A stretch of 56,123 nt of DNA from Bacteroidota bacterium (lineage in GTDB: Bacteria > Bacteroidota > Bacteroidia > Sphingobacteriales > Sphingobacteriaceae): assembly GCA_030830805.1 (NCBI GenBank), contig JAURMH010000122.1:1-56123 (forward strand). The letters are read 5' to 3'. The notes below the pieces were generated by a model. It was not told the origin of the DNA, searched no databases, and worked only from the letters and a program-made list of their open reading frames with translations. The position numbers were made by a program, and so were the translations under genes. Of the stretch, positions 1-56,123 are shown piece after piece (position 1 is the stretch's first letter; each line of letters opens with the position of its first letter).

Positions 1-260
1 ATTTTTTCGAAATAACCTTTTGATAAAACAATAATAAGAATAGTGGTAATTATGGTAAGGCTCGAAAAAACAATGGAGAAATTATCAAATAAAACCATTT
101 GATTGAAATAATATAAATTGGTATTCCAAGTGGCAATTTGCGAAGCCAAGGCGCCTAAAAGCCCTAGAACTGCTACAGGTAAAAGAGCCGATGCTTTTTT
201 GTAAACACCCAAAAATAGCAGCACAACTGCAAGTATGGTGATAATAATTATACTGTTCAT
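1..260 (-). CDS. nuoN: NADH-quinone oxidoreductase subunit N (5' part, cut by window edge)
   Basis: Only the first 86 codons are present; the frame runs off the left edge without a stop. The visible part is hydrophobic: a first membrane helix begins with MNSIIIITILAVVLLFLGVY, and two more follow. That is how antiporter-like complex I membrane subunits begin. Identity as NuoN rests mainly on position, 23 bases downstream of nuoM at the end of a complete nuo operon, because the diagnostic Glu and Lys residues of the family lie beyond the edge. The ATG at 258-260 is the only plausible start. Confidence 0.85.
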   Translation of the reverse strand, partial: MNSIIIITILAVVLLFLGVYKKASALLPVAVLGLLGALASQIATWNTNLYYFNQMVLFDNFSIVFSSLTIITTILIIVLSKGYFEK

Positions 261-283
261 TTATAAAAAAATTTAATATTAAT

Positions 284-1750
284 TTAGTTGATCGCTACTA
301 ATTTTGAATTAACAATAGAGATTAAATTTTGAATGGCTGCATCCGAAATGCTTAAAATTGTATTTGGCATAACTCCCATTACTACAACTAAAAGCACAAC
401 GATATATAAAATAGTTTTTTCGTTTCCATGTATATCTTTAAAAGGATTTGTGAGGTTATTTGCTTCGCCTAACATAACCCTTTGATACATTCTTAACATA
501 TATACTGCGCCTAAAATAATAGTTAAGCCAGCAAATGTAGTGGCAATTGCGCTGTATTGATATAAGCCCATAAGTAATAAGAATTCGCCTACAAAGCCAT
601 TGGTTAAAGGCAATGCAATAGATCCCATCATAATAATAGTGAAGGTGATGGCTAGCTTAGGTGCCGAATGTACAATGCCTCCTAATAAATTCATTTGTCT
701 GGTATCGGTACGCGATTCAATTAAATAGATTATATAAAATAAAGCGAAAACATTCACACCGTGACTCAACATTTGAATCATGGCACCTTGTAAAGCTTGT
801 GCATTAAACACAAATACTCCCGCCGCAATTAAACCAACGTGGGCAATAGATGAGTAAGCAATTAATCTTTTTAAATCTTTTTGATTGAATGCAATGATGG
901 ATGCGTATACAATTCCAATAATCGATAAAGTAATTGCTAACCACGACCATTGTTGAAATCCTTGCGGAACAATAGGAATCATCCATCTAATAACACCATA
1001 AATACCCATCTTTAACATAATAGCCGAAAGTAGCATGGTTGCTGGCGTTGGTGCTTCTGTATAGGTATCTGGTTGCCAAGTATGGAATGGGAAAACGGGC
1101 ATTTTTATGGCAAATGCTATAAAAAAAGCCCAAAATAAATAACCTTGTGCTGAGTTGTTTAAAACAGTTTGATAGAATACATTAATATCGAAGGAATGTG
1201 TTCCAGGTGTTTGTAAATAAATATATATGATGGCAGCTAACATCAGTAAGCTACCTAAAATGGTATACACAAAAAACTTTAAGGTTGCTTGTATTCTATC
1301 TGCACCACCCCAAATTGCTGCAATAAAATAAACTGGAATTAATGCTGCTTCCCAACAAGTGTAAAATAAAAATGCATCTAGAGAAACAAAGACGCCAATT
1401 AATCCTGCTTGCATAAACAACATCAATGCATAAAAAGATTTTTCTGCGGTGTATGTTTTATTAAAGGTCGACAGGATAATCAATGGGAATAAGGCAGTGG
1501 TAAGCATGACCATTAACATACTAATGCCGTCTATGCCAATTTTAAAATGAATGCCTAAAGAACTTACCCAAGCAGTATCTAATAAAAATTGTGTGCTTGC
1601 GTCTTTTTGAAAGTTTAGCAATGCAAATAATGCAATCGCCAATTCTACGATCGAAAAAAGCATTGCTGCGCGTTTTGCATCTTTAGTATTTAATACTAAC
1701 AAAGCTAATGATGCTAAAGCTGGGAATAATAAAAGTAGTAGCGTAATCAT
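284..1750 (-). CDS. nuoM: NADH-quinone oxidoreductase subunit M
   Basis: A 488-residue antiporter-like subunit of the complex I membrane arm, one of three proton-pumping modules. About 14 hydrophobic helices are visible. The family's key charged residues are present: Glu134 in the FYTCWEAALIP helix, Lys216 in FAIKMPVFPFHTW, and Lys247 in the helix after TPATMLLSAIM. The length matches typical NuoM (about 490-510). It lies between nuoL (10-base gap) and nuoN (23-base gap) and is surely cotranscribed with both. Confidence 0.97.
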   Translation of the reverse strand: MITLLLLLFPALASLALLVLNTKDAKRAAMLFSIVELAIALFALLNFQKDASTQFLLDTAWVSSLGIHFKIGIDGISMLMVMLTTALFPLIILSTFNKTYTAEKSFYALMLFMQAGLIGVFVSLDAFLFYTCWEAALIPVYFIAAIWGGADRIQATLKFFVYTILGSLLMLAAIIYIYLQTPGTHSFDINVFYQTVLNNSAQGYLFWAFFIAFAIKMPVFPFHTWQPDTYTEAPTPATMLLSAIMLKMGIYGVIRWMIPIVPQGFQQWSWLAITLSIIGIVYASIIAFNQKDLKRLIAYSSIAHVGLIAAGVFVFNAQALQGAMIQMLSHGVNVFALFYIIYLIESRTDTRQMNLLGGIVHSAPKLAITFTIIMMGSIALPLTNGFVGEFLLLMGLYQYSAIATTFAGLTIILGAVYMLRMYQRVMLGEANNLTNPFKDIHGNEKTILYIVVLLVVVMGVMPNTILSISDAAIQNLISIVNSKLVAIN

Positions 1751-1760
1751 TTATCGAATA

Positions 1761-3659
1761 TTAAATAAAAAAGTTTAACAACATGATGAATAAAATACCA
1801 AGGACCATGGCAAAAATATAAAATCCGGTATAACCTGTTTGTAATGTTTTAATTCTTTTAGATCCAGCCAAAGCCAATCTACCTGAGCCATTCACGAGGC
1901 CATCTATGCCAGCTCTATCTACAATTTGGTGTAAATAAACTGCCAATTTATTAATTGGATTAGTAATTAAAGCGAAATAAATTTCGTCTAAATAAAATTT
2001 GTTATAAGATATTTTTTGCCAAACCGAAAGTGCTTCTTCTTGAAATGGTAATAAATAAACTTTTTTGCTGTATCGATTAAAAGCATAATACGCTACCGCT
2101 AATACCGCAATTAAAGATCCGATCATGATACCGTATTCTACTGCATGCGACGGAGCATCTACCAGCATTTTTGCATCAGATAAAATAAATACTGGCGCTA
2201 AAAATGATTTTAATAAATGATGTTCAGAAAAAACTTCTGGTAAGCCTAAAAATCCTGCAAATGTAGAGCAAACAGCCAATACAATTAATGGAATGGTCAT
2301 GTTTTTAGGGCTTTCGTGCAAGCGTTTTGCTTGTTCGCTGCTGCCTCTAAACGAACTATAAAAAGTTAAGAATAACATTCTAAACATATAGAAAGCTGTT
2401 AATACCGAAGTAATAGCCATTACCGAAAATACGATTGGCGAATAATTAAATGTTGCTGCTAATATTTCGTCTTTCGAAAAGAAACCCGCAAATGGAGGTA
2501 AGCCCGAAATAGCTAATGTGCCAATTAAAATAGTTAAAAATGTGATCGGTAATGTTTTCTTTAGTCCGCCCATGTTGCGCATATCTTGCTCGCCAGACAT
2601 AGCGTGTATAACACTTCCAGCACCCAAGAACAATAAGGCTTTAAAAAATGCATGGGTCATTAAATGAAAAACGGCGCCTGTAAAAGAACCTACACCTAAA
2701 GCCACAAACATATAACCTAATTGACTCACCGTTGAATAAGCCAAAACTTTTTTAATGTCTGTTTGGGTTAAGGCAATAATAGCTGCTATAATTGCAGTAA
2801 GCATACCCACAATGGTGATGGTTTGCATGGCAATTGGCGAAAGCACATATAATAAACTAGAGCGTGCAATCATATAGATACCTGCAGTTACCATGGTTGC
2901 TGCATGGATCAAAGCCGAAACAGGTGTTGGTCCTGCCATTGCATCTGGCAACCATGTATATAAAGGCAGTTGTGCACTCTTACCCATTGCACCTATAAAT
3001 AATAATAAAGCAATAGCAGTAATGGTTACATCGCCTGTGGTAAAACCAGCAGCTTGTACCATCACCGATTTATAATTGATAGTGCCAAATGTTGTATAAA
3101 TTAAAAACAAACCTAACAAGAAACCAAGGTCGCCAATTCGATTCATGATGAATGCTTTTTTAGCAGCATTATTATAGGCAGTATTTTTAAACCAAAATCC
3201 AATCAATAAATAAGAACACAAACCAACACCTTCCCAACCAATAAACATAATGGCATAGTTAGATCCTAATACCAATAATAACATGAAAAACACGAATAAA
3301 TTGAGGTAAGCAAAATACCTTGCAAAGCCCTCGTCGTGGTGCATGTAGCCAATCGAGTACACATGAATTAAAAACCCTACGCCTGTAATGATCAACAACA
3401 TGATCATCGATAATGGATCTATTAAAAAGGAGAAAGGAATTTGCAATCCTGCAACATTTATCCAGCTAAATAAATCAAAGGTGTTTACTTCGCCGTTGGG
3501 TGTGCTCAAGAAAATTCCCAAACTAATCAAGAACGAAAAGAAAATGGATGCGCTACCTATTATTCCTACCCATGCTTTGGGCATACGCTTATTTGCAATG
3601 CCATTGATTAAAAACCCTAGCAATGGAAATAATGGAATTAAGCCTACTAATTTTAACAT
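1761..3659 (-). CDS. nuoL: NADH-quinone oxidoreductase subunit L
   Basis: A 632-residue distal antiporter-like subunit of complex I. The hallmark helix FIGWEGVGLCSYLLIG carries Glu143, and the GAMGKSAQLPLYTWLPDAM segment carries Lys227, both proton-channel residues in the family. The C-terminal region after about residue 520 has the amphipathic lateral helix and final membrane anchor expected of NuoL and absent from NuoM and NuoN. The length is normal. It follows nuoK by 21 bases and precedes nuoM by 10. Confidence 0.98.
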   Translation of the reverse strand: MLKLVGLIPLFPLLGFLINGIANKRMPKAWVGIIGSASIFFSFLISLGIFLSTPNGEVNTFDLFSWINVAGLQIPFSFLIDPLSMIMLLIITGVGFLIHVYSIGYMHHDEGFARYFAYLNLFVFFMLLLVLGSNYAIMFIGWEGVGLCSYLLIGFWFKNTAYNNAAKKAFIMNRIGDLGFLLGLFLIYTTFGTINYKSVMVQAAGFTTGDVTITAIALLLFIGAMGKSAQLPLYTWLPDAMAGPTPVSALIHAATMVTAGIYMIARSSLLYVLSPIAMQTITIVGMLTAIIAAIIALTQTDIKKVLAYSTVSQLGYMFVALGVGSFTGAVFHLMTHAFFKALLFLGAGSVIHAMSGEQDMRNMGGLKKTLPITFLTILIGTLAISGLPPFAGFFSKDEILAATFNYSPIVFSVMAITSVLTAFYMFRMLFLTFYSSFRGSSEQAKRLHESPKNMTIPLIVLAVCSTFAGFLGLPEVFSEHHLLKSFLAPVFILSDAKMLVDAPSHAVEYGIMIGSLIAVLAVAYYAFNRYSKKVYLLPFQEEALSVWQKISYNKFYLDEIYFALITNPINKLAVYLHQIVDRAGIDGLVNGSGRLALAGSKRIKTLQTGYTGFYIFAMVLGILFIMLLNFFI

Positions 3660-3680
3660 AATATGATTTGCTGAATGAAC

Positions 3681-4010
3681 CTATCCTTTTAATTTATTTA
3701 AAATATTAATGTCGATTGATCTAGTATTTCTGTAAATCATAACAATGATAGCCAAGCCAACCGCCACTTCTGCGGCAGCTACTGCCATAATAAAAAATAC
3801 AAATACCTGACCGCTTGCATCACCTCTATAAGCAGAAAAAGCTGCCAATAAAATATTTACTGCATTCAACATTAATTCAATTGACATAAAAATTACAATT
3901 GCATTTCTTCTAACCAATACACCCATTACGCCAATTGTAAATAACAAAGAGGCTAATAAAATATAATGATTAATTGGTACTGCTTGAATTGTTTGTGTTA
4001 CTGTTCCCAT
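3681..4010 (-). CDS. nuoK: NADH-quinone oxidoreductase subunit K
   Basis: A 109-residue MnhC-type subunit with three membrane helices. The two membrane glutamates that are essential in E. coli NuoK are visible: Glu45 in [12 protein letters not shown] and Glu81 in [11 protein letters not shown]. It forms the E-channel with NuoJ and NuoH. The start codon overlaps the end of nuoJ by one base, which suggests coupled translation. Confidence 0.97.
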
Positions 4011-4510
4011 TAGTTAATATCTTTTTTAGCTAATAATACTGCGCCAACCATAGCAGACAATAATAATACCGATGCTATTTCGAATGGCAATAAAAATTCG
4101 TTGAATAAAACTTTTCCTAAGTTTTTAACCAATCCAATGTCTGGTTTAATTAATTCAAATGGCACATCGCCTCCACCTGTTTTTAAAATAGCGCCAACCA
4201 GCGTAAGCATTAATAAACCTGCAGAAATTACACCTGCAAATTTTAAAAGGCTAGATTTTTGTGGCTCGGTAGCTTGGTTTAAATTTAAAAACATGATAGA
4301 GAAAAGTATCAATACCATAATAGCCCCCATATAAACAATAAAGTTTACGATGGCTAAAAACTGTGCGTTTAGTATTAAATACTGACAAGTAATTGCAAAA
4401 AATGTCATCACCATATACAAGGCGCTGTGTATAGGATTTTTTGCGAATACCACTAGCAAAGCAAAAAATAAGGTGATGAATGATAATAAGTAAAATAATG
4501 AATGACTCAT
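4010..4510 (-). CDS. nuoJ: NADH-quinone oxidoreductase subunit J
   Basis: A 166-residue membrane protein with five hydrophobic helices. The third helix region, [19 protein letters not shown], is the characteristic NuoJ signature, part of the pi-bulge helix that transmits the conformational change to the pumps. The length is typical for this phylum. It sits between nuoI (22 bases upstream) and nuoK (one-base overlap). Confidence 0.96.
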
Positions 4511-4532
4511 TGAATATTATTTTATTGAATAA

Positions 4533-5027
4533 TTATTTAATAACTGGTTCCGTTAATTTATCCTTACCGAAAATAAACTCGTCTCTAATATATCCTGCTT
4601 TAGCAATGTCGCCATCTAAAAAAATAGCTGCTTTAGGACATGCTTCTTCGCAGAAGCCACAAAAAATGCAACGCAACATATTAATCTCGTATACCGAAGC
4701 GTATTTTTCTTCTCTATACAATAGCTCTTCTCCTGGTTTACGCTCAGCAGCAGTCATGGTAATGGCTTCGGCTGGGCAAGAAAGCGCACAAAGGCCACAT
4801 GCCGTACAACGCTCCGCACCATTTTCATCTCTTTTTAAAGAGTGCAAACCCCTAAAATTTTCGGAAAAAGATCTTTTTTCTTCTGGATAATAAACAGTGG
4901 TTCTTTTTTTGAAGAAATGTTTCATAGTTATGCTTAAGCCGTTAATGATTGCTGGAAGGTAAATACGCTCCCAAAAATTCATTTGCTTAGATGCTAAAAC
5001 TTTTTTTCGATTCGTTAACGAATTCAT
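4533..5027 (-). CDS. nuoI: NADH-quinone oxidoreductase subunit I
   Basis: The ferredoxin-like subunit that carries clusters N6a and N6b between the NuoG/NuoD side and NuoB. Two classical 4Fe-4S motifs are visible, CTACGLCALSCPAEAI and CIFCGFCEEACPKAAI, preceded by the amphipathic anchoring helix around YLPAIINGLSITMKHFF. I chose the ATG at 5027 (164 residues, MNSLTNRKK) over a TTG three codons upstream; a further internal ATG at MNFWER is also possible. It is 26 bases downstream of nuoH. Confidence 0.97.
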   Translation of the reverse strand: MNSLTNRKKVLASKQMNFWERIYLPAIINGLSITMKHFFKKRTTVYYPEEKRSFSENFRGLHSLKRDENGAERCTACGLCALSCPAEAITMTAAERKPGEELLYREEKYASVYEINMLRCIFCGFCEEACPKAAIFLDGDIAKAGYIRDEFIFGKDKLTEPVIK

Positions 5028-5053
5028 ATTTTTCAATGCTTTTAATTAAAAAT

Positions 5054-6079
5054 TTATTTCCAAAAAATTAAAATGCCAACTCCCGTTAATGCTATGTTTA
5101 CAATTGCCAATGGAATTAAAACTTTCCATCCTAATTTCATTAATTGATCATAACGGAAACGTGGCACTGTCCATCTCACCCAAATAAAGAAGAATATAAA
5201 CAATAATATTTTGGTGAAAAAGGCTGCAACGCCTATTAATGCTGCAAGATTTGGATTGCTAATGAGGTGCATGAATGGGTAATTATAACCTCCAAAATAT
5301 AGAGAAGCCATAATTGCAGAAGAAACAAACATATTGATGTATTCTGCAAATAAATAAAAACCTAATTTCATCGAAGAGTATTCGGTATGGTGTCCACCTA
5401 CTAATTCGGTTTCGCATTCTGGTAAATCAAATGGCGTTCTGTTGGTTTCGGCAAAAGAACAAATCATGAATATTAAAAAGCCTAATGGCTGATAAAAAAC
5501 ATTCCAGTTCATGCCAGCTTGTTGCTCCGAAATTTCTCTTAAACTTAAAGTGCCTGTCATCATTAATAATGCAATGATAGATAAGCCCATCGCAATTTCG
5601 TATGAAATATTTTGAGAGGCAGAGCGAACCGCAGCTAATAATGAAAACTTATTATTAGAAGCCCAACCACCAATCATTACGCCATATACACCCAATGAAA
5701 CTACACCAAATACATATAATACACCAACATTAATATCTGCTACTTGCAAAGAAACTTGCCTGCCAAATAAAAATAAATCTTGACCCCAAGGAATTACCGC
5801 TGTAGTAATACAAGCAGTAAACATACTGAGTGATGGACCGAGTACAAATAAAAATGTACTGGCATGCGTTGGAATAATTTCTTCTTTAGTAAATAATTTT
5901 ACACCATCGGCAAGTGGTTGCAATAAACCCCAAGGACCAGCTCTGTTAGGACCTACACGGTCTTGGAAAAACCCAGCAAATTTTCTTTCTGCAAGGGTAG
6001 TATACATAGCAATAACTAAACTAATCCCTAAAATGGCAGAGATTAAAATTAATTTTTCAATAATAAATGCGATATCCAT
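5054..6079 (-). CDS. nuoH: NADH-quinone oxidoreductase subunit H
   Basis: A 341-residue membrane subunit that joins the peripheral and membrane arms and forms much of the quinone site. Family signatures are clear: LAERKFAGFFQDRVGPNRAG near residue 30 and AETNRTPFDLPECETELVGG near residue 210, followed by HTEYSSMK. About eight membrane helices are visible and the length is normal. The start is two bases from the nuoG stop. Confidence 0.98.
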   Translation of the reverse strand: MDIAFIIEKLILISAILGISLVIAMYTTLAERKFAGFFQDRVGPNRAGPWGLLQPLADGVKLFTKEEIIPTHASTFLFVLGPSLSMFTACITTAVIPWGQDLFLFGRQVSLQVADINVGVLYVFGVVSLGVYGVMIGGWASNNKFSLLAAVRSASQNISYEIAMGLSIIALLMMTGTLSLREISEQQAGMNWNVFYQPLGFLIFMICSFAETNRTPFDLPECETELVGGHHTEYSSMKLGFYLFAEYINMFVSSAIMASLYFGGYNYPFMHLISNPNLAALIGVAAFFTKILLFIFFFIWVRWTVPRFRYDQLMKLGWKVLIPLAIVNIALTGVGILIFWK

Positions 6080-6081
6080 TT

Positions 6082-7089
6082 TTATTTAATTTTTTTATGA
6101 AACATTTTTTTATTTGCTTCAATTAAGGCCTCATTTTTTTCAATAACAGGTAGCGGATGCGCCATTTCATAGTGGTTTGAAGAAATTACCGAGGTCTCTT
6201 CAATTTTTCTTGGTCCTTCAATAATCCAATCTGATGTTGCTTTTTTCTCAAATCTGCAGGTATTGCAAATAAAAGATTCTACTTCGCCGTATTGATCTTT
6301 ACGCGCGGTTACACGCAATACATCCTCTCCTTTGTACCACAATACTACATTGCCCGAACATTTTTCGTGATCGCAATCTCTATGTGCATCTACTGGTTTG
6401 GTAAACCAAACCCTATTTTTAAAACGGAATGTTTTATCGGTTAATGCACCAACTGGACAAACATCAATCACGTTTCCTGAGAAATCATTATCTATTGCTG
6501 CGCTAATATAAGTTGATATTTCTGATTGATCTCCTCTATTTAAAACACCATGAACCCTGCCTTCTGTAATTTGATCGGCTGTGTAAACACAACGATAGCA
6601 AAGGATACAGCGATTCATGTGCAATTGAATTTTATCTCCAATATCCACTTTATCAAAAGTTCTTCTTTCAAATTCGTATCTAGAATTAGACGCGCCGTGC
6701 TCGAATGATAAATTTTGCAAATCGCATTCGCCTGCCTGATCGCAAACTGGGCAATCAAGTGGATGATTAATCAATAACATTTCTACTACGCCTTTTCTTG
6801 CTTCTAAAACTTCTGGTGAAGTGGTGTTTTCTACCACCATACCATCCATCACTTGCGTCTGACAAGAGGCAACTAACTTTGGCATTGGTCTAGGATCTTT
6901 TTCGGAACCTTGTGCCACTTTTACTAAACAAGTACGGCATTTACCGCCGCTACCTTTTAGCTTTGAATAATAACACATAGCCGGAGGCACAATGTCGCCG
7001 CCTATTTGACGCGCTGCATTTAATATCGTGGTTCCCGGTTCTACTTCAACAGACTGTCCGTCGATGGTTACTTTTATTTTATCTGCCAT
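6082..7089 (-). CDS. nuoG: NADH-quinone oxidoreductase subunit G, short form without molybdopterin domain
   Basis: A 335-residue iron-sulfur subunit. An N-terminal 2Fe-2S ferredoxin domain has Cys39, Cys51, Cys54 and Cys76. Next come a His-Cys3 4Fe-4S site (His109, Cys113, Cys116, Cys122) and a further 4Fe-4S site (Cys161, Cys164, Cys167, Cys211). A last segment holds two cysteine pairs (Cys239/Cys244, Cys275/Cys278) where larger NuoG proteins start the molybdopterin-oxidoreductase-like fold. The protein then ends, so the large C-terminal domain of E. coli-type NuoG (about 900 residues) is absent. The stop is followed immediately by nuoH, so this is not a visible frameshift. I believe short NuoG is normal in this phylum. 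Confidence 0.93.
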   Translation of the reverse strand: MADKIKVTIDGQSVEVEPGTTILNAARQIGGDIVPPAMCYYSKLKGSGGKCRTCLVKVAQGSEKDPRPMPKLVASCQTQVMDGMVVENTTSPEVLEARKGVVEMLLINHPLDCPVCDQAGECDLQNLSFEHGASNSRYEFERRTFDKVDIGDKIQLHMNRCILCYRCVYTADQITEGRVHGVLNRGDQSEISTYISAAIDNDFSGNVIDVCPVGALTDKTFRFKNRVWFTKPVDAHRDCDHEKCSGNVVLWYKGEDVLRVTARKDQYGEVESFICNTCRFEKKATSDWIIEGPRKIEETSVISSNHYEMAHPLPVIEKNEALIEANKKMFHKKIK

Positions 7090-7102
7090 TTTATTAAAAT
7101 AA

Positions 7103-8449
7103 TTATTTTACTAGCGCTTCGTGAGCAGCAAGTAATCCAAAATTTCTTGTTTGACTTAAGGTTGCTTCTTTAATATGCCATTCAAACTCCTCGCGGAAAT
7201 GACGAATAGCACTCGCCACAGGCCATGCAGCTGCATCGCCTAACGGACAAATTGTATTACCTTCTATTTTTTTAGAAACTTCTACTAATAAATCGATATC
7301 GCTTAATTTTCCGTGACCGTATTCGATGCGATGCAATACTTTTTCCATCCATCCAGTTCCTTCTCTACATGGAGAACATTGTCCGCAAGATTCGTGGTGA
7401 TAAAATCGTGCAAAATTCCAAGTATTGCGCACAATACAACTGTCTTCGTCGTATACTACAAAGCCACCAGATCCAAGCATAGTGCCACTTACAAAGCCAC
7501 CGTCAGAAAGTGATTCGTAACTCATTAATCGCTCTTCGTTGTTTGCGGTTTTTAAAATTAAATTAGCTGGCAAAATTGGCACCGATGATCCACCTGCAAC
7601 AACTGCCTTTAATTTTTTTCCATTTTTAATGCCGCCACAATATTTGTCTGAGTAAATAAATTCTTCTACAGGTAAGCCTAATTCGATTTCGTAAATGCCC
7701 GGATTATTGATATGTCCACTTGCCGAAATTAATTTTGTTCCGGTGCTTCTTCCAATTCCGATTTTTGCATATTCGTCGCCACCCATATTTACAATAGGCG
7801 CAATAGCTGCAATGGTTTCTACATTATTTACAACTGTTGGACAAGCATATAAACCAGCTATTGCAGGGAATGGAGGTTTCACTCTTGGGTTGCCTCTCTT
7901 GCCTTCTAAAGATTCTAATAAAGCGGTTTCTTCGCCACAAATATAAGCGCCTGCACCAGGATGAACATATAAATCTAAATCGTAGCCCGAGCCTAAAATA
8001 TTTTTTCCTAAAAAGCCATTCGCGTAAGCTTCGGCAATTGCTTTTTCTAAAATCCTCAACACATAAAAATACTCCCCTCTGATATAGATATAAGAAGTGT
8101 TAGCGCCCAATGCATAACTCGAAGTAATCATTCCTTCGATCAAAGCATGTGGAATTTTTTCCATTAAGTAACGGTCTTTGAAAGTGCCTGGCTCCGATTC
8201 GTCTGCGTTGCAAACTAAATAACGCGGCACACCAACTGGTTTAGCCAAAAAGCTCCATTTCATTCCCGTAGGAAATCCTGCTCCACCTCTTCCGCGCATA
8301 CCAGATTTCTTCACCTCTTCTACCACATCGTCTGGAGACATTGTTTTCAAAGCTTTTTCGACAGAACGATAACCGCCCATTTTTCGATAAGTATCAAAAG
8401 TATTTATTCCTGGAACATCAATGTGTTCTAATAATATTTTGCGTGACAT
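7103..8449 (-). CDS. nuoF: NADH-quinone oxidoreductase subunit F (NADH/FMN subunit)
   Basis: A 448-residue subunit that oxidises NADH through FMN and passes electrons to cluster N3. The NADH/FMN glycine-rich loop GRGGAGFPTGMKWSF is near residue 55, and GAGAYICGEETALLESLEGK near residue 165. The N3 cysteines are in ESCGQCSPCREGTGW, with the distant partner in NTICPLGD. The length is typical. It is separated from nuoE by a methyltransferase gene, which is unusual because nuoE and nuoF are normally adjacent. Confidence 0.98.
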   Translation of the reverse strand: MSRKILLEHIDVPGINTFDTYRKMGGYRSVEKALKTMSPDDVVEEVKKSGMRGRGGAGFPTGMKWSFLAKPVGVPRYLVCNADESEPGTFKDRYLMEKIPHALIEGMITSSYALGANTSYIYIRGEYFYVLRILEKAIAEAYANGFLGKNILGSGYDLDLYVHPGAGAYICGEETALLESLEGKRGNPRVKPPFPAIAGLYACPTVVNNVETIAAIAPIVNMGGDEYAKIGIGRSTGTKLISASGHINNPGIYEIELGLPVEEFIYSDKYCGGIKNGKKLKAVVAGGSSVPILPANLILKTANNEERLMSYESLSDGGFVSGTMLGSGGFVVYDEDSCIVRNTWNFARFYHHESCGQCSPCREGTGWMEKVLHRIEYGHGKLSDIDLLVEVSKKIEGNTICPLGDAAAWPVASAIRHFREEFEWHIKEATLSQTRNFGLLAAHEALVK

Positions 8450-8455
8450 ATTATT

Positions 8456-9103
8456 TTATTTCTTCTTTATCAATATAAATTCTGCAAAACCGAAAAAATC
8501 CCAAAAAATACTGGGTAATATTTTTCCGTATTTAATTAAATTATGAATTACCTTCAATGGCATCATTAATATATTTGGCATATACCTTCGCGTGCCACCT
8601 TTAATAATTTCTGTATTATTTTTTAAAAATAAATTGTACAGTTCTGTTAAGGAATACACCCTAACATGTGTTTCGTCATCAAAAAAATTCAAAGTGCCAT
8701 TCATGCGTGGCAATTGAGTTGATTTAATGCCTGGGTACTCCACATATAAGTAGCCTCCGGGTTTGAGCTTTGCTAATAATTTAACCAAAACTTCTTCGCC
8801 GTTTTTTAAATGTTCAATTACATGCGCCATCATAATAAAATCGAAGTGTGCATTAGGAACACTATCTAAATTTAATTCTTCCAAATTTAATTCATAAAAC
8901 GATTTCATAAGTTTAAAATCGTTTTCGTCATTATTATAATTTTTATTTAAATCTAAACCATGGTACTCACAATTTGGAAACCATTTTTTTGTTTTTGATG
9001 CCGAATGATTTCCTGCGCCTATATCTAACAACACAAATGTTCCTTGCTTAAATAATTTATTTAAGTAACGATATTTTGCAGGTAGGGTTAGGGCGCTTAA
9101 CAT
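8456..9103 (-). CDS. SAM-dependent class I methyltransferase inserted in the nuo operon
   Basis: A 215-residue protein with a class I methyltransferase core: motif I LLDIGAGNHSASK near residue 27, an acidic strand end in YHGLDLN, and a motif IV region DFIMMAHVIEHL followed by LLAKLKPGGYLYVEYPG. The substrate cannot be read from the sequence; the fold (Methyltransf_11/23 type) serves small molecules, lipids and glycans as well as proteins. It lies between nuoE and nuoF with about 8 and 6 base gaps, so it must be cotranscribed. Its protein is richer in Asn, Lys and Tyr than its neighbours, which hints at a later insertion. The start is the ATG at 9103, after an in-frame TTG. Confidence 0.85.
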   Translation of the reverse strand: MLSALTLPAKYRYLNKLFKQGTFVLLDIGAGNHSASKTKKWFPNCEYHGLDLNKNYNNDENDFKLMKSFYELNLEELNLDSVPNAHFDFIMMAHVIEHLKNGEEVLVKLLAKLKPGGYLYVEYPGIKSTQLPRMNGTLNFFDDETHVRVYSLTELYNLFLKNNTEIIKGGTRRYMPNILMMPLKVIHNLIKYGKILPSIFWDFFGFAEFILIKKK

Positions 9104-9111
9104 CAAATTTT

Positions 9112-9630
9112 TTATTTTATATCTGTATAAGATTGTAAGCGGTTTTCGGAAGTTAATTTATTGATTAATTCGTCTGCCTTTTCGTTTGTTAAATTTTCGT
9201 AATAGTTTACTCCGCACTGTAACATCGGTGCTGATCCACAAGAGCCCAAACATTCTACTGCCTTTAGCGTAAACATGCCGTCTGCAGTAGTTTGGCCAAG
9301 TTTAATATTCAATTTGTTTTCTAAATAGCTAATTAAACTTTCGGCACCATTTATTGCGCATGGGCCAGTATGACAAACCTCTAAAGAGCATTTGCCAACA
9401 GGTTGCATATTAAACATGGAATAAAAAGAGGCAACCTCATAAACTTCAATTGGTTTAATGCCAATAATGCTTGCCACATAATCCATTGCATCCGAACTTA
9501 ACCAACCATTAAATTCTGCTTGCGCAATATGCAAGATTGGAATCAATGCCGATTTATGTTTTCCTTCCGGATATCTTTTCATTAACGCTTTTGATAGGGC
9601 TAATGCTTCTTCTGAAAATGCTAAATTCAT
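9112..9630 (-). CDS. nuoE: NADH-quinone oxidoreductase subunit E
   Basis: A 172-residue thioredoxin-like 2Fe-2S subunit carrying cluster N1a, partner of NuoF in the NADH dehydrogenase module. The four cysteines are in EVCHTGPCAI and VECLGSCGSAPM. The N-terminal helical part (AFSEEALALSKALMKRYPEG) and the ASFYSMFNMQPVGK segment match the family. It is 31 bases downstream of nuoD. Confidence 0.97.
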   Translation of the reverse strand: MNLAFSEEALALSKALMKRYPEGKHKSALIPILHIAQAEFNGWLSSDAMDYVASIIGIKPIEVYEVASFYSMFNMQPVGKCSLEVCHTGPCAINGAESLISYLENKLNIKLGQTTADGMFTLKAVECLGSCGSAPMLQCGVNYYENLTNEKADELINKLTSENRLQSYTDIK

Positions 9631-9661
9631 TTATTTATTTTTTATGCTTTTAAAAAATATA

Positions 9662-10870
9662 TTAAGCGTCTAACTCGCCTGCAATTACATTCAAACTACT
9701 CATCGTAACAATCGCATCAGATAACAAAGATCCTTTCGCTATTTCTGCAAATGCTTGATAAATAATAAAACATGGTCTTCTAAAATGCAGTCGGTACGGC
9801 GATCTGCCGCCTTCTGATATTAAATAAAATCCAAGCTCGCCATTTCCACCCTCTACTGCATGGTATAATTCGCCTTTCGGCATATCCACTTCACCCATCA
9901 CAATTTTAAAATGATAAATGAGTGCTTCCATGTTGGAATACACATCTTGCTTTTCGGGTAAGTAATAAGCAGGTACATCTGCATGGAAAATTCCTTTGGG
10001 TTCTTTTTCCATTTTTGCTAAAGCTTGTTCAATTAATCTTAAGCTCTGCCAAATTTCTTCGTTCCTTACCATATACCTATCGTAAGTATCACCGTTAGTT
10101 CCCACCGGAATTTCAAAATCAAATTCTTGATAAGAACTATATGGATTAGCCGTACGCACATCGTAGTCTATACCAGTTGCTCTTAAACATGGACCAGTAA
10201 AGCCATAGTTTAAAGCCTTCTCGGCGCTAATGGCACCGACACCAACTGTTCTATCAATAAATATTCTGTTTCTATTAAATAACTCTTCGAAAGATCTCAT
10301 CACCTTTGGGAAGGTGGCTAAAAACTTTTTGGTTTTTAAAATAGCAATGTCGTTGAAGTCTCTTTCAAAACCTCCCACACGACCAAAATTAGTAGTCAAT
10401 CTTGCGCCACAAATTTCTTCGTAAATTTCATAAATGTTTTCGCGCTCTTGCATCAAATATAAGAAGCCAGTAAAAGCGCCGGTATCTACTCCTAAAATTC
10501 CATTACAAATTAAATGATCCGAAATTCTCGCCAATTCCATAATGATGATGCGCATGTAATCTACACGCTTAGGCGTTTCAATATTCAAAAGCTTCTCCAC
10601 TGTTAAATGCCAACCAAAATTATTGATGGGCGACGAACAATAGTTGAGTCTATCAGTTAAAGGGGTGATTTGATAATAGGGGCGGTGCTCTGCAATCTTC
10701 TCAAATGCCCTATGTATGTAGCCAATAGTAGAAACAGCGCTAACAATTCTTTCACCATCCATTTCCAAAACGTTTTGGAATACCCCATGTGTTGCAGGGT
10801 GTGTTGGACCAAGATTTAAAGTTGTGGTTTCTTTTTCTAATGAATCGTTGCCAAGTTGAATATGAGCCAT
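9662..10870 (-). CDS. nuoD: NADH-quinone oxidoreductase subunit D
   Basis: The 49-kDa-type, [NiFe]-hydrogenase-derived subunit that lines the quinone cavity with NuoB and NuoH. Family signatures are [20 protein letters not shown] at the N-terminus, the quinone-site loop with [18 protein letters not shown], and [12 protein letters not shown]. At 402 residues it is the normal stand-alone NuoD, not a NuoCD fusion. It is 17 bases from nuoC. Confidence 0.98.
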
Positions 10871-10887
10871 AATTCTATGTTAATTTT

Positions 10888-11385
10888 TTATCTGCCGAAA
10901 TAAGTATCGTTTTTATCAATTCTGTTTGGATCTTCTAGTGGATGTTCTTTTCTCATTGGAAAAGCAACCATGTCGTCCACATTTAAAATTCTAACCAAAT
11001 TTGGATGTCCTTCAAAAATTACTCCGAAGAAATCATAGGTTTCTCGCTCTTGCCAATTTGCAGATTCATACAAAACTGTAGCGGTTGGAATTTTCGGATT
11101 TGATTCAGGAATAAAAACTTTTATTCTTACACGAAAATTATTTTCCATGCTTTGCACATGGTAAACAACTGCCAACTCTTTAGTTGCAGGATAATGAACT
11201 GCACAAACATCTGTTAAAAAACGAAAGCGATATTCCTCGTTTTCGTTTAAGTATTTCAATACAGGAATGATGCTGTCTTTGTTGGTTTGAAAGGTTAACA
11301 AACCATAAGGCTGTTCAAAATTGCTCAATGCAGTTCCAAAAGTAGACTGCAAATCTGCGATCAATTTTTCTGTTGCTATTGCCAT
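10888..11385 (-). CDS. nuoC: NADH-quinone oxidoreductase subunit C
   Basis: A 165-residue 30-kDa-type subunit of the peripheral arm. The family signature WQERETYDFFGVIFEGHPNL, followed by a hydrophobic RIL and MRKEHPLED, is present at residues 115-155. It is a separate gene from nuoD, as usual in Bacteroidota. The start lies one base from the nuoB stop. Confidence 0.97.
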   Translation of the reverse strand: MAIATEKLIADLQSTFGTALSNFEQPYGLLTFQTNKDSIIPVLKYLNENEEYRFRFLTDVCAVHYPATKELAVVYHVQSMENNFRVRIKVFIPESNPKIPTATVLYESANWQERETYDFFGVIFEGHPNLVRILNVDDMVAFPMRKEHPLEDPNRIDKNDTYFGR

Positions 11386-11386
11386 T

Positions 11387-11929
11387 TTATTTAATTCCGT
11401 AATTAGTCATAAGGGCTTGGTACTCTGGTGTATTTCTTCTACGCATCGATTCAGATTTTACTAAATCTTGAATGCGATTGAAGCCATCGATGATTGCTTC
11501 GGGGCGCGGCGGACAACCAGGCACGTAAACATCTACAGGAATAATTTCGTCGATACCTTGCATTACACTGTAAGTATCGAAGATACCACCAGAAGATGCA
11601 CAAGCACCAACAGCAATTACCCAGCGGGGTTCAGCCATTTGTAAATAAACTTGTTTTAAAACAGGACCCATTTTTTTTGCGATGGTTCCCATTACCATTA
11701 ATAAATCTGCTTGACGAGGAGAAAAACTTGGACGCTCAGAACCAAATCTAGCGAAGTCATAATGAGATCCCATGGTAGCCATAAACTCAATTCCGCAACA
11801 TGAAGTTGCAAAAGGTAAAGGCCATAATGAATGTGATCTTGCAAGACCTACCACTTTATCTAATCGCGTTGCGAAAAAACCTGCACCTTCTATTCCTTCT
11901 GGTGCCGAAACAATTTTGATATCACTCAT
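11387..11929 (-). CDS. nuoB: NADH-quinone oxidoreductase subunit B
   Basis: The 20-kDa-type subunit that carries cluster N2, the last electron donor to quinone. The adjacent cysteine pair is in [20 protein letters not shown], with the remaining cysteines in [17 protein letters not shown] and [15 protein letters not shown] place the start at the ATG at 11929 ([12 protein letters not shown]), nine codons inside the longest open frame, because the upstream codons read through a terminator-like hairpin and do not look like NuoB. Confidence 0.97.
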
Positions 11930-11939
11930 AAAAATGCTT

Positions 11940-11974
11940 AAAAACAAAACGCACATCTTACCTGAAGATGTGCG
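11940..11974 (-). terminator. Terminator-like hairpin between nuoA and nuoB
   Basis: A perfect 10-bp stem (CGCACATCTT at 11950-11959 and AAGATGTGCG at 11965-11974) with a five-base loop. On the minus strand it is followed at once by TTTTGTTTTT. This is the form of an intrinsic terminator, yet it lies inside the operon, after nuoA (ends 12030) and 21 bases before the nuoB ATG. It may act as an attenuator, as a processing or stability element that sets nuoA against nuoB-N levels, or as a partial terminator with a separate nuoB promoter upstream. The structure is seen directly; its role is inferred. Confidence 0.7.
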
Positions 11975-12029
11975 TCAAATGTACAATAAATATTACTTTT
12001 TAAGGGTTTAGCGACAAGAAAAATCTTAA

Positions 12030-12401
12030 TTATTCCCAGTCTAAAGCACCCTTTTTTAATAGGTAAAAGAAGCCTGCTAAAAGGAAGCCCACAAAGGTGA
12101 ACATTTCTAAAAAACCAGTGATTCCAAACTCTCTAAAATTGACTGCCCAAGGATACATAAAAATTACCTCGACATCGAATAACACAAACAAAATGGCAAC
12201 CAAAAAGTACTTCACAGAAATAGGAGACCTGGCATCGCCTTGTTGCTCAATTCCGCACTCAAAATTGGCCAATTTATCGGCTGTTTTGCGCTTAGGGCCA
12301 ATGTAATGAGTAGCCAACATAGTAACAGCAACAAAGCCAATGGCCGCAAACAGTTGTAATACGATTGGGAAGTAATCGGCTGGTATAAATGAATTTCCCA
12401 T
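12030..12401 (-). CDS. nuoA: NADH-quinone oxidoreductase subunit A
   Basis: A 123-residue subunit with three membrane helices. The conserved loop and second helix read ANFECGIEQQGDARSPISVK, followed by KYFLVAILFVLFDVEVIFMYPW, which includes the family's acidic membrane residues. It is the first nuo gene here. It starts 35 bases after the upstream TPR gene on the same strand, so the whole TonB-nuo block could be transcribed together, although a promoter in the gap or inside the TPR gene cannot be excluded. Confidence 0.97.
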   Translation of the reverse strand: MGNSFIPADYFPIVLQLFAAIGFVAVTMLATHYIGPKRKTADKLANFECGIEQQGDARSPISVKYFLVAILFVLFDVEVIFMYPWAVNFREFGITGFLEMFTFVGFLLAGFFYLLKKGALDWE

Positions 12402-12436
12402 ATTTTTAATGTTTAATTAGGTGGTAAATTTAATGA

Positions 12437-14050
12437 TTATTTCTTTGACTCTTTAATTAAACCCTCTATATTCAATTTAGCGTCTTTGTCATTAGGGTCA
12501 ATTTCAATTACTTTCTGGAAATTACCAATTGCTGCAGTATAATCTTTCAAAATAGTGTAGTTATAATCACCCAAATACTTATAAGCCTCAATCAATTCTT
12601 TACCCGATTTTTTGAGGTCTAATTTTGGATCTGCAATAGTTAGTTCAATAAACTTTTCGTAGAAAGGTTTAGCTAAACCATCATTAATTTTATCGACATT
12701 ATCTAATTGCACATTGTTTCTAGCGCGAAACAAATAAGCTGGTTTGTATGCTGCATTTAATTCCAAAAGTTTAGCAAAAGAGGAATCTGATTTAGCAAAT
12801 TCTAATCCGAAATAATATTTTCTACCTAGATTAAAATAATCTACCGCTGTTGGTTTGGTGTTCAATATTTTTAATTCGTAGGTTTCTGCAGATAATTTAT
12901 ATTGCTTCATCGAGAAATAGGCATCCGATAAATCTCCATATAAATCTCTGCTAGTCGTATCGAGCGCAATGGCGCGTGTAATAGTGTTTACACCCAATGA
13001 GTCTAATTTATTTTTTACTTGCAGTTTGCCTAAATAAGCATAATCTTGAGGTAAAATTTTTGCCGGATTCATCGAGAAAAATTTATTCATTGCGCTTAAT
13101 CCGGCTTTGTAATCTTTAACCTCGTAAGAAGAATAACCTAATAATCGGTAGTTAATATAATCACTAGAATCTTTCGCTACAATTTGTTTGATGATATCGA
13201 TAGACTCTTGAAATTGTTTTCCGTAAAATAAAAACTTAGCATAACGCAATTGCGAATTCAAAGATTTATCGGTAAGCAATAAATATTTTTTATAATTTTC
13301 GACGGCACTTTCAAAATGTTTAGCAGTTAATTCTAATTCACCGTATTCTCTATAAATTGGCGCAAAAGTAGAGTCTATTTTAATCGCTTTATCGAAAGCA
13401 ATTTTCGCTTCTGCGTAATTCAAAGATCTGGTCCAAAGCTTTCCTGTGCGGACATGTGCGTTCACATAGTTAGGGTTTAACTTAAGTGCTTCTGTGTAAT
13501 ATTTAACCGCTTCCGAACCGTTGGCTTGCTCCATATACACGTCGCCGATAGCTACTAATAATTCGGGGCTCTTTTGGTTAATCGCTTTTGCTTTTAAGAA
13601 ATAACTTAATGCTTCTTCGAAATTTCGTACGCCTAATTCGCGGTATACTTCGCCAATGCTAATATAGGTTTGAAAATCTTTTCCTAATGAAATAGCAATT
13701 GCTTTATCGAAATTTACTTTAGCTTCTGTTACATTTCCTAAGTCGTAATCTACCGAACCCAAACCTACTATGTTTAAGGTAGAGTTAGGGTTTGCAGCCA
13801 AACCTTGTTGAAAATAAAACTTAGCCGAATCAATTTTATCTTGCTTATAATAAGCTTTTCCTAAATAATAATAATTGTCGGCGTTGCTTGGATTTTCTAG
13901 TATTAATGTGCTAAAAATTCTTTTTGCTTTTTCAAATTGCTCTACTTCAATTGCCCTGATTCCTTTTACTGCTTCTTGCGCCTTTACAATTGTAAAAGTG
14001 GAAACCACTATAATGGCAACAAGACAAGCGTTCTTTAAACTTCGATTCAT
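12437..14050 (-). CDS. Periplasmic TPR-repeat protein of the TonB cluster
   Basis: About 537 residues. An N-terminal signal peptide (MNRSLKNACLVAIIVVSTF, cleaved near VKAQ) is followed by roughly a dozen tetratricopeptide repeats over the whole length; typical units are YYYLGKAYYKQDKIDSAKFY and VNAHVRTGKLWTRSLNYAEA. No enzymatic domain is visible. The chosen ATG at 14050 gives a clean signal peptide; a longer frame begins 14 codons upstream inside the end of the PstS-like gene. Starting 10 bases after that gene, it should act with it and with TonB/ExbBD as a periplasmic scaffold. That role is inferred. Confidence 0.88.
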   Translation of the reverse strand: MNRSLKNACLVAIIVVSTFTIVKAQEAVKGIRAIEVEQFEKAKRIFSTLILENPSNADNYYYLGKAYYKQDKIDSAKFYFQQGLAANPNSTLNIVGLGSVDYDLGNVTEAKVNFDKAIAISLGKDFQTYISIGEVYRELGVRNFEEALSYFLKAKAINQKSPELLVAIGDVYMEQANGSEAVKYYTEALKLNPNYVNAHVRTGKLWTRSLNYAEAKIAFDKAIKIDSTFAPIYREYGELELTAKHFESAVENYKKYLLLTDKSLNSQLRYAKFLFYGKQFQESIDIIKQIVAKDSSDYINYRLLGYSSYEVKDYKAGLSAMNKFFSMNPAKILPQDYAYLGKLQVKNKLDSLGVNTITRAIALDTTSRDLYGDLSDAYFSMKQYKLSAETYELKILNTKPTAVDYFNLGRKYYFGLEFAKSDSSFAKLLELNAAYKPAYLFRARNNVQLDNVDKINDGLAKPFYEKFIELTIADPKLDLKKSGKELIEAYKYLGDYNYTILKDYTAAIGNFQKVIEIDPNDKDAKLNIEGLIKESKK

Positions 14051-14060
14051 GCTAAATTTT

Positions 14061-14996
14061 TTAATTTGTTTGTATAATTCTAATAGGTGCATTGGCTGGC
14101 AATAAGCCAGATTTTAAAATAATTTTTTGGCCTTTATCGCTTGATATAAACGATGCAAACCCAGTGGCAAGGCCTGCCCTAGGCTCTCTGCTAATACTGT
14201 ATATTTCGCGCAATAATGGATATTGTTTAGTGGCAAAGTATGCTTGGTAGGGTTGGTAATAATAATCATCGCCCAAATCGCCTGGGTCGCCCATAATACC
14301 CACTACATTTATACCGCTTTTAAATTTCATGGCCTTTGGATCGTCTTTGTCGCTAATCCAATTTACACCTACAATTCCTAATGCGTTTTTATTTTCGCTA
14401 ACATATTTTATAACTTCTTCGTTTGATTTTAATGCATAACCTGGTATCGCTTTTTGACCTACTAATTCGGCCATGTATCTAACAGTTCCGCTGTTCTTAT
14501 TATCAAATACAAGATTTATTTTTGCAAGCGTAGATTTTTTATCGAGTGTATTCCAATCAGTAAAATTTCCGCGCATAATTTCGCGCACTTGTGCTAATGT
14601 AAAAGTAGTATCAGTATTTTGATTATTTACAATCAAAGCAATACCATCAGTTGCTATTTTATTTTGCGTATAGCTGTGTTTCCCTTTAAAATAAGCTATT
14701 TCGGAAGGGTTTAAGCCTCTAGCAGCAATCACTAAAGAGATGCTGTCTTTGACAAACAAATCCATCATGTCTAGCTCAGGCAAATAAACTGCGCTTACGT
14801 TTGCTTTAGGATAAATGGTTTCGAAAACTTGTTCTTGCGCATCGATGATAGAAAGTAGTGTTTCGTCTGCTGCAATTTTAACTTCACCGGTAGTAGTGGT
14901 GCTGAGCTCTTTTCGGTTTTTATCTTTATTGTTTGAGCAAGCAGAAAAGCAGATTCCAATTAGGGCAAATAATAAAAATTTATTCTTCGTCTTCAT
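14061..14996 (-). CDS. PstS-like phosphate-type substrate-binding lipoprotein
   Basis: A 311-residue solute-binding protein of the PstS-like family. The signal peptide ends in a lipobox (GICFSAC, Cys20), so the mature protein should be membrane-anchored. Ligand-loop features include TDGIALIVNN, an IMRGNFTDWNTL segment, and a DNKNSGTVRYM loop similar to the anion-binding Ser-Gly-Thr of PstS. No pstCAB transporter or phoU gene is nearby. Instead it overlaps the preceding 79-residue membrane protein gene by 17 bases and is followed by the TPR gene. Phosphate as ligand is plausible but unproven. Confidence 0.88.
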   Translation of the reverse strand: MKTKNKFLLFALIGICFSACSNNKDKNRKELSTTTTGEVKIAADETLLSIIDAQEQVFETIYPKANVSAVYLPELDMMDLFVKDSISLVIAARGLNPSEIAYFKGKHSYTQNKIATDGIALIVNNQNTDTTFTLAQVREIMRGNFTDWNTLDKKSTLAKINLVFDNKNSGTVRYMAELVGQKAIPGYALKSNEEVIKYVSENKNALGIVGVNWISDKDDPKAMKFKSGINVVGIMGDPGDLGDDYYYQPYQAYFATKQYPLLREIYSISREPRAGLATGFASFISSDKGQKIILKSGLLPANAPIRIIQTN

Positions 14997-15219
14997 TGTT
15001 GCTTTTTTTCCAATTAGTAAATGCTCTCCACAATCTAAAAAAAGAATAGGCTATAAAAATACAGCCTATTCCAATTTTAACTATTTTATCATATTCAGCT
15101 AAGAAATTTCCTATACTGAGTAAACTCAATCCGATTACTAAATAAACAAGCGACATGATTATTCCAAATACGAAAATCACTTTTTCTCGCATGGACCATA
15201 AATCCGCTGGTTTATTCAT
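14980..15219 (-). CDS. Small two-helix membrane protein of the TonB cluster
   Basis: A 79-residue protein that I do not recognise. Two hydrophobic segments (about residues 12-34 and 46-62) are joined by a short polar loop, and a charged C-terminal tail ends in KKSNNEDEE. It begins 5 bases after tonB, and its end overlaps the start of the PstS-like gene by 17 bases, so translation is probably coupled. It is likely an inner-membrane accessory of the TonB/ExbBD complex or of the lipoprotein; this is inference from position only. Confidence 0.8.
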   Translation of the reverse strand: MNKPADLWSMREKVIFVFGIIMSLVYLVIGLSLLSIGNFLAEYDKIVKIGIGCIFIAYSFFRLWRAFTNWKKSNNEDEE

Positions 15220-15224
15220 TTTTA

Positions 15225-16019
15225 TTACATCAATTTAAATTTCACTGGCACGTTAAACTGCACACGCACTGGTCTTCCGTTTTGTCTACCAGGTGCAAAG
15301 TTTGGCAAGTTTTTAATTACGCGCTTTGCCTCTTCGTCACAACCGCCACCAATGCCTCGTAATATTTTTACATCAGAAACGCTACCATCTTTTTCTACAA
15401 CGAAAGAGATAAATACAGTTCCTTCAATATTGTTTTCCCTAGCCATAGCTGGGTATTTTGTATTCCTTGCAATGTAAGCGATTAATGCGCCTTCGCCTCC
15501 TCCTGGAAATTCTGGCATTTGCTCAACCGAAATAAATGGTGCTTCTTCACCTGTAATATCTCCATCTAAACCACTTAGATCAACTTCTGCGTTTGGATCA
15601 CCTTGAACAGTTGTTAAACCAGCATCCACTTTTTTTAATTCCTCTTGAATGGGAGGTGGTTCATCAGGTACCTGATCATCTGGTTTAATTACCGGAGGAG
15701 TAAATTTAATCGTCGATTTTAAAGGTGGTGGTGGAGGTGGTGGTGGCGTTGGTTGGTTTTTATCAACCGGCGGCACATCCTCTAAAACGTTGGTTTGGTC
15801 TACCTTTACAATTTTCTCGTCTGGAAGTGCATTGGATATTAAACGAATAATTAATGGTGCACTTACCGACAAAGTAAAAGCAACTATTGCCAAAACAATA
15901 CCTAAAAATGCATGTTTTGGATAACTTTTACGAATTTCAAAAGCACCATACTCCTGGTTTCTACCACGGAATACGAGCTCTATCCATTTGCCATCATATA
16001 AATCTATTTTACCTGCCAT
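15225..16019 (-). CDS. tonB: TonB energy transducer
   Basis: A 264-residue TonB that carries proton-motive energy from ExbB/ExbD to outer-membrane receptors. The cytoplasmic N-terminus has the Bacteroidota-type motif LVFRGRNQEYGAFEIRKSYP. One membrane helix follows at about residues 35-58, then a proline-rich periplasmic linker (a run of eight prolines near residue 93), and a TonB C-terminal domain at about 165-264 beginning MPEFPGGGEGALIAYIARN. The long cytoplasmic N-terminal segment differs from the E. coli protein but is normal in this phylum. It follows exbD by 21 bases. Confidence 0.95.
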   Translation of the reverse strand: MAGKIDLYDGKWIELVFRGRNQEYGAFEIRKSYPKHAFLGIVLAIVAFTLSVSAPLIIRLISNALPDEKIVKVDQTNVLEDVPPVDKNQPTPPPPPPPPLKSTIKFTPPVIKPDDQVPDEPPPIQEELKKVDAGLTTVQGDPNAEVDLSGLDGDITGEEAPFISVEQMPEFPGGGEGALIAYIARNTKYPAMARENNIEGTVFISFVVEKDGSVSDVKILRGIGGGCDEEAKRVIKNLPNFAPGRQNGRPVRVQFNVPVKFKLM

Positions 16020-16040
16020 TTGCTAATTTCTTTTATAGAA

Positions 16041-16676
16041 TTATAATGTGGTTTTACTTAATAACGCTAAATCAATTGGCGTAATATCTACAATTGCATA
16101 ACGACCAATATTACAGATATTCATTTCATCTAAGATGTCAACTAAATTTCCGTATCTCGAATTATCGTCTGCCTTAATAATAACAATTAAACCATCTTTA
16201 AAAGATTTAATGGCATATACTTTTGCTCTGAAATCTTCTTCTGTAATTTTATTGGTTTGTAATTGCCCTTTGTAAATTCCAATAGAGTCTACGCTTGCAT
16301 TTCTAATTTTGTTTTCTTGTAATAAAACTTTACGAATGCCATCTTTACCATAGTCTGTAACTGTTGTAAGACCTGGCTCACCAGTTTTTTCATCAACAAA
16401 ATAATAAACAACTTTATTTTCTTTAGTAAGCAACACCGTCAAGGTTTGAGATGCTTTTACTTTAGTTTGTTGATCTTCGGTTAAGTTTTTATCCTTAACT
16501 GGCATATTGATTTCCATGGTTTGCGGCTTATTCATGGAAGTGGTTAACATAAAGAAAGTAATCAATAAAAAACCTAAGTCAACCATGGGTGTAAAATCCA
16601 CCCTTGTTGACATTTTTTTACCTTTCTTTTTGCCTTTATGGGCTCCACCGCCACCGCCACTTTCTATATCTGACAT
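16041..16676 (-). CDS. exbD: ExbD/TolR family biopolymer transport protein (second copy)
   Basis: A 211-residue ExbD-like protein. A Gly- and Lys-rich cytoplasmic N-terminus (SGGGGGAHKGKKKGKK) precedes RVDFTPMVDLGFLLITFFML, a single helix with the proton-carrying Asp of the family. A periplasmic domain ends with IIKADDNSRYGNLVDILDEM. It works with ExbB as the proton channel that drives TonB. Two consecutive exbD genes are common in Bacteroidota TonB clusters. The gap to the first exbD is 22 bases. Confidence 0.93.
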   Translation of the reverse strand: MSDIESGGGGGAHKGKKKGKKMSTRVDFTPMVDLGFLLITFFMLTTSMNKPQTMEINMPVKDKNLTEDQQTKVKASQTLTVLLTKENKVVYYFVDEKTGEPGLTTVTDYGKDGIRKVLLQENKIRNASVDSIGIYKGQLQTNKITEEDFRAKVYAIKSFKDGLIVIIKADDNSRYGNLVDILDEMNICNIGRYAIVDITPIDLALLSKTTL

Positions 16677-16698
16677 CGCTAATTTTTTTTATGAATTA

Positions 16699-17298
16699 TT
16701 AATTCTCAGCTTTTTCCAAGCTTGTAATAAAGTTGAAACGGTCTACTTTTTTGTCTTGCAAAGTTGCTATTACTTGCTTTACTACAGGAAATCCTGCATT
16801 TTGATCGCCTTTTACAGCAACCCTTAAAGCCTTATTCGTAAAACGTGCTTGCAATACCCAATCAGCTAATTCGTTGTTCGTAGAATCCGAAGGAATTCCA
16901 GTTTGAGCGAATTTTTTTCTGCCTTCTGAGTCTAAGTCTAAATACTGTCCTAGATTTTTAACCGGCACACCAAATGAACTCAATAAAGAGAATTCTTTTT
17001 TCTGTTTGTCGTTAAAAGTTAATTGATATTTAGTAGCCATTTTATCTAACAATTCTAATCTATTCGCTTCTCCATCCATTGCAAAAAACACACGCGAATC
17101 TTTGTCTATTGTTAATAATAAAATGTCTGTTTCTGGTAACTTTATTTCTGAGATCGAGGATGGTGTTGTCACCGTCACAGGTTCATCAGGTTTAAACTTG
17201 GTAGCCAACATAAAGAACGTAAGAAGCAAGAACGCGACGTCGGTCATAGCCGTCATGTCTACTACTGTACTCTTACGAGGAACCTTTACTTTTGACAT
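16699..17298 (-). CDS. exbD: ExbD/TolR family biopolymer transport protein (first copy)
   Basis: A 199-residue ExbD-like protein. The N-terminus KVPRKSTVVDMTAMTDVAFL continues into LLTFFML, giving one membrane helix with the conserved Asp. The periplasmic domain ends VAVKGDQNAGFPVVKQVIAT. It differs clearly in sequence from the next exbD, so the pair probably forms a heteromeric stator component instead of being a recent duplication. It lies 39 bases after exbB. Confidence 0.93.
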   Translation of the reverse strand: MSKVKVPRKSTVVDMTAMTDVAFLLLTFFMLATKFKPDEPVTVTTPSSISEIKLPETDILLLTIDKDSRVFFAMDGEANRLELLDKMATKYQLTFNDKQKKEFSLLSSFGVPVKNLGQYLDLDSEGRKKFAQTGIPSDSTNNELADWVLQARFTNKALRVAVKGDQNAGFPVVKQVIATLQDKKVDRFNFITSLEKAEN

Positions 17299-17337
17299 TG
17301 TATTTGTTATTAATGTTTAAATATTGCTTATCAATTA

Positions 17338-18180
17338 TTATCTGTTTTTAGCAGCAAACGTTTGTACGATACTGTAACCTGCTTCATCAATTGCATAAGT
17401 AATTGCATCTATTTTACTAGTAAATACATTGTACATAATTGTTGCAATAGCAGAGTTACCAATACCTAAAGCCGTGTTGATTAAGGCCTCAGAAATACCT
17501 GTTGCTAAAGCTACAGAGTCTGGAGAACCTGCGGTTGCTAATGCAGAGAACGCTTTAATCATACCCAATACCGTTCCTAATAACGCGATTAAGGTAGAAA
17601 CCGAAGCCATGGTTGCAATAACAACTAAGTTTTTTTCTAAACCTGGTAATTCTAAAGTAACCGACTCTTCAATTTCTTTTTGAATAGAGATGATTCTTTG
17701 GTCTACCGGCATAGAAGTTAAGCCTTGCATTTCTTTGTATTTAATTAGCGTAGAACGCATTACATTCGCAACAGAACCTCTTTGTGCGTCACACTCTTTA
17801 ATAGCGCCATCTACATCATTTTGGTCTAATTTTGCTCTGATTTTTCTAACAAATGCTTCTGCATTTCCTTTTCCTTGTGCTTTACCAATTGTTAAGTAAC
17901 GCTCAATAGAAAAAGTAATGTTCATTAAAACCAATGACAATAAAATAGGTACAATGTAACCACCTTTGTGGATCAAACCTAATACGTGTCCTGCACCTTC
18001 TTGAACTGGGTGATTTGCTGGATCATTTCCTTCAAAGTTTGAAGGCGCACCCATCACAAATGTATAAATTAAGATGCCCACCAATAAACATAGTGGAATA
18101 GTGAATGATGCGAAAAAAGAACTTAATCCATTTCCTTTTTCAACTTTTGCAGCAGCAGCTACTTTTGCTTCGTTTGCCAT
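17338..18180 (-). CDS. exbB: MotA/TolQ/ExbB proton channel family protein
   Basis: A 280-residue proton-channel protein. An N-terminal helix (SFFASFTIPLCLLVGILIYT) is followed by a periplasmic stretch, a second helix (GGYIVPILLSLVLMNITFSI), a cytoplasmic helical domain with KIRAKLDQNDVDGAIKECD, and two final helices (LVVIATMASVSTLIALLGTV and the GISEALINTALGIG region). The extra N-terminal helix compared with minimal TolQ is usual in Bacteroidota. It is the first gene of the TonB cluster and has a promoter-like site about 80 bases upstream. Confidence 0.95.
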   Translation of the reverse strand: MANEAKVAAAAKVEKGNGLSSFFASFTIPLCLLVGILIYTFVMGAPSNFEGNDPANHPVQEGAGHVLGLIHKGGYIVPILLSLVLMNITFSIERYLTIGKAQGKGNAEAFVRKIRAKLDQNDVDGAIKECDAQRGSVANVMRSTLIKYKEMQGLTSMPVDQRIISIQKEIEESVTLELPGLEKNLVVIATMASVSTLIALLGTVLGMIKAFSALATAGSPDSVALATGISEALINTALGIGNSAIATIMYNVFTSKIDAITYAIDEAGYSIVQTFAAKNR

Positions 18181-18259
18181 TGTTTTATTAATTAGTTTTT
18201 ATTTTAAGATTTAACGATACTATTTAGATTAAAATTGCCCAAAATGTATTAAAGGCACA

Positions 18260-18267
18260 CAAAAATA
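18260..18267 (-). promoter_or_regulatory. Candidate -7 promoter element for the exbB cluster
   Basis: On the minus strand this reads TATTTTTG, an exact match to the Bacteroidota sigma-ABfr -7 consensus TAnnTTTG, in the 203-base gap upstream of exbB. A clear TTTG at the -33 position is not visible, so the match rests on the -7 box. Transcription would start about 70 bases before the ATG. I see nothing else in this gap (18181-18383), and no obvious terminator for the DUF3127 gene that ends at 18384. Confidence 0.35.
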
Positions 18268-18383
18268 GAATTTTTTAGGGATAAAAAAATTTTGAAATCA
18301 TTTATTAACGTAAAATTAACTTAAAACCATATGTTTAAAGCTAAGTAAATGGTATTCAGAATTTTATACCTAAAACTCCTTTT

Positions 18384-18761
18384 TTAAAACGGAAGCGAAT
18401 CGTCTGCTCCGTCTGCAGTTCCAATATTAAATGCAGGTGGTTCTGTTGGCATGGGAGCTACAGATGCACTAGCTCCTGCGCCCACACGCTCTAATCTCCA
18501 TGCAACCACATTGGTAATATAATCTAGTTCGCCTGTTTTACGAGTAAACTGGCGTCCTGTTAAATTAAAAGAAACTTTAATTTGATCACCAATTTGATAG
18601 GCATCTACTAAGCTGCATTTATCTTGATTCAATTGAAATTTTACATGTTGCAAATAACCATTGTCATCTATTTCCACTACAAATTCTCTTTTTTTGAAAC
18701 GCTCTGTAATTTGTTGCGGATCAAAAATTTCATGTAATTTTCCTTGTGTTTCTAAAGCCAT
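18384..18761 (-). CDS. DUF3127 domain protein
   Basis: A 125-residue protein matching the DUF3127 family of Bacteroidota, whose members resemble single-stranded nucleic-acid-binding (OB-fold) proteins. The N-terminal half has GKLHEIFDPQQITERFKKRE and FVVEIDDNGYLQHVKFQLNQ; the middle has GDQIKVSFNLTGRQFTRKTG; then ITNVVAWRLERV. The C-terminus is a disordered Ala/Pro tail ending DDSLPF, which resembles the acidic, aromatic-ended tip of SSB proteins. It follows pckA by 24 bases. Confidence 0.82.
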   Translation of the reverse strand: MALETQGKLHEIFDPQQITERFKKREFVVEIDDNGYLQHVKFQLNQDKCSLVDAYQIGDQIKVSFNLTGRQFTRKTGELDYITNVVAWRLERVGAGASASVAPMPTEPPAFNIGTADGADDSLPF

Positions 18762-18785
18762 CTTTTTTATTTTTTGATTATTTTT

Positions 18786-20396
18786 TTATGATTTTGCAAT
18801 TGGTGCTGCTGCTAATATTTCGGGAGAAACACCTTCTGCATATTGTTCGAAATTCTTAATAAATTTTTGAGCTAATTCATTTGCCTTTTGATCGTAATCT
18901 GCTGCGCTGCCCCAAGTGTTTCTTGGATTTAAAATTTCTGAAGGCACATTTGGACAAGTAGTTGGCATTTGCAATCCAAAAACTGGATGCTGCTCAAACC
19001 CAACGTCAGCAAGTGCTCCGTTCAATGCCGCAGTAATCATTGCACGTGTATAACTTAATTTCATTCTTGAGCCAGTGCCATAAGCACCTCCGGTCCAACC
19101 GGTATTCACTAACCAAACATTCACTTGGTTTTCTTTCATTTTCTTACCCAACATTTCTGCATATTTTGCAGGGTGTAATGGTAAAAATACTTTTCCAAAA
19201 CAAGCAGAGAAAGTAGTTTGTGGTTCGGTAACTCCTGCTTCTGTTCCTGCTACTTTTGCAGTATAACCAGAAATAAAATGATACATCGCTTGGCCTGCAT
19301 CTAACTCCGAAATTGGTGGCAAAACACCATATGCATCACAGGTTAAAAAGAAAATATTTTTAGGATTGCTTGCTATAGAAGGTTCTACCGCATTCGCTAT
19401 GTGGTGGATTGGATAAGCAACTCGTGTGTTTTCTGTTTTAGAAATATTTGAAAAATCTACCGTGCTGGTTTCATCGTAACAAACAATATTTTCTAGTAAA
19501 GCGCCAAATTTAATAGCCTCCCAAATTTCTGGTTCTTTTTCTTTGGTTAAGTCTACGCATTTTGCATAACAACCGCCTTCTAAATTAAATACCGTGTCGG
19601 TTGCCCATCCGTGTTCGTCGTCGCCAATTAAACCTCTGTTTGGATCGGCAGATAAAGTGGTTTTACCTGTACCAGATAATCCAAAGAAAATAGCCGTGTC
19701 GCCATCTTTGCCAATGTTTGCAGAACAATGCATTGACAACACATCTTTATCATGTGGTAATACAAAATTCAATACACCAAAAATTCCTTTTTTAATTTCA
19801 CCCGTATAACCAGTTCCACCAATTAAAATAATTTTTTTAGTGAAATTTAAAATGGCGAAGTTGTGTTGGCGAGTTCCATCAATGGCTGGATCGGCTTTAA
19901 AACCTGGGGCGTTAACGATGGTCCACTCTGGCGAAAAGTTTAATACCTCTTCTTTTGTTGGACGTAAAAATAAATTATTCGCAAAAATATTATGATATGC
20001 TTGCTCGGTAACAACACGAATATTGGTGCGAAATTTTGGATCCGCACAAGCATAAGCATCTCTTACAAAAATTTCTTTGCCTGCTAAATAGGCACAAACT
20101 CTATGGTATAATAAATCAAATTTTTGGCTATCAAATGGAATGTTTACATCTCCCCACCAAACTGCATTTTCGGTAATGCTATCTTTAACAATAAATCTAT
20201 CTTTAGGTGATCTTCCGGTAAACTCACCAGTGTCTGCGGCTAATGCGCCAGAATCAACTAACCTGCCCTCGCCTCTTACAATAGCCTCTTCCACTAGTTC
20301 TGCGGGTGACATATTCCAATATGCTGCAGCAACATTTCCTAATCCTAAAGAAGCAACACTTGCATTGCTTGCTCTCAATCCAAATTCGTTATTCAT
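18786..20396 (-). CDS. pckA: Phosphoenolpyruvate carboxykinase (ATP)
   Basis: A 536-residue ATP-dependent PEP carboxykinase, converting oxaloacetate to phosphoenolpyruvate for gluconeogenesis. Visible signatures are the substrate-binding TGRSPKDRFIV near residue 60, the kinase-1a Walker loop FFGLSGTGKTTLSADP, the following GDDEHGW metal-binding segment, and NTGWTGGAYGTGSRMKLSYT near residue 440. The length is normal. It is transcribed in the same direction as the SUI1-like gene 64 bases upstream, but the function is unrelated. Confidence 0.98.
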   Translation of the reverse strand: MNNEFGLRASNASVASLGLGNVAAAYWNMSPAELVEEAIVRGEGRLVDSGALAADTGEFTGRSPKDRFIVKDSITENAVWWGDVNIPFDSQKFDLLYHRVCAYLAGKEIFVRDAYACADPKFRTNIRVVTEQAYHNIFANNLFLRPTKEEVLNFSPEWTIVNAPGFKADPAIDGTRQHNFAILNFTKKIILIGGTGYTGEIKKGIFGVLNFVLPHDKDVLSMHCSANIGKDGDTAIFFGLSGTGKTTLSADPNRGLIGDDEHGWATDTVFNLEGGCYAKCVDLTKEKEPEIWEAIKFGALLENIVCYDETSTVDFSNISKTENTRVAYPIHHIANAVEPSIASNPKNIFFLTCDAYGVLPPISELDAGQAMYHFISGYTAKVAGTEAGVTEPQTTFSACFGKVFLPLHPAKYAEMLGKKMKENQVNVWLVNTGWTGGAYGTGSRMKLSYTRAMITAALNGALADVGFEQHPVFGLQMPTTCPNVPSEILNPRNTWGSAADYDQKANELAQKFIKNFEQYAEGVSPEILAAAPIAKS

Positions 20397-20460
20397 TTAA
20401 TGTTGTTTTTCGATATTAATAGATAAATAAATAGGTGGTGCAAATTACTAAAAACAATGT

Positions 20461-20802
20461 TTATCCGCCAATTCTTTTTACTTTATAGCCTTCCGATTGC
20501 AGTATTTGAATGATTTTTTCTCTGAAATCTCCTTGTATGATAATTTCGCCATCCTTTACCGTACCACCTACGCCACATTTCGATTTTAATTTTTTGCCCA
20601 AATCAAGTAGGTCGGAGCCTAAACCAACAAAGCCGGTTATTAAAGTAACTGCCTTGCCAGCCCTTTGCTTTTTATCTAATTGTACGCGTAAGTCTTGTTG
20701 GTTGTTTGCTGGTGTACTACTTATTTCTTTCGATTCTTGTTGAAATTCGAAATCTGGGTTGGTAGAATACATAATGCCTCCAGTGCTATTTTTTTTTGAC
20801 AT
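20461..20802 (-). CDS. SUI1/eIF1-like translation factor (YciH family)
   Basis: A 113-residue protein with a disordered N-terminal third and a SUI1-type domain at about residues 40-113: VQLDKKQRAGKAVTLITGF, LKSKCGVGGTVKDGEIIIQG, and a terminal GYKVKRIGG. The KCGVGG loop is the family signature. Bacterial members (YciH) are proposed to influence start-site fidelity. The start at 20802 is one base past the diacylglycerol kinase stop; a frame four codons longer overlaps that gene. Confidence 0.9.
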   Translation of the reverse strand: MSKKNSTGGIMYSTNPDFEFQQESKEISSTPANNQQDLRVQLDKKQRAGKAVTLITGFVGLGSDLLDLGKKLKSKCGVGGTVKDGEIIIQGDFREKIIQILQSEGYKVKRIGG

Positions 20803-20803
20803 G

Positions 20804-21676
20804 TTATGGAACAATTATATTTATGGCCTTCGCTAAAATTTGAATTTGAATATTTTCGCTTACCAATTTTGGTTCGCCATCTAAATGAATTACATTGTTG
20901 TTACGATTAATTAATATCGATTTACCTTGTAAACTAATGAAGTATTTCGATTGATCGGCTGTCTTCAAAAACATTCGCAGTGCCAACAATGGCATTAAGT
21001 ATAATGGAAATGGTTTTACAATTACTAAATCTAATAAGCCGTCTTGTAATTGAGCCCGAGGTGCTATGTGGGCTTCGTTTCCGTATTGGCTAGAATTGGC
21101 CACACTTAAAATAAAAGCTTCTTCTTTTAATGTTTTACCGTCAATAATAATTTCGTAATTTTTACTGCGGTATTTTTTTAATTCACTAAAAGTAGCTTTA
21201 ATGTAACCCAGCAAACCTCTATTTTTATCCTTTGCAAAAACATGACTAATGTGCGCATCAAATCCCATACCCGACATATTGAAAAAATAATGTTCATTCA
21301 GTTTTGCGGCATCAATTTTAGCTGTTTGAAATTGATTAATTAATTTAACGGCTTGAATGGTGTTCATTGGAATTTTTAAAGACCTTGCCAAACCATTACC
21401 AGATCCATAAGGTATAATGGCTAAGGTACATGTACTACCTATTAATGCCGATCCAATTTCGTTGATGGTACCGTCTCCTCCAACAGCAACAACTACCTCA
21501 GCGCCATTTAATATTGCTGCCTTAGTTAATTCGTAGGCGTGCTTTTCACTTTCGGTTTGAATAAGTTCATACTCAAATTTTGATGTGTTTAATTGACTTG
21601 CAATTACTTTAGAGAAACGATTTTTATTTTTCCCTCCAGCAATAGGATTAATGATGAATACTATTTTTTTCTTCAA
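20804..21676 (-). CDS. Diacylglycerol kinase / YegS-like lipid kinase
   Basis: A 290-residue DAGK catalytic-domain protein that phosphorylates diacylglycerol (or a related lipid) to phosphatidic acid at the membrane. Signatures are FIINPIAGGKNKNRF at the N-terminus, VVAVGGDGTINEIGSALIGS for nucleotide binding, and IIPYGSGNGLARSL. The start is almost certainly the TTG at 21676: it gives the usual MKKKIVFIINPIAGG N-terminus, and no ATG lies nearby. It overlaps the end of the LtaS-like gene by 29 bases, which argues for coupled expression and a joint role in diacylglycerol recycling. Confidence 0.92.
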   Translation of the reverse strand: MKKKIVFIINPIAGGKNKNRFSKVIASQLNTSKFEYELIQTESEKHAYELTKAAILNGAEVVVAVGGDGTINEIGSALIGSTCTLAIIPYGSGNGLARSLKIPMNTIQAVKLINQFQTAKIDAAKLNEHYFFNMSGMGFDAHISHVFAKDKNRGLLGYIKATFSELKKYRSKNYEIIIDGKTLKEEAFILSVANSSQYGNEAHIAPRAQLQDGLLDLVIVKPFPLYLMPLLALRMFLKTADQSKYFISLQGKSILINRNNNVIHLDGEPKLVSENIQIQILAKAINIIVP

Positions 21677-23555
21677 TTGTTTGGTACTTATTTTCTATTA
21701 ATGCGTCATTAAACTGTTGTATATATGCCGCTGTAAATTCTTTCATTTTATTTTCTTTCGCATCTGTTTTGTTGCGCAAATTATTTTTTAAATAGGGGTC
21801 TTTTTGATAATTATAAAATGCCAAAGTTTGATTTTCAGCAAACTGTATAACATGAGTTGAATCAATGGTTTGATAGATTCCATCTCTATAGTTTATGGCG
21901 TATGGATATTGTTTTTTTCGCAAAGCGCTTTCCCCAAAAGCCATAAATGGATGATCGAAATGTAGGTAATCTAATATAGTTGGCATAATATCTATTTGCT
22001 GTGTTACTTGAGTCGATTTGCCAATTAAATTTTTACTCGAAGGGTCGAATAAAATAATCGGAATTTGATAATAGGCTACCTTTGTATCATAAGCAATTGC
22101 ATCTGCATCTGGTGTGTGGTCGGGGACAATTACAAATAAGGTGTTGGTATACCAGTTTTTAGTTTTTGCATATTCAAAAAATTTCTTCAAAGCTAGATCG
22201 GTATATCTAAAACTCTTTTGCTTCGCGGTTGCCATCTCTGCAAAATCATTTTTACGAGTTTCTGGTAAATCGTATGGTGGATGTGATGACAAAGAAAATA
22301 TTCCGGCCATAAATGGTTTAGGTAAAGAGCCCAGTTCATGCGATACGTATTCAAAATAAGGCTCGTCATAAATGCCCCAATGTCCATCATAATCAGCTAT
22401 AGTAGGGTATTCGTTCATGCCAAAATATTTATCAAAGCCTGCTTTTTTAGCAAATGCATCAAAATTCATAGAACCATTAATTCCTCCATGGTAAAATGCG
22501 GTATAATACCCTTTCTCTTTTAATAAATTAGGAAGGCTGCTTAATTCGTTGTTTTGATAAATCGTATTGATATAAGATTCGTTTAACAAAGAGGGCAAAG
22601 AAGCAAAAATACTTGGCATGGCTTCGTTCGATTTTTTGCCGTTGGCAAAAGCATGTTCCAATAAATAGCTTTCTGCTATTAGACTGTCTAAAAATGGAGC
22701 ACAGGTTTTTTGATGACTCATTGTTCCTATATATTCGTTGGAGAAACTTTCTAATATAATTATAACAACATTTTTTTTATCAAAAACAAATTTACTAGTA
22801 TAATCTCTTTGGGTATTAAAAATTTTATCTGCTTGTGTTTCTGAAAAATATTTTTTTCGACTTAATGGTTTTTTATTGATACTTTGGAAAATGGTAAATG
22901 GGGTGTTTAATACCAAAGATGCGTTGTTAGGGCTTCCGTAGTAAGATGCCGCAATCATCTGTAGGGGCTTAGTTTGAAGGCCTCCGCGCATGCCAATAAT
23001 AGCAATACCAAGAAAAATTAAAGAAGCAACTGTTTTTAAAACATAGAATTTCTTTTTTTCTTTTTGAGCATTTGCTTTTATTTTATCGTATCCTTTTATT
23101 AAAAAATAAATTAAAACCCCGGTGATTAAAAAAAGGTACCAATAACTTGTAATATAAGATGGTATTAATTTTATAATATTATTTTCTCCGGAGAATAATT
23201 CGAAAGTGGTTCTCTTTTTTTGAAACTCATAAAATTTTACATCGATTAAGTTGCTTAAAATTGCAAGCGAGTTAACCACAATAAATATAATTTTTGTAGC
23301 CGAAAATGCATGTTTAGCATTTGGCTTGAAATCGGCATAAATAGCAAACAACATAAAAGGGATGTTGCTATACATAATGGCCGACAAATCAAATCGGATG
23401 CCATGCAAAAATGCTATAAGTAATTGTTCGGTTCCAGTTTGATTAAAGCTGCTATAATTAAAAACGAAGAATAACAACCTACAAGCACTATATAGCAAGG
23501 TAACTAATAGTAATTGTTTACATATCTGGCGAATGGAATGAAAACGATAGGTCAT
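21648..23555 (-). CDS. LTA synthase family sulfatase-fold phosphotransferase
   Basis: A 635-residue integral membrane enzyme. Five N-terminal helices (about residues 10-175) are followed by an extracytoplasmic alkaline phosphatase-like domain. Metal- and substrate-site features are NVVIIILESFSNEYIG, FANGKKSNEAMPSIFASLPS (Ser at the nucleophile position that is Thr in LtaS), FYHGGINGSMNFD, and VIVPDHTPDADA. The family transfers phosphoglycerol or phosphoethanolamine from phospholipids to glycans, releasing diacylglycerol. The acceptor here is unknown. The ATG at 23555 is chosen over an upstream TTG. Confidence 0.9.
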   Translation of the reverse strand: MTYRFHSIRQICKQLLLVTLLYSACRLLFFVFNYSSFNQTGTEQLLIAFLHGIRFDLSAIMYSNIPFMLFAIYADFKPNAKHAFSATKIIFIVVNSLAILSNLIDVKFYEFQKKRTTFELFSGENNIIKLIPSYITSYWYLFLITGVLIYFLIKGYDKIKANAQKEKKKFYVLKTVASLIFLGIAIIGMRGGLQTKPLQMIAASYYGSPNNASLVLNTPFTIFQSINKKPLSRKKYFSETQADKIFNTQRDYTSKFVFDKKNVVIIILESFSNEYIGTMSHQKTCAPFLDSLIAESYLLEHAFANGKKSNEAMPSIFASLPSLLNESYINTIYQNNELSSLPNLLKEKGYYTAFYHGGINGSMNFDAFAKKAGFDKYFGMNEYPTIADYDGHWGIYDEPYFEYVSHELGSLPKPFMAGIFSLSSHPPYDLPETRKNDFAEMATAKQKSFRYTDLALKKFFEYAKTKNWYTNTLFVIVPDHTPDADAIAYDTKVAYYQIPIILFDPSSKNLIGKSTQVTQQIDIMPTILDYLHFDHPFMAFGESALRKKQYPYAINYRDGIYQTIDSTHVIQFAENQTLAFYNYQKDPYLKNNLRNKTDAKENKMKEFTAAYIQQFNDALIENKYQTIEEKNSIHH

Positions 23556-23603
23556 TGAGCTATTATTAATAGGATACAATATTATCTCAATTTTTCTTGA
23601 ATA

Positions 23604-23635
23604 TTGAATGAATATTAAAATTTATTCTATTTTTG
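23604..23635 (+). promoter_or_regulatory. Bacteroidota-type promoter of metK
   Basis: A TTG at 23604-23606 and TATTTTTG at 23628-23635 are separated by 21 bases. This matches the Bacteroidota vegetative promoter (-33 TTG/TTTG, -7 TAnnTTTG), with an exact -7 box. Transcription would begin about 23640-23643, just before the first strand of the SAM-II-like structure, so the riboswitch would lie at the extreme 5' end of the mRNA. Confidence 0.6.
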
Positions 23636-23646
23636 TGCTACGAAAA

Positions 23647-23696
23647 GTGGAAAATTTGCCTTGATTGCAACCACGTAAAAAAATTGCTAAAAACAG
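23647..23696 (+). promoter_or_regulatory. SAM-II riboswitch candidate upstream of metK
   Basis: A compact 50-base element ends 55 bases before the metK ATG. GTGG (23647-23650) pairs with CCAC (23671-23674) as P1. The loop contains ATTTG and GATTGCAA, and the tail contains GCTAAAAA (23686-23693). Pseudoknot pairs can form between GCAA (23667-23670) and TTGC (23684-23687), and between TTG (23661-23663) and CAG (23694-23696). The conserved words ATTGCAA, ACGTnAAAAA and GCTAAAAA match my memory of the SAM-II (metX-type) consensus in spacing and order. SAM repressing its own synthetase gene is a consistent logic. P1 is short (4 bp), which leaves some doubt. Confidence 0.75.
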
Positions 23697-23751
23697 ATCT
23701 TTTTACCCATATCTTTCTTTTCGATATTTTTTTAAAACTTATTTATAAACT

Positions 23752-25005
23752 ATGTCTTATTTATTTACATCAGAATCGGTTTCTGAAGGGCACCCAGACA
23801 AGGTTGCAGATCAAATTTCAGATGCACTCATCGACAATTTTTTAGCTTTCGACCCTACTTCAAAAGTAGCATGCGAAACTTTAGTAACTACTGGTCAAGT
23901 GGTATTAGCTGGCGAGGTTAAATCTAAAGCCTATTTAGATGTTCAATCTATCGCAAGAGAAGTAATCAAGAAAATTGGTTATACAAAATCAGAGTACATG
24001 TTCGAAAGTAACTCTTGTGGAATTTTATCTGCTATTCATGAGCAGTCTCAAGACATTAACCAAGGTGTTGAGCGCAAGAAGAAAGAAGATCAAGGCGCTG
24101 GTGATCAAGGAATGATGTTTGGTTATGCAACTAACGAAACCAATGATTACATGCCTTTGGCTTTAGATATTGCACATAAATTATTAATTGAATTGGCTGC
24201 CATTCGCAGAGAAAACAAAGAGATTAAATATTTAAGACCAGATGCTAAATCACAAGTTACATTGGAGTACGATGATAACAACAAACCTGTTAGAATTGAT
24301 GCAATTGTAATTTCAACACAACACGATGATTTCGATGCAGATCAAAAAATGCTAGCGAAAATCAAAGCGGACTTAATCAAAGTATTAATTCCACGTGTAA
24401 TGAAAAAATATCCTAAATATAAGGCATTATTCAACAATAAAATTCAATACCATATTAACCCAACTGGTAAGTTTGTTATTGGTGGACCACACGGCGATAC
24501 CGGTTTAACTGGAAGAAAAATTATCGTAGATACTTATGGTGGTAAAGGTGCTCACGGTGGCGGTGCGTTTTCTGGTAAAGATCCTTCTAAAGTAGATAGA
24601 TCTGCTGCTTACGCAACAAGACACATTGCAAAAAATGTAGTTGCAGCAGGTCTTTGCGACGAAATTTTAGTACAAGTTTCCTACGCAATTGGCGTAGCTA
24701 AACCAATGGGTATTTATGTAAATACTTATGGTACTGCAAAAGTGGCTTTAACAGATGGCGATATTGCAAAGAAAATCGAAAAGATTTTTGACATGCGTCC
24801 ATATGCAATTGAACAACGTTTAAAATTGCGTAATCCTATGTATTCTGAAACTGCTGCATACGGACATATGGGTCGTAAAAACGAAATGGTAACTAAAACC
24901 TTTCAATCGCCCGATGGCAAAGTGAAAAAAATGAAAGTAGAATTATTCACTTGGGAGAAATTAGATTTCGTAGACAAAGTGAAAAAAGAATTCAAATTGA
25001 AATAA
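23752..25005 (+). CDS. metK: S-adenosylmethionine synthetase
   Basis: A 417-residue methionine adenosyltransferase, making SAM from methionine and ATP. Signatures are [15 protein letters not shown] at the N-terminus, the family hexapeptide in [33 protein letters not shown], and the phosphate-binding [20 protein letters not shown]. The length is slightly above the usual 385-400. It stands alone between its own riboswitch-like leader and a strong terminator, divergent from the LtaS-like gene. Confidence 0.98.
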
Positions 25006-25021
25006 TTTTCAGAAACAAAAT

Positions 25022-25051
25022 AAAAAGCCCCAATCAATTTTGGGGCTTTTT
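25022..25051 (+). terminator. Intrinsic terminator after metK
   Basis: A 12-bp stem, AAAAAGCCCCAA (25022-25033) with TTGGGGCTTTTT (25040-25051), has a six-base loop. It follows the metK stop by 16 bases and precedes the S9 peptidase gene by 32 bases. The T run on the plus strand fits termination of metK. Confidence 0.9.
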
Positions 25052-25083
25052 ATTTATATTTAAATATTAATTAAAAAACGATT

Positions 25084-27126
25084 ATGAAAAAGAAACATTT
25101 AGTGGTGTTATTTTGCTTGTACGGGAGCTTAAGCGCTTTTGCTCAAAATAAAATGGCGCCAGAAACATTATGGCAAATGGGAAGAGTTTCAGAGCCACTG
25201 AGTGCGCCAGATGGCAAGCTAGTAGTGTATTCGGTAACCCGCTTTAATATTCAAGCTAACAAAGGCAATGCAGATTTATTTGTTGTGCCTGTTGCAGGTG
25301 GAGAAGCTAAACAAATTACGAACTCTTTTTCGTCCGAAAGTAATGCCAGATGGAGACCCGATGGTAAAAAAATTGGTTACATAGGAATGGAAACTGGTAC
25401 GCCGCAATTATGGGAAATAAATCCAGATGGTAGCGACAATAAACAAATTACGAATTTCAAAAATGGCGTCACAAATTTTAATTATTCGCCAAAAGGAAAT
25501 ATGATTTATTTTACGCAAGATATTAAAATTCATGAAACGCTAGCAGATCGTTATCCAGATTTACCTAAAGCAAATGCATTGGAATATGATGGCTTAATGA
25601 TGCGTCATTGGAATCAATGGGAAGATGAGCATTTTTCTCATATCATGGTAAGTACTTATAACGATGGAAAAGTTGCACCGCCTAGAGATATCATGCCCAA
25701 CGAGCCCTATGATGCGCCCAACGGGCCTTTTGGAGGAGAAGAAGAAATTAATTGGAGCCCCGATGGAAAGTTGATTGCTTATTCATGTAAAAAAGAAGAA
25801 GGCACCGCTTACGCTACAAGTACCAACACCGATATTTATATTTTTGATTTAGCAACAGGCAAAACTGAAAATATTTCTTCTGATAATAAAGGCTATGATA
25901 CGCAACCTAGATTTTCTCCAGATGGAAAATCAATTGCTTGGTTAAGTATGGAACGTGCTGGATTCGAAGCAGACAAAAATAGAATTGTAGTGTTGGACCT
26001 AGCCACTAAAACCTTAAATGAAATCACTAAAGATTTAGATCAAAGTGCTGATGAAATGATTTGGTCGCCAGATTCAAAAACAATTTATTTTGCAAGTTGC
26101 ACCAATGCGGTTCATCAGTTATATGCTTATGCAATCAATGCTAAAACAGCAAATTTGGTTAAAATTACCAATGGCTTAACCGATATGGGCGCTATCAGCC
26201 TTGCAACAGACGCCAAAAGTACCTATCTGATTGCTACTAAAACCAGCCTATCCAGACCAGCAGAAATTGTAAAAGTAGATGTATTAAAAGGTAAAATGGA
26301 AACGCTTACCACTACAAACGATGCGCTTTATGCAGGTTTAAAATTAGGTAAAGTAGAGAAAAGATTGATTAGTACTTCTGATAATAAAGAAATGTTAACC
26401 TGGGTAATTTATCCACCCGATTTCGATCCAAAGAAAAAATATCCAACTCTTTTATATTGTCAAGGTGGGCCACAAAGCACCATTAGTCAAAGTTTTTCTT
26501 TCCGTTGGAATTTTCAGTTAATGGCTGCTAATGGTTATATTATTGTGGCACCAAATCGCAGAGGCTTGCCTTCATTTGGACAAGAATGGAACGATCAAAT
26601 TTCTGGTGATTGGGGTGGACAAGCGATGCGAGATTACTTAGCTGCTATAGATGAATTGAGTAAAGAACCATTTGTAGACACAGCCCGCAGAGGTGCAATA
26701 GGTGCTAGTTATGGCGGATATTCAGTTTACTATTTAGCAGGTCATCACAATGGTAGATTTAAAACATTTATCGCACATTGTGGGGTGTTTAATTTAGAAA
26801 GTATGTATGGTGCAACCGAAGAAGTTTTCTTTAGTAACTTCGACATGAAAGGTCCTTATTGGAAATCGCCACAACCAAAATCATACGAACAATTTTCGCC
26901 ACATAAATTTGTACAAAACTGGAATACGCCAATTTTAGTAATCCATAACGAAAAAGATTTTAGAGTTCCGCTTGGTGAAGGTTTGCAAGCATTTAATGCA
27001 GCGCAACTAAAAGGAATTAAAAGTAGATTCTTGTACTTTGCAGACGAAGGCCATTGGGTGAGCAAACCTCAAAACAGCCTTTTATGGCAACGAGAGTTTT
27101 TTAGGTGGTTAAAAGAAACTTTATAA
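25084..27126 (+). CDS. S9 family (dipeptidyl peptidase IV-like) secreted serine peptidase
   Basis: A 680-residue prolyl oligopeptidase-family enzyme. The signal peptide (MKKKHLVVLFCLYGSLSAFA) is followed by a WD40/PD40-type beta-propeller to about residue 420, with repeats such as ARWRPDGKKIGYIG and INWSPDGKLIAYSC, and then an alpha/beta hydrolase domain. The catalytic triad is readable: Ser542 in GASYGGYS, Asp625 in NEKDFRVP, and His657 in DEGHWVSKP. It is probably periplasmic, cleaving peptides from imported or secreted proteins. It is monocistronic between two terminators. Confidence 0.95.
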   Translation: MKKKHLVVLFCLYGSLSAFAQNKMAPETLWQMGRVSEPLSAPDGKLVVYSVTRFNIQANKGNADLFVVPVAGGEAKQITNSFSSESNARWRPDGKKIGYIGMETGTPQLWEINPDGSDNKQITNFKNGVTNFNYSPKGNMIYFTQDIKIHETLADRYPDLPKANALEYDGLMMRHWNQWEDEHFSHIMVSTYNDGKVAPPRDIMPNEPYDAPNGPFGGEEEINWSPDGKLIAYSCKKEEGTAYATSTNTDIYIFDLATGKTENISSDNKGYDTQPRFSPDGKSIAWLSMERAGFEADKNRIVVLDLATKTLNEITKDLDQSADEMIWSPDSKTIYFASCTNAVHQLYAYAINAKTANLVKITNGLTDMGAISLATDAKSTYLIATKTSLSRPAEIVKVDVLKGKMETLTTTNDALYAGLKLGKVEKRLISTSDNKEMLTWVIYPPDFDPKKKYPTLLYCQGGPQSTISQSFSFRWNFQLMAANGYIIVAPNRRGLPSFGQEWNDQISGDWGGQAMRDYLAAIDELSKEPFVDTARRGAIGASYGGYSVYYLAGHHNGRFKTFIAHCGVFNLESMYGATEEVFFSNFDMKGPYWKSPQPKSYEQFSPHKFVQNWNTPILVIHNEKDFRVPLGEGLQAFNAAQLKGIKSRFLYFADEGHWVSKPQNSLLWQREFFRWLKETL

Positions 27127-27149
27127 GATAATTACGCATTAGTTTAAAG

Positions 27150-27177
27150 CAGCTGGCCCAAATGGCCGGCTGTTTTT
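27150..27177 (+). terminator. Intrinsic terminator after the S9 peptidase gene
   Basis: Stem CAGCTGGCC (27150-27158) pairs with GGCCGGCTG (27164-27172) through nine pairs, including one T-G pair that is a wobble only in plus-strand RNA. The loop is CAAAT and a run of five T follows. The orientation therefore fits the peptidase gene that ends 24 bases before. Confidence 0.85.
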
Positions 27178-27295
27178 AGTTACAGCCTTTTGCAGCAAAA
27201 TAAAATACCACTAACCAAGCTATTCCTTTTATTAAAAAGAATAGGAAACCTGCAATTCCAATTCGCTTGAGCCAGTTTGAATATTTTGTTTTCAT
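27176..27295 (-). CDS. 39-residue single-helix membrane protein
   Basis: A short frame in an otherwise empty gap encodes MKTKYSNWLKRIGIAGFLFF followed by LIKGIAWLVVFYFAAKGCN. A basic N-terminus leads into one membrane helix, the look of a genuine small inner-membrane protein. It resembles short proteins I associate with Bacteroidota genomes (a GFLFFLIKGxxWL core), but I cannot name a function. It is antisense to the flanking genes, and its 3' end touches the peptidase terminator. The rest of the 27127-27422 gap holds only that terminator and a possible promoter for the NUDIX gene. Confidence 0.6.
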   Translation of the reverse strand: MKTKYSNWLKRIGIAGFLFFLIKGIAWLVVFYFAAKGCN

Positions 27296-27376
27296 AAAAA
27301 TATGCGCAAGATATTAATAGATTTTAACTCCAAAGAATATCCATCAAAATATTGAACAAAGAAATGGTATAGTTGT

Positions 27377-27405
27377 TTTGCACTTACCTACTATTTAGTA
27401 ATTTG
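27377..27405 (+). promoter_or_regulatory. Candidate promoter of the NUDIX-M1 peptidase pair
   Basis: TTTG at 27377-27380 and TAATTTG at 27399-27405 are spaced 18 bases apart. The -7 box is one base shorter than the TAnnTTTG consensus. Transcription would begin roughly 10 bases before the ATG at 27423, giving a very short leader. Confidence 0.3.
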
Positions 27406-27422
27406 CGTTATAATCTACACAA

Positions 27423-27977
27423 ATGGACACAAATAAAAATCCCTGGCAAATCTTAACCGAAAAAGAAGTTTATGATAATCCTTGGATCAATGTAAAAGAA
27501 TTCGATGTCATTAATCCTGGTGGAGGAAAAGGCATTTATGGGAAGGTGCATTTTAAAAACTTAGCTATTGGTATTATCGCGCTCAACGAATACAATCAAA
27601 TTGCCTTGATAGGCCAATATCGCTTCCCAATTGAGCAATATAGCTGGGAGATACCCGAAGGTGGCGGCTTACATGGTATTGATCCTTTAATATCTGCACA
27701 AAGGGAGTTGCAAGAGGAAACCGGTTTGGTAGCAAATAATTGGACAAAAATATTGGAAATGCATTTATCTAATTCGGTCAGCGACGAATTAGCTATTGTT
27801 TATTTAGCCACCTCTTTGGAACAACAACAAGCCAGCCCCGAAGAAAGCGAATCGCTCGAATTTAAATGGGTAGCGTTTGAAGAGGCCTTACAATGGGTAA
27901 TGGAAAATAAAATTACCGATTCAATAAGTGTAGCAGCAATTTTAAAATTAAAAATATTACAAACAGTTAAAATTTAA
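27423..27977 (+). CDS. NUDIX hydrolase (ADP-ribose pyrophosphatase type)
   Basis: A 184-residue NUDIX enzyme, probably hydrolysing ADP-ribose or a similar nucleoside diphosphate sugar in the cytoplasm. The NUDIX box is at about residues 79-101, with WEIPEGGGLHGIDPL before it and AQRELQEETGL at its end; the catalytic RExxEE part is intact. The first Glu of the classical box is replaced by Ile, as in GIDPLISAQ; I believe related proteins vary there. The M1 peptidase gene follows after 4 bases, so they form a two-gene operon. Confidence 0.93.
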   Translation: MDTNKNPWQILTEKEVYDNPWINVKEFDVINPGGGKGIYGKVHFKNLAIGIIALNEYNQIALIGQYRFPIEQYSWEIPEGGGLHGIDPLISAQRELQEETGLVANNWTKILEMHLSNSVSDELAIVYLATSLEQQQASPEESESLEFKWVAFEEALQWVMENKITDSISVAAILKLKILQTVKI

Positions 27978-27981
27978 AATT

Positions 27982-29655
27982 ATGAAATTTAAAATCCTAG
28001 GATTTGTTTTTTTAATGAGCGTTAGCTGCTTTCAAAGCCTTGCACAGCTTATGGATGGACAACCTGCTGTATTTACTCAAAAAGATAGTTTGCGAGGCAC
28101 GCTTAGTAGTTTTAGAAATTGTTACGATGTAACATATTACCATTTAGCTGTAAAAATAAATGTGGAAGCAAAAACAATTCAAGGATCAAATAGCATTTCA
28201 TTTAAATGCCTAACAGATTTTGAAGAGTTTCAAATTGATTTATTTGAAAACTTAAATATTGACCAAATTCTTTTTCAAGGTAAAGCTTTAACTTTTAAAA
28301 GAGTTTACAACGCTGTTTTTGTTAAATTTCCAAACACACTTTTAAAAGGACAACAAGAAAAAATAACGGTGTTTTATAGTGGTGCACCAACTATTGCTAA
28401 AAAAGCACCTTGGGATGGTGGCATTGTTTTTAGCAAAGATGAAAATGGTGAACCATGGGTAGCCGTTGCCTGTCAGGGTTTTGGTGCCAGTTGCTGGTGG
28501 CCAAATAAAGATCACCAAAGCGATGAGCCAGACAGCATGCTCATTAGTATTACCTGTCCGAATCCATTACTAAATATTTCTAATGGGCGCTTAAGGTCTG
28601 TTGTAAAACAAAGCGACGGTTATAGCCAATACAATTGGTTTGTTGCCAACCCCATTAATAATTACGATGTCACTTTTAACATTGGTAATTATGTTCATTT
28701 TACAGACACTTATCTAAGTCCAATAAAAAATCAAAATTTGACTTTAGATTATTGGGTAATGAAAACCAACGAAGCCAAAGCTAAAAAACAATTTGAACAG
28801 GTTAAACCAATGTTAGCCATTTTTGAAAATAGATTTGGACCTTATGCATTTTACGAAGACGGCTACAAGCTAGTAGAGTCTCCTTATTTAGGCATGGAGC
28901 ACCAAAGCTGTGTTGCATATGGTAATGGTTATAAAAACGGCTATAGGGGCTTTGATTTGTCGGGTTCTGGCGAGGGCAAAAAATTTGATTATATCATTAT
29001 ACACGAGAGCGCACACGAATGGTGGGGAAACTCTTTAACCTCATACGATATTGCCGACATGTGGATTCATGAGGGATTTGGTCAATATGCAGAAGCAGTT
29101 TATTTGGAAGATATGTATGGTAAAGCTTCGGCAGCTAAATATTTGAATGGATTAAAAAGAGGTGTGGGTAATAAAGAAACTATTATAGGACCATACGGTG
29201 TTAACCAAGAAGGCGCAGGAGATATGTATGCGAAAGGCGCTTTGTTTTTAAATACTTTAAGAAGCGTGATACATAACGACACCATTTGGTGGGACATTGT
29301 AAAAACTTTACAACTAAAATATGCGCGTAAAAATATTTCGACACAAGATGTACTATCATTAATGAATGAAAAATCTAAAATGGATTTATCTGCTATTTTT
29401 CATCAATACTTAAATGTGGCTAGTTTAGCTAAATTAAATGTACAATTAAAAACCAGCAAAAGTGGCTTAAATGTAAGCTATAGTTGGGATTGCGCGACTA
29501 AAGATTTTGATATGCCCATTACTATATTTATAAAAGGCAAAGCGGTTATTATTCAGCCTAAAGCAAATGAGCAAAATTTATTTTACGCAAATACAGATGT
29601 AAAAGATTTAGTCTTTGACGGAACAGGTTATTACTATCAATTGAATTTAAAATAA
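27982..29655 (+). CDS. M1 family metallopeptidase, secreted
   Basis: A 557-residue zinc aminopeptidase-like protein with a signal peptide (FKILGFVFLMSVSCFQSLAQ). The N-terminal beta domain starts near residue 40 (YDVTYYHLAVKINVEAKTIQ). The substrate-recognition loop reads LGMEHQS, in place of GAMEN. The zinc site is His341-Glu342-x-x-His345 in HESAHEWWGNS, with Glu364 in WIHEGFGQYAE, at the standard spacing. It lacks the long C-terminal domain of large M1 enzymes. Its stop lies one base from the convergent helicase gene's stop, with no terminator between. Confidence 0.93.
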   Translation: MKFKILGFVFLMSVSCFQSLAQLMDGQPAVFTQKDSLRGTLSSFRNCYDVTYYHLAVKINVEAKTIQGSNSISFKCLTDFEEFQIDLFENLNIDQILFQGKALTFKRVYNAVFVKFPNTLLKGQQEKITVFYSGAPTIAKKAPWDGGIVFSKDENGEPWVAVACQGFGASCWWPNKDHQSDEPDSMLISITCPNPLLNISNGRLRSVVKQSDGYSQYNWFVANPINNYDVTFNIGNYVHFTDTYLSPIKNQNLTLDYWVMKTNEAKAKKQFEQVKPMLAIFENRFGPYAFYEDGYKLVESPYLGMEHQSCVAYGNGYKNGYRGFDLSGSGEGKKFDYIIIHESAHEWWGNSLTSYDIADMWIHEGFGQYAEAVYLEDMYGKASAAKYLNGLKRGVGNKETIIGPYGVNQEGAGDMYAKGALFLNTLRSVIHNDTIWWDIVKTLQLKYARKNISTQDVLSLMNEKSKMDLSAIFHQYLNVASLAKLNVQLKTSKSGLNVSYSWDCATKDFDMPITIFIKGKAVIIQPKANEQNLFYANTDVKDLVFDGTGYYYQLNLK

Positions 29656-29656
29656 A

Positions 29657-31822
29657 TTATTGCAAATTTTTAAAATGCGCTAATACTAATTTAATTTCAT
29701 CGTAAGTAATATCTTCTTTTACTTTTGATTTGATGTCATTTAATTTTTCGGCTTTTGAATTGTTAATGGCATCCATCACATAATCTAATCTGTGTTTTGA
29801 AATAACTTGCTCAATAGATAAATCGCCAAGGGCAATTAATTTAGCAAGATGGGTGTTTACGGTGCCTATAGTAATATTTCTAATTTCAGCTACCTCTTGG
29901 GGGCTTTTGCCTTCCTTAATTAAACGAAAAGTATGGGTCTGCGTTGGCTCTTTATCATTGTTTTTGGGCTTCTTAGCCTGCTTCGTTAGGCTATACCAAT
30001 AAGTTGATTGCTGAGTAGACCAAGCTTCACTATCAAAAGATTTATTAGAAAGCAGACCATTGGTTAAAAAACTAAATTTATTAATCTGTTGGTATTGATG
30101 AAATAAATCTAATAAGGTTTCGGTTACAGAAACTTGTTTTTTTGCTTTTGCAAATGCTATTGCTTGTATATAATCGCAAGCTTTTTTAATATGGGTTTCA
30201 AAATATATTTGTGCGTCGTTTAATCTGCTTGCAATTTTTTCAAGTTCTTTTGCAGTAAACAATGGCGAAATTTGTTTTTGAAAATTGCCTGCCACTTGTT
30301 GTAAATCATTTAATGCATTAGAAAATTCAGTGATTTTTTCTTGATCATTAGCACTTAAAGCAACAAAATCTTTTGCGTGATTTTCTATCAAAAGTCTCCA
30401 GTTCGCAATGTGTTTATTAAAGTCAAATGCCGTACGAAGTAATTTTGCTAAATATTCCCAAGATGCCTGTTTTATTTGGCTTTCAGAGATTCCATTTTCT
30501 GCAGTTTCCTGTTCAAAATGAAGTACCGCTGGCTCGCTAGCAATTCCATTGGTGGAAATTTCCGAACTCAACACCAAACCACTCAAACTTCTTAATCTAG
30601 AGAGTGCCACATAGGCTTGACCCGATGCAAATACTTTTTTAATATCAACGATTGCTTTTTCAAAAGTTAAACCTTGACTTTTATGAATCGTAATGGCATA
30701 AGCTAATCGCAAGGGTAATTGCATATACGTTCCAATCACTTCTTCGTTTAGTTTTCCGGTGCTTTCTTCTACTATGTATCGAATGTTTTTCCATTCTTGA
30801 AAAGCTAATTTTATTTTTTCATTTGCAGCGCAAGTAATCCAAACTTCGTCGGTATACAAAGCAGTAACCACACCAATTTTACCGTTAAAATATAAATTAT
30901 GTTGGGTGTCATTTTTAATAAACATCACCTGTGCGCCTATTTTTAAAGTCAAATTAGCTTCGCAAGGGTAAATAGATTCTGGAAAGTCGCCCGTAATTTT
31001 TGCATTATAACTAACTGGCTTACTGTTAATTAAAGCTAATTCTTTATTGTTTTTTTCTTCGACTGTTTTGTTGTGCGTACTGAGTGTAATATAACCTTCG
31101 CTTGCGCTTGGATTAAAATCTTTGATCACCCGTTGATTTAATACCGCTACATCATTTGTTGTTAATTGATTGCTGCGCAAATTGGCTAATATGTCGGTAA
31201 AAATTGGATCGTTTTGGCGGTGAATTTTTTTTAATTCAACATATACTGGTGGATTATTTCTTAAGGCTTTGGCGTCGAAGAAATACATGCTAGGATAATA
31301 GTCTTTTAAAACTTGCCAGTCGCTTTCTTGATAAATTGGAGGCAACTGCATTAAATCACCTACAAATAAAACTTGTACGCCACCAAATGCCGCCGAATTT
31401 TTTCTAACACTTCTTAAAATAAAATCAATGGCATCTAACGTATCTGCACGCAACATGCTCACTTCATCTATAATTAATAATTCAACTTCTGTTAAGGCTT
31501 TTCTTTTTATGGCATTCATTCGAAAATTACCAAGCAAGGTGCTTTCCGATTCGAATCTAAAAAATGGATGTTTGGAATAGGCTATTGCTGCTGGAACATA
31601 GGCTCCAATGGGTATTTGAAATTGGGAATGAATAGTTACCCCACCTACATTTAATGCGGCAATTCCAGTTGGCGCAACAACAATGGTGTTTTTAGCTGTG
31701 CTTCGAATTAATTTTTTTAAAAAAGTAGTTTTGCCTGTGCCGGCTTTACCTGTTAAAAAAACAGGTAAGCTGGTTTGGTGAATTAATTTTTCTACTAAAA
31801 CTATTTCTGAAGAAGATTCCAA
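29657..31822 (-). CDS. Pif1/RecD-like helicase with C-terminal helix-turn-helix domain
   Basis: A 721-residue SF1 helicase. Walker A is FLTGKAGTGKTTFLKKLI near residue 20; Walker B is LLIIDEVSMLRAD; the Q-containing motif III is VLFVGDLMQLPP. A UvrD-C-like final motif, AYAITIHKSQGLTFEKAIVD, lies near residue 400. The last 120 residues carry a winged-helix-like unit (HTFRLIKEGKSPQEVAEIRN, then ITIGTVNTHLAKLIALGDLS), similar to the C-terminus of RecQ-linked YpbB proteins. It probably unwinds special DNA structures during replication or repair. The start appears to be TTG at 31822, since a stop lies two codons upstream. Confidence 0.92.
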   Translation of the reverse strand: MESSSEIVLVEKLIHQTSLPVFLTGKAGTGKTTFLKKLIRSTAKNTIVVAPTGIAALNVGGVTIHSQFQIPIGAYVPAAIAYSKHPFFRFESESTLLGNFRMNAIKRKALTEVELLIIDEVSMLRADTLDAIDFILRSVRKNSAAFGGVQVLFVGDLMQLPPIYQESDWQVLKDYYPSMYFFDAKALRNNPPVYVELKKIHRQNDPIFTDILANLRSNQLTTNDVAVLNQRVIKDFNPSASEGYITLSTHNKTVEEKNNKELALINSKPVSYNAKITGDFPESIYPCEANLTLKIGAQVMFIKNDTQHNLYFNGKIGVVTALYTDEVWITCAANEKIKLAFQEWKNIRYIVEESTGKLNEEVIGTYMQLPLRLAYAITIHKSQGLTFEKAIVDIKKVFASGQAYVALSRLRSLSGLVLSSEISTNGIASEPAVLHFEQETAENGISESQIKQASWEYLAKLLRTAFDFNKHIANWRLLIENHAKDFVALSANDQEKITEFSNALNDLQQVAGNFQKQISPLFTAKELEKIASRLNDAQIYFETHIKKACDYIQAIAFAKAKKQVSVTETLLDLFHQYQQINKFSFLTNGLLSNKSFDSEAWSTQQSTYWYSLTKQAKKPKNNDKEPTQTHTFRLIKEGKSPQEVAEIRNITIGTVNTHLAKLIALGDLSIEQVISKHRLDYVMDAINNSKAEKLNDIKSKVKEDITYDEIKLVLAHFKNLQ

Positions 31823-31863
31823 TTTTTAAAATAATAATTAAGATTGAATGTCGATAAATATAA

Positions 31864-31897
31864 GCAATAAAAAAGGCTCGTTAAACGAGCCTTTTTT
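31864..31897 (-). terminator. Intrinsic terminator after sdhB
   Basis: Stem AAAAAAGGCTCG (31869-31880) pairs with CGAGCCTTTTTT (31886-31897) around a five-base loop, right after the sdhB stop codon. On the minus strand the hairpin is followed by a run of T, so it ends the sdh transcript. The helicase gene begins about 40 bases further on. Confidence 0.9.
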
Positions 31898-32659
31898 TTA
31901 ATTATCTGAAGCGAATCCCGCTACAAAGTAATCTCGATTCATTCGGGCTATATTGCTCAGGGATATTCCTTTCGGACATTCTGCCTCGCATGCGCCCGTG
32001 TTGGTACAATTTCCAAATCCTTCTTCGTCCATTTTGGCAACCATATTGTGTACACGCAGGTAGCGCTCTGGCTGACCTTGTGGTAACAATGCCAGTTGTG
32101 AAACTTTTGCTGATACAAATAACATAGCCGATGCGTTTTTACATGCTGCAACACAAGCGCCACAACCAATACAAGCTGCTGCTGCAAAAGAAAGATCTGC
32201 ATCTTCTTTTCCAATTGGAAGCGAGTTCGCATCTTGAGCATTTCCTGTATTTACAGAAACATAACCGCCCGATGCAATAATTCTATCAAAAGCAGAACGG
32301 TTTACTGCTAAATCTTTTACAATGGGAAATGGTGCTGCTCTCCAAGGCTCAATAGTAATGGTTTGGCCATCTTCGAAAGAGCGCATGTGTAATTGACAGG
32401 TAGTCACTCTATCTTTAGGACCATGTGGTCTGCCATTGATATATAAACTACACATACCACAAATGCCTTCTCTACAATCGTGATCAAATGCAATTGGCTC
32501 ATCGCCTTTTACAATCAATTGTTCGTTTAAAACATCCATCATTTCTAAAAAAGACATATCTGGTGAAATATCTTTTACTTGATAGTTAACTAATTTGCCC
32601 TCGGCGTTATTATTTTTTTGACGCCACACTTTTAGTGTAAGGTTCATATTCCCGCTCAT
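31898..32659 (-). CDS. sdhB: Succinate dehydrogenase/fumarate reductase iron-sulfur subunit
   Basis: A 253-residue subunit that transfers electrons from SdhA to the quinone site. The 2Fe-2S cysteines are in [18 protein letters not shown] and in a later CQLHM. The second cluster site is [18 protein letters not shown], and the third is [16 protein letters not shown]. This layout belongs to the b558-type family found in Bacteroidota, Bacillus and epsilonproteobacteria. It is 12 bases after sdhA. Confidence 0.97.
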
Positions 32660-32671
32660 AATTTTTTGTGC

Positions 32672-34651
32672 TTATTTATAACTTCTTTGTGCAATTTTAA
32701 TGTTTTCGTATTTCAACTCTTCTTTATGTAATTCGAATTGATTTTGTCCTTTGAATTCCCAAGCAGCAACGTAAGCATACTTTTCGTCGTCTCTTAACGC
32801 TTCTCCATCTTCGGTTTGAAACTCTTCGCGAAAATGTCCACCGCAAGATTCGTTTCTGTCTAAAGCATCTATACACATCAATTCGCCTAATTCTAAAAAG
32901 TCGGCAACGCGTCCTGCTTTTTCTAATTCTGGATTAAATTCATCTGCAGTGCCCGGCACAATTACATCAGACCAAAATTCTTTTTGTAATGCACGAACGT
33001 CTTCGATTGATTTTTTTAATCCCGCTTCGGTTCTAGACATACCACATTCGTTCCAAATAATCTTTCCTAATTTTTTGTGGAAATAATCTACCGATTTGGT
33101 GCCTTTAATCGCTAAAAGTTTGGTTAATTTTTCTTGTACCTCTTGTTCTGCTTTTGTAAAAGCTTCGTGATTGGTATCAATTGATTTCGTGCTAATTTCT
33201 TTCGATAAATAAGAACCAATTGTATATGGAATAACAAAGTAACCATCGGCTAAACCCTGCATCAAAGCAGATGCTCCCAATCGATTTGCACCATGATCAG
33301 AGAAGTTTGCTTCTCCTAAAGCATATAAACCCGGAACCGTTGTCATTAAATTATAATCTACCCATAAACCACCCATCGTATAATGTACTGCTGGGTAAAT
33401 ACGCATCGGCATTTCGTATGGATTTTCGCCAGTAATTTGTTGATACATATCAAACAAGTTGCCGTATTTTTCTTTCACTACACCTTTGCCTAATTCGCGA
33501 ATAGTATGTGCATCTGGATTTTCTAAACCTTTTTTGCTCGCTTCAATTTTACCATAACGATCCATGTTAAAAGCAAAATCTAAATACACCGCCATTTTAG
33601 AAGCGCCTACGCCAAAGCCAGCATCGCAGCGCTCTTTAGCGGCTCTAGATGCCACATCTCTGGGCACTAAATTTCCAAAAGCAGGGTATCTTCTTTCTAA
33701 GTAATAATCTCTTTCTTCTTCTGGAATATCAATTGGTTTTCTTGTATCTCCTGCTTTTTTAGGAACCCAAATTCTACCATCGTTTCTTAAAGATTCCGAC
33801 ATCAATGTTAATTTAGATTGATGGTCGCCTGAAACTGGAATACAAGTTGGATGAATTTGTGTAAAGCAAGGATTTGCAAAATGTGCTCCTTTTTTATGTG
33901 CCTTCCAAGCCGCAGTCACGTTAGATCCCATGGCATTGGTCGATAAATAAAATACGTTTCCATAACCACCTGTACATAATAATACTGCGTGGCCAAAATG
34001 TCTTTCTAGTTTTCCAGTAGTTAAATCGCGTGCAATAATACCACGACATTTTCCATCAATAGTTACTGTTTCTAACATTTCATGGCGTGCATACATTTTT
34101 ACTGCACCCATTCCAATTTGTCTCTCTAAAGAAGAGTATGCACCCAATAATAATTGTTGTCCTGTTTGGCCTGCTGCATAAAAAGTTCTTTGCACTTGTG
34201 TGCCACCAAACGATCTGTTAGAAAGCATTCCGCCATATTCTCTTGCAAAGGGAACGCCTTGCGCAACGCATTGGTCAATAATACCCGAACTAACTTCTGC
34301 TAAACGATAAACGTTTGCTTCTCTTGAACGGTAATCACCACCTTTAATGGTATCGTAAAATAATCTGTATACAGAGTCGCCATCATTTTGGTAATTTTTT
34401 GCAGCGTTAATTCCACCTTGTGCGGCAATAGAGTGTGCACGACGAGGAGAATCTTGAAAACAAAAAACTTTAACTTTATACCCTAATTCTGCGAGCGAAG
34501 CTGCAGCCGAAGCTCCTGCTAAGCCTGAACCTACCACAATCACTTCTAAATTTCTTTTGTTCGCCGGATTCACTAATGGAACCGAAGAACGAAACTTGGT
34601 CCATTTTTGTTCTAATGTTCCTTCCGGAATTTTTGCATCAAGTATTGACAT
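32672..34651 (-). CDS. sdhA: Succinate dehydrogenase/fumarate reductase flavoprotein subunit
   Basis: A 659-residue flavoprotein. The dinucleotide fold [20 protein letters not shown] lies near residue 37. The FAD-attachment region [17 protein letters not shown] contains His73, the likely covalent FAD site. Substrate-site segments are [13 protein letters not shown]-like ([16 protein letters not shown]), MGGLWVDYN and [15 protein letters not shown]. The length matches the b558-type SdhA. Together with SdhB and SdhC it links the TCA cycle to the menaquinone pool. Confidence 0.98.
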
Positions 34652-34675
34652 ATATAAACAATCTTAATTTTTAAT

Positions 34676-35347
34676 TTATTTAATTAAACCCATGTAAATT
34701 GCAATTGGCATTGCAGCAAATAAAACGGGTAATACAATAGAAATAATAACACCAGTTTTTTCGATTATTGCATTGTATTTAACATGGTTCCAACCTAATG
34801 TTTGAAATGCAGATTTAAATCCATGTAACAAGTGATAACCTAATGAAACCATAGCTAAACAATATAAGATAACAACCCATAATTGCGAGAACACTTCTTT
34901 CATTTCATTGAATAATGTTTCTCTTCCACTGGTAATTTCGTCTGTGAATCTACTCACTACCCAAAAATGGCGTAAATGAATAATCAAAAAGATTAATAAA
35001 ATGGTGCCTAATAAACCCATTGAACGGCTGTACCATTTACTATTTGCAGATGGATTACTCGCTGCATAAGCAACTGGTCTTGCTTTTTTATTTTCACGAG
35101 TTAAAATAGCTGCTTGAATAATGTGCCAAAGCAAACCGCCAAACAACACAATCTCCATTGCCCTAATCAACCAATTCTTGGCCATAAATTCTGCGCCAAG
35201 GTTAAAGGTTTCTCCGCCATCATTTATAAAGATGAGCGAATTCAAAAAACAATGAACCATTAAAAAACTAATTAGGAATAATCCGGTAATTCCCATTACC
35301 AATTTTTTTCCTAGGGAAGACTTAAACATAGATGAAGATTTACTCAT
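34676..35347 (-). CDS. sdhC: Succinate dehydrogenase cytochrome b558 subunit
   Basis: A 223-residue membrane anchor with five predicted helices and histidines suited to two b haems (for example in FLMVHCFLNSL, GLLWHIIQAA, LIIHLRHFW and LGYHLLHGFKSA). The single-anchor, di-haem form is typical of Bacteroidota SQR/QFR enzymes. It is the first gene of sdhCAB, 24 bases ahead of sdhA, with a promoter-like box upstream. Confidence 0.95.
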   Translation of the reverse strand: MSKSSSMFKSSLGKKLVMGITGLFLISFLMVHCFLNSLIFINDGGETFNLGAEFMAKNWLIRAMEIVLFGGLLWHIIQAAILTRENKKARPVAYAASNPSANSKWYSRSMGLLGTILLIFLIIHLRHFWVVSRFTDEITSGRETLFNEMKEVFSQLWVVILYCLAMVSLGYHLLHGFKSAFQTLGWNHVKYNAIIEKTGVIISIVLPVLFAAMPIAIYMGLIK

Positions 35348-35371
35348 ACTCGAATGCGTGATTTAGTGTTG

Positions 35372-35379
35372 CAAATGTA
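35372..35379 (-). promoter_or_regulatory. Candidate -7 promoter element for sdhCAB
   Basis: On the minus strand this reads TACATTTG, matching TAnnTTTG exactly, 25 bases before the sdhC start. No convincing -33 TTTG is seen at the expected distance. The 166-base gap (35348-35513) shows nothing else that I can recognise. Confidence 0.35.
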
Positions 35380-35513
35380 TTTAATAAGGTTGGGTCATTT
35401 GAATGATAAAAATATTTAGATTGATTCTAATTAGTGCTTAAACCACTTAAAGGTTTTAACAATTAATTGGCGATTTTGTTTTAAAATGCTATTAATCAAC
35501 AGACTAAACTTTG

Positions 35514-35951
35514 TTATTTGATTTTGCCTCTGCCAGCAGCAAAATCCCTGATTTCATAATAAATTGGACTGAATTTTTTAGCGGTGTCTTTGGCTTCAAT
35601 AAAAGATATAGAATGGATGTCTCCAGCCTTTTGAAATGTAATTTGTAAAGTCATGTTTCCGTTTTCGTGATGTGTCAATTGATTAATGCCGGCTTGTTCG
35701 ATTTTATCGAATAACATTTGTACAGAATCTAAGGTGGTTTGTCTAAAAAATTGTTGTTGTGCAGGCTTACCTTTGAATTGATAAATCAAAGAAACTTCTC
35801 CGTTTCTATCTATCGAGTAACCGCTTACATTACCAGTAAAACCGCCAGCTCTAGACACACTTAGCACATCAAACGAATAATTTTTAACCGGTGTTTTGTG
35901 AACGGCACAAGCACTAAAAAAAACAATTAAAATAAGAAGTAGCTGTTTCAT
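35514..35951 (-). CDS. Small lipoprotein of unknown function
   Basis: A 145-residue protein. The signal peptide ends in a lipobox (IVFFSAC, Cys15), so it is lipid-anchored. The mature part has a compact alternating pattern (FDVLSVSRAGGFTGNVSGYS, then IDRNGEVSLIYQFKG) and a helical stretch (TLDSVQMLFDKIEQAGINQL). It may belong to small Bacteroidota lipoprotein families of unknown role; I cannot name one. It lies 43 bases after the FAD oxidoreductase gene on the same strand. Confidence 0.8.
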   Translation of the reverse strand: MKQLLLILIVFFSACAVHKTPVKNYSFDVLSVSRAGGFTGNVSGYSIDRNGEVSLIYQFKGKPAQQQFFRQTTLDSVQMLFDKIEQAGINQLTHHENGNMTLQITFQKAGDIHSISFIEAKDTAKKFSPIYYEIRDFAAGRGKIK

Positions 35952-35994
35952 TTTTTAAAGATAAACATTGTTTGGTATTTACTATTATTCCATT

Positions 35995-37134
35995 TTATTC
36001 TTCCGCAAGCGCAAGTTTGGCAAGGCTTTCTCCGGTTTTACTTCCCATTGCAATACCCATACCATTACACCTTACCGCAAGAAATACGCCTTCGGCAATT
36101 TTTTCGATAATGGGTTGCAGTTGATCGCCAAATGCCATAATACCCGACCAAGCATAATCAATTTCAATAGGTTGATCGGGGCAAATTTTATCCGATAATA
36201 AAATTTTTAAACTGCTTAAAATATTTTCGGTGTTGCCCATTTCGGTACTTTGTTCTTGTTCAAAAAACAAATTACGACCGCCGCCAATTAATATTCTATC
36301 GTCAATATTTCTAAAATAAAAATAGCCCTTTTGATAATGAAATGTGCTATTAAATTGTATGTTTTGAATGGGTTTGGTAATGAGCACTTGCCCTCTACCC
36401 GGTGCTACACTTAGGTTTGGAATAAGTTGTTTTGCAAAAGCATTGGTCGCAATTAATATTTTTTTCGTATTTATTTCAAAGTTTTTTCCGCTAATTTTAA
36501 CTTGGTTGTTTTGCGTTTGATAGGCCAATACTTCGGCACCAAAAAATATTTCTACCCCCAAACTTCTTGTTTTTGCAATTAATGTTTGCATCATTTTTCC
36601 TGCATCTATTTTTCCTTCGTAGGCATTGAAAATTAAATGTTCAATACCCTTAAATCCAAATTCTTTGATGCGCTCGTCGGCTATCGAGAAAATAGGCGAG
36701 CTTGCGCCAATGTGTTCTTTTAATAAATCGTTGTAATAATTTAATTTGTCCTTACAAGCTTGATATAGTTCGGATTCTTCTGTTGTAAAAAGTTCATAAC
36801 CACCACAAGGCTCAAAAGCAATTTGTTCGGCACCCAATGTGCTGATTAATAAATTTAATCCTTGCCATCTTTGTTGAATAACTGACAAAAATTCGCTCTT
36901 ACTGCAAGTTTGCTCTTGTTCCATTAATTCGGAAATACTGCCAAAACAGGCAAATCCGGCGTTCTTGGTGCTAGCGCCCGATGGCAAGAAAGATCGCTCC
37001 AACAATACGACTCTGGCAGAGGGTTGGGCTTTTTTAAGCGTTATAGCAGCAAATAAGCCAACTATTCCGGCACCTACAATTACATAGTCTGCATCGGCCA
37101 AAAAGCTAGATTTTTCCCAATATGACAGATTCAT
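35995..37134 (-). CDS. FAD-dependent oxidoreductase (DAO family)
   Basis: A 379-residue D-amino-acid oxidase-fold flavoprotein. The FAD-binding motif DYVIVGAGIVGLFAAITLKK is at residue 15, followed by VVLLERSFLPSGASTKNAGF. A later GRGQVLITKPI and ILIGGGRN segment and a C-terminal RCNGMGIAMGSKTGESLA complete the fold. Related proteins oxidise amino acids or methylated amines; the substrate cannot be read from the sequence. It has no signal peptide, so it should be cytoplasmic. Confidence 0.9.
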   Translation of the reverse strand: MNLSYWEKSSFLADADYVIVGAGIVGLFAAITLKKAQPSARVVLLERSFLPSGASTKNAGFACFGSISELMEQEQTCSKSEFLSVIQQRWQGLNLLISTLGAEQIAFEPCGGYELFTTEESELYQACKDKLNYYNDLLKEHIGASSPIFSIADERIKEFGFKGIEHLIFNAYEGKIDAGKMMQTLIAKTRSLGVEIFFGAEVLAYQTQNNQVKISGKNFEINTKKILIATNAFAKQLIPNLSVAPGRGQVLITKPIQNIQFNSTFHYQKGYFYFRNIDDRILIGGGRNLFFEQEQSTEMGNTENILSSLKILLSDKICPDQPIEIDYAWSGIMAFGDQLQPIIEKIAEGVFLAVRCNGMGIAMGSKTGESLAKLALAEE

Positions 37135-37148
37135 AAGACTTAAAATGT

Positions 37149-37156
37149 TAAATTTG
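37149..37156 (+). promoter_or_regulatory. Candidate -7 promoter element for the YugP-type protease gene
   Basis: TAAATTTG matches the Bacteroidota -7 consensus exactly, in the gap between the divergent FAD oxidoreductase and protease genes. A -33 partner is not evident. It would give a leader of about 70 bases. Confidence 0.3.
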
Positions 37157-37231
37157 TGCTAAGTTAATAACCTTTTGTCATACTAATCAAAATGGCATTG
37201 CGTTTGTTTATTGAATATTAAAAAACACAAA

Positions 37232-37912
37232 ATGGGACTACTTTATTTTTTAATGATTGCATTATTAATCATGAGCTTAATTATAAGCTGGAGATTCAAA
37301 TCAAAATTTAAGCAATACTCAGAAGTAATGCTTTCGAATGGTTTAGCAGGAAAAGAAATTGCAGAAAAAATGTTGGCCGATCACGGAATTACGGATGTAA
37401 AAGTAATTTCGGTAGAAGGGCAATTAACCGACCATTATAATCCACAAGACAAAACAGTTAATTTGAGTCCCGATGTATACCACGGACGCTCTGTTGCTGC
37501 GGCAGCAGTTGCTGCTCACGAGTGTGGTCATGCGGTGCAGCATGCAACAGCTTATAGCTGGTTACAATTTCGTTCGGCAATGGTGCCGGCATTAACTGTT
37601 ACTTCTAAATATTTAACTTGGGTATTAATTGGAGGCGTGTTAATGTTAAATACATTTCCAGCATTATTAGGTATCGGTGTATTGATGTTTGCTTTAACTA
37701 CAATTTTTAGTTTTGTAACCTTACCCGTAGAATTTGATGCGAGCGATAGAGCAATTGCCTGGTTAACAAACAAAGGAATTACCATTCCGCAAGAAACCGA
37801 AACAGCTAAAAGCGCTTTAAAATGGGCTGCTAGCACCTATGTGGTTGCAGCACTTTCGTCTTTAGCTACTTTATTATATTATGCAAGCATGTTGCTTGGC
37901 AGACGCGATTAA
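37232..37912 (+). CDS. YugP-type membrane zinc metallopeptidase
   Basis: A 226-residue membrane protease. The N-terminal helix (MGLLYFLMIALLIMSLIISW) is followed by a soluble part with KMLADHGITDVKV-like sequence and YNPQDKTVNLSPDVYHGRS. The zinc site is His96-Glu97-x-x-His100 in AAHECGHAVQH, then two central helices, DASDRAIAWL, and a final helix. This is the DUF-type family of B. subtilis YugP. I use the ATG at 37232; the frame extends upstream only from a TTG. Confidence 0.92.
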   Translation: MGLLYFLMIALLIMSLIISWRFKSKFKQYSEVMLSNGLAGKEIAEKMLADHGITDVKVISVEGQLTDHYNPQDKTVNLSPDVYHGRSVAAAAVAAHECGHAVQHATAYSWLQFRSAMVPALTVTSKYLTWVLIGGVLMLNTFPALLGIGVLMFALTTIFSFVTLPVEFDASDRAIAWLTNKGITIPQETETAKSALKWAASTYVVAALSSLATLLYYASMLLGRRD

Positions 37913-37927
37913 TTTTATTCAAAATAT

Positions 37928-37962
37928 AAAAAAAGGAGCTTAATTTTTAAGCTCCTTTTTTT
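37928..37962. terminator. Bidirectional terminator between the YugP-type gene and apaG
   Basis: GGAGCTTAA (37935-37943) pairs perfectly with TTAAGCTCC (37947-37955), flanked by seven A on the left and seven T on the right. The symmetrical form would stop transcription from both convergent genes. Confidence 0.9.
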
Positions 37963-37964
37963 AT

Positions 37965-38351
37965 TTAATTCATTTTAAATGGGCAGAGTAAATCAAACTC
38001 TGGAATAGTTACATTAAATCGTTCTTGATCTACCATTCTTAAAAAAGTATAGGTTCCCCACATTTTTCCTATTTCTGTTTTCAAATTGCAACCCGAAATA
38101 TAATTATAAGATTGGCCTGGTTCTAAAACTGGTTGAATCCCTATAACACCATCTCCTTCTACTTCTCGTCGAGTACCATTAGAATCAAAAATATACCAAT
38201 GTCTGCTCAATAATTGAACAGTATAGGGTGTTAAATTTTCGATGGTAATTTTATAAGAAAACAAAAAAATGCCATTTGCTGGATTAGATTGCTCTGCTTG
38301 ATAGGCAGTTTGTACACTTACTTTTACGCCTTCAGTAATTTTTGTTTGCAT
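37965..38351 (-). CDS. apaG: ApaG domain protein
   Basis: A 128-residue protein with the ApaG beta-sandwich fold: VKVSVQTAYQAEQSNPANGI, FSYKITIENLTPYTVQLLSR, HWYIFDSNGTRREVEGDGVI, and a closing VTIPEFDL. These match the E. coli ApaG/Co2+-resistance family almost segment by segment. The function is not firmly established. It is likely monocistronic; 62 bases separate it from dusB upstream. Confidence 0.95.
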   Translation of the reverse strand: MQTKITEGVKVSVQTAYQAEQSNPANGIFLFSYKITIENLTPYTVQLLSRHWYIFDSNGTRREVEGDGVIGIQPVLEPGQSYNYISGCNLKTEIGKMWGTYTFLRMVDQERFNVTIPEFDLLCPFKMN

Positions 38352-38413
38352 TAAATTTGATTGCTGATTTTGTAAATATAAAATTTTGTTTTGTATACAA
38401 AAATAATTTTAGG

Positions 38414-39403
38414 TTAAGCGCCTTGTAATAAATTTGCTTCTAAAATTTCTTCTAAAATTTCTTCGAGTTCGCTTAGCATTGGACTATTAACCAACCTGCT
38501 ACGAAATTCGCGACTATTATCTAAGCCTCTGAAATAATTAGTATAGTGTCTTCGCATTTCGAATATGCCCGTTTTCTCTCCCTTCCATTCTATAGACTTG
38601 AGCAAATGCGTGCGACAGGTGGCCACGCGTTCTGCTAAGGTAGGTGGGGCTAAAATTTCGCCGGTTTGATAATAATGTTTGATTTCTCTAAATATCCATG
38701 GGTTACCAATAGCAGCTCGGCCAATCATTACACCATCCACTTCATATTCTTTCATCCAAAGCATTGCTTTTTCTGGCGAATCTATATCTCCGTTTCCAAA
38801 AATCGGAATCCGCATGCGTGGATTTTTCTTTACTTCTCTAATTAAGGTCCAGTCGGCTTGGCCTTTATACATTTGTGAGCGTGTTCGGCCGTGTATTGTT
38901 AAAGCCTGAATGCCCACATCTTGCAAGCGTTCGGCCACTTCAACTACATTTTTTGTGTCGTCGTCCCAACCTAATCTTGTTTTCACCGTTACGGGCAAAT
39001 GCGTTGCTTTCACAACCGCCTCGGTCATGCGAACCATTTTATCAATGTCTTGCAATAAGCTTGCGCCTGCGCCTCTACAAGCTACATTCTTAACTGGGCA
39101 ACCATAATTAATATCAATTAAATTTGGGTGGGCTTGCGTAGCTATTTCGGTAGCCTCGCGCATACTTTCAATATTACTCCCAAAAATTTGAATACCAATT
39201 GGACGCTCATATTCAAATATATCGAGCTTTTGCACGCTTTTAGCAGCGTCTCTGATTAATCCTTCCGACGAAATAAATTCGGTATACATCAAATCCACTC
39301 CGTTTTGTTTACAAACAAAACGAAAAGGCGGATCACTTACGTCTTCCATCGGCGCAAGCAATAAAGGCAATTCACCCAATTCGATATTTCCTATCTTTAC
39401 CAT
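38414..39403 (-). CDS. dusB: tRNA-dihydrouridine synthase
   Basis: A 329-residue FMN enzyme that reduces uridines in the tRNA D-loop. The TIM-barrel starts with LLLAPMEDVSDPPFRFVCKQ. The catalytic Cys is in DINYGCPVKNVACRGAGASL. Others are PVTVKTRLGWDD, a TIHGRTRSQMYKGQADW loop and DGVMIGRAAIGNPW. It belongs to the DusB group by length and motifs. Confidence 0.95.
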   Translation of the reverse strand: MVKIGNIELGELPLLLAPMEDVSDPPFRFVCKQNGVDLMYTEFISSEGLIRDAAKSVQKLDIFEYERPIGIQIFGSNIESMREATEIATQAHPNLIDINYGCPVKNVACRGAGASLLQDIDKMVRMTEAVVKATHLPVTVKTRLGWDDDTKNVVEVAERLQDVGIQALTIHGRTRSQMYKGQADWTLIREVKKNPRMRIPIFGNGDIDSPEKAMLWMKEYEVDGVMIGRAAIGNPWIFREIKHYYQTGEILAPPTLAERVATCRTHLLKSIEWKGEKTGIFEMRRHYTNYFRGLDNSREFRSRLVNSPMLSELEEILEEILEANLLQGA

Positions 39404-39443
39404 CTATTTACAAAAGTACAAATTAAACAAAAGCGATTTGATA

Positions 39444-40337
39444 ATGCGCCAAGAAAAATCTGTTAGTTACCGATTTGCCATGCTCTTAGTCTTGATGATT
39501 GCTGGCGCAATGTTGGGATATATTATTGCGCTAACAAGTATTCCGCTTGTATTTCAAATTCCATTTTCGGCATTAATGCAAGTGTTGAACATGGACAGTG
39601 GGCTCGATATTACCCCTGCAGTTTTAAAATATGTACAATTAATTCTTGCCACTTTTGTTTTTATTGTGCCTGCAAATGCTTATTCCCGTTTATTTTCAGA
39701 CAATACTGTTGCTTTTTTTGAATTTAAAAAACCAAGTGTTGTGTATATATTTTTTGCTGCATTATTGTGGCTATTTACTTTACCCATCATTTCTTTTTTA
39801 GCCGATTTAAATAATAAAATAGCCTTTCCTACTTCTTTTGCTGGTCTAGAAAATAGTTTTCGCCTTGCCGAAACGCGGGCAGAAAATGCTACCCGGTTTT
39901 TATTGAATATAAATAGCCTTTCGGGCTTAATGGTTAATTTATTGGTGATTGCCGTTGTTGCGGCTCTAGCCGAGGAGTTGATATTTAGAGGGATTATTCA
40001 AAAACTATTGTTAGAACAAAGCAAGAATATTCATTTGGCCATATGGTTAACCGCATTGGTGTTCAGTCTTTTTCACTTACAATTTTTTGCCATCATTCCT
40101 AGAATTGTACTTGGTGCTGCATTGGGTTATACTTTTTATTGGAGCAGATCTATTTTGGTACCTATTTTCTTTCATTTTATCAATAATGCCAGTATTGTGC
40201 TGGCGAGTTATTTATACCATCAAAAGATGATTACAACCGATCCTAACGAAATAACTTTTTTTTCAAATTCGGTTTTATTTGTAGCTTTTATTTGTAGCAT
40301 TGCAATTATATATTTTTGGATTAAACGAGCAAAATAA
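39444..40337 (+). CDS. CPBP family intramembrane metalloprotease
   Basis: A 297-residue CAAX-protease/bacteriocin-processing family membrane protein with about eight helices. Motif 1 is EELIFRGIIQK (Glu-Glu and Arg), motif 2 is FSLFHLQFF, and motif 3 is VPIFFHFINNASIV. These carry the metal-binding histidines and Asn. The substrate is unknown. It heads a plus-strand group with a DUF2007 gene, cdsA and psd. The ATG at 39444 is preferred over a TTG two codons earlier. Confidence 0.93.
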   Translation: MRQEKSVSYRFAMLLVLMIAGAMLGYIIALTSIPLVFQIPFSALMQVLNMDSGLDITPAVLKYVQLILATFVFIVPANAYSRLFSDNTVAFFEFKKPSVVYIFFAALLWLFTLPIISFLADLNNKIAFPTSFAGLENSFRLAETRAENATRFLLNINSLSGLMVNLLVIAVVAALAEELIFRGIIQKLLLEQSKNIHLAIWLTALVFSLFHLQFFAIIPRIVLGAALGYTFYWSRSILVPIFFHFINNASIVLASYLYHQKMITTDPNEITFFSNSVLFVAFICSIAIIYFWIKRAK

Positions 40338-40338
40338 C

Positions 40339-40545
40339 ATGGAAAAAGATTGGGTAAAAGTTTACGAATCGACCAATTCTTTTGCAGCAGAATTAGTACA
40401 CACAGTTTTAAATGACCATGCTTTTAATCCAGTATTAATAAATAAAAAAGATTCTTCTTATTTAAATTTTGGCAGCAACGAAATTTTTGTGCATCAAGAT
40501 TTTTATAATGAATCTATTCAGCTTATCAATGAAAATAAATTATGA
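40339..40545 (+). CDS. DUF2007 domain protein (putative signal transducer)
   Basis: A 68-residue protein beginning MEKDWVKVYESTNSFAAELV. It has the DUF2007 pattern of a small ferredoxin-like fold, with a middle segment NPVLINKKDSS and an end EIFVHQDFYNESIQLI. The start lies one base after the protease stop. Its TGA stop overlaps the cdsA start (ATGA), so translation is coupled to cdsA. Confidence 0.85.
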   Translation: MEKDWVKVYESTNSFAAELVHTVLNDHAFNPVLINKKDSSYLNFGSNEIFVHQDFYNESIQLINENKL

Positions 40546-41351
40546 ATAACTTTGTAACACGCGTAATTACTGCAACAATCTTTGGAGCGCTATGCCTTGC
40601 TGGCATTTACTTTAACGGGGCCATTCATTTATTGTTTTTACTCTTCAGTATTTTAGCATTAAAAGAATTTTACGGATTAATTTTTGTCGATAAAAAACCA
40701 AACAGTATTGCATTGGCTTATATCACTGGTATTGGATTTTTTATTTTAAACACTTTGGTTTTGTATGCTTCTTTACCTTTAAAATATTTATCATTAGCCA
40801 TTGTTCCGCTCTTGCTTTTATTTATCAACGAACTATATCAATTAGAAGAATTTCCTTTTAGCACCCTTGCCAAAAAAATACTCGGCATTGTGTATGTAAT
40901 TGCTCCCTTTTCGCTGTTTTGTGCATTAGGTTATTTAACTAACAACGGCTATCATTACGAATTTCCATTAGGATTTATCTTGTTTTGATGGGCAAGCGAT
41001 TCGGGAGGTTATTTATTAGGCATCACTATAGGTAAACATCGATTGTTTGAAAGGGTATCTCCTAAAAAATCATGGGAAGGTTTAGCCGGAAGTATTTTAC
41101 TTAGTTTAACCACTGCGTATTTTTTCGCAAGATTTTTTCCGCAAACACCAGCCAATGTCTGGTACACAATGGCGATTTTGGTCGTTATTTTTGGCACATT
41201 GGGCGATTTAGTAGAATCTTTATTTAAAAGAAGCATCAACATTAAAGACTCTGGCAGTATTTTACCTGGCCATGGAGGCGTTTTAGACCGATTTGATGGC
41301 CTTTTTATAGCAGCTCCAATAGTTTATACCTATTTATTGCTTTTTTTATAA
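40542..41351 (+). pseudogene. cdsA: Phosphatidate cytidylyltransferase interrupted by one in-frame TGA
   Basis: The frame codes for a typical CdsA of 269 positions. It makes CDP-diacylglycerol, the precursor of all phospholipids, at the inner membrane. Eight helices are visible and the signature SPKKSWEGLAGSILL lies near residue 173, with DSGSILPGHGGVLDRFDGLF at the end. Codon 149 (40986-40988) is TGA. The frame then resumes without any shift at WASDSGGYLLG, the conserved Asp region, so only a single base is in question. Because CdsA is normally essential, a sequencing or assembly error is the simplest explanation; a true mutation, readthrough, or two separate chains are alternatives. Confidence 0.85.
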
Positions 41352-41379
41352 ATTCGCGCATATTATTTAAATCAACAAC

Positions 41380-42039
41380 ATGACTATTCATAGAGAAGGA
41401 ATCGCTTCCATTATTTTAGCAATTGTATTTGGCATTATAGTGAATGCCGCAACCTATTACTTTACGCCTAATACCGAATGGGTTAAAATACTAGGCTATG
41501 TATTGTCGGGTTTGGTATTGCTTATTATTTTGCAGTTTTTTCGTTTGCCTATCTTTCCTATTCAACAAAATGATGCCATTGTATTGTGTCCAGCAGACGG
41601 GAAGGTAGTGGTTATTGAAGAAGTATACGAAGCAGAATACTTTAAAGACCAAAGAATTCAGGTTTCCGTTTTTATGTCTCCAATTAATGTGCACGTCAAT
41701 AGAAATCCTATTAATGGAATTGTAAAATATGCGAAATACCATGCTGGATTATATTTGGTAGCCTGGCACCCCAAATCTTCTACCGAAAATGAAAGAACAA
41801 CCATCGTTTACGAACATGCCAATAAAACGCAAATATTGATGCGTCAAATTGCTGGTGCATTAGCTAGAAGAATATGCTATTATGTAAAAACAGACGATGT
41901 GGTTAGCCAAGGAAGTGAAATGGGCTTCATTAAATTTGGTTCTAGGGTAGATTTATTCTTTCCATTGGGCACCAAAATCAATGTTTCCTTGAACCAAGTG
42001 GTTAAAGGTGGCATTACACAAATTGCAGAAATTGCATAA
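41380..42039 (+). CDS. psd: Phosphatidylserine decarboxylase proenzyme
   Basis: A 219-residue short-type Psd that makes phosphatidylethanolamine. Two N-terminal helices span about residues 8-50. Others are VLCPADGKVVVIEEVYEAEY, SVFMSPINVHVNRNPINGIV (with the family His), and the self-cleavage site FGSRVDLFFP, where Gly187-Ser188 is cut to form the pyruvoyl group. It follows cdsA by 28 bases. The intervening pathway gene, phosphatidylserine synthase, is not in this window. Confidence 0.95.
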   Translation: MTIHREGIASIILAIVFGIIVNAATYYFTPNTEWVKILGYVLSGLVLLIILQFFRLPIFPIQQNDAIVLCPADGKVVVIEEVYEAEYFKDQRIQVSVFMSPINVHVNRNPINGIVKYAKYHAGLYLVAWHPKSSTENERTTIVYEHANKTQILMRQIAGALARRICYYVKTDDVVSQGSEMGFIKFGSRVDLFFPLGTKINVSLNQVVKGGITQIAEIA

Positions 42040-42106
42040 TTGTTACAATTGAAATATATAGAATTCCGTATATTAGCGTTATAAATTAAATTTAAACCCC
42101 TTAATT

Positions 42107-42289
42107 ATGAAAAAGATAGCATTAATGTTAGCCCTAGTGGCAGCAACTTCAATGGTTGCATTAGCAAATGGTGATGGTAAAAAAGTTTCAAAAGATGAAG
42201 CAAAAAAATCTTGCTGCTCAAAAGAAGGTGCAATGAAAAAAGTTTGTACTGATAAAGCTAAAACAACTAGCCCAGCTCCAAAAAACTAA
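42107..42289 (+). CDS. Small secreted Lys/Cys protein
   Basis: A 60-residue protein I cannot identify. A clear signal peptide (MKKIALMLALVAATSMVALA) leads to a mature chain of about 40 residues, rich in Lys and Ala, with three cysteines (SCCSKEG and KVCTDK) and a Ser/Pro tail. The cysteine pair followed by a third Cys could bind metal or form disulfides in the periplasm. It has its own terminator and sits in a gap of its own after psd, so it looks like a real, separately expressed gene. Confidence 0.75.
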   Translation: MKKIALMLALVAATSMVALANGDGKKVSKDEAKKSCCSKEGAMKKVCTDKAKTTSPAPKN

Positions 42290-42309
42290 TTTGTTTTTTA
42301 TTAAGCAAT

Positions 42310-42343
42310 AAAAAAGGCGGTCAAATTTTGATCGCCTTTTTTA
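42310..42343 (+). terminator. Intrinsic terminator after the small secreted protein gene
   Basis: GGCGGTCAA (42316-42324) pairs with TTGATCGCC (42328-42336) with one G-T pair that is a wobble only in plus-strand RNA. It is flanked by A and T runs. The orientation thus fits the 60-residue gene that ends at 42289. Confidence 0.85.
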
Positions 42344-42390
42344 TTTTCGTAAAAAATTTATTATTAGACAGTGATTTTTCTTATTACTTC

Positions 42391-43494
42391 TTATTGAATC
42401 ACTGCACGGCCAGGGTGTATAAAGCTTGCACCGTTTTTGTATACAATAGCTGCAATGGCAAAATTTATTTTTTCTTTAAGTTTTAAGTACTCGTTATATT
42501 CCATCATCTCTAAAAAATAAACCACCATAATGTTCATCGAAAACTCTCCAAACTCTTCAAAAATTGCGATGCTTTCTTCGTTATAATTGGTATTGTTTTT
42601 TAATAGGGCATTAATTTCTTCGATAATGTTTTTTAAACTAGATGGAGGTGTTTCATAATTTAAACCGATAGAGAATTTAACTCTTCTAGCATTTCTAAGG
42701 GTTAAATTTTCCAATGCACCATCGATCATTTTTTTATTAGGTACGGTAATAATGCTCTGATTAATACTTCTGATTTGGGTGCTTCTGAATCCTACTTTTT
42801 CGATATTACCTTCTATACCATCTATCTTTACCAAATCGCCTACTACAAAGGGTTTGTCGATAAATATGGTAAAGGATCCGAACAGGTTTTCGAGGCTATC
42901 TTTAGCCGCTAAAGCCACCGCAATACCACCAATTCCTAAACCCGTAATGAGCGTAAGTACATTGATTCTAAAAACCAAACCCAACATTACAAAAACCGCA
43001 ATAATATAAGTAACAATTTTTACTAACTCTTTGACGAAAGGGACTAGCTGATCGTTGGATTTAGATTCGGTTAAAGAAGCTCTATAAGAAAAAACCAATG
43101 CTACAAAGTCAATGATTCTTAAAAATGTCCAAGTAATTGAAAATAATAATAAAAACAAATAAACTTTATCAATTACATCAAAATAAGTAAGCGTGCTTTG
43201 TTTTCTTTTGAAAATAATTTCCTCAAATGGATAGCTTAGTTGACTAATGGCCCAGTACACAATAGATACTGAAATTAGTAGTTCTAGGGGTTTCACCAAT
43301 AGCTCAACAAATTTTTCGCCATTTACATCGGCTGCAAATTTTTTGAAAAACTTGAATAAAAAACGACTTATAGTTCTGGAAAAAAATCTAAAAAAAATAA
43401 GACCTAAAAGAATGATTCCAATAAACCACGCATATTGTAAGGCGGTGTTTCCAAAATAATGTTGATGGCTAATTTTTAAAAATTCGTTGATCAT
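42391..43494 (-). CDS. MscS family mechanosensitive ion channel
   Basis: A 367-residue small-conductance mechanosensitive channel. Four to five helices occupy residues 15-215. The pore helix is in LITGLGIGGIAVALAAKDSL, followed by ENLFGSFTIFIDKPFVVGDL. The cytoplasmic beta domain has KIDGIEGNIEKVGFRSTQIR and ITVPNKKMIDGALENLTLRN. It would release solutes on osmotic downshift. The start codon overlaps the TGA stop of the dehydrogenase gene (ATGA), so the two are translationally coupled. Confidence 0.95.
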   Translation of the reverse strand: MINEFLKISHQHYFGNTALQYAWFIGIILLGLIFFRFFSRTISRFLFKFFKKFAADVNGEKFVELLVKPLELLISVSIVYWAISQLSYPFEEIIFKRKQSTLTYFDVIDKVYLFLLLFSITWTFLRIIDFVALVFSYRASLTESKSNDQLVPFVKELVKIVTYIIAVFVMLGLVFRINVLTLITGLGIGGIAVALAAKDSLENLFGSFTIFIDKPFVVGDLVKIDGIEGNIEKVGFRSTQIRSINQSIITVPNKKMIDGALENLTLRNARRVKFSIGLNYETPPSSLKNIIEEINALLKNNTNYNEESIAIFEEFGEFSMNIMVVYFLEMMEYNEYLKLKEKINFAIAAIVYKNGASFIHPGRAVIQ

Positions 43495-44717
43495 ACCAAT
43501 TGTTTTAATGCAATTTCAAATGAAGTTTTTGCGATGCCCTTTTTGGCATTATTATTATCGTAAGTTTTTTGGATTGCTTTTTTAATTATTGCAGAAGTAT
43601 CATTAAAAATAGCTTCGTCGGTCATGGAAACGCCGGGCTGCATGAGGTATGCGAAGACTCTCGCCATTCCACAATTAGCAATAAAATCTGGAATAATACT
43701 TAAATGATCATCTGCAAAATCGCTTATCGGTCCAAAAAATATTTCTTGATCTGCAAATGGCACATTCGCACCACATGCAATTAGCGATAAACCACTGCCA
43801 ATCATTTTTTCTACTTGATCTTTGGTAACCAATCTTGAGGCTGCCGCCGGAACAAAAATATCTGCCGAAGTTTGCCATATGCTTTCGTTAATTTCTGCAA
43901 ATGGTATTAATTTTTCTGCTACTAAAGTATTTTGTGTGCGATCGTTAAATAATTTAGTCATTTCTTCCATGCTAAATCCTTGTTCATTAATTAAACCACC
44001 TACGCGATCTATAATGCCCACAACCTTTGCGCCCATCTGTGTTAAATAAAAAGCTGAAGCTGCACCCACATTGCCAAAACCTTGAACAATGGCCTTCTTG
44101 CCCTTTAAATCGCCACCGTAAATGCTATAATAATGCGCAATAGAAACGGCAACGCCATATCCAGTAATCATGTCGGCAACTACATATTTCTTGCTTAAAT
44201 CTGGCGAAAAGTTTTTGTCTTCAATTACTTTAGCCACGCCGTATCTTAATTGTCCTATTTGTTTAATCTTATCGTTTTCTCTGGATTTAAAATGTCCATT
44301 AATAACGCCTTCTTGAGGATGCCACAATCCGCAAGCTTCCGTCATCGGAATTACTTCGTGAATTTCGTCTACATTTAAATCGCCGCCCGTTCCATAATAA
44401 TTTTTTAATAATGGAATTACCGCTTGGTACCATCTTGCTAAAACTTCTTTTTTGCGTGGATCTGCAGGATCAAAATTAATTCCCGATTTAGCACCCCCAA
44501 TAGCTGGACCAGAAACGGTAAATTTTACTTCCATTGTTTTGGCTAAAGATTCTACTTCACGTTTGTCTAACCCTTTGCGCATGCGTGTTCCGCCGCCTGC
44601 TGCACCACCTCTTAAAGAATTAATTACCACCCAACCTTCGGCATCGGTTAAGGTGTCTTTCCATTCAAACACAACTTCTGGTCTTTTTTCTTCGTATTTC
44701 TTTAGTAAATCTTTCAT
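43491..44717 (-). CDS. Glu/Leu/Phe/Val family amino acid dehydrogenase
   Basis: A 408-residue NAD(P)-dependent oxidative deaminase, probably glutamate or leucine dehydrogenase-like. The N-terminal domain has GGAAGGGTRMRKGLDKREVE and the catalytic region MEVKFTVSGPAIGGAKSGIN (Lys65 and Lys77). The Rossmann domain starts KAIVQGFGNVGAASAFYLTQ. It differs from the hexameric GdhA type in length and in the GGGTR segment. It is one of only two genes here with a TGA stop, used in an ATGA overlap with the MscS gene. Confidence 0.92.
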   Translation of the reverse strand: MKDLLKKYEEKRPEVVFEWKDTLTDAEGWVVINSLRGGAAGGGTRMRKGLDKREVESLAKTMEVKFTVSGPAIGGAKSGINFDPADPRKKEVLARWYQAVIPLLKNYYGTGGDLNVDEIHEVIPMTEACGLWHPQEGVINGHFKSRENDKIKQIGQLRYGVAKVIEDKNFSPDLSKKYVVADMITGYGVAVSIAHYYSIYGGDLKGKKAIVQGFGNVGAASAFYLTQMGAKVVGIIDRVGGLINEQGFSMEEMTKLFNDRTQNTLVAEKLIPFAEINESIWQTSADIFVPAAASRLVTKDQVEKMIGSGLSLIACGANVPFADQEIFFGPISDFADDHLSIIPDFIANCGMARVFAYLMQPGVSMTDEAIFNDTSAIIKKAIQKTYDNNNAKKGIAKTSFEIALKQLV

Positions 44718-44846
44718 GTTTTTAGATTGGTATTGTTGCCGATTGATTCAGCAAAAATTGATAAAAAATGGCGCATCAACAAATTAAATTGTGATTGCTT
44801 GAGCGTAGGTGTTTACATAAACTCACAGCCTTCGGCCTAAAATAAA

Positions 44847-44873
44847 AAAACCCCGCTATTGCGAGGTTTTAAA
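44847..44873 (-). terminator. Intrinsic terminator after rplS
   Basis: On the minus strand, AAAACCTCGC and GCGGGGTTTT pair around an AATA loop, with a single T-G wobble, and a T run follows. In plus-strand RNA the wobble would be a C-A mismatch, so the element is oriented for rplS. The rest of the 44718-44888 gap, which must hold the dehydrogenase promoter, shows no clear signal. Confidence 0.85.
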
Positions 44874-44888
44874 ATATGTTGTAAAGGA

Positions 44889-45239
44889 TTAATAACTTCC
44901 TCTTTTTTCTTTGATTCTAGCTTTTTTACCAGTTAATCCACGTAAGTAGAATAATTTAGCTCTTCTAACGGCACCTCTAGAATTCACTTCTAATTTATCG
45001 ATGTTAGGAGAGTTTACTGGGAAAATACGTTCTACACCAATAGAATTAGATACTTTACGTACAGTGAATGTTTCGTTAGCACCAACTCCATTGCGTTGAA
45101 TAACAACGCCTTGGTATTGCTGAATACGCTCTTTAGCGCCTTCTTTAATTTTATAGTGAACAGTTACCGTATCGCCAGGGTTGAAAGTTGGCAATGCATT
45201 TTTTGGTGTTTGTTCGTTAACAAATTTTACTAAGTCCAT
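44889..45239 (-). CDS. rplS: Large ribosomal subunit protein bL19
   Basis: A 116-residue ribosomal protein. Visible segments are [60 protein letters not shown], and [18 protein letters not shown]. The length is normal. It is the last gene of the ffh-rpsP-rimM-trmD-rplS group but stands 125 bases from trmD, with a hairpin and a possible own promoter in the gap. Confidence 0.98.
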
Positions 45240-45249
45240 GGTTTAAAGC

Positions 45250-45294
45250 CTTTAAAAACGATTTTTAACCCGTAAAAATCGGATTGCAAGTATA
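45250..45294 (-). promoter_or_regulatory. rplS 5' hairpin and candidate promoter
   Basis: On the minus strand TATACTTG (45287-45294, one mismatch to TAnnTTTG) is followed by a perfect 9-bp inverted repeat: CGATTTTTA and TAAAAATCG with a five-base loop (45259-45281 in plus coordinates). A T run follows, then a second short inverted repeat, TTTAAAGgCTTTAAA, just before the ATG. This could be a ribosomal-protein leader, a weak terminator of the trmD transcript, or both. The stem is AT-rich, so stability is modest. Confidence 0.4.
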
Positions 45295-45364
45295 GGGAAA
45301 TTTTATCAACAAAAAAATAAAATTTAAACTTTTGTGCCTTTAAGAGCAGTTTTTTTGTTAATAA

Positions 45365-46039
45365 CTACGAGAGTAAGTCGGGTCGCCGCGCTTTTGTATG
45401 AGCCAAAGCTTGCTCAAAACGCCATTTTTCGACTTCGGGTGTGTTTCCGCTCAATAAAATATCGGGCACCTTGTGACCTCTAAAATCGGCAGGGCGAGTA
45501 TATACCGGCGGGCTTAACAAATCATCTTGAAAAGAATCAGATAGCGCAGAAGATTCGTCACTCAACACACCAGGAATTAATCGCACTATGCTATCTACCA
45601 GCACTGCTGCTGCTAGTTCTCCACCACTGAGCACATAATCGCCTATAGAGATCTCTTTGGTCACATAGAGCTCCCTAATGCGTTGGTCGATGCCCTTGTA
45701 ATGGCCACACAACAGTAATAAATTTCCTTTTAAAGATAATTCGTTGGCGGTTTGTTGTTTGAGGGTTTCGCCATCGGGGGTTAAATAAATGACTTCGTCG
45801 TAAGTAATTTCTTTTTGCAAATGTTCAATGCAATTGGCAAAAGGCTCAATAGACATCACCATTCCAGCGCCACCACCGTATTGATAATCATCTACATTTT
45901 TATGTTTATCCTTACTATAATCTCGTAAATTATGCACACGAATATTCACCAAACTCTTTGTTTGTGCACGTTGCATAATAGAATGCGCAAAGGGGCTTTC
46001 CAACAATGCCGGAAGTACAGTGATGATATCTATGTTCAT
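45365..46039 (-). CDS. trmD: tRNA (guanine-N1)-methyltransferase
   Basis: A 224-residue SPOUT enzyme that methylates G37 of tRNAs. Signatures are [39 protein letters not shown], and the knot region [20 protein letters not shown], with [20 protein letters not shown] near the end. The length is normal. It lies 4 bases after rimM and uses a TAG stop. Confidence 0.98.
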
Positions 46040-46043
46040 AATG

Positions 46044-46571
46044 CTAACTTAAATAAATTGCCAATAAACCGTCGGGTAATTCGACTAATATTTTTTTCGC
46101 TGCTTGATCAATTGATTTTACAAATTGATCGTTGATAGGAAACAATACTTCTTTATTTTGATACACCATGCTGGCCATGGTTTGTTGTGGCATTTCTTCT
46201 ATGCTGTTAATGATAGCTAGTTCTCCCAATTGCGTATCTTCTACAAAATAACCCACTAAATCTTTTACTTTAAAAGCTTTCGACTCTTTGGGTTTGTTTT
46301 TTTTATAGATGTAAACTTTTTTGTTGACTAATGGGCTTGCTTGATCGATGTGATCTACGCCTTCTAAGTAGAGGTATGCAACTGGTTCTTGCATGCGAAG
46401 GGTAGTAATAAAAAATGGAACCGGTTTATTATTGATTTCAATAAATACCGATTCCAAATTTTCATAAGCTTCAGGATTTTCTACTTCAAAATAAAGTTGA
46501 ACCTCTCCCTTTAAGCCTTTCGTTTTTTTGATTGTTCCTATTTGAAAATACTTGCTTTCGATGGCGTTCAT
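46044..46571 (-). CDS. rimM: Ribosome maturation factor RimM
   Basis: A 175-residue 30S assembly factor. The N-terminal RimM barrel begins [24 protein letters not shown]-barrel half follows with [20 protein letters not shown] and ends [13 protein letters not shown]. It binds S19 and helps mature the 16S 3' domain. It lies 12 bases after rpsP in the classical order. Confidence 0.96.
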
Positions 46572-46583
46572 TTCAAGGAAAAA

Positions 46584-47171
46584 TTATTCAGCAGCAGGTG
46601 CTTCAGCAACAGGCGTTTCTTCTGTAGCAATTTCCGCAACTGGTGCTTCTTCTACAGCAACTTCCGCTACTACTGTTTCTTCTACAACCTCTTCTACTAC
46701 TTCTTCTACAACTGGTGTATTTTTAGCAATAATTGCGGCTGCTTTTTCTTCTTTTTGTTTTGCTTCTGTAGCTAAACGCGCTTTGTTAGCTGCTTCTTTT
46801 GAAGAAACTAATGATGATTTTTTAGAATCAACTTTGTTTGTTTTAGCATCTACCCAAGCTGCAAATTTTACATCTGCTTGTTCTTGTGTTAAAGCACCTT
46901 TTTTCACTCCACCTTCAAGGTGTTTTTTGTACAATACTCCTTTGTATGAAAGGATCGCACGAGTGGTGTCGGTTGGCTGTGCACCATTGTGTAACCATTG
47001 AACGGCAGCATCAATGTTTAAGTCGATTGTTGCGGGGTTTGTGTTAGGATTATAAACACCTAACTTCTCAATGAATTTACCATCTCTTGGAGCACGCGAA
47101 TCCGCCACTACAATATGATAGAAAGCTCTTTGCTTTTTACCATGTCTTTGTAATCTGATTTTTACTGGCAT
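46584..47171 (-). CDS. rpsP: Small ribosomal subunit protein bS16 with long acidic C-terminal tail
   Basis: A 195-residue protein. The first 80 residues are canonical bS16: [60 protein letters not shown]. The rest is an added tail: a Lys/Ala helix to about residue 150, then a low-complexity Glu/Val/Ala repeat ([13 protein letters not shown], then [19 protein letters not shown]). Typical bS16 has 80-100 residues; extended forms are known in Bacteroidota. The tail's internal repetition is also visible in the DNA. Confidence 0.96.
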
Positions 47172-47253
47172 TTTCTTTTGTTTTTAGTTAATCCCAATGG
47201 TATCCATCCAAAGGGAGGGCAAAGATGCGAACAAATGTGGATAATTCAAAATA

Positions 47254-48591
47254 TTATCTAGGAATTCCGCCTTGTGGCATGTTTTTTAACATTTTTAACG
47301 GATTTCCGCCGCCGGAGAACTGTTTCATCATTTTTTTCATGTCGTCAAATTGCTTGAGCAACTTATTAACCTCTTCGATGCTTCTGCCACTTCCCATCGC
47401 AATTCTTTTGCGTCGGGTTCCATTAATTACTTCCGGACTTTCTCTTTCTAGCGGCGTCATGCTATGAATAATCGCTTCAATATGTTTAAAGGCATCGTCC
47501 GAAATGTCAATGTCTTTCACCATTTTGCCAACTCCCGGAATCATACCCATCAAATCTTTTAGGTTTCCCATTTTTTTGATTTGTTGTAATTGATTCAAGA
47601 AATCGCCAAAATCAAATTGATTTTTTCTAATTTTCTTTTGAATACGCGCAGATTCTTCTGCGTCAAATTGTTCTTGCGCACGCTCTACCAACGAAACCAC
47701 ATCGCCCATTCCTAAAATCCTAGAAGCCATACGCTCTGGATAAAACACATCGATGGCTTCTAGTTTTTCGCCGGTTCCCACAAATTTGATGGGCTTTTTA
47801 ACTACTTCGCGAATGGTTAAAGCTGCACCACCCCTGGTATCGCCGTCTAATTTTGTTAAAACTACTCCGTCAAAATCTAAACGGTCGTTAAATGCCTTGG
47901 CCGTATTTACCGCGTCTTGTCCGGTCATGGCATCTACCACAAATAAAATTTCGTGTGGTTGCACACTTGATTTTACGCTGGCAATTTCGTCCATCATTTG
48001 CTCATCGACCGCTAATCGACCCGCAGTGTCAATGATAATCACATTGTGTCCTGCAGTCTTAGCTTGTTTAATAGCGTCTTGTGCAATCTTAACAGGGTTT
48101 TTGCTTTCGTAATCGGTAAATACTGGCACGTCTATTTGCGCACCCAATATTTTTAATTGATCAATTGCTGCCGGACGATACACATCGGCTGCAACTAAAA
48201 ATGGAGATTTTCCTTTTGATTTTAAGTAATTAGCTAGTTTTCCAGAAAAGGTGGTTTTACCAGATCCTTGTAAACCTGCAATTAATATAATAGCTGGATT
48301 CGATTTTAAATTCAGTTCCGATTTTTCGCCACCCATTAAGGCAACCAATTCATCGTTAACAATTTTAATCATTAACTGACCGGGAGATACCGAAGTCAGT
48401 ACGCTTTGGCCAAATGCTTTTTCTTTTACGCGATCGGTAAAATCTTTAGCAATCTTAAAATTTACATCGGCGTCTAATAGGGCTTTACGCACCTCTTTAA
48501 CCGTTTCTGCCACGTTGATTTCGGTAATTTTTCCTTGACCTTTTAAAATCTTAAAGGCCCTATCTAACTTATCACTTAAATTATCAAACAT
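47254..48591 (-). CDS. ffh: Signal recognition particle protein Ffh
   Basis: A 445-residue SRP54 GTPase that targets nascent membrane and secreted proteins. It has an N domain (MFDNLSDKLDRAFKILKGQG), a G domain with GLQGSGKTTFSGKLA, IIDTAGRLAVDEQMM and TKLDGDTRGGAALT, and an M domain with MIPGVGKMVKDIDIS, MTPLERESPEVINGTRRKRI and a Met-rich MKKMMKQFSGG tail. The ATG at 48591 gives the normal N-terminus. The rpsP operon follows after an 82-base gap. Confidence 0.98.
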   Translation of the reverse strand: MFDNLSDKLDRAFKILKGQGKITEINVAETVKEVRKALLDADVNFKIAKDFTDRVKEKAFGQSVLTSVSPGQLMIKIVNDELVALMGGEKSELNLKSNPAIILIAGLQGSGKTTFSGKLANYLKSKGKSPFLVAADVYRPAAIDQLKILGAQIDVPVFTDYESKNPVKIAQDAIKQAKTAGHNVIIIDTAGRLAVDEQMMDEIASVKSSVQPHEILFVVDAMTGQDAVNTAKAFNDRLDFDGVVLTKLDGDTRGGAALTIREVVKKPIKFVGTGEKLEAIDVFYPERMASRILGMGDVVSLVERAQEQFDAEESARIQKKIRKNQFDFGDFLNQLQQIKKMGNLKDLMGMIPGVGKMVKDIDISDDAFKHIEAIIHSMTPLERESPEVINGTRRKRIAMGSGRSIEEVNKLLKQFDDMKKMMKQFSGGGNPLKMLKNMPQGGIPR

Positions 48592-48687
48592 ATTCTGTTT
48601 TGTTATTAATGCTTGCAAAGCTACTAAATAGCACAAGAACTGAAAAGTTTTTCGAAAGGAAGCAAGCTAAATTGTTATTTTTGTTAA

Positions 48688-50055
48688 ATGACTAGTATGC
48701 TATTTTTAATCATCGGCTTAGCACTTGGCGGTTTGCTTGGGGTGTTGTATATGCGGAATAAATCGGGGCTAAACCCATTGGATTTTCAAAAAGAGATGCA
48801 ACTCGAAAAAGAAAAAGCCGGCTTAACTGCCACCTTACAAGAACAAGTCAAGCAAATGGAATTGCTTGCCAACGAAAAAGAGCTTTATAAAAATGCAGTT
48901 GATAGTAAAGACGCCGAATTAAATGCGGTGAATATTAGAATTGTAAAAGCGGAAGAAGCATTTCGCACACAAAGAGAAAAATTAGAAGAAAAGAAAGTCG
49001 AATTGGAAGCGCTACAAACTACGCTTACCAAAGAGTTTGAGAATATTGCCAATAAAATTTTAGACGAAAAATCACATAAATTTACTGAGCAGAATAAAAA
49101 TAATTTAGATGTTATTTTAAGTCCGCTGAAAGATCGCATCAAAGATTTTGAAGAGAAAGTAGATCGCTCTTATAAAAACGAAGCCGCAGAACGCAATACA
49201 CTGAAGGGTTCTATCGAAGAGCTCATGAAATTTACCAATAAAATTTCTGTAGAAGCAACCAATTTAACCAATGCTTTAAAAGGCGATAGTAAGAAGCAAG
49301 GAAATTGGGGTGAATTGGTTTTAGAAAGAATTTTAGAATCTAGCGGATTAATTGAAGGTCAAAATTATACACTACAAGGCAAAGGCTTAAACCTGAAAGA
49401 CGAAGATGGCAATAGGTTTCAGCCCGATGTGATTATTAATTTACCCGACAACAAACACATTGTTATCGATGCAAAAGTTTCTTTAGTAGCTTACGAAAAA
49501 TTAGTGAACGAAAATACAGAAGAGGGTAGAGACAAGTTTATCAAAGAACATTTGCTTTCTATTAAAACACACATTACTGGTTTAAGCAATAAAAACTACC
49601 ACGATTTATATGGCATTAACTCGCCAGATTATGTGCTCCTGTTCGTTCCTATCGAATCGTCGTTTAGTATTGCCATTCAACATGCACAAGATTTATTTGA
49701 TTTTGCTTGGTCTAAGCGAGTAGTATTGGTTACACCCTCTACGCTTTTTGCTACTTTAAAAACAGTGGCTTCTATTTGGAAACAAGAGCAACAATCTAAA
49801 AATGCCATCGAAATTGCAACAAAAGCTGGAGCTTTATACGATAAATTTGTAGGCTTTACCGAAGACATGAAAAGAATTGGCGCACAAATTAATGGTACAC
49901 AAAAAACCTACGAGGAAGCTTTTGGTAAATTACATACCGGACGCGGCAGTTTAACTTCAAGTGTAGAAAACCTAAAAAAATTAGGTGCCAAAGCAAGCAA
50001 GCAACTTGATAAAAATTTAGTCGACGAAGAAGATAATTTTACGGCCATAGAATAA
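48688..50055 (+). CDS. rmuC: DNA recombination protein RmuC
   Basis: A 455-residue protein. An N-terminal membrane helix (MLFLIIGLALGGLLGVLYM) is followed by a long coiled coil to about residue 130, then the RmuC nuclease-like domain: KQGNWGELVLERILESSGLI, FQPDVIINLPDNKHIVIDAK, APIESSFSIA-like VPIESSFSIAIQHAQDLFDF, and LVTPSTLFATLKTVASIWKQ. It is proposed to limit inversion at short repeats. It is divergent from ffh and precedes an acyltransferase gene by 7 bases. Confidence 0.95.
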   Translation: MTSMLFLIIGLALGGLLGVLYMRNKSGLNPLDFQKEMQLEKEKAGLTATLQEQVKQMELLANEKELYKNAVDSKDAELNAVNIRIVKAEEAFRTQREKLEEKKVELEALQTTLTKEFENIANKILDEKSHKFTEQNKNNLDVILSPLKDRIKDFEEKVDRSYKNEAAERNTLKGSIEELMKFTNKISVEATNLTNALKGDSKKQGNWGELVLERILESSGLIEGQNYTLQGKGLNLKDEDGNRFQPDVIINLPDNKHIVIDAKVSLVAYEKLVNENTEEGRDKFIKEHLLSIKTHITGLSNKNYHDLYGINSPDYVLLFVPIESSFSIAIQHAQDLFDFAWSKRVVLVTPSTLFATLKTVASIWKQEQQSKNAIEIATKAGALYDKFVGFTEDMKRIGAQINGTQKTYEEAFGKLHTGRGSLTSSVENLKKLGAKASKQLDKNLVDEEDNFTAIE

Positions 50056-50062
50056 ACCTATT

Positions 50063-51169
50063 TTGTTTAAACTCTTTTTACCCGATTTAAGCAAACGAGC
50101 CATTGGCTTAGATTTGCTGCGTGCTGCAGCCATTTTAATGGTCCTAATTTACCATGCCTGGATATTTGTTGCTGGCTTTTTTCCAAAGGCTGGGCTCTTG
50201 TTTTTTTTGGGTTATTGGGGGGTAGAATTATTTTTTGTTCTCAGTGGATTTTTAATTGGGGGCATTTTAATTACAAAGGTTTTACAAGCCGAAACCCTTA
50301 GCCTAAAAATGCTTGTTGATTTTTGGAAGCGCAGATGGATTCGAACCATTCCCATTTATTTAATTGCTTTAATTATTAATTTTTTAAGTCTGAATTATAT
50401 TGTAGGTTATCCCACTACTTTTGATTTTCGCTATTTGTTTTTTTTACAAAACACCATACAATCTCATCCAGCATTTTTTCCCGAAGCATGGAGTTTGTCG
50501 GTCGAAGAGTGGTTTTACATCAGCTTGCCTTTAGGTGTTTTACTGGCATTTGTTATTCCTGCGAAAAACAAAGAAAACAGGCTTTTAATGGTTTTTTTGC
50601 TGCTTTTGTGCCTTTTTACTTATGCTAGATTTACGCAATTCCAGGGACAGTTTGAGCTCAGCGCTTGGGATAAAAACATTCGAAAAGTGGTGGCCTTTAG
50701 ATTAGATGCCTTAATGTATGGGGTATTGGCTGCTTGGTTTTTTAAAACAAAAACCCAATTAGTTTTACCATTCAAAAACACTTTGTTAATTGTTGGAATG
50801 TTATTGGTTCCGCTGGCTTATTTTATTTTTTATAAAAAATATTTTCCTTTTTTCAATGTCGTTTTTTTTACAAGCATTAGTTCTTTAGGCTTCGCTTTAA
50901 GTTTGTTTTCTTTTGCGAATTGGAAGGGACCAAAAAACATAAAACTGGTCAATGGCATTACTTATTTAAGTGTGATTTCTTATTCACTTTATTTAATTCA
51001 TTATACCTTTTTATTTCGTATATTAAATAATTTTATTATCGCTAGCACCCTACTAAATGCTAGTGTTTTATTCGTTTCTTACCTATTACTTTCCATTATT
51101 TTAGCAAGCCTGTTTCATTATTATTTTGAAAAGCCTTTCTTAAAAATAAAAGAAAAAATGAAGACATAA
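50063..51169 (+). CDS. Acyltransferase 3 family membrane protein
   Basis: A 368-residue membrane acyltransferase (OafA/YrhL type) with about ten helices. The N-terminal motif GLDLLRAAAILMVLIYHAW carries the catalytic His, and FPEAWSLSVEEWFYISLPLG is the family's second signature. It probably O-acetylates a surface glycan or lipid. The start must be the TTG at 50063 or the ATT before it, because a stop lies five codons upstream and the first ATG is inside the conserved domain. It is likely cotranscribed with rmuC. Confidence 0.93.
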   Translation: MFKLFLPDLSKRAIGLDLLRAAAILMVLIYHAWIFVAGFFPKAGLLFFLGYWGVELFFVLSGFLIGGILITKVLQAETLSLKMLVDFWKRRWIRTIPIYLIALIINFLSLNYIVGYPTTFDFRYLFFLQNTIQSHPAFFPEAWSLSVEEWFYISLPLGVLLAFVIPAKNKENRLLMVFLLLLCLFTYARFTQFQGQFELSAWDKNIRKVVAFRLDALMYGVLAAWFFKTKTQLVLPFKNTLLIVGMLLVPLAYFIFYKKYFPFFNVVFFTSISSLGFALSLFSFANWKGPKNIKLVNGITYLSVISYSLYLIHYTFLFRILNNFIIASTLLNASVLFVSYLLLSIILASLFHYYFEKPFLKIKEKMKT

Positions 51170-51200
51170 AAAAAGCCCGAACAAATGTTCGGGCTTTTTT
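51170..51200. terminator. Bidirectional terminator after the acyltransferase gene
   Basis: AAAAAGCCCGAACA (51170-51183) and TGTTCGGGCTTTTT (51186-51199) form a 14-bp perfect stem with a two-base loop, flanked by A and T runs. It lies between the convergent acyltransferase and T9SS hydrolase genes and should serve both. Confidence 0.9.
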
Positions 51201-51217
51201 AAATTAGGTTAAGCTAA

Positions 51218-52684
51218 TTAGTATAATACCACTTTAGCCACTTTGCGATTTAAACCGCTAGTTACTTTTACATAGTATACACCATTCGACAATTCGTTGC
51301 GATTCACAACATATGATTGTGCCGTTAAGTTTTGTTCGTTTCTTACTACTCTTCCTGTTGCATCTAACATTTCAATTTCGTAAACAGCGCCATTTAAGCC
51401 TTCTACTCTTACATTTAAAATATCTGCTGCTGGATTAGGGTAAACGCTTACGTTACCTTCTGTTGCAAATGTATTAGTGATTCCTGTTGATGGGAATAAT
51501 ACTCTTGCAATTCTAGGAACTAAGAAATTTTGAATAGTATCGATATACAATAAAGCTCTTGCTTTAGACATGAATGGGTTTGAAGCCAAACCATTGTTGT
51601 GGAATGGATCTGTTGGATCCCACCATTCCCATGGAGCGCTACCGTTAGCCGCACCATTGAACGAGAATAAAGCAGTTAAGCCATTGCTATTAGAAGCTGC
51701 TGCTGTAGAATAAGCATCAGTAAATGCTGGTGTTTTAAACACATCATTTACACCTAAGCGACTAGCTCTATCAGCCACATCGTAAGAACCACTTGCTTCT
51801 ACAACCAATAATGGAGGATTAGTACCTGGTACATATACACCGCCTGTTTTGTATGGTGCAAATGGATCTAATTTACCTTGCATACCTACAATTGGCACTT
51901 CGCCTGCTTCTAACCAAGAAGAATCACCCATTGCACCACCATAGTTGGTTGTCATGTTTACTCTTGAAGAATAACCAGGGTAATTGTTTGGATTATTCAA
52001 AGCTGCATTACCACCAAAACCATCAAAATCTCCAACTGCCTGTGGAATTACATAAGGCATTTGCGTGGTTTGGTTAATGAATTTTAATAATTGAATTTCT
52101 GATAATTTGTTTAAAGTACCACAAGCCAATGAAATATAGCCACCAGAACCTTGTCCACATAATACAATTCTGTTGGTATCAATTTTATATGTGCTTGCAC
52201 TAGTAGCACCCATAAAACGGAAATAACGAACTGCATTTTTAGTGTCTTGCATACCACGGTATACTGCATTTAAGATAGTTCCTGTACGAACGTCTTGGTC
52301 TCCTTGTGGATTCCAACCTGCTCTGTAACCTACTGCTGCTGCAACATATCCTTTTTTTGCAAATTCCTTACACATTTCTACAATTGAACTGTCTGTTCTT
52401 GCACCAGTTGGAGATTGATTTAAACCTTTAGGTAAAAAACTTCCGGTGTGTAATACAATTACTAGGGGACGTGCTGTTTCTGTGTCGCCAGTTGGCTCAT
52501 AGAAATCTAATTTTAAATCTGACATAACAGGTGCTCCTGTTAGTACCGAATAATTTTGTCCATAAACAACATTCGGGGTAACGCTTACATTCGTAAATGT
52601 ATTCGTTACATATCGCTGCGCCATTGCATTACCTGCAAATAAAGTCGCTGCGATCAATGATAAGAATTGTAAATTTTTCTTCAT
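51218..52684 (-). CDS. Secreted alpha/beta hydrolase with T9SS C-terminal sorting domain
   Basis: A 488-residue exported protein. The signal peptide (QFLSLIAATLFAGNAMAQ) is followed by an alpha/beta hydrolase resembling carboxylesterases: RPLVIVLHTGSFLPKG (oxyanion region) and Ser180 in LCGQGSGGYISLACG. The last 75 residues are a type IX sorting domain: VSVYPNPAADILNVRVEG, VYEIEMLDATGRVVRNEQ, and ELSNGVYYVKV with a basic KVAKVVLY end. It should be secreted across the outer membrane and attached to the surface or released. The substrate is unknown. Confidence 0.93.
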   Translation of the reverse strand: MKKNLQFLSLIAATLFAGNAMAQRYVTNTFTNVSVTPNVVYGQNYSVLTGAPVMSDLKLDFYEPTGDTETARPLVIVLHTGSFLPKGLNQSPTGARTDSSIVEMCKEFAKKGYVAAAVGYRAGWNPQGDQDVRTGTILNAVYRGMQDTKNAVRYFRFMGATSASTYKIDTNRIVLCGQGSGGYISLACGTLNKLSEIQLLKFINQTTQMPYVIPQAVGDFDGFGGNAALNNPNNYPGYSSRVNMTTNYGGAMGDSSWLEAGEVPIVGMQGKLDPFAPYKTGGVYVPGTNPPLLVVEASGSYDVADRASRLGVNDVFKTPAFTDAYSTAAASNSNGLTALFSFNGAANGSAPWEWWDPTDPFHNNGLASNPFMSKARALLYIDTIQNFLVPRIARVLFPSTGITNTFATEGNVSVYPNPAADILNVRVEGLNGAVYEIEMLDATGRVVRNEQNLTAQSYVVNRNELSNGVYYVKVTSGLNRKVAKVVLY

Positions 52685-52747
52685 ATTGATTTTTTTATTG
52701 GTTTCCTTTTTTAAATATAGTTTTTTATAGTTAATTCATCAATTTTT

Positions 52748-55618
52748 CTAGTTATTTTTTGCTAAATCAAAGGTGGCTGAAAAATAAGCCATTCGGCCAA
52801 CATATGGCCCACCGTATACCTGAAAGCTCTTTTTATCAAATAAATTAGAAGCGCCAAGCTTAAATGTCATATTTAATTTGGGTACCGCTTTACTTATTTG
52901 GGCATCGAATAAATCGTAGGTAGGTACAAATCCGGTAAACTGAGGAGAGCCTTCAAATTGGAAGCCTTGAATCCATTTATAGTTTACACTAAAGCTCCAA
53001 TTAATTAAATGAATTTGTCCAATGTAGGTGTCCAAATCTCTAGCAGAAATACCAATATTAAATTTGTGTTCGGGTGTATTAAACGCAGGAATAATAGGGT
53101 CTATAGAGCCTTTCAAATTCAACACATTCCAAGAATAGTTTCCGGTTAATGCATAAAAATTGTGGAAGAAATAAGACAAACCTACCGAAAAACCCTGTGT
53201 GGTAACCGTCTCTTTTGAATTGGCTGCCACACGATAAGCGTCTGCCTTGATAACCCTTTTATTAAAGGTGTCAATTTTTGTATCCATACCTAATTTATAA
53301 CCCAAAAAGTCGGTGTAAATACTGAAATAATAACTCGCATCTAAAAACAAGGCCGTTCCTAGGGTAGCGCGATAGCCTATTTCGGCTGTTTTAACTTTTT
53401 CTGGTTTAACTGGATCAACATCGAAATATTGTAATGAATCTAGCTTTTGAGAGTTGAAAAAAGAAAACAATGAGGGCACTGTTATGAGGGAATCAAAACC
53501 ATTGATATTACCCACTAACCTTGCACGGCCCACATTAAAATATAAAAATTGATCGGCCAGTGTTGGGTTTCTAATGGCAGACGAAAATGAAAAACGAAAA
53601 ACATCTTTTTTATCGTTCGTATAAACTGCTGAAGCGGCTGGCGATACTACGTAATTAAAGTTTTGGTTTTTATCTATTCTACCTGTAGCATTTAATTTTA
53701 ACCTATTATTCAATAATCTTTTTTCATAACCGGCATAAAAACCAAACTCAGAATTGGTAATTACGCGGCCCGCTGTGTCACTAAATATGGTACCCCTAGA
53801 GCTTGGCGTATATCTTCTAAAGTTTCCGCCAAACAATACTTCATCGGCATTTGATAACACCACTTTGCGTTCGGCTTGTAAATGATATAGTGCAGATTTA
53901 TCATAAAACTTGGAGCCACCCTCTGTAAATGAAGTTTTTTGTGTAATGCTATTCATGGCAGAATCAAATCTTTCGGTACCCGGCTCAAACCTATCTACAT
54001 AAGGGTATCCAGCGTTTTGATAAATGGTGCTGGTTGGGTCCGCGCCTTGAGGCGAGGTGCCTAAATTCGCAAAATATGATGCTTCTTCGTGCCAAGCTTT
54101 AACAGAATCTGTGTAAACATTCAAAACAGAATCGGCTGCATCAAAATCAAATGGAAATGATTGTGGTGGATAGCCTGGTAATTTGCGCGCTCTTTTAGAA
54201 ATAAAATTAGCCCAATAATTTCGATAGTCTCCACTCCAGGTTGTGCCCACCAAGCCTGTTCCGCTTGACGATGGCTTGTGTAAATCTTGTAATAATTGTG
54301 CGGTAAAAACAGCATCGTATGAATTGCCGGCGTCTTCGTGTGTAGAATAGGCGCGCACAAACCAATTTTCTCCTTTAAGTTCTAATCTGTTTTGAAAAAA
54401 CAAAATGTCTTTTAAACTATACCTGTTATCGCCTTGATAAACTGTGGTACCATTGCCCATGTTAAAGGCATAGATTAATTCGATGCTAGGATTAATTCTA
54501 TAATGTAATGCCGAAGCTAATTTTAAGTTTTTTGTATTATAATCTACCAGGTCTTTTTCTTCGTAACCCTTACGGTGCCATATGCCCAGGCCAGGATAGT
54601 TAACTCTTCCGTTTTTATCAGATGAGTTATTTCCGCGTGGATCAAAATTTTCATCTCCATATCTATTCACGGCATCGTATCCTCCGGGGTTGTTTATACC
54701 AACCGTAGATTGGGGTGTTGCGGCCATGTTGGTAGCTTCCCAGTCATAGGCGCGCATGTAAAAAATATTTGTTTTAAAGGCGAACTTATCTATACCGTTT
54801 TTGTTTTTATATACTCTTGCGTAACGAATGGCAGATTCAAACAATCCGCGTTCGCCCACTTTAGACATTACGGTTAAACCAGCAGAATTAAAGGGGTTGC
54901 GGGTTTGCATGCTAATTACTCCATTAAAAGCATTGGGACCAAAAAAAGCAGAACTGGCTCCTACAATTAAATCCACTTTTTGTACATCTATTTCGGAAGA
55001 ACCTAAAAAATTACCCAAAGAAAAATTGAGCCCTGGCGCTTGGTTATCTACCCCATCGATTAATTGTAAAGATCTTACGGGCGATGTGCTATTGAAACCC
55101 CTGGTGTTGATGACTTTAAAACCTATACTAGCTGCTGTTAAATCCACCCCCTTTAATTGGCCTAAACCTTCGTAAAAATTAGCGGCAGAAGTTTGTTTAA
55201 TCGAAATTAAGTCCATCGACTCCACGGTAAGTGGTGCTTCTTTTTGTTTTTCGGTAAGCCTAGAAGACTGTACCAACGCGACTTTGCTGGTTACTACGTT
55301 TTCTTCTAATAAAACATCAATGTTAGTTTTGTTTTTAGAAACCTGCAGCTCCATGGGTTTATAACCCAAATAGGTAATCAACAAGGTTTTATTGCTACTC
55401 AGATCAAGGTTTAATACAAATCGACCATTGAGGTCGGTGTTGGTTCCCTGTGCGGTTCCTTTTACTGATACCGTTGCCGAGTATATGCCTTGTCTGGTAA
55501 TTTTATCTTTTACACTGCCGGAAACCTTTTGGGTTTGTGCTTTTGCAGTATTCAAGCCAAAAAACAATAAAAATATAAAACTTACTTTTTTTGTTTGATT
55601 AAGTGCTTTTTTAACCAT
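52748..55618 (-). CDS. TonB-dependent receptor with carboxypeptidase-like N-terminal domain
   Basis: A 956-residue outer-membrane receptor. The signal peptide ends near TAKAQ. A carboxypeptidase-D-like regulatory domain (VSGSVKDKITRQGIYSATVS, with a typical LLITYLGYKPMELQV end) covers about residues 30-110. The plug domain at about 125-240 has KVINTRGFNSTSPVRSLQLI and KVDLIVGASSAFFGPNAFNG. The remainder is a beta-barrel with a terminal FSATFDLAKNN. It has no SusD partner nearby, so it is a stand-alone receptor, probably for a siderophore, vitamin or peptide. It precedes the T9SS hydrolase by 63 bases. Confidence 0.94.
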   Translation of the reverse strand: MVKKALNQTKKVSFIFLLFFGLNTAKAQTQKVSGSVKDKITRQGIYSATVSVKGTAQGTNTDLNGRFVLNLDLSSNKTLLITYLGYKPMELQVSKNKTNIDVLLEENVVTSKVALVQSSRLTEKQKEAPLTVESMDLISIKQTSAANFYEGLGQLKGVDLTAASIGFKVINTRGFNSTSPVRSLQLIDGVDNQAPGLNFSLGNFLGSSEIDVQKVDLIVGASSAFFGPNAFNGVISMQTRNPFNSAGLTVMSKVGERGLFESAIRYARVYKNKNGIDKFAFKTNIFYMRAYDWEATNMAATPQSTVGINNPGGYDAVNRYGDENFDPRGNNSSDKNGRVNYPGLGIWHRKGYEEKDLVDYNTKNLKLASALHYRINPSIELIYAFNMGNGTTVYQGDNRYSLKDILFFQNRLELKGENWFVRAYSTHEDAGNSYDAVFTAQLLQDLHKPSSSGTGLVGTTWSGDYRNYWANFISKRARKLPGYPPQSFPFDFDAADSVLNVYTDSVKAWHEEASYFANLGTSPQGADPTSTIYQNAGYPYVDRFEPGTERFDSAMNSITQKTSFTEGGSKFYDKSALYHLQAERKVVLSNADEVLFGGNFRRYTPSSRGTIFSDTAGRVITNSEFGFYAGYEKRLLNNRLKLNATGRIDKNQNFNYVVSPAASAVYTNDKKDVFRFSFSSAIRNPTLADQFLYFNVGRARLVGNINGFDSLITVPSLFSFFNSQKLDSLQYFDVDPVKPEKVKTAEIGYRATLGTALFLDASYYFSIYTDFLGYKLGMDTKIDTFNKRVIKADAYRVAANSKETVTTQGFSVGLSYFFHNFYALTGNYSWNVLNLKGSIDPIIPAFNTPEHKFNIGISARDLDTYIGQIHLINWSFSVNYKWIQGFQFEGSPQFTGFVPTYDLFDAQISKAVPKLNMTFKLGASNLFDKKSFQVYGGPYVGRMAYFSATFDLAKNN

Positions 55619-55742
55619 CGGATTTTTTTTATAAAATTCAATTTAGTAAAAAAATATAATAGGTGTTAAAATTCTCTTAATTAGGGCTAGTTTAGCGGAT
55701 ATGATAGCAGAATCTTTAGCAAGGCCCGCTGCTGCCAACAGC

Positions 55743-56123
55743 TTAATTGCCCGCAAAAGCATTCCAGCCTTGCGCCTGGAGTGGATATACCTTTTCGTTT
55801 TTGCTAACCATAATGGTTCCCGATGCCTCATCGGTCATGTGGCCAATGATGGAAAAAGAGATTTGTCCTTTTATTTTTTCGAAATCCGATTGGCTCACGG
55901 TAAAAAGTAATTCATAGTCTTCGCCGCCGTTGAGCGCGCACATGCTTGGATCTAAATTAAAATCGCGGGCGGCATTAATGGTAACCGGATCAATCGGGAT
56001 TTTTTCTTCGTAAATAGTACAGCCCAGTTTTGATGATTTACTTAAATGAATTAATTCCGAAGCCAAACCATCAGACACATCAATCATTGCGGTTGGTAGC
56101 ACTTCTATCTCCGCTAATAAATC
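55743..56123 (-). CDS. thiL: Thiamine-monophosphate kinase (3' part, cut by window edge)
   Basis: The C-terminal 126 codons of ThiL, which makes thiamine diphosphate. The frame is open to the right edge, so the start lies outside. Diagnostic segments are AMIDVSDGLASELIHLSKSS, TIYEEKIPIDPVT, and MCALNGGEDYELLFTVSQSD, all typical of the AIRS/PurM-like ThiL C-terminal half. Between its stop and the TonB-dependent receptor start (55619-55742) I see no recognisable terminator or promoter. Confidence 0.92.
   Translation of the reverse strand, partial: DLLAEIEVLPTAMIDVSDGLASELIHLSKSSKLGCTIYEEKIPIDPVTINAARDFNLDPSMCALNGGEDYELLFTVSQSDFEKIKGQISFSIIGHMTDEASGTIMVSKNEKVYPLQAQGWNAFAGN

Follow-up and report, generated by a model that had tools for sequence, protein, structure and literature searches.

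The metK Locus and Its Leader

The window, by which we mean the whole stretch of 56,123 nucleotides analyzed here, carries a metK gene for S-adenosylmethionine (SAM) synthetase. Its leader holds a promoter-like motif, a SAM-II riboswitch aptamer and a segment of 51 nt that separates the end of the aptamer from the metK start codon (Table 1). The motif reads TAnnTTTG, which we take to be the Bacteroidota-type promoter consensus, and 11 nt lie between its last base and the first base of aptamer stem P1. Of 255 unique leaders of relatives, 226 have TAnnTTYG in the 35 nt before P1, where mononucleotide shuffles would lead one to expect 9.7, and the median gap is 11 nt. Since the motif stands so close before P1, the aptamer is placed at or near the 5′ end of the RNA, and transcription probably starts before it. 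This agrees with the preliminary description, which had put a promoter just upstream and the aptamer near the mRNA 5′ end.

Table 1. Features of the metK leader in the window (positions are those of the window)
Feature	Position	Strand	Basis
Possible -33 element TTG	23604..23606	+	sequence only, candidate
Promoter-like TAnnTTTG (TATTTTTG; TAttTTTG)	23628..23635	+	sequence
SAM-II aptamer RF01726	23641..23700	+	cmscan
P1 5′ strand GUGG	23647..23650	+	sequence, cmscan
Block GATTGCAA	23663-23670	+	sequence
GAUUGC block	23663..23668	+	faced by downstream GCAAUC in many relatives
GCAA, possible P2 pseudoknot 5′ strand	23667..23670	+	complementarity
P1 3′ strand CCAC	23671..23674	+	sequence, cmscan, relatives' alignment
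Block ACGTAAAAAAA	23673-23683	+	sequence
GUAAAAA, within aptamer A-rich strand	23675..23681	+	sequence, cmscan; pairs UUUUUAC in predicted fold
UUGC, possible P2 pseudoknot 3′ strand	23684..23687	+	complementarity, putative
Block GCTAAAAA	from 23686	+	sequence
UUUUUAC, candidate anti-aptamer strand	23700..23706	+	predicted fold; family-wide association
Weak hairpin AUAUC/GAUAU, then U run	23709..23733	+	predicted fold; too weak for a terminator call
CUUUUCG	23717..23723	+	complementary to CGAAAAG 23641-23647, RNA 5′ end
metK, S-adenosylmethionine synthetase, 417 aa	23752..25005	+	ORF; NCBIfam TIGR01034, 518 bits, cut-off 309

Identity of the Aptamer

With cmscan, the window scored 54.9 bits against the Rfam model RF01726 (SAM-II, 'long loops'), above the gathering score of 44 (E 7.6e-8). 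This is the single gathering-level Rfam match in the whole window, and a search of the genome with RF01726 returned the metK leader as its one match (E 4.2e-10), which together indicate that the resemblance exceeds chance. The SAM-II candidate proposed earlier for the metK leader is thereby borne out, and the parts that had been named for it are present in the sequence, namely the GTGG/CCAC stem, the ATTTG block, the further blocks and the possibility of GCAA/TTGC pairing. GCAA is presumably a strand of pseudoknot P2, which in this class would join the loop (UUGCA) to the 3′ strand (UGCUAA); it is able to pair with UUGC, with the reservation that the P2 blocks doubled as anchors of the search pattern. 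Where the preliminary description had a TTG/CAG pairing, the Rfam alignment of the window aptamer draws an inner AUU/GAU pairing. The model named at the outset was RF00521 (SAM_alpha, the SAM-II of alpha-Proteobacteria), which we assume to have the same architecture as the window element, with a P1 hairpin, pseudoknot P2 and an A-rich strand. It gave no match in this genome at E ≤ 0.001, which is weak evidence as control genomes gave none either, and RF01726 is the model that matches.

Stem P1 has four standard pairs, as the preliminary description had counted, and the fifth pair of the model (A23646/G23675) is non-standard. Conservation of the stem was followed in relatives with an anchor independent of pairing. 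The third pair is standard in all 256 unique relatives, being U-A in 242, A-U in 13 and G-C in 1, while the fourth is standard in 255 and the fifth in just 90. The exchange of U-A, A-U and G-C at the third pair supports P1 by compensatory change, so that the alignment of relatives' metK leaders once suggested as a check for covarying pairs has turned out in favor of the stem.

SAM-II is known to occur in Bacteroidetes (Barrick and Breaker, 2007; PMC2258182), and Weinberg et al. (2010; PMC2864571) record its long-loop form among riboswitches, from Bacteroidetes and from marine samples. The window copy shares with RF01726 the score above gathering, the phylum, P1 and the core blocks. It differs in having no long loop (60 nt in all), in its non-standard fifth P1 pair and in a joining region from P1 to AUUUG that lacks one base present in most relatives, a form found in 7 of the 256 unique relatives, window included. 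The 60-nt aptamer is identical across the four same-genus genomes that carry it. On the evidence of sequence, then, the element in the metK leader is truly a SAM-II aptamer, and its location is an ordinary one. It adds a member to a class already listed, and it is the expression-platform signal of its relatives that is worth following.

Distribution Across Bacteroidota

RF01726 matched in 34 of 60 relatives searched and in 28 of 198 genomes across the class. In the window's own family, probably Sphingobacteriaceae, 379 of 399 genomes have a match. The element is thus near-universal in the family and not the divergent variant that had been suspected. Among 238 covariance-model loci, metK lies downstream in 236 and the other two end at contig edges; in 229 no more than 320 nt separate it from the core pattern, and in seven further loci lacking that pattern it begins 58-76 nt after the RF01726 match. 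RF01726 is therefore a metK element in these Bacteroidota genomes, and a position before metK, initially regarded as unusual for SAM-II, is the usual one within the phylum. The best 80 metK loci by protein similarity include 36 with the core pattern.

For the comparisons below, 318 loci (some genomes fetched more than once) were reduced to 265 by removing 53 in which the core pattern was missing near metK or the start of metK was absent, and to 256 that were unique in core and leader. One very short leader was excluded from the complementarity and start-region pairing tests, which have 255 rows. As controls, the 44 of those 80 best metK loci that lack the core were used. These are impure, as a cmscan of 20 of them found two that hold an RF01726 match missed by the pattern (L046, L051) and two with SAM-I/IV aptamers. 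The latter, L036:1327-1432 and L065:1322-1426, are metK leaders of other Bacteroidota with aptamers that are not SAM-II. One genome, G623, has two RF01726 matches (contigs 60 and 344), where every other listed matching genome has one.

Complementary Strands Downstream of the Aptamer

In many relatives, the stretch between the aptamer and metK contains short sequences complementary to the aptamer itself, and these lie outside the Rfam model. They are GCAATC, which complements GATTGC, TTTTAC, which complements GTAAAA, and TTAGCAC, which complements GTGCTAA. Dinucleotide shuffles provided the expectations. In the family, GCAATC is present in 24 of the 188 leaders having GATTGC (2.6 expected), spread over 13 genera, and TTTTAC in 90 of 188 (28.0 expected). 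Leaders L007 and L033 are family examples with GCAATC. Outside the family, GCAATC is again in excess (8/25, 0.4 expected) and TTTTAC is not enriched (3/25, 2.6 expected). The 44 control leaders are not enriched in either, with GCAATC in 2 (1.0 expected) and TTTTAC in 3 (3.6 expected), and one of these three, L051, itself holds RF01726.

The downstream motif also follows variation in the aptamer. TTTTAC was found in 90 of 146 leaders whose aptamer has GTAAAA and in 15 of 110 whose aptamer does not, an odds ratio of 10 with phylogeny ignored. Shared descent was allowed for by clustering alone in the competing-strand p-values. In 113 leader clusters, TTTTAC accompanies GTAAAA in 24 of 52 and occurs without it in 6 of 61 (odds ratio 7.9, p 1.4e-5), and GCAATC is present in 21 of 87 clusters where 1.1 are expected. 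Stricter clustering, into 48, gives 8/17 and 3/31 for TTTTAC (p 0.009) and 9/31 for GCAATC (0.43 expected). The association of GATTGC with CAATC is weak when taken alone (p 0.03, 0.10, 0.36), and leaders with a GCTTGC aptamer have the matching GCAAGC in 0 of 27 cases outside the family and 0 of 7 inside.

Pairing energies point the same way. In 20 of the 23 genera of the family, the aptamer 3′ half complements the next 45 nt better than it does shuffles (mean z -1.32, Wilcoxon 6e-5). A 5′ control stretch falls below shuffles in 15 of 23 (p 0.13), and the paired difference between the two has p 0.009, or p 0.06 over 70 nt. In a first, modest complementarity test, p ≤ 0.05 was reached by 52 of 255 leaders when the 3′ half was taken and by 36 with the 5′ control, against 12.75 expected. 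In both tests the control is imperfect, being the 32 nt before GATTGC, which are mostly loop in long-loop aptamers.

When aptamers cut at GCTAA were swapped between leaders, native pairing was better than swapped pairing in genus g13 (z -5.5) and outside the family (z -4.2), and to a lesser extent in g14 and g16 (z -2.3 each) and with one leader per genus (z -2.1). Genera g18 and g21 showed no clear effect. In g13 the target has shifted and the helix is compensated. Here AATTGCTAA stands opposite TTGGCAATT, exactly so in 11 leaders, and 18 of 20 leaders fit their own form better than AAGTGCTAA. Four g13 leaders have AAGTGCTAA, and these carry TTAGCACTT, TTAGCGCTT, TTGGCACTT or TTGGCGCTT, with all nine pairs restored; leader L202 has kept the old partner at the cost of one mismatch. 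In g16, comparison by eye places GTTTTTCCACTT or TTTAGCACTTTT opposite the same aptamer strand as in g13. Unguided consensus folding returned a competing hairpin in g21, in part also in g18, and none in g13, g14, g16 or the pooled rest. Leader L039, from a genome named Pedobacter, resembles the g13 leaders, and L048 (Mucilaginibacter) those of g14, which points to Sphingobacteriaceae as the probable family.

In the window itself, GCAAUC is absent, and the candidate strand is UUUUUAC, which in the predicted fold pairs with GUAAAAA beside P1. TTTTAC is kept in all five unique leaders of the genus, yet about 17-22% of shuffles contain it, and about 19% for the window. Complementarity to the aptamer 3′ half in this genus is no better than in shuffles (median z about +0.1; 0/5 at p ≤ 0.05), nor is the folding of the window leader (z 0.28). 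A switch by the downstream strand of the window would accordingly be an extension from its relatives, as it is not significant in its own genus.

A helix between the RNA 5′ end (CGAAAAG) and CUUUUCG, of whose seven pairs the predicted window fold contains five, was also considered; it attracts the eye but is unsupported family-wide (13/23 genera below shuffles, p 0.098) and stays a lead. In g14 leaders (e.g., L210, L301, L305, L309, and L310) the 5′ tail CCGAAAG complements CUUUCGG some 20-30 nt before metK, and the two ends co-vary. Swapping of 5′ tails gave p 0.004 in g14 and p 0.016 outside the family, and ran in the opposite direction in g13 (p 0.997) and g18 (p 0.992).

Expression Output and Proposed Mechanism

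There is very good reason to think that 23641-23700 is a SAM-II aptamer heading the metK mRNA, through which SAM would feed back on its own synthesis. SAM would be the ligand, and its binding would lower metK expression. In the mechanism that we propose, which draws its support from relatives, the downstream strand would, in the absence of SAM, pair with segments of the aptamer 3′ half (GAUUGC, GUAAAA, or GUGCUAA) and dissolve the aptamer, and metK would be expressed. SAM would lock the aptamer and free the downstream strand, with repression of metK as the outcome. As to how the freed strand might act, the best guess left is a step of Rho type or one at ribosome recruitment. Contact between the SAM-II pseudoknot and the expression platform has been described (PMC2258182), and a strand competing for the pseudoknot would fit this principle.

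Precedents come from Sinorhizobium meliloti, where SAM-II precedes metA and metZ rather than metK, and where a Rho-independent terminator (metZ) and masking of a GAGG Shine-Dalgarno sequence (metA) have been predicted (PMC9373788). Alternative structures with and without SAM, formed downstream of the same aptamer class, are common to that system and the present proposal, whereas neither the terminator nor the GAGG masking was found in the Bacteroidota leaders examined. No SAM-II platform described for Bacteroidota was encountered in a literature search whose scope excluded most subscription journals and the supplement of PMC2864571.

A rather unlikely alternative is that the output is translational alone, with the SAM-bound RNA hindering ribosome recruitment at metK, no anti-aptamer strand at work and the complementarity incidental. 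Translational control by riboswitches is common outside Firmicutes (PMC2258182), and the leaders show no excess of intrinsic terminators, both of which suit it. The downstream complementarity is enriched, however, and tracks aptamer variants, and in the window the aptamer ends well short of the start codon. Sequences resembling a Shine-Dalgarno (AGGA or GAGG within 18 nt) were seen in just 5 of 256 leaders, the window's not among them. Accessibility of the start region does not differ consistently between states, since the free state exceeds the occupied one in 122 of 255 rows, with a value missing for one row. That the post-aptamer segment masks the start was considered as well and is unsupported, with pairing at p ≤ 0.05 in 9 of 255 leaders and a mean z of -0.04.

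Intrinsic termination, in which SAM binding would permit a terminator to form before metK, is very unlikely. In alpha- and beta-Proteobacteria, the platform predicted most often for SAM-II is a regulatory terminator (PMC2258182), and the window does offer a five-pair AUAUC/GAUAU hairpin followed by a U run, at -1.0 kcal/mol, a value equalled by only 1 of 200 shuffles of the 32-nt piece. Against this, the stem is worth about -0.4 to -1.0 kcal/mol, it was found in no more than three of the genus's five leaders, and a terminator pattern scan of the window leader found none. Family-wide, 2 of 130 leaders reached -4 kcal/mol or better where 2.6 are expected, the 130 being those of the 256 unique leaders retained at up to eight per family genus together with those outside the family, and a terminator output was rejected on this count. 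That the resemblance arose by chance, or that the aptamer is degenerate and non-functional, as the missing joining-region base and fifth P1 pair might suggest, is extremely improbable in view of the genome-wide E value, the identity of the aptamer in four same-genus genomes and its near-universal presence in the family.

Intrinsic termination and Shine-Dalgarno masking, the two customary outputs, thus look absent, which makes the output worth testing. The post-aptamer segment is C-rich and G-poor, with 25% C and 11% G as against 19% C and 15% G in the 44 core-less metK leaders (p 1.7e-9, phylogeny ignored), a composition that would suit Rho loading. It is conceivable, though we put it forward tentatively and with some doubt, that the metK SAM-II elements of Bacteroidota share a strand-exchange platform that requires neither an intrinsic terminator nor a Shine-Dalgarno sequence. 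Without SAM, a pyrimidine-rich, G-poor strand would pair with the pseudoknot and A-rich strands of the aptamer; freed by SAM, e.g., as a Rho loading site, it would shut off metK. The aptamer segment targeted would differ by genus while the competition itself was kept. Were this true, Bacteroidota SAM-II would gain a switching mechanism.

SAM-I Beside SAM-II

SAM-I (RF00162) matched in 32 of 37 relatives searched, and none was seen in the window's own genome, which is 83% complete. In 16 of the 23 family genomes searched for both classes, SAM-I and SAM-II occur together (G002-G007, G009, G011, G014-G019, G021, and G022), two of the 16 SAM-II matches lying slightly under the gathering score. Two more genomes of the class, G039 and G040, also have both. 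Twenty SAM-I loci (L319-L338) were inspected for the genes that they hold. Three of them (L322, L329, L333) have SAM-I before a ResA-like thiol-disulfide oxidoreductase, a NifS-like cysteine desulfurase and a TonB-dependent-receptor-like protein, where the first two calls are below NCBIfam cut-offs and the third was made by eye. Ten loci contain metH, five a relative of O-acetylhomoserine sulfhydrylase (one at 36% identity) and none metK; NCBIfam confirmed metH in three and the sulfhydrylase in one of the loci checked. This distribution indicates that metK uses SAM-II and the methionine-synthesis genes SAM-I. A 2007 survey came upon no species having SAM-I together with SAM-II (PMC2258182), and their co-occurrence on different genes departs from that picture.
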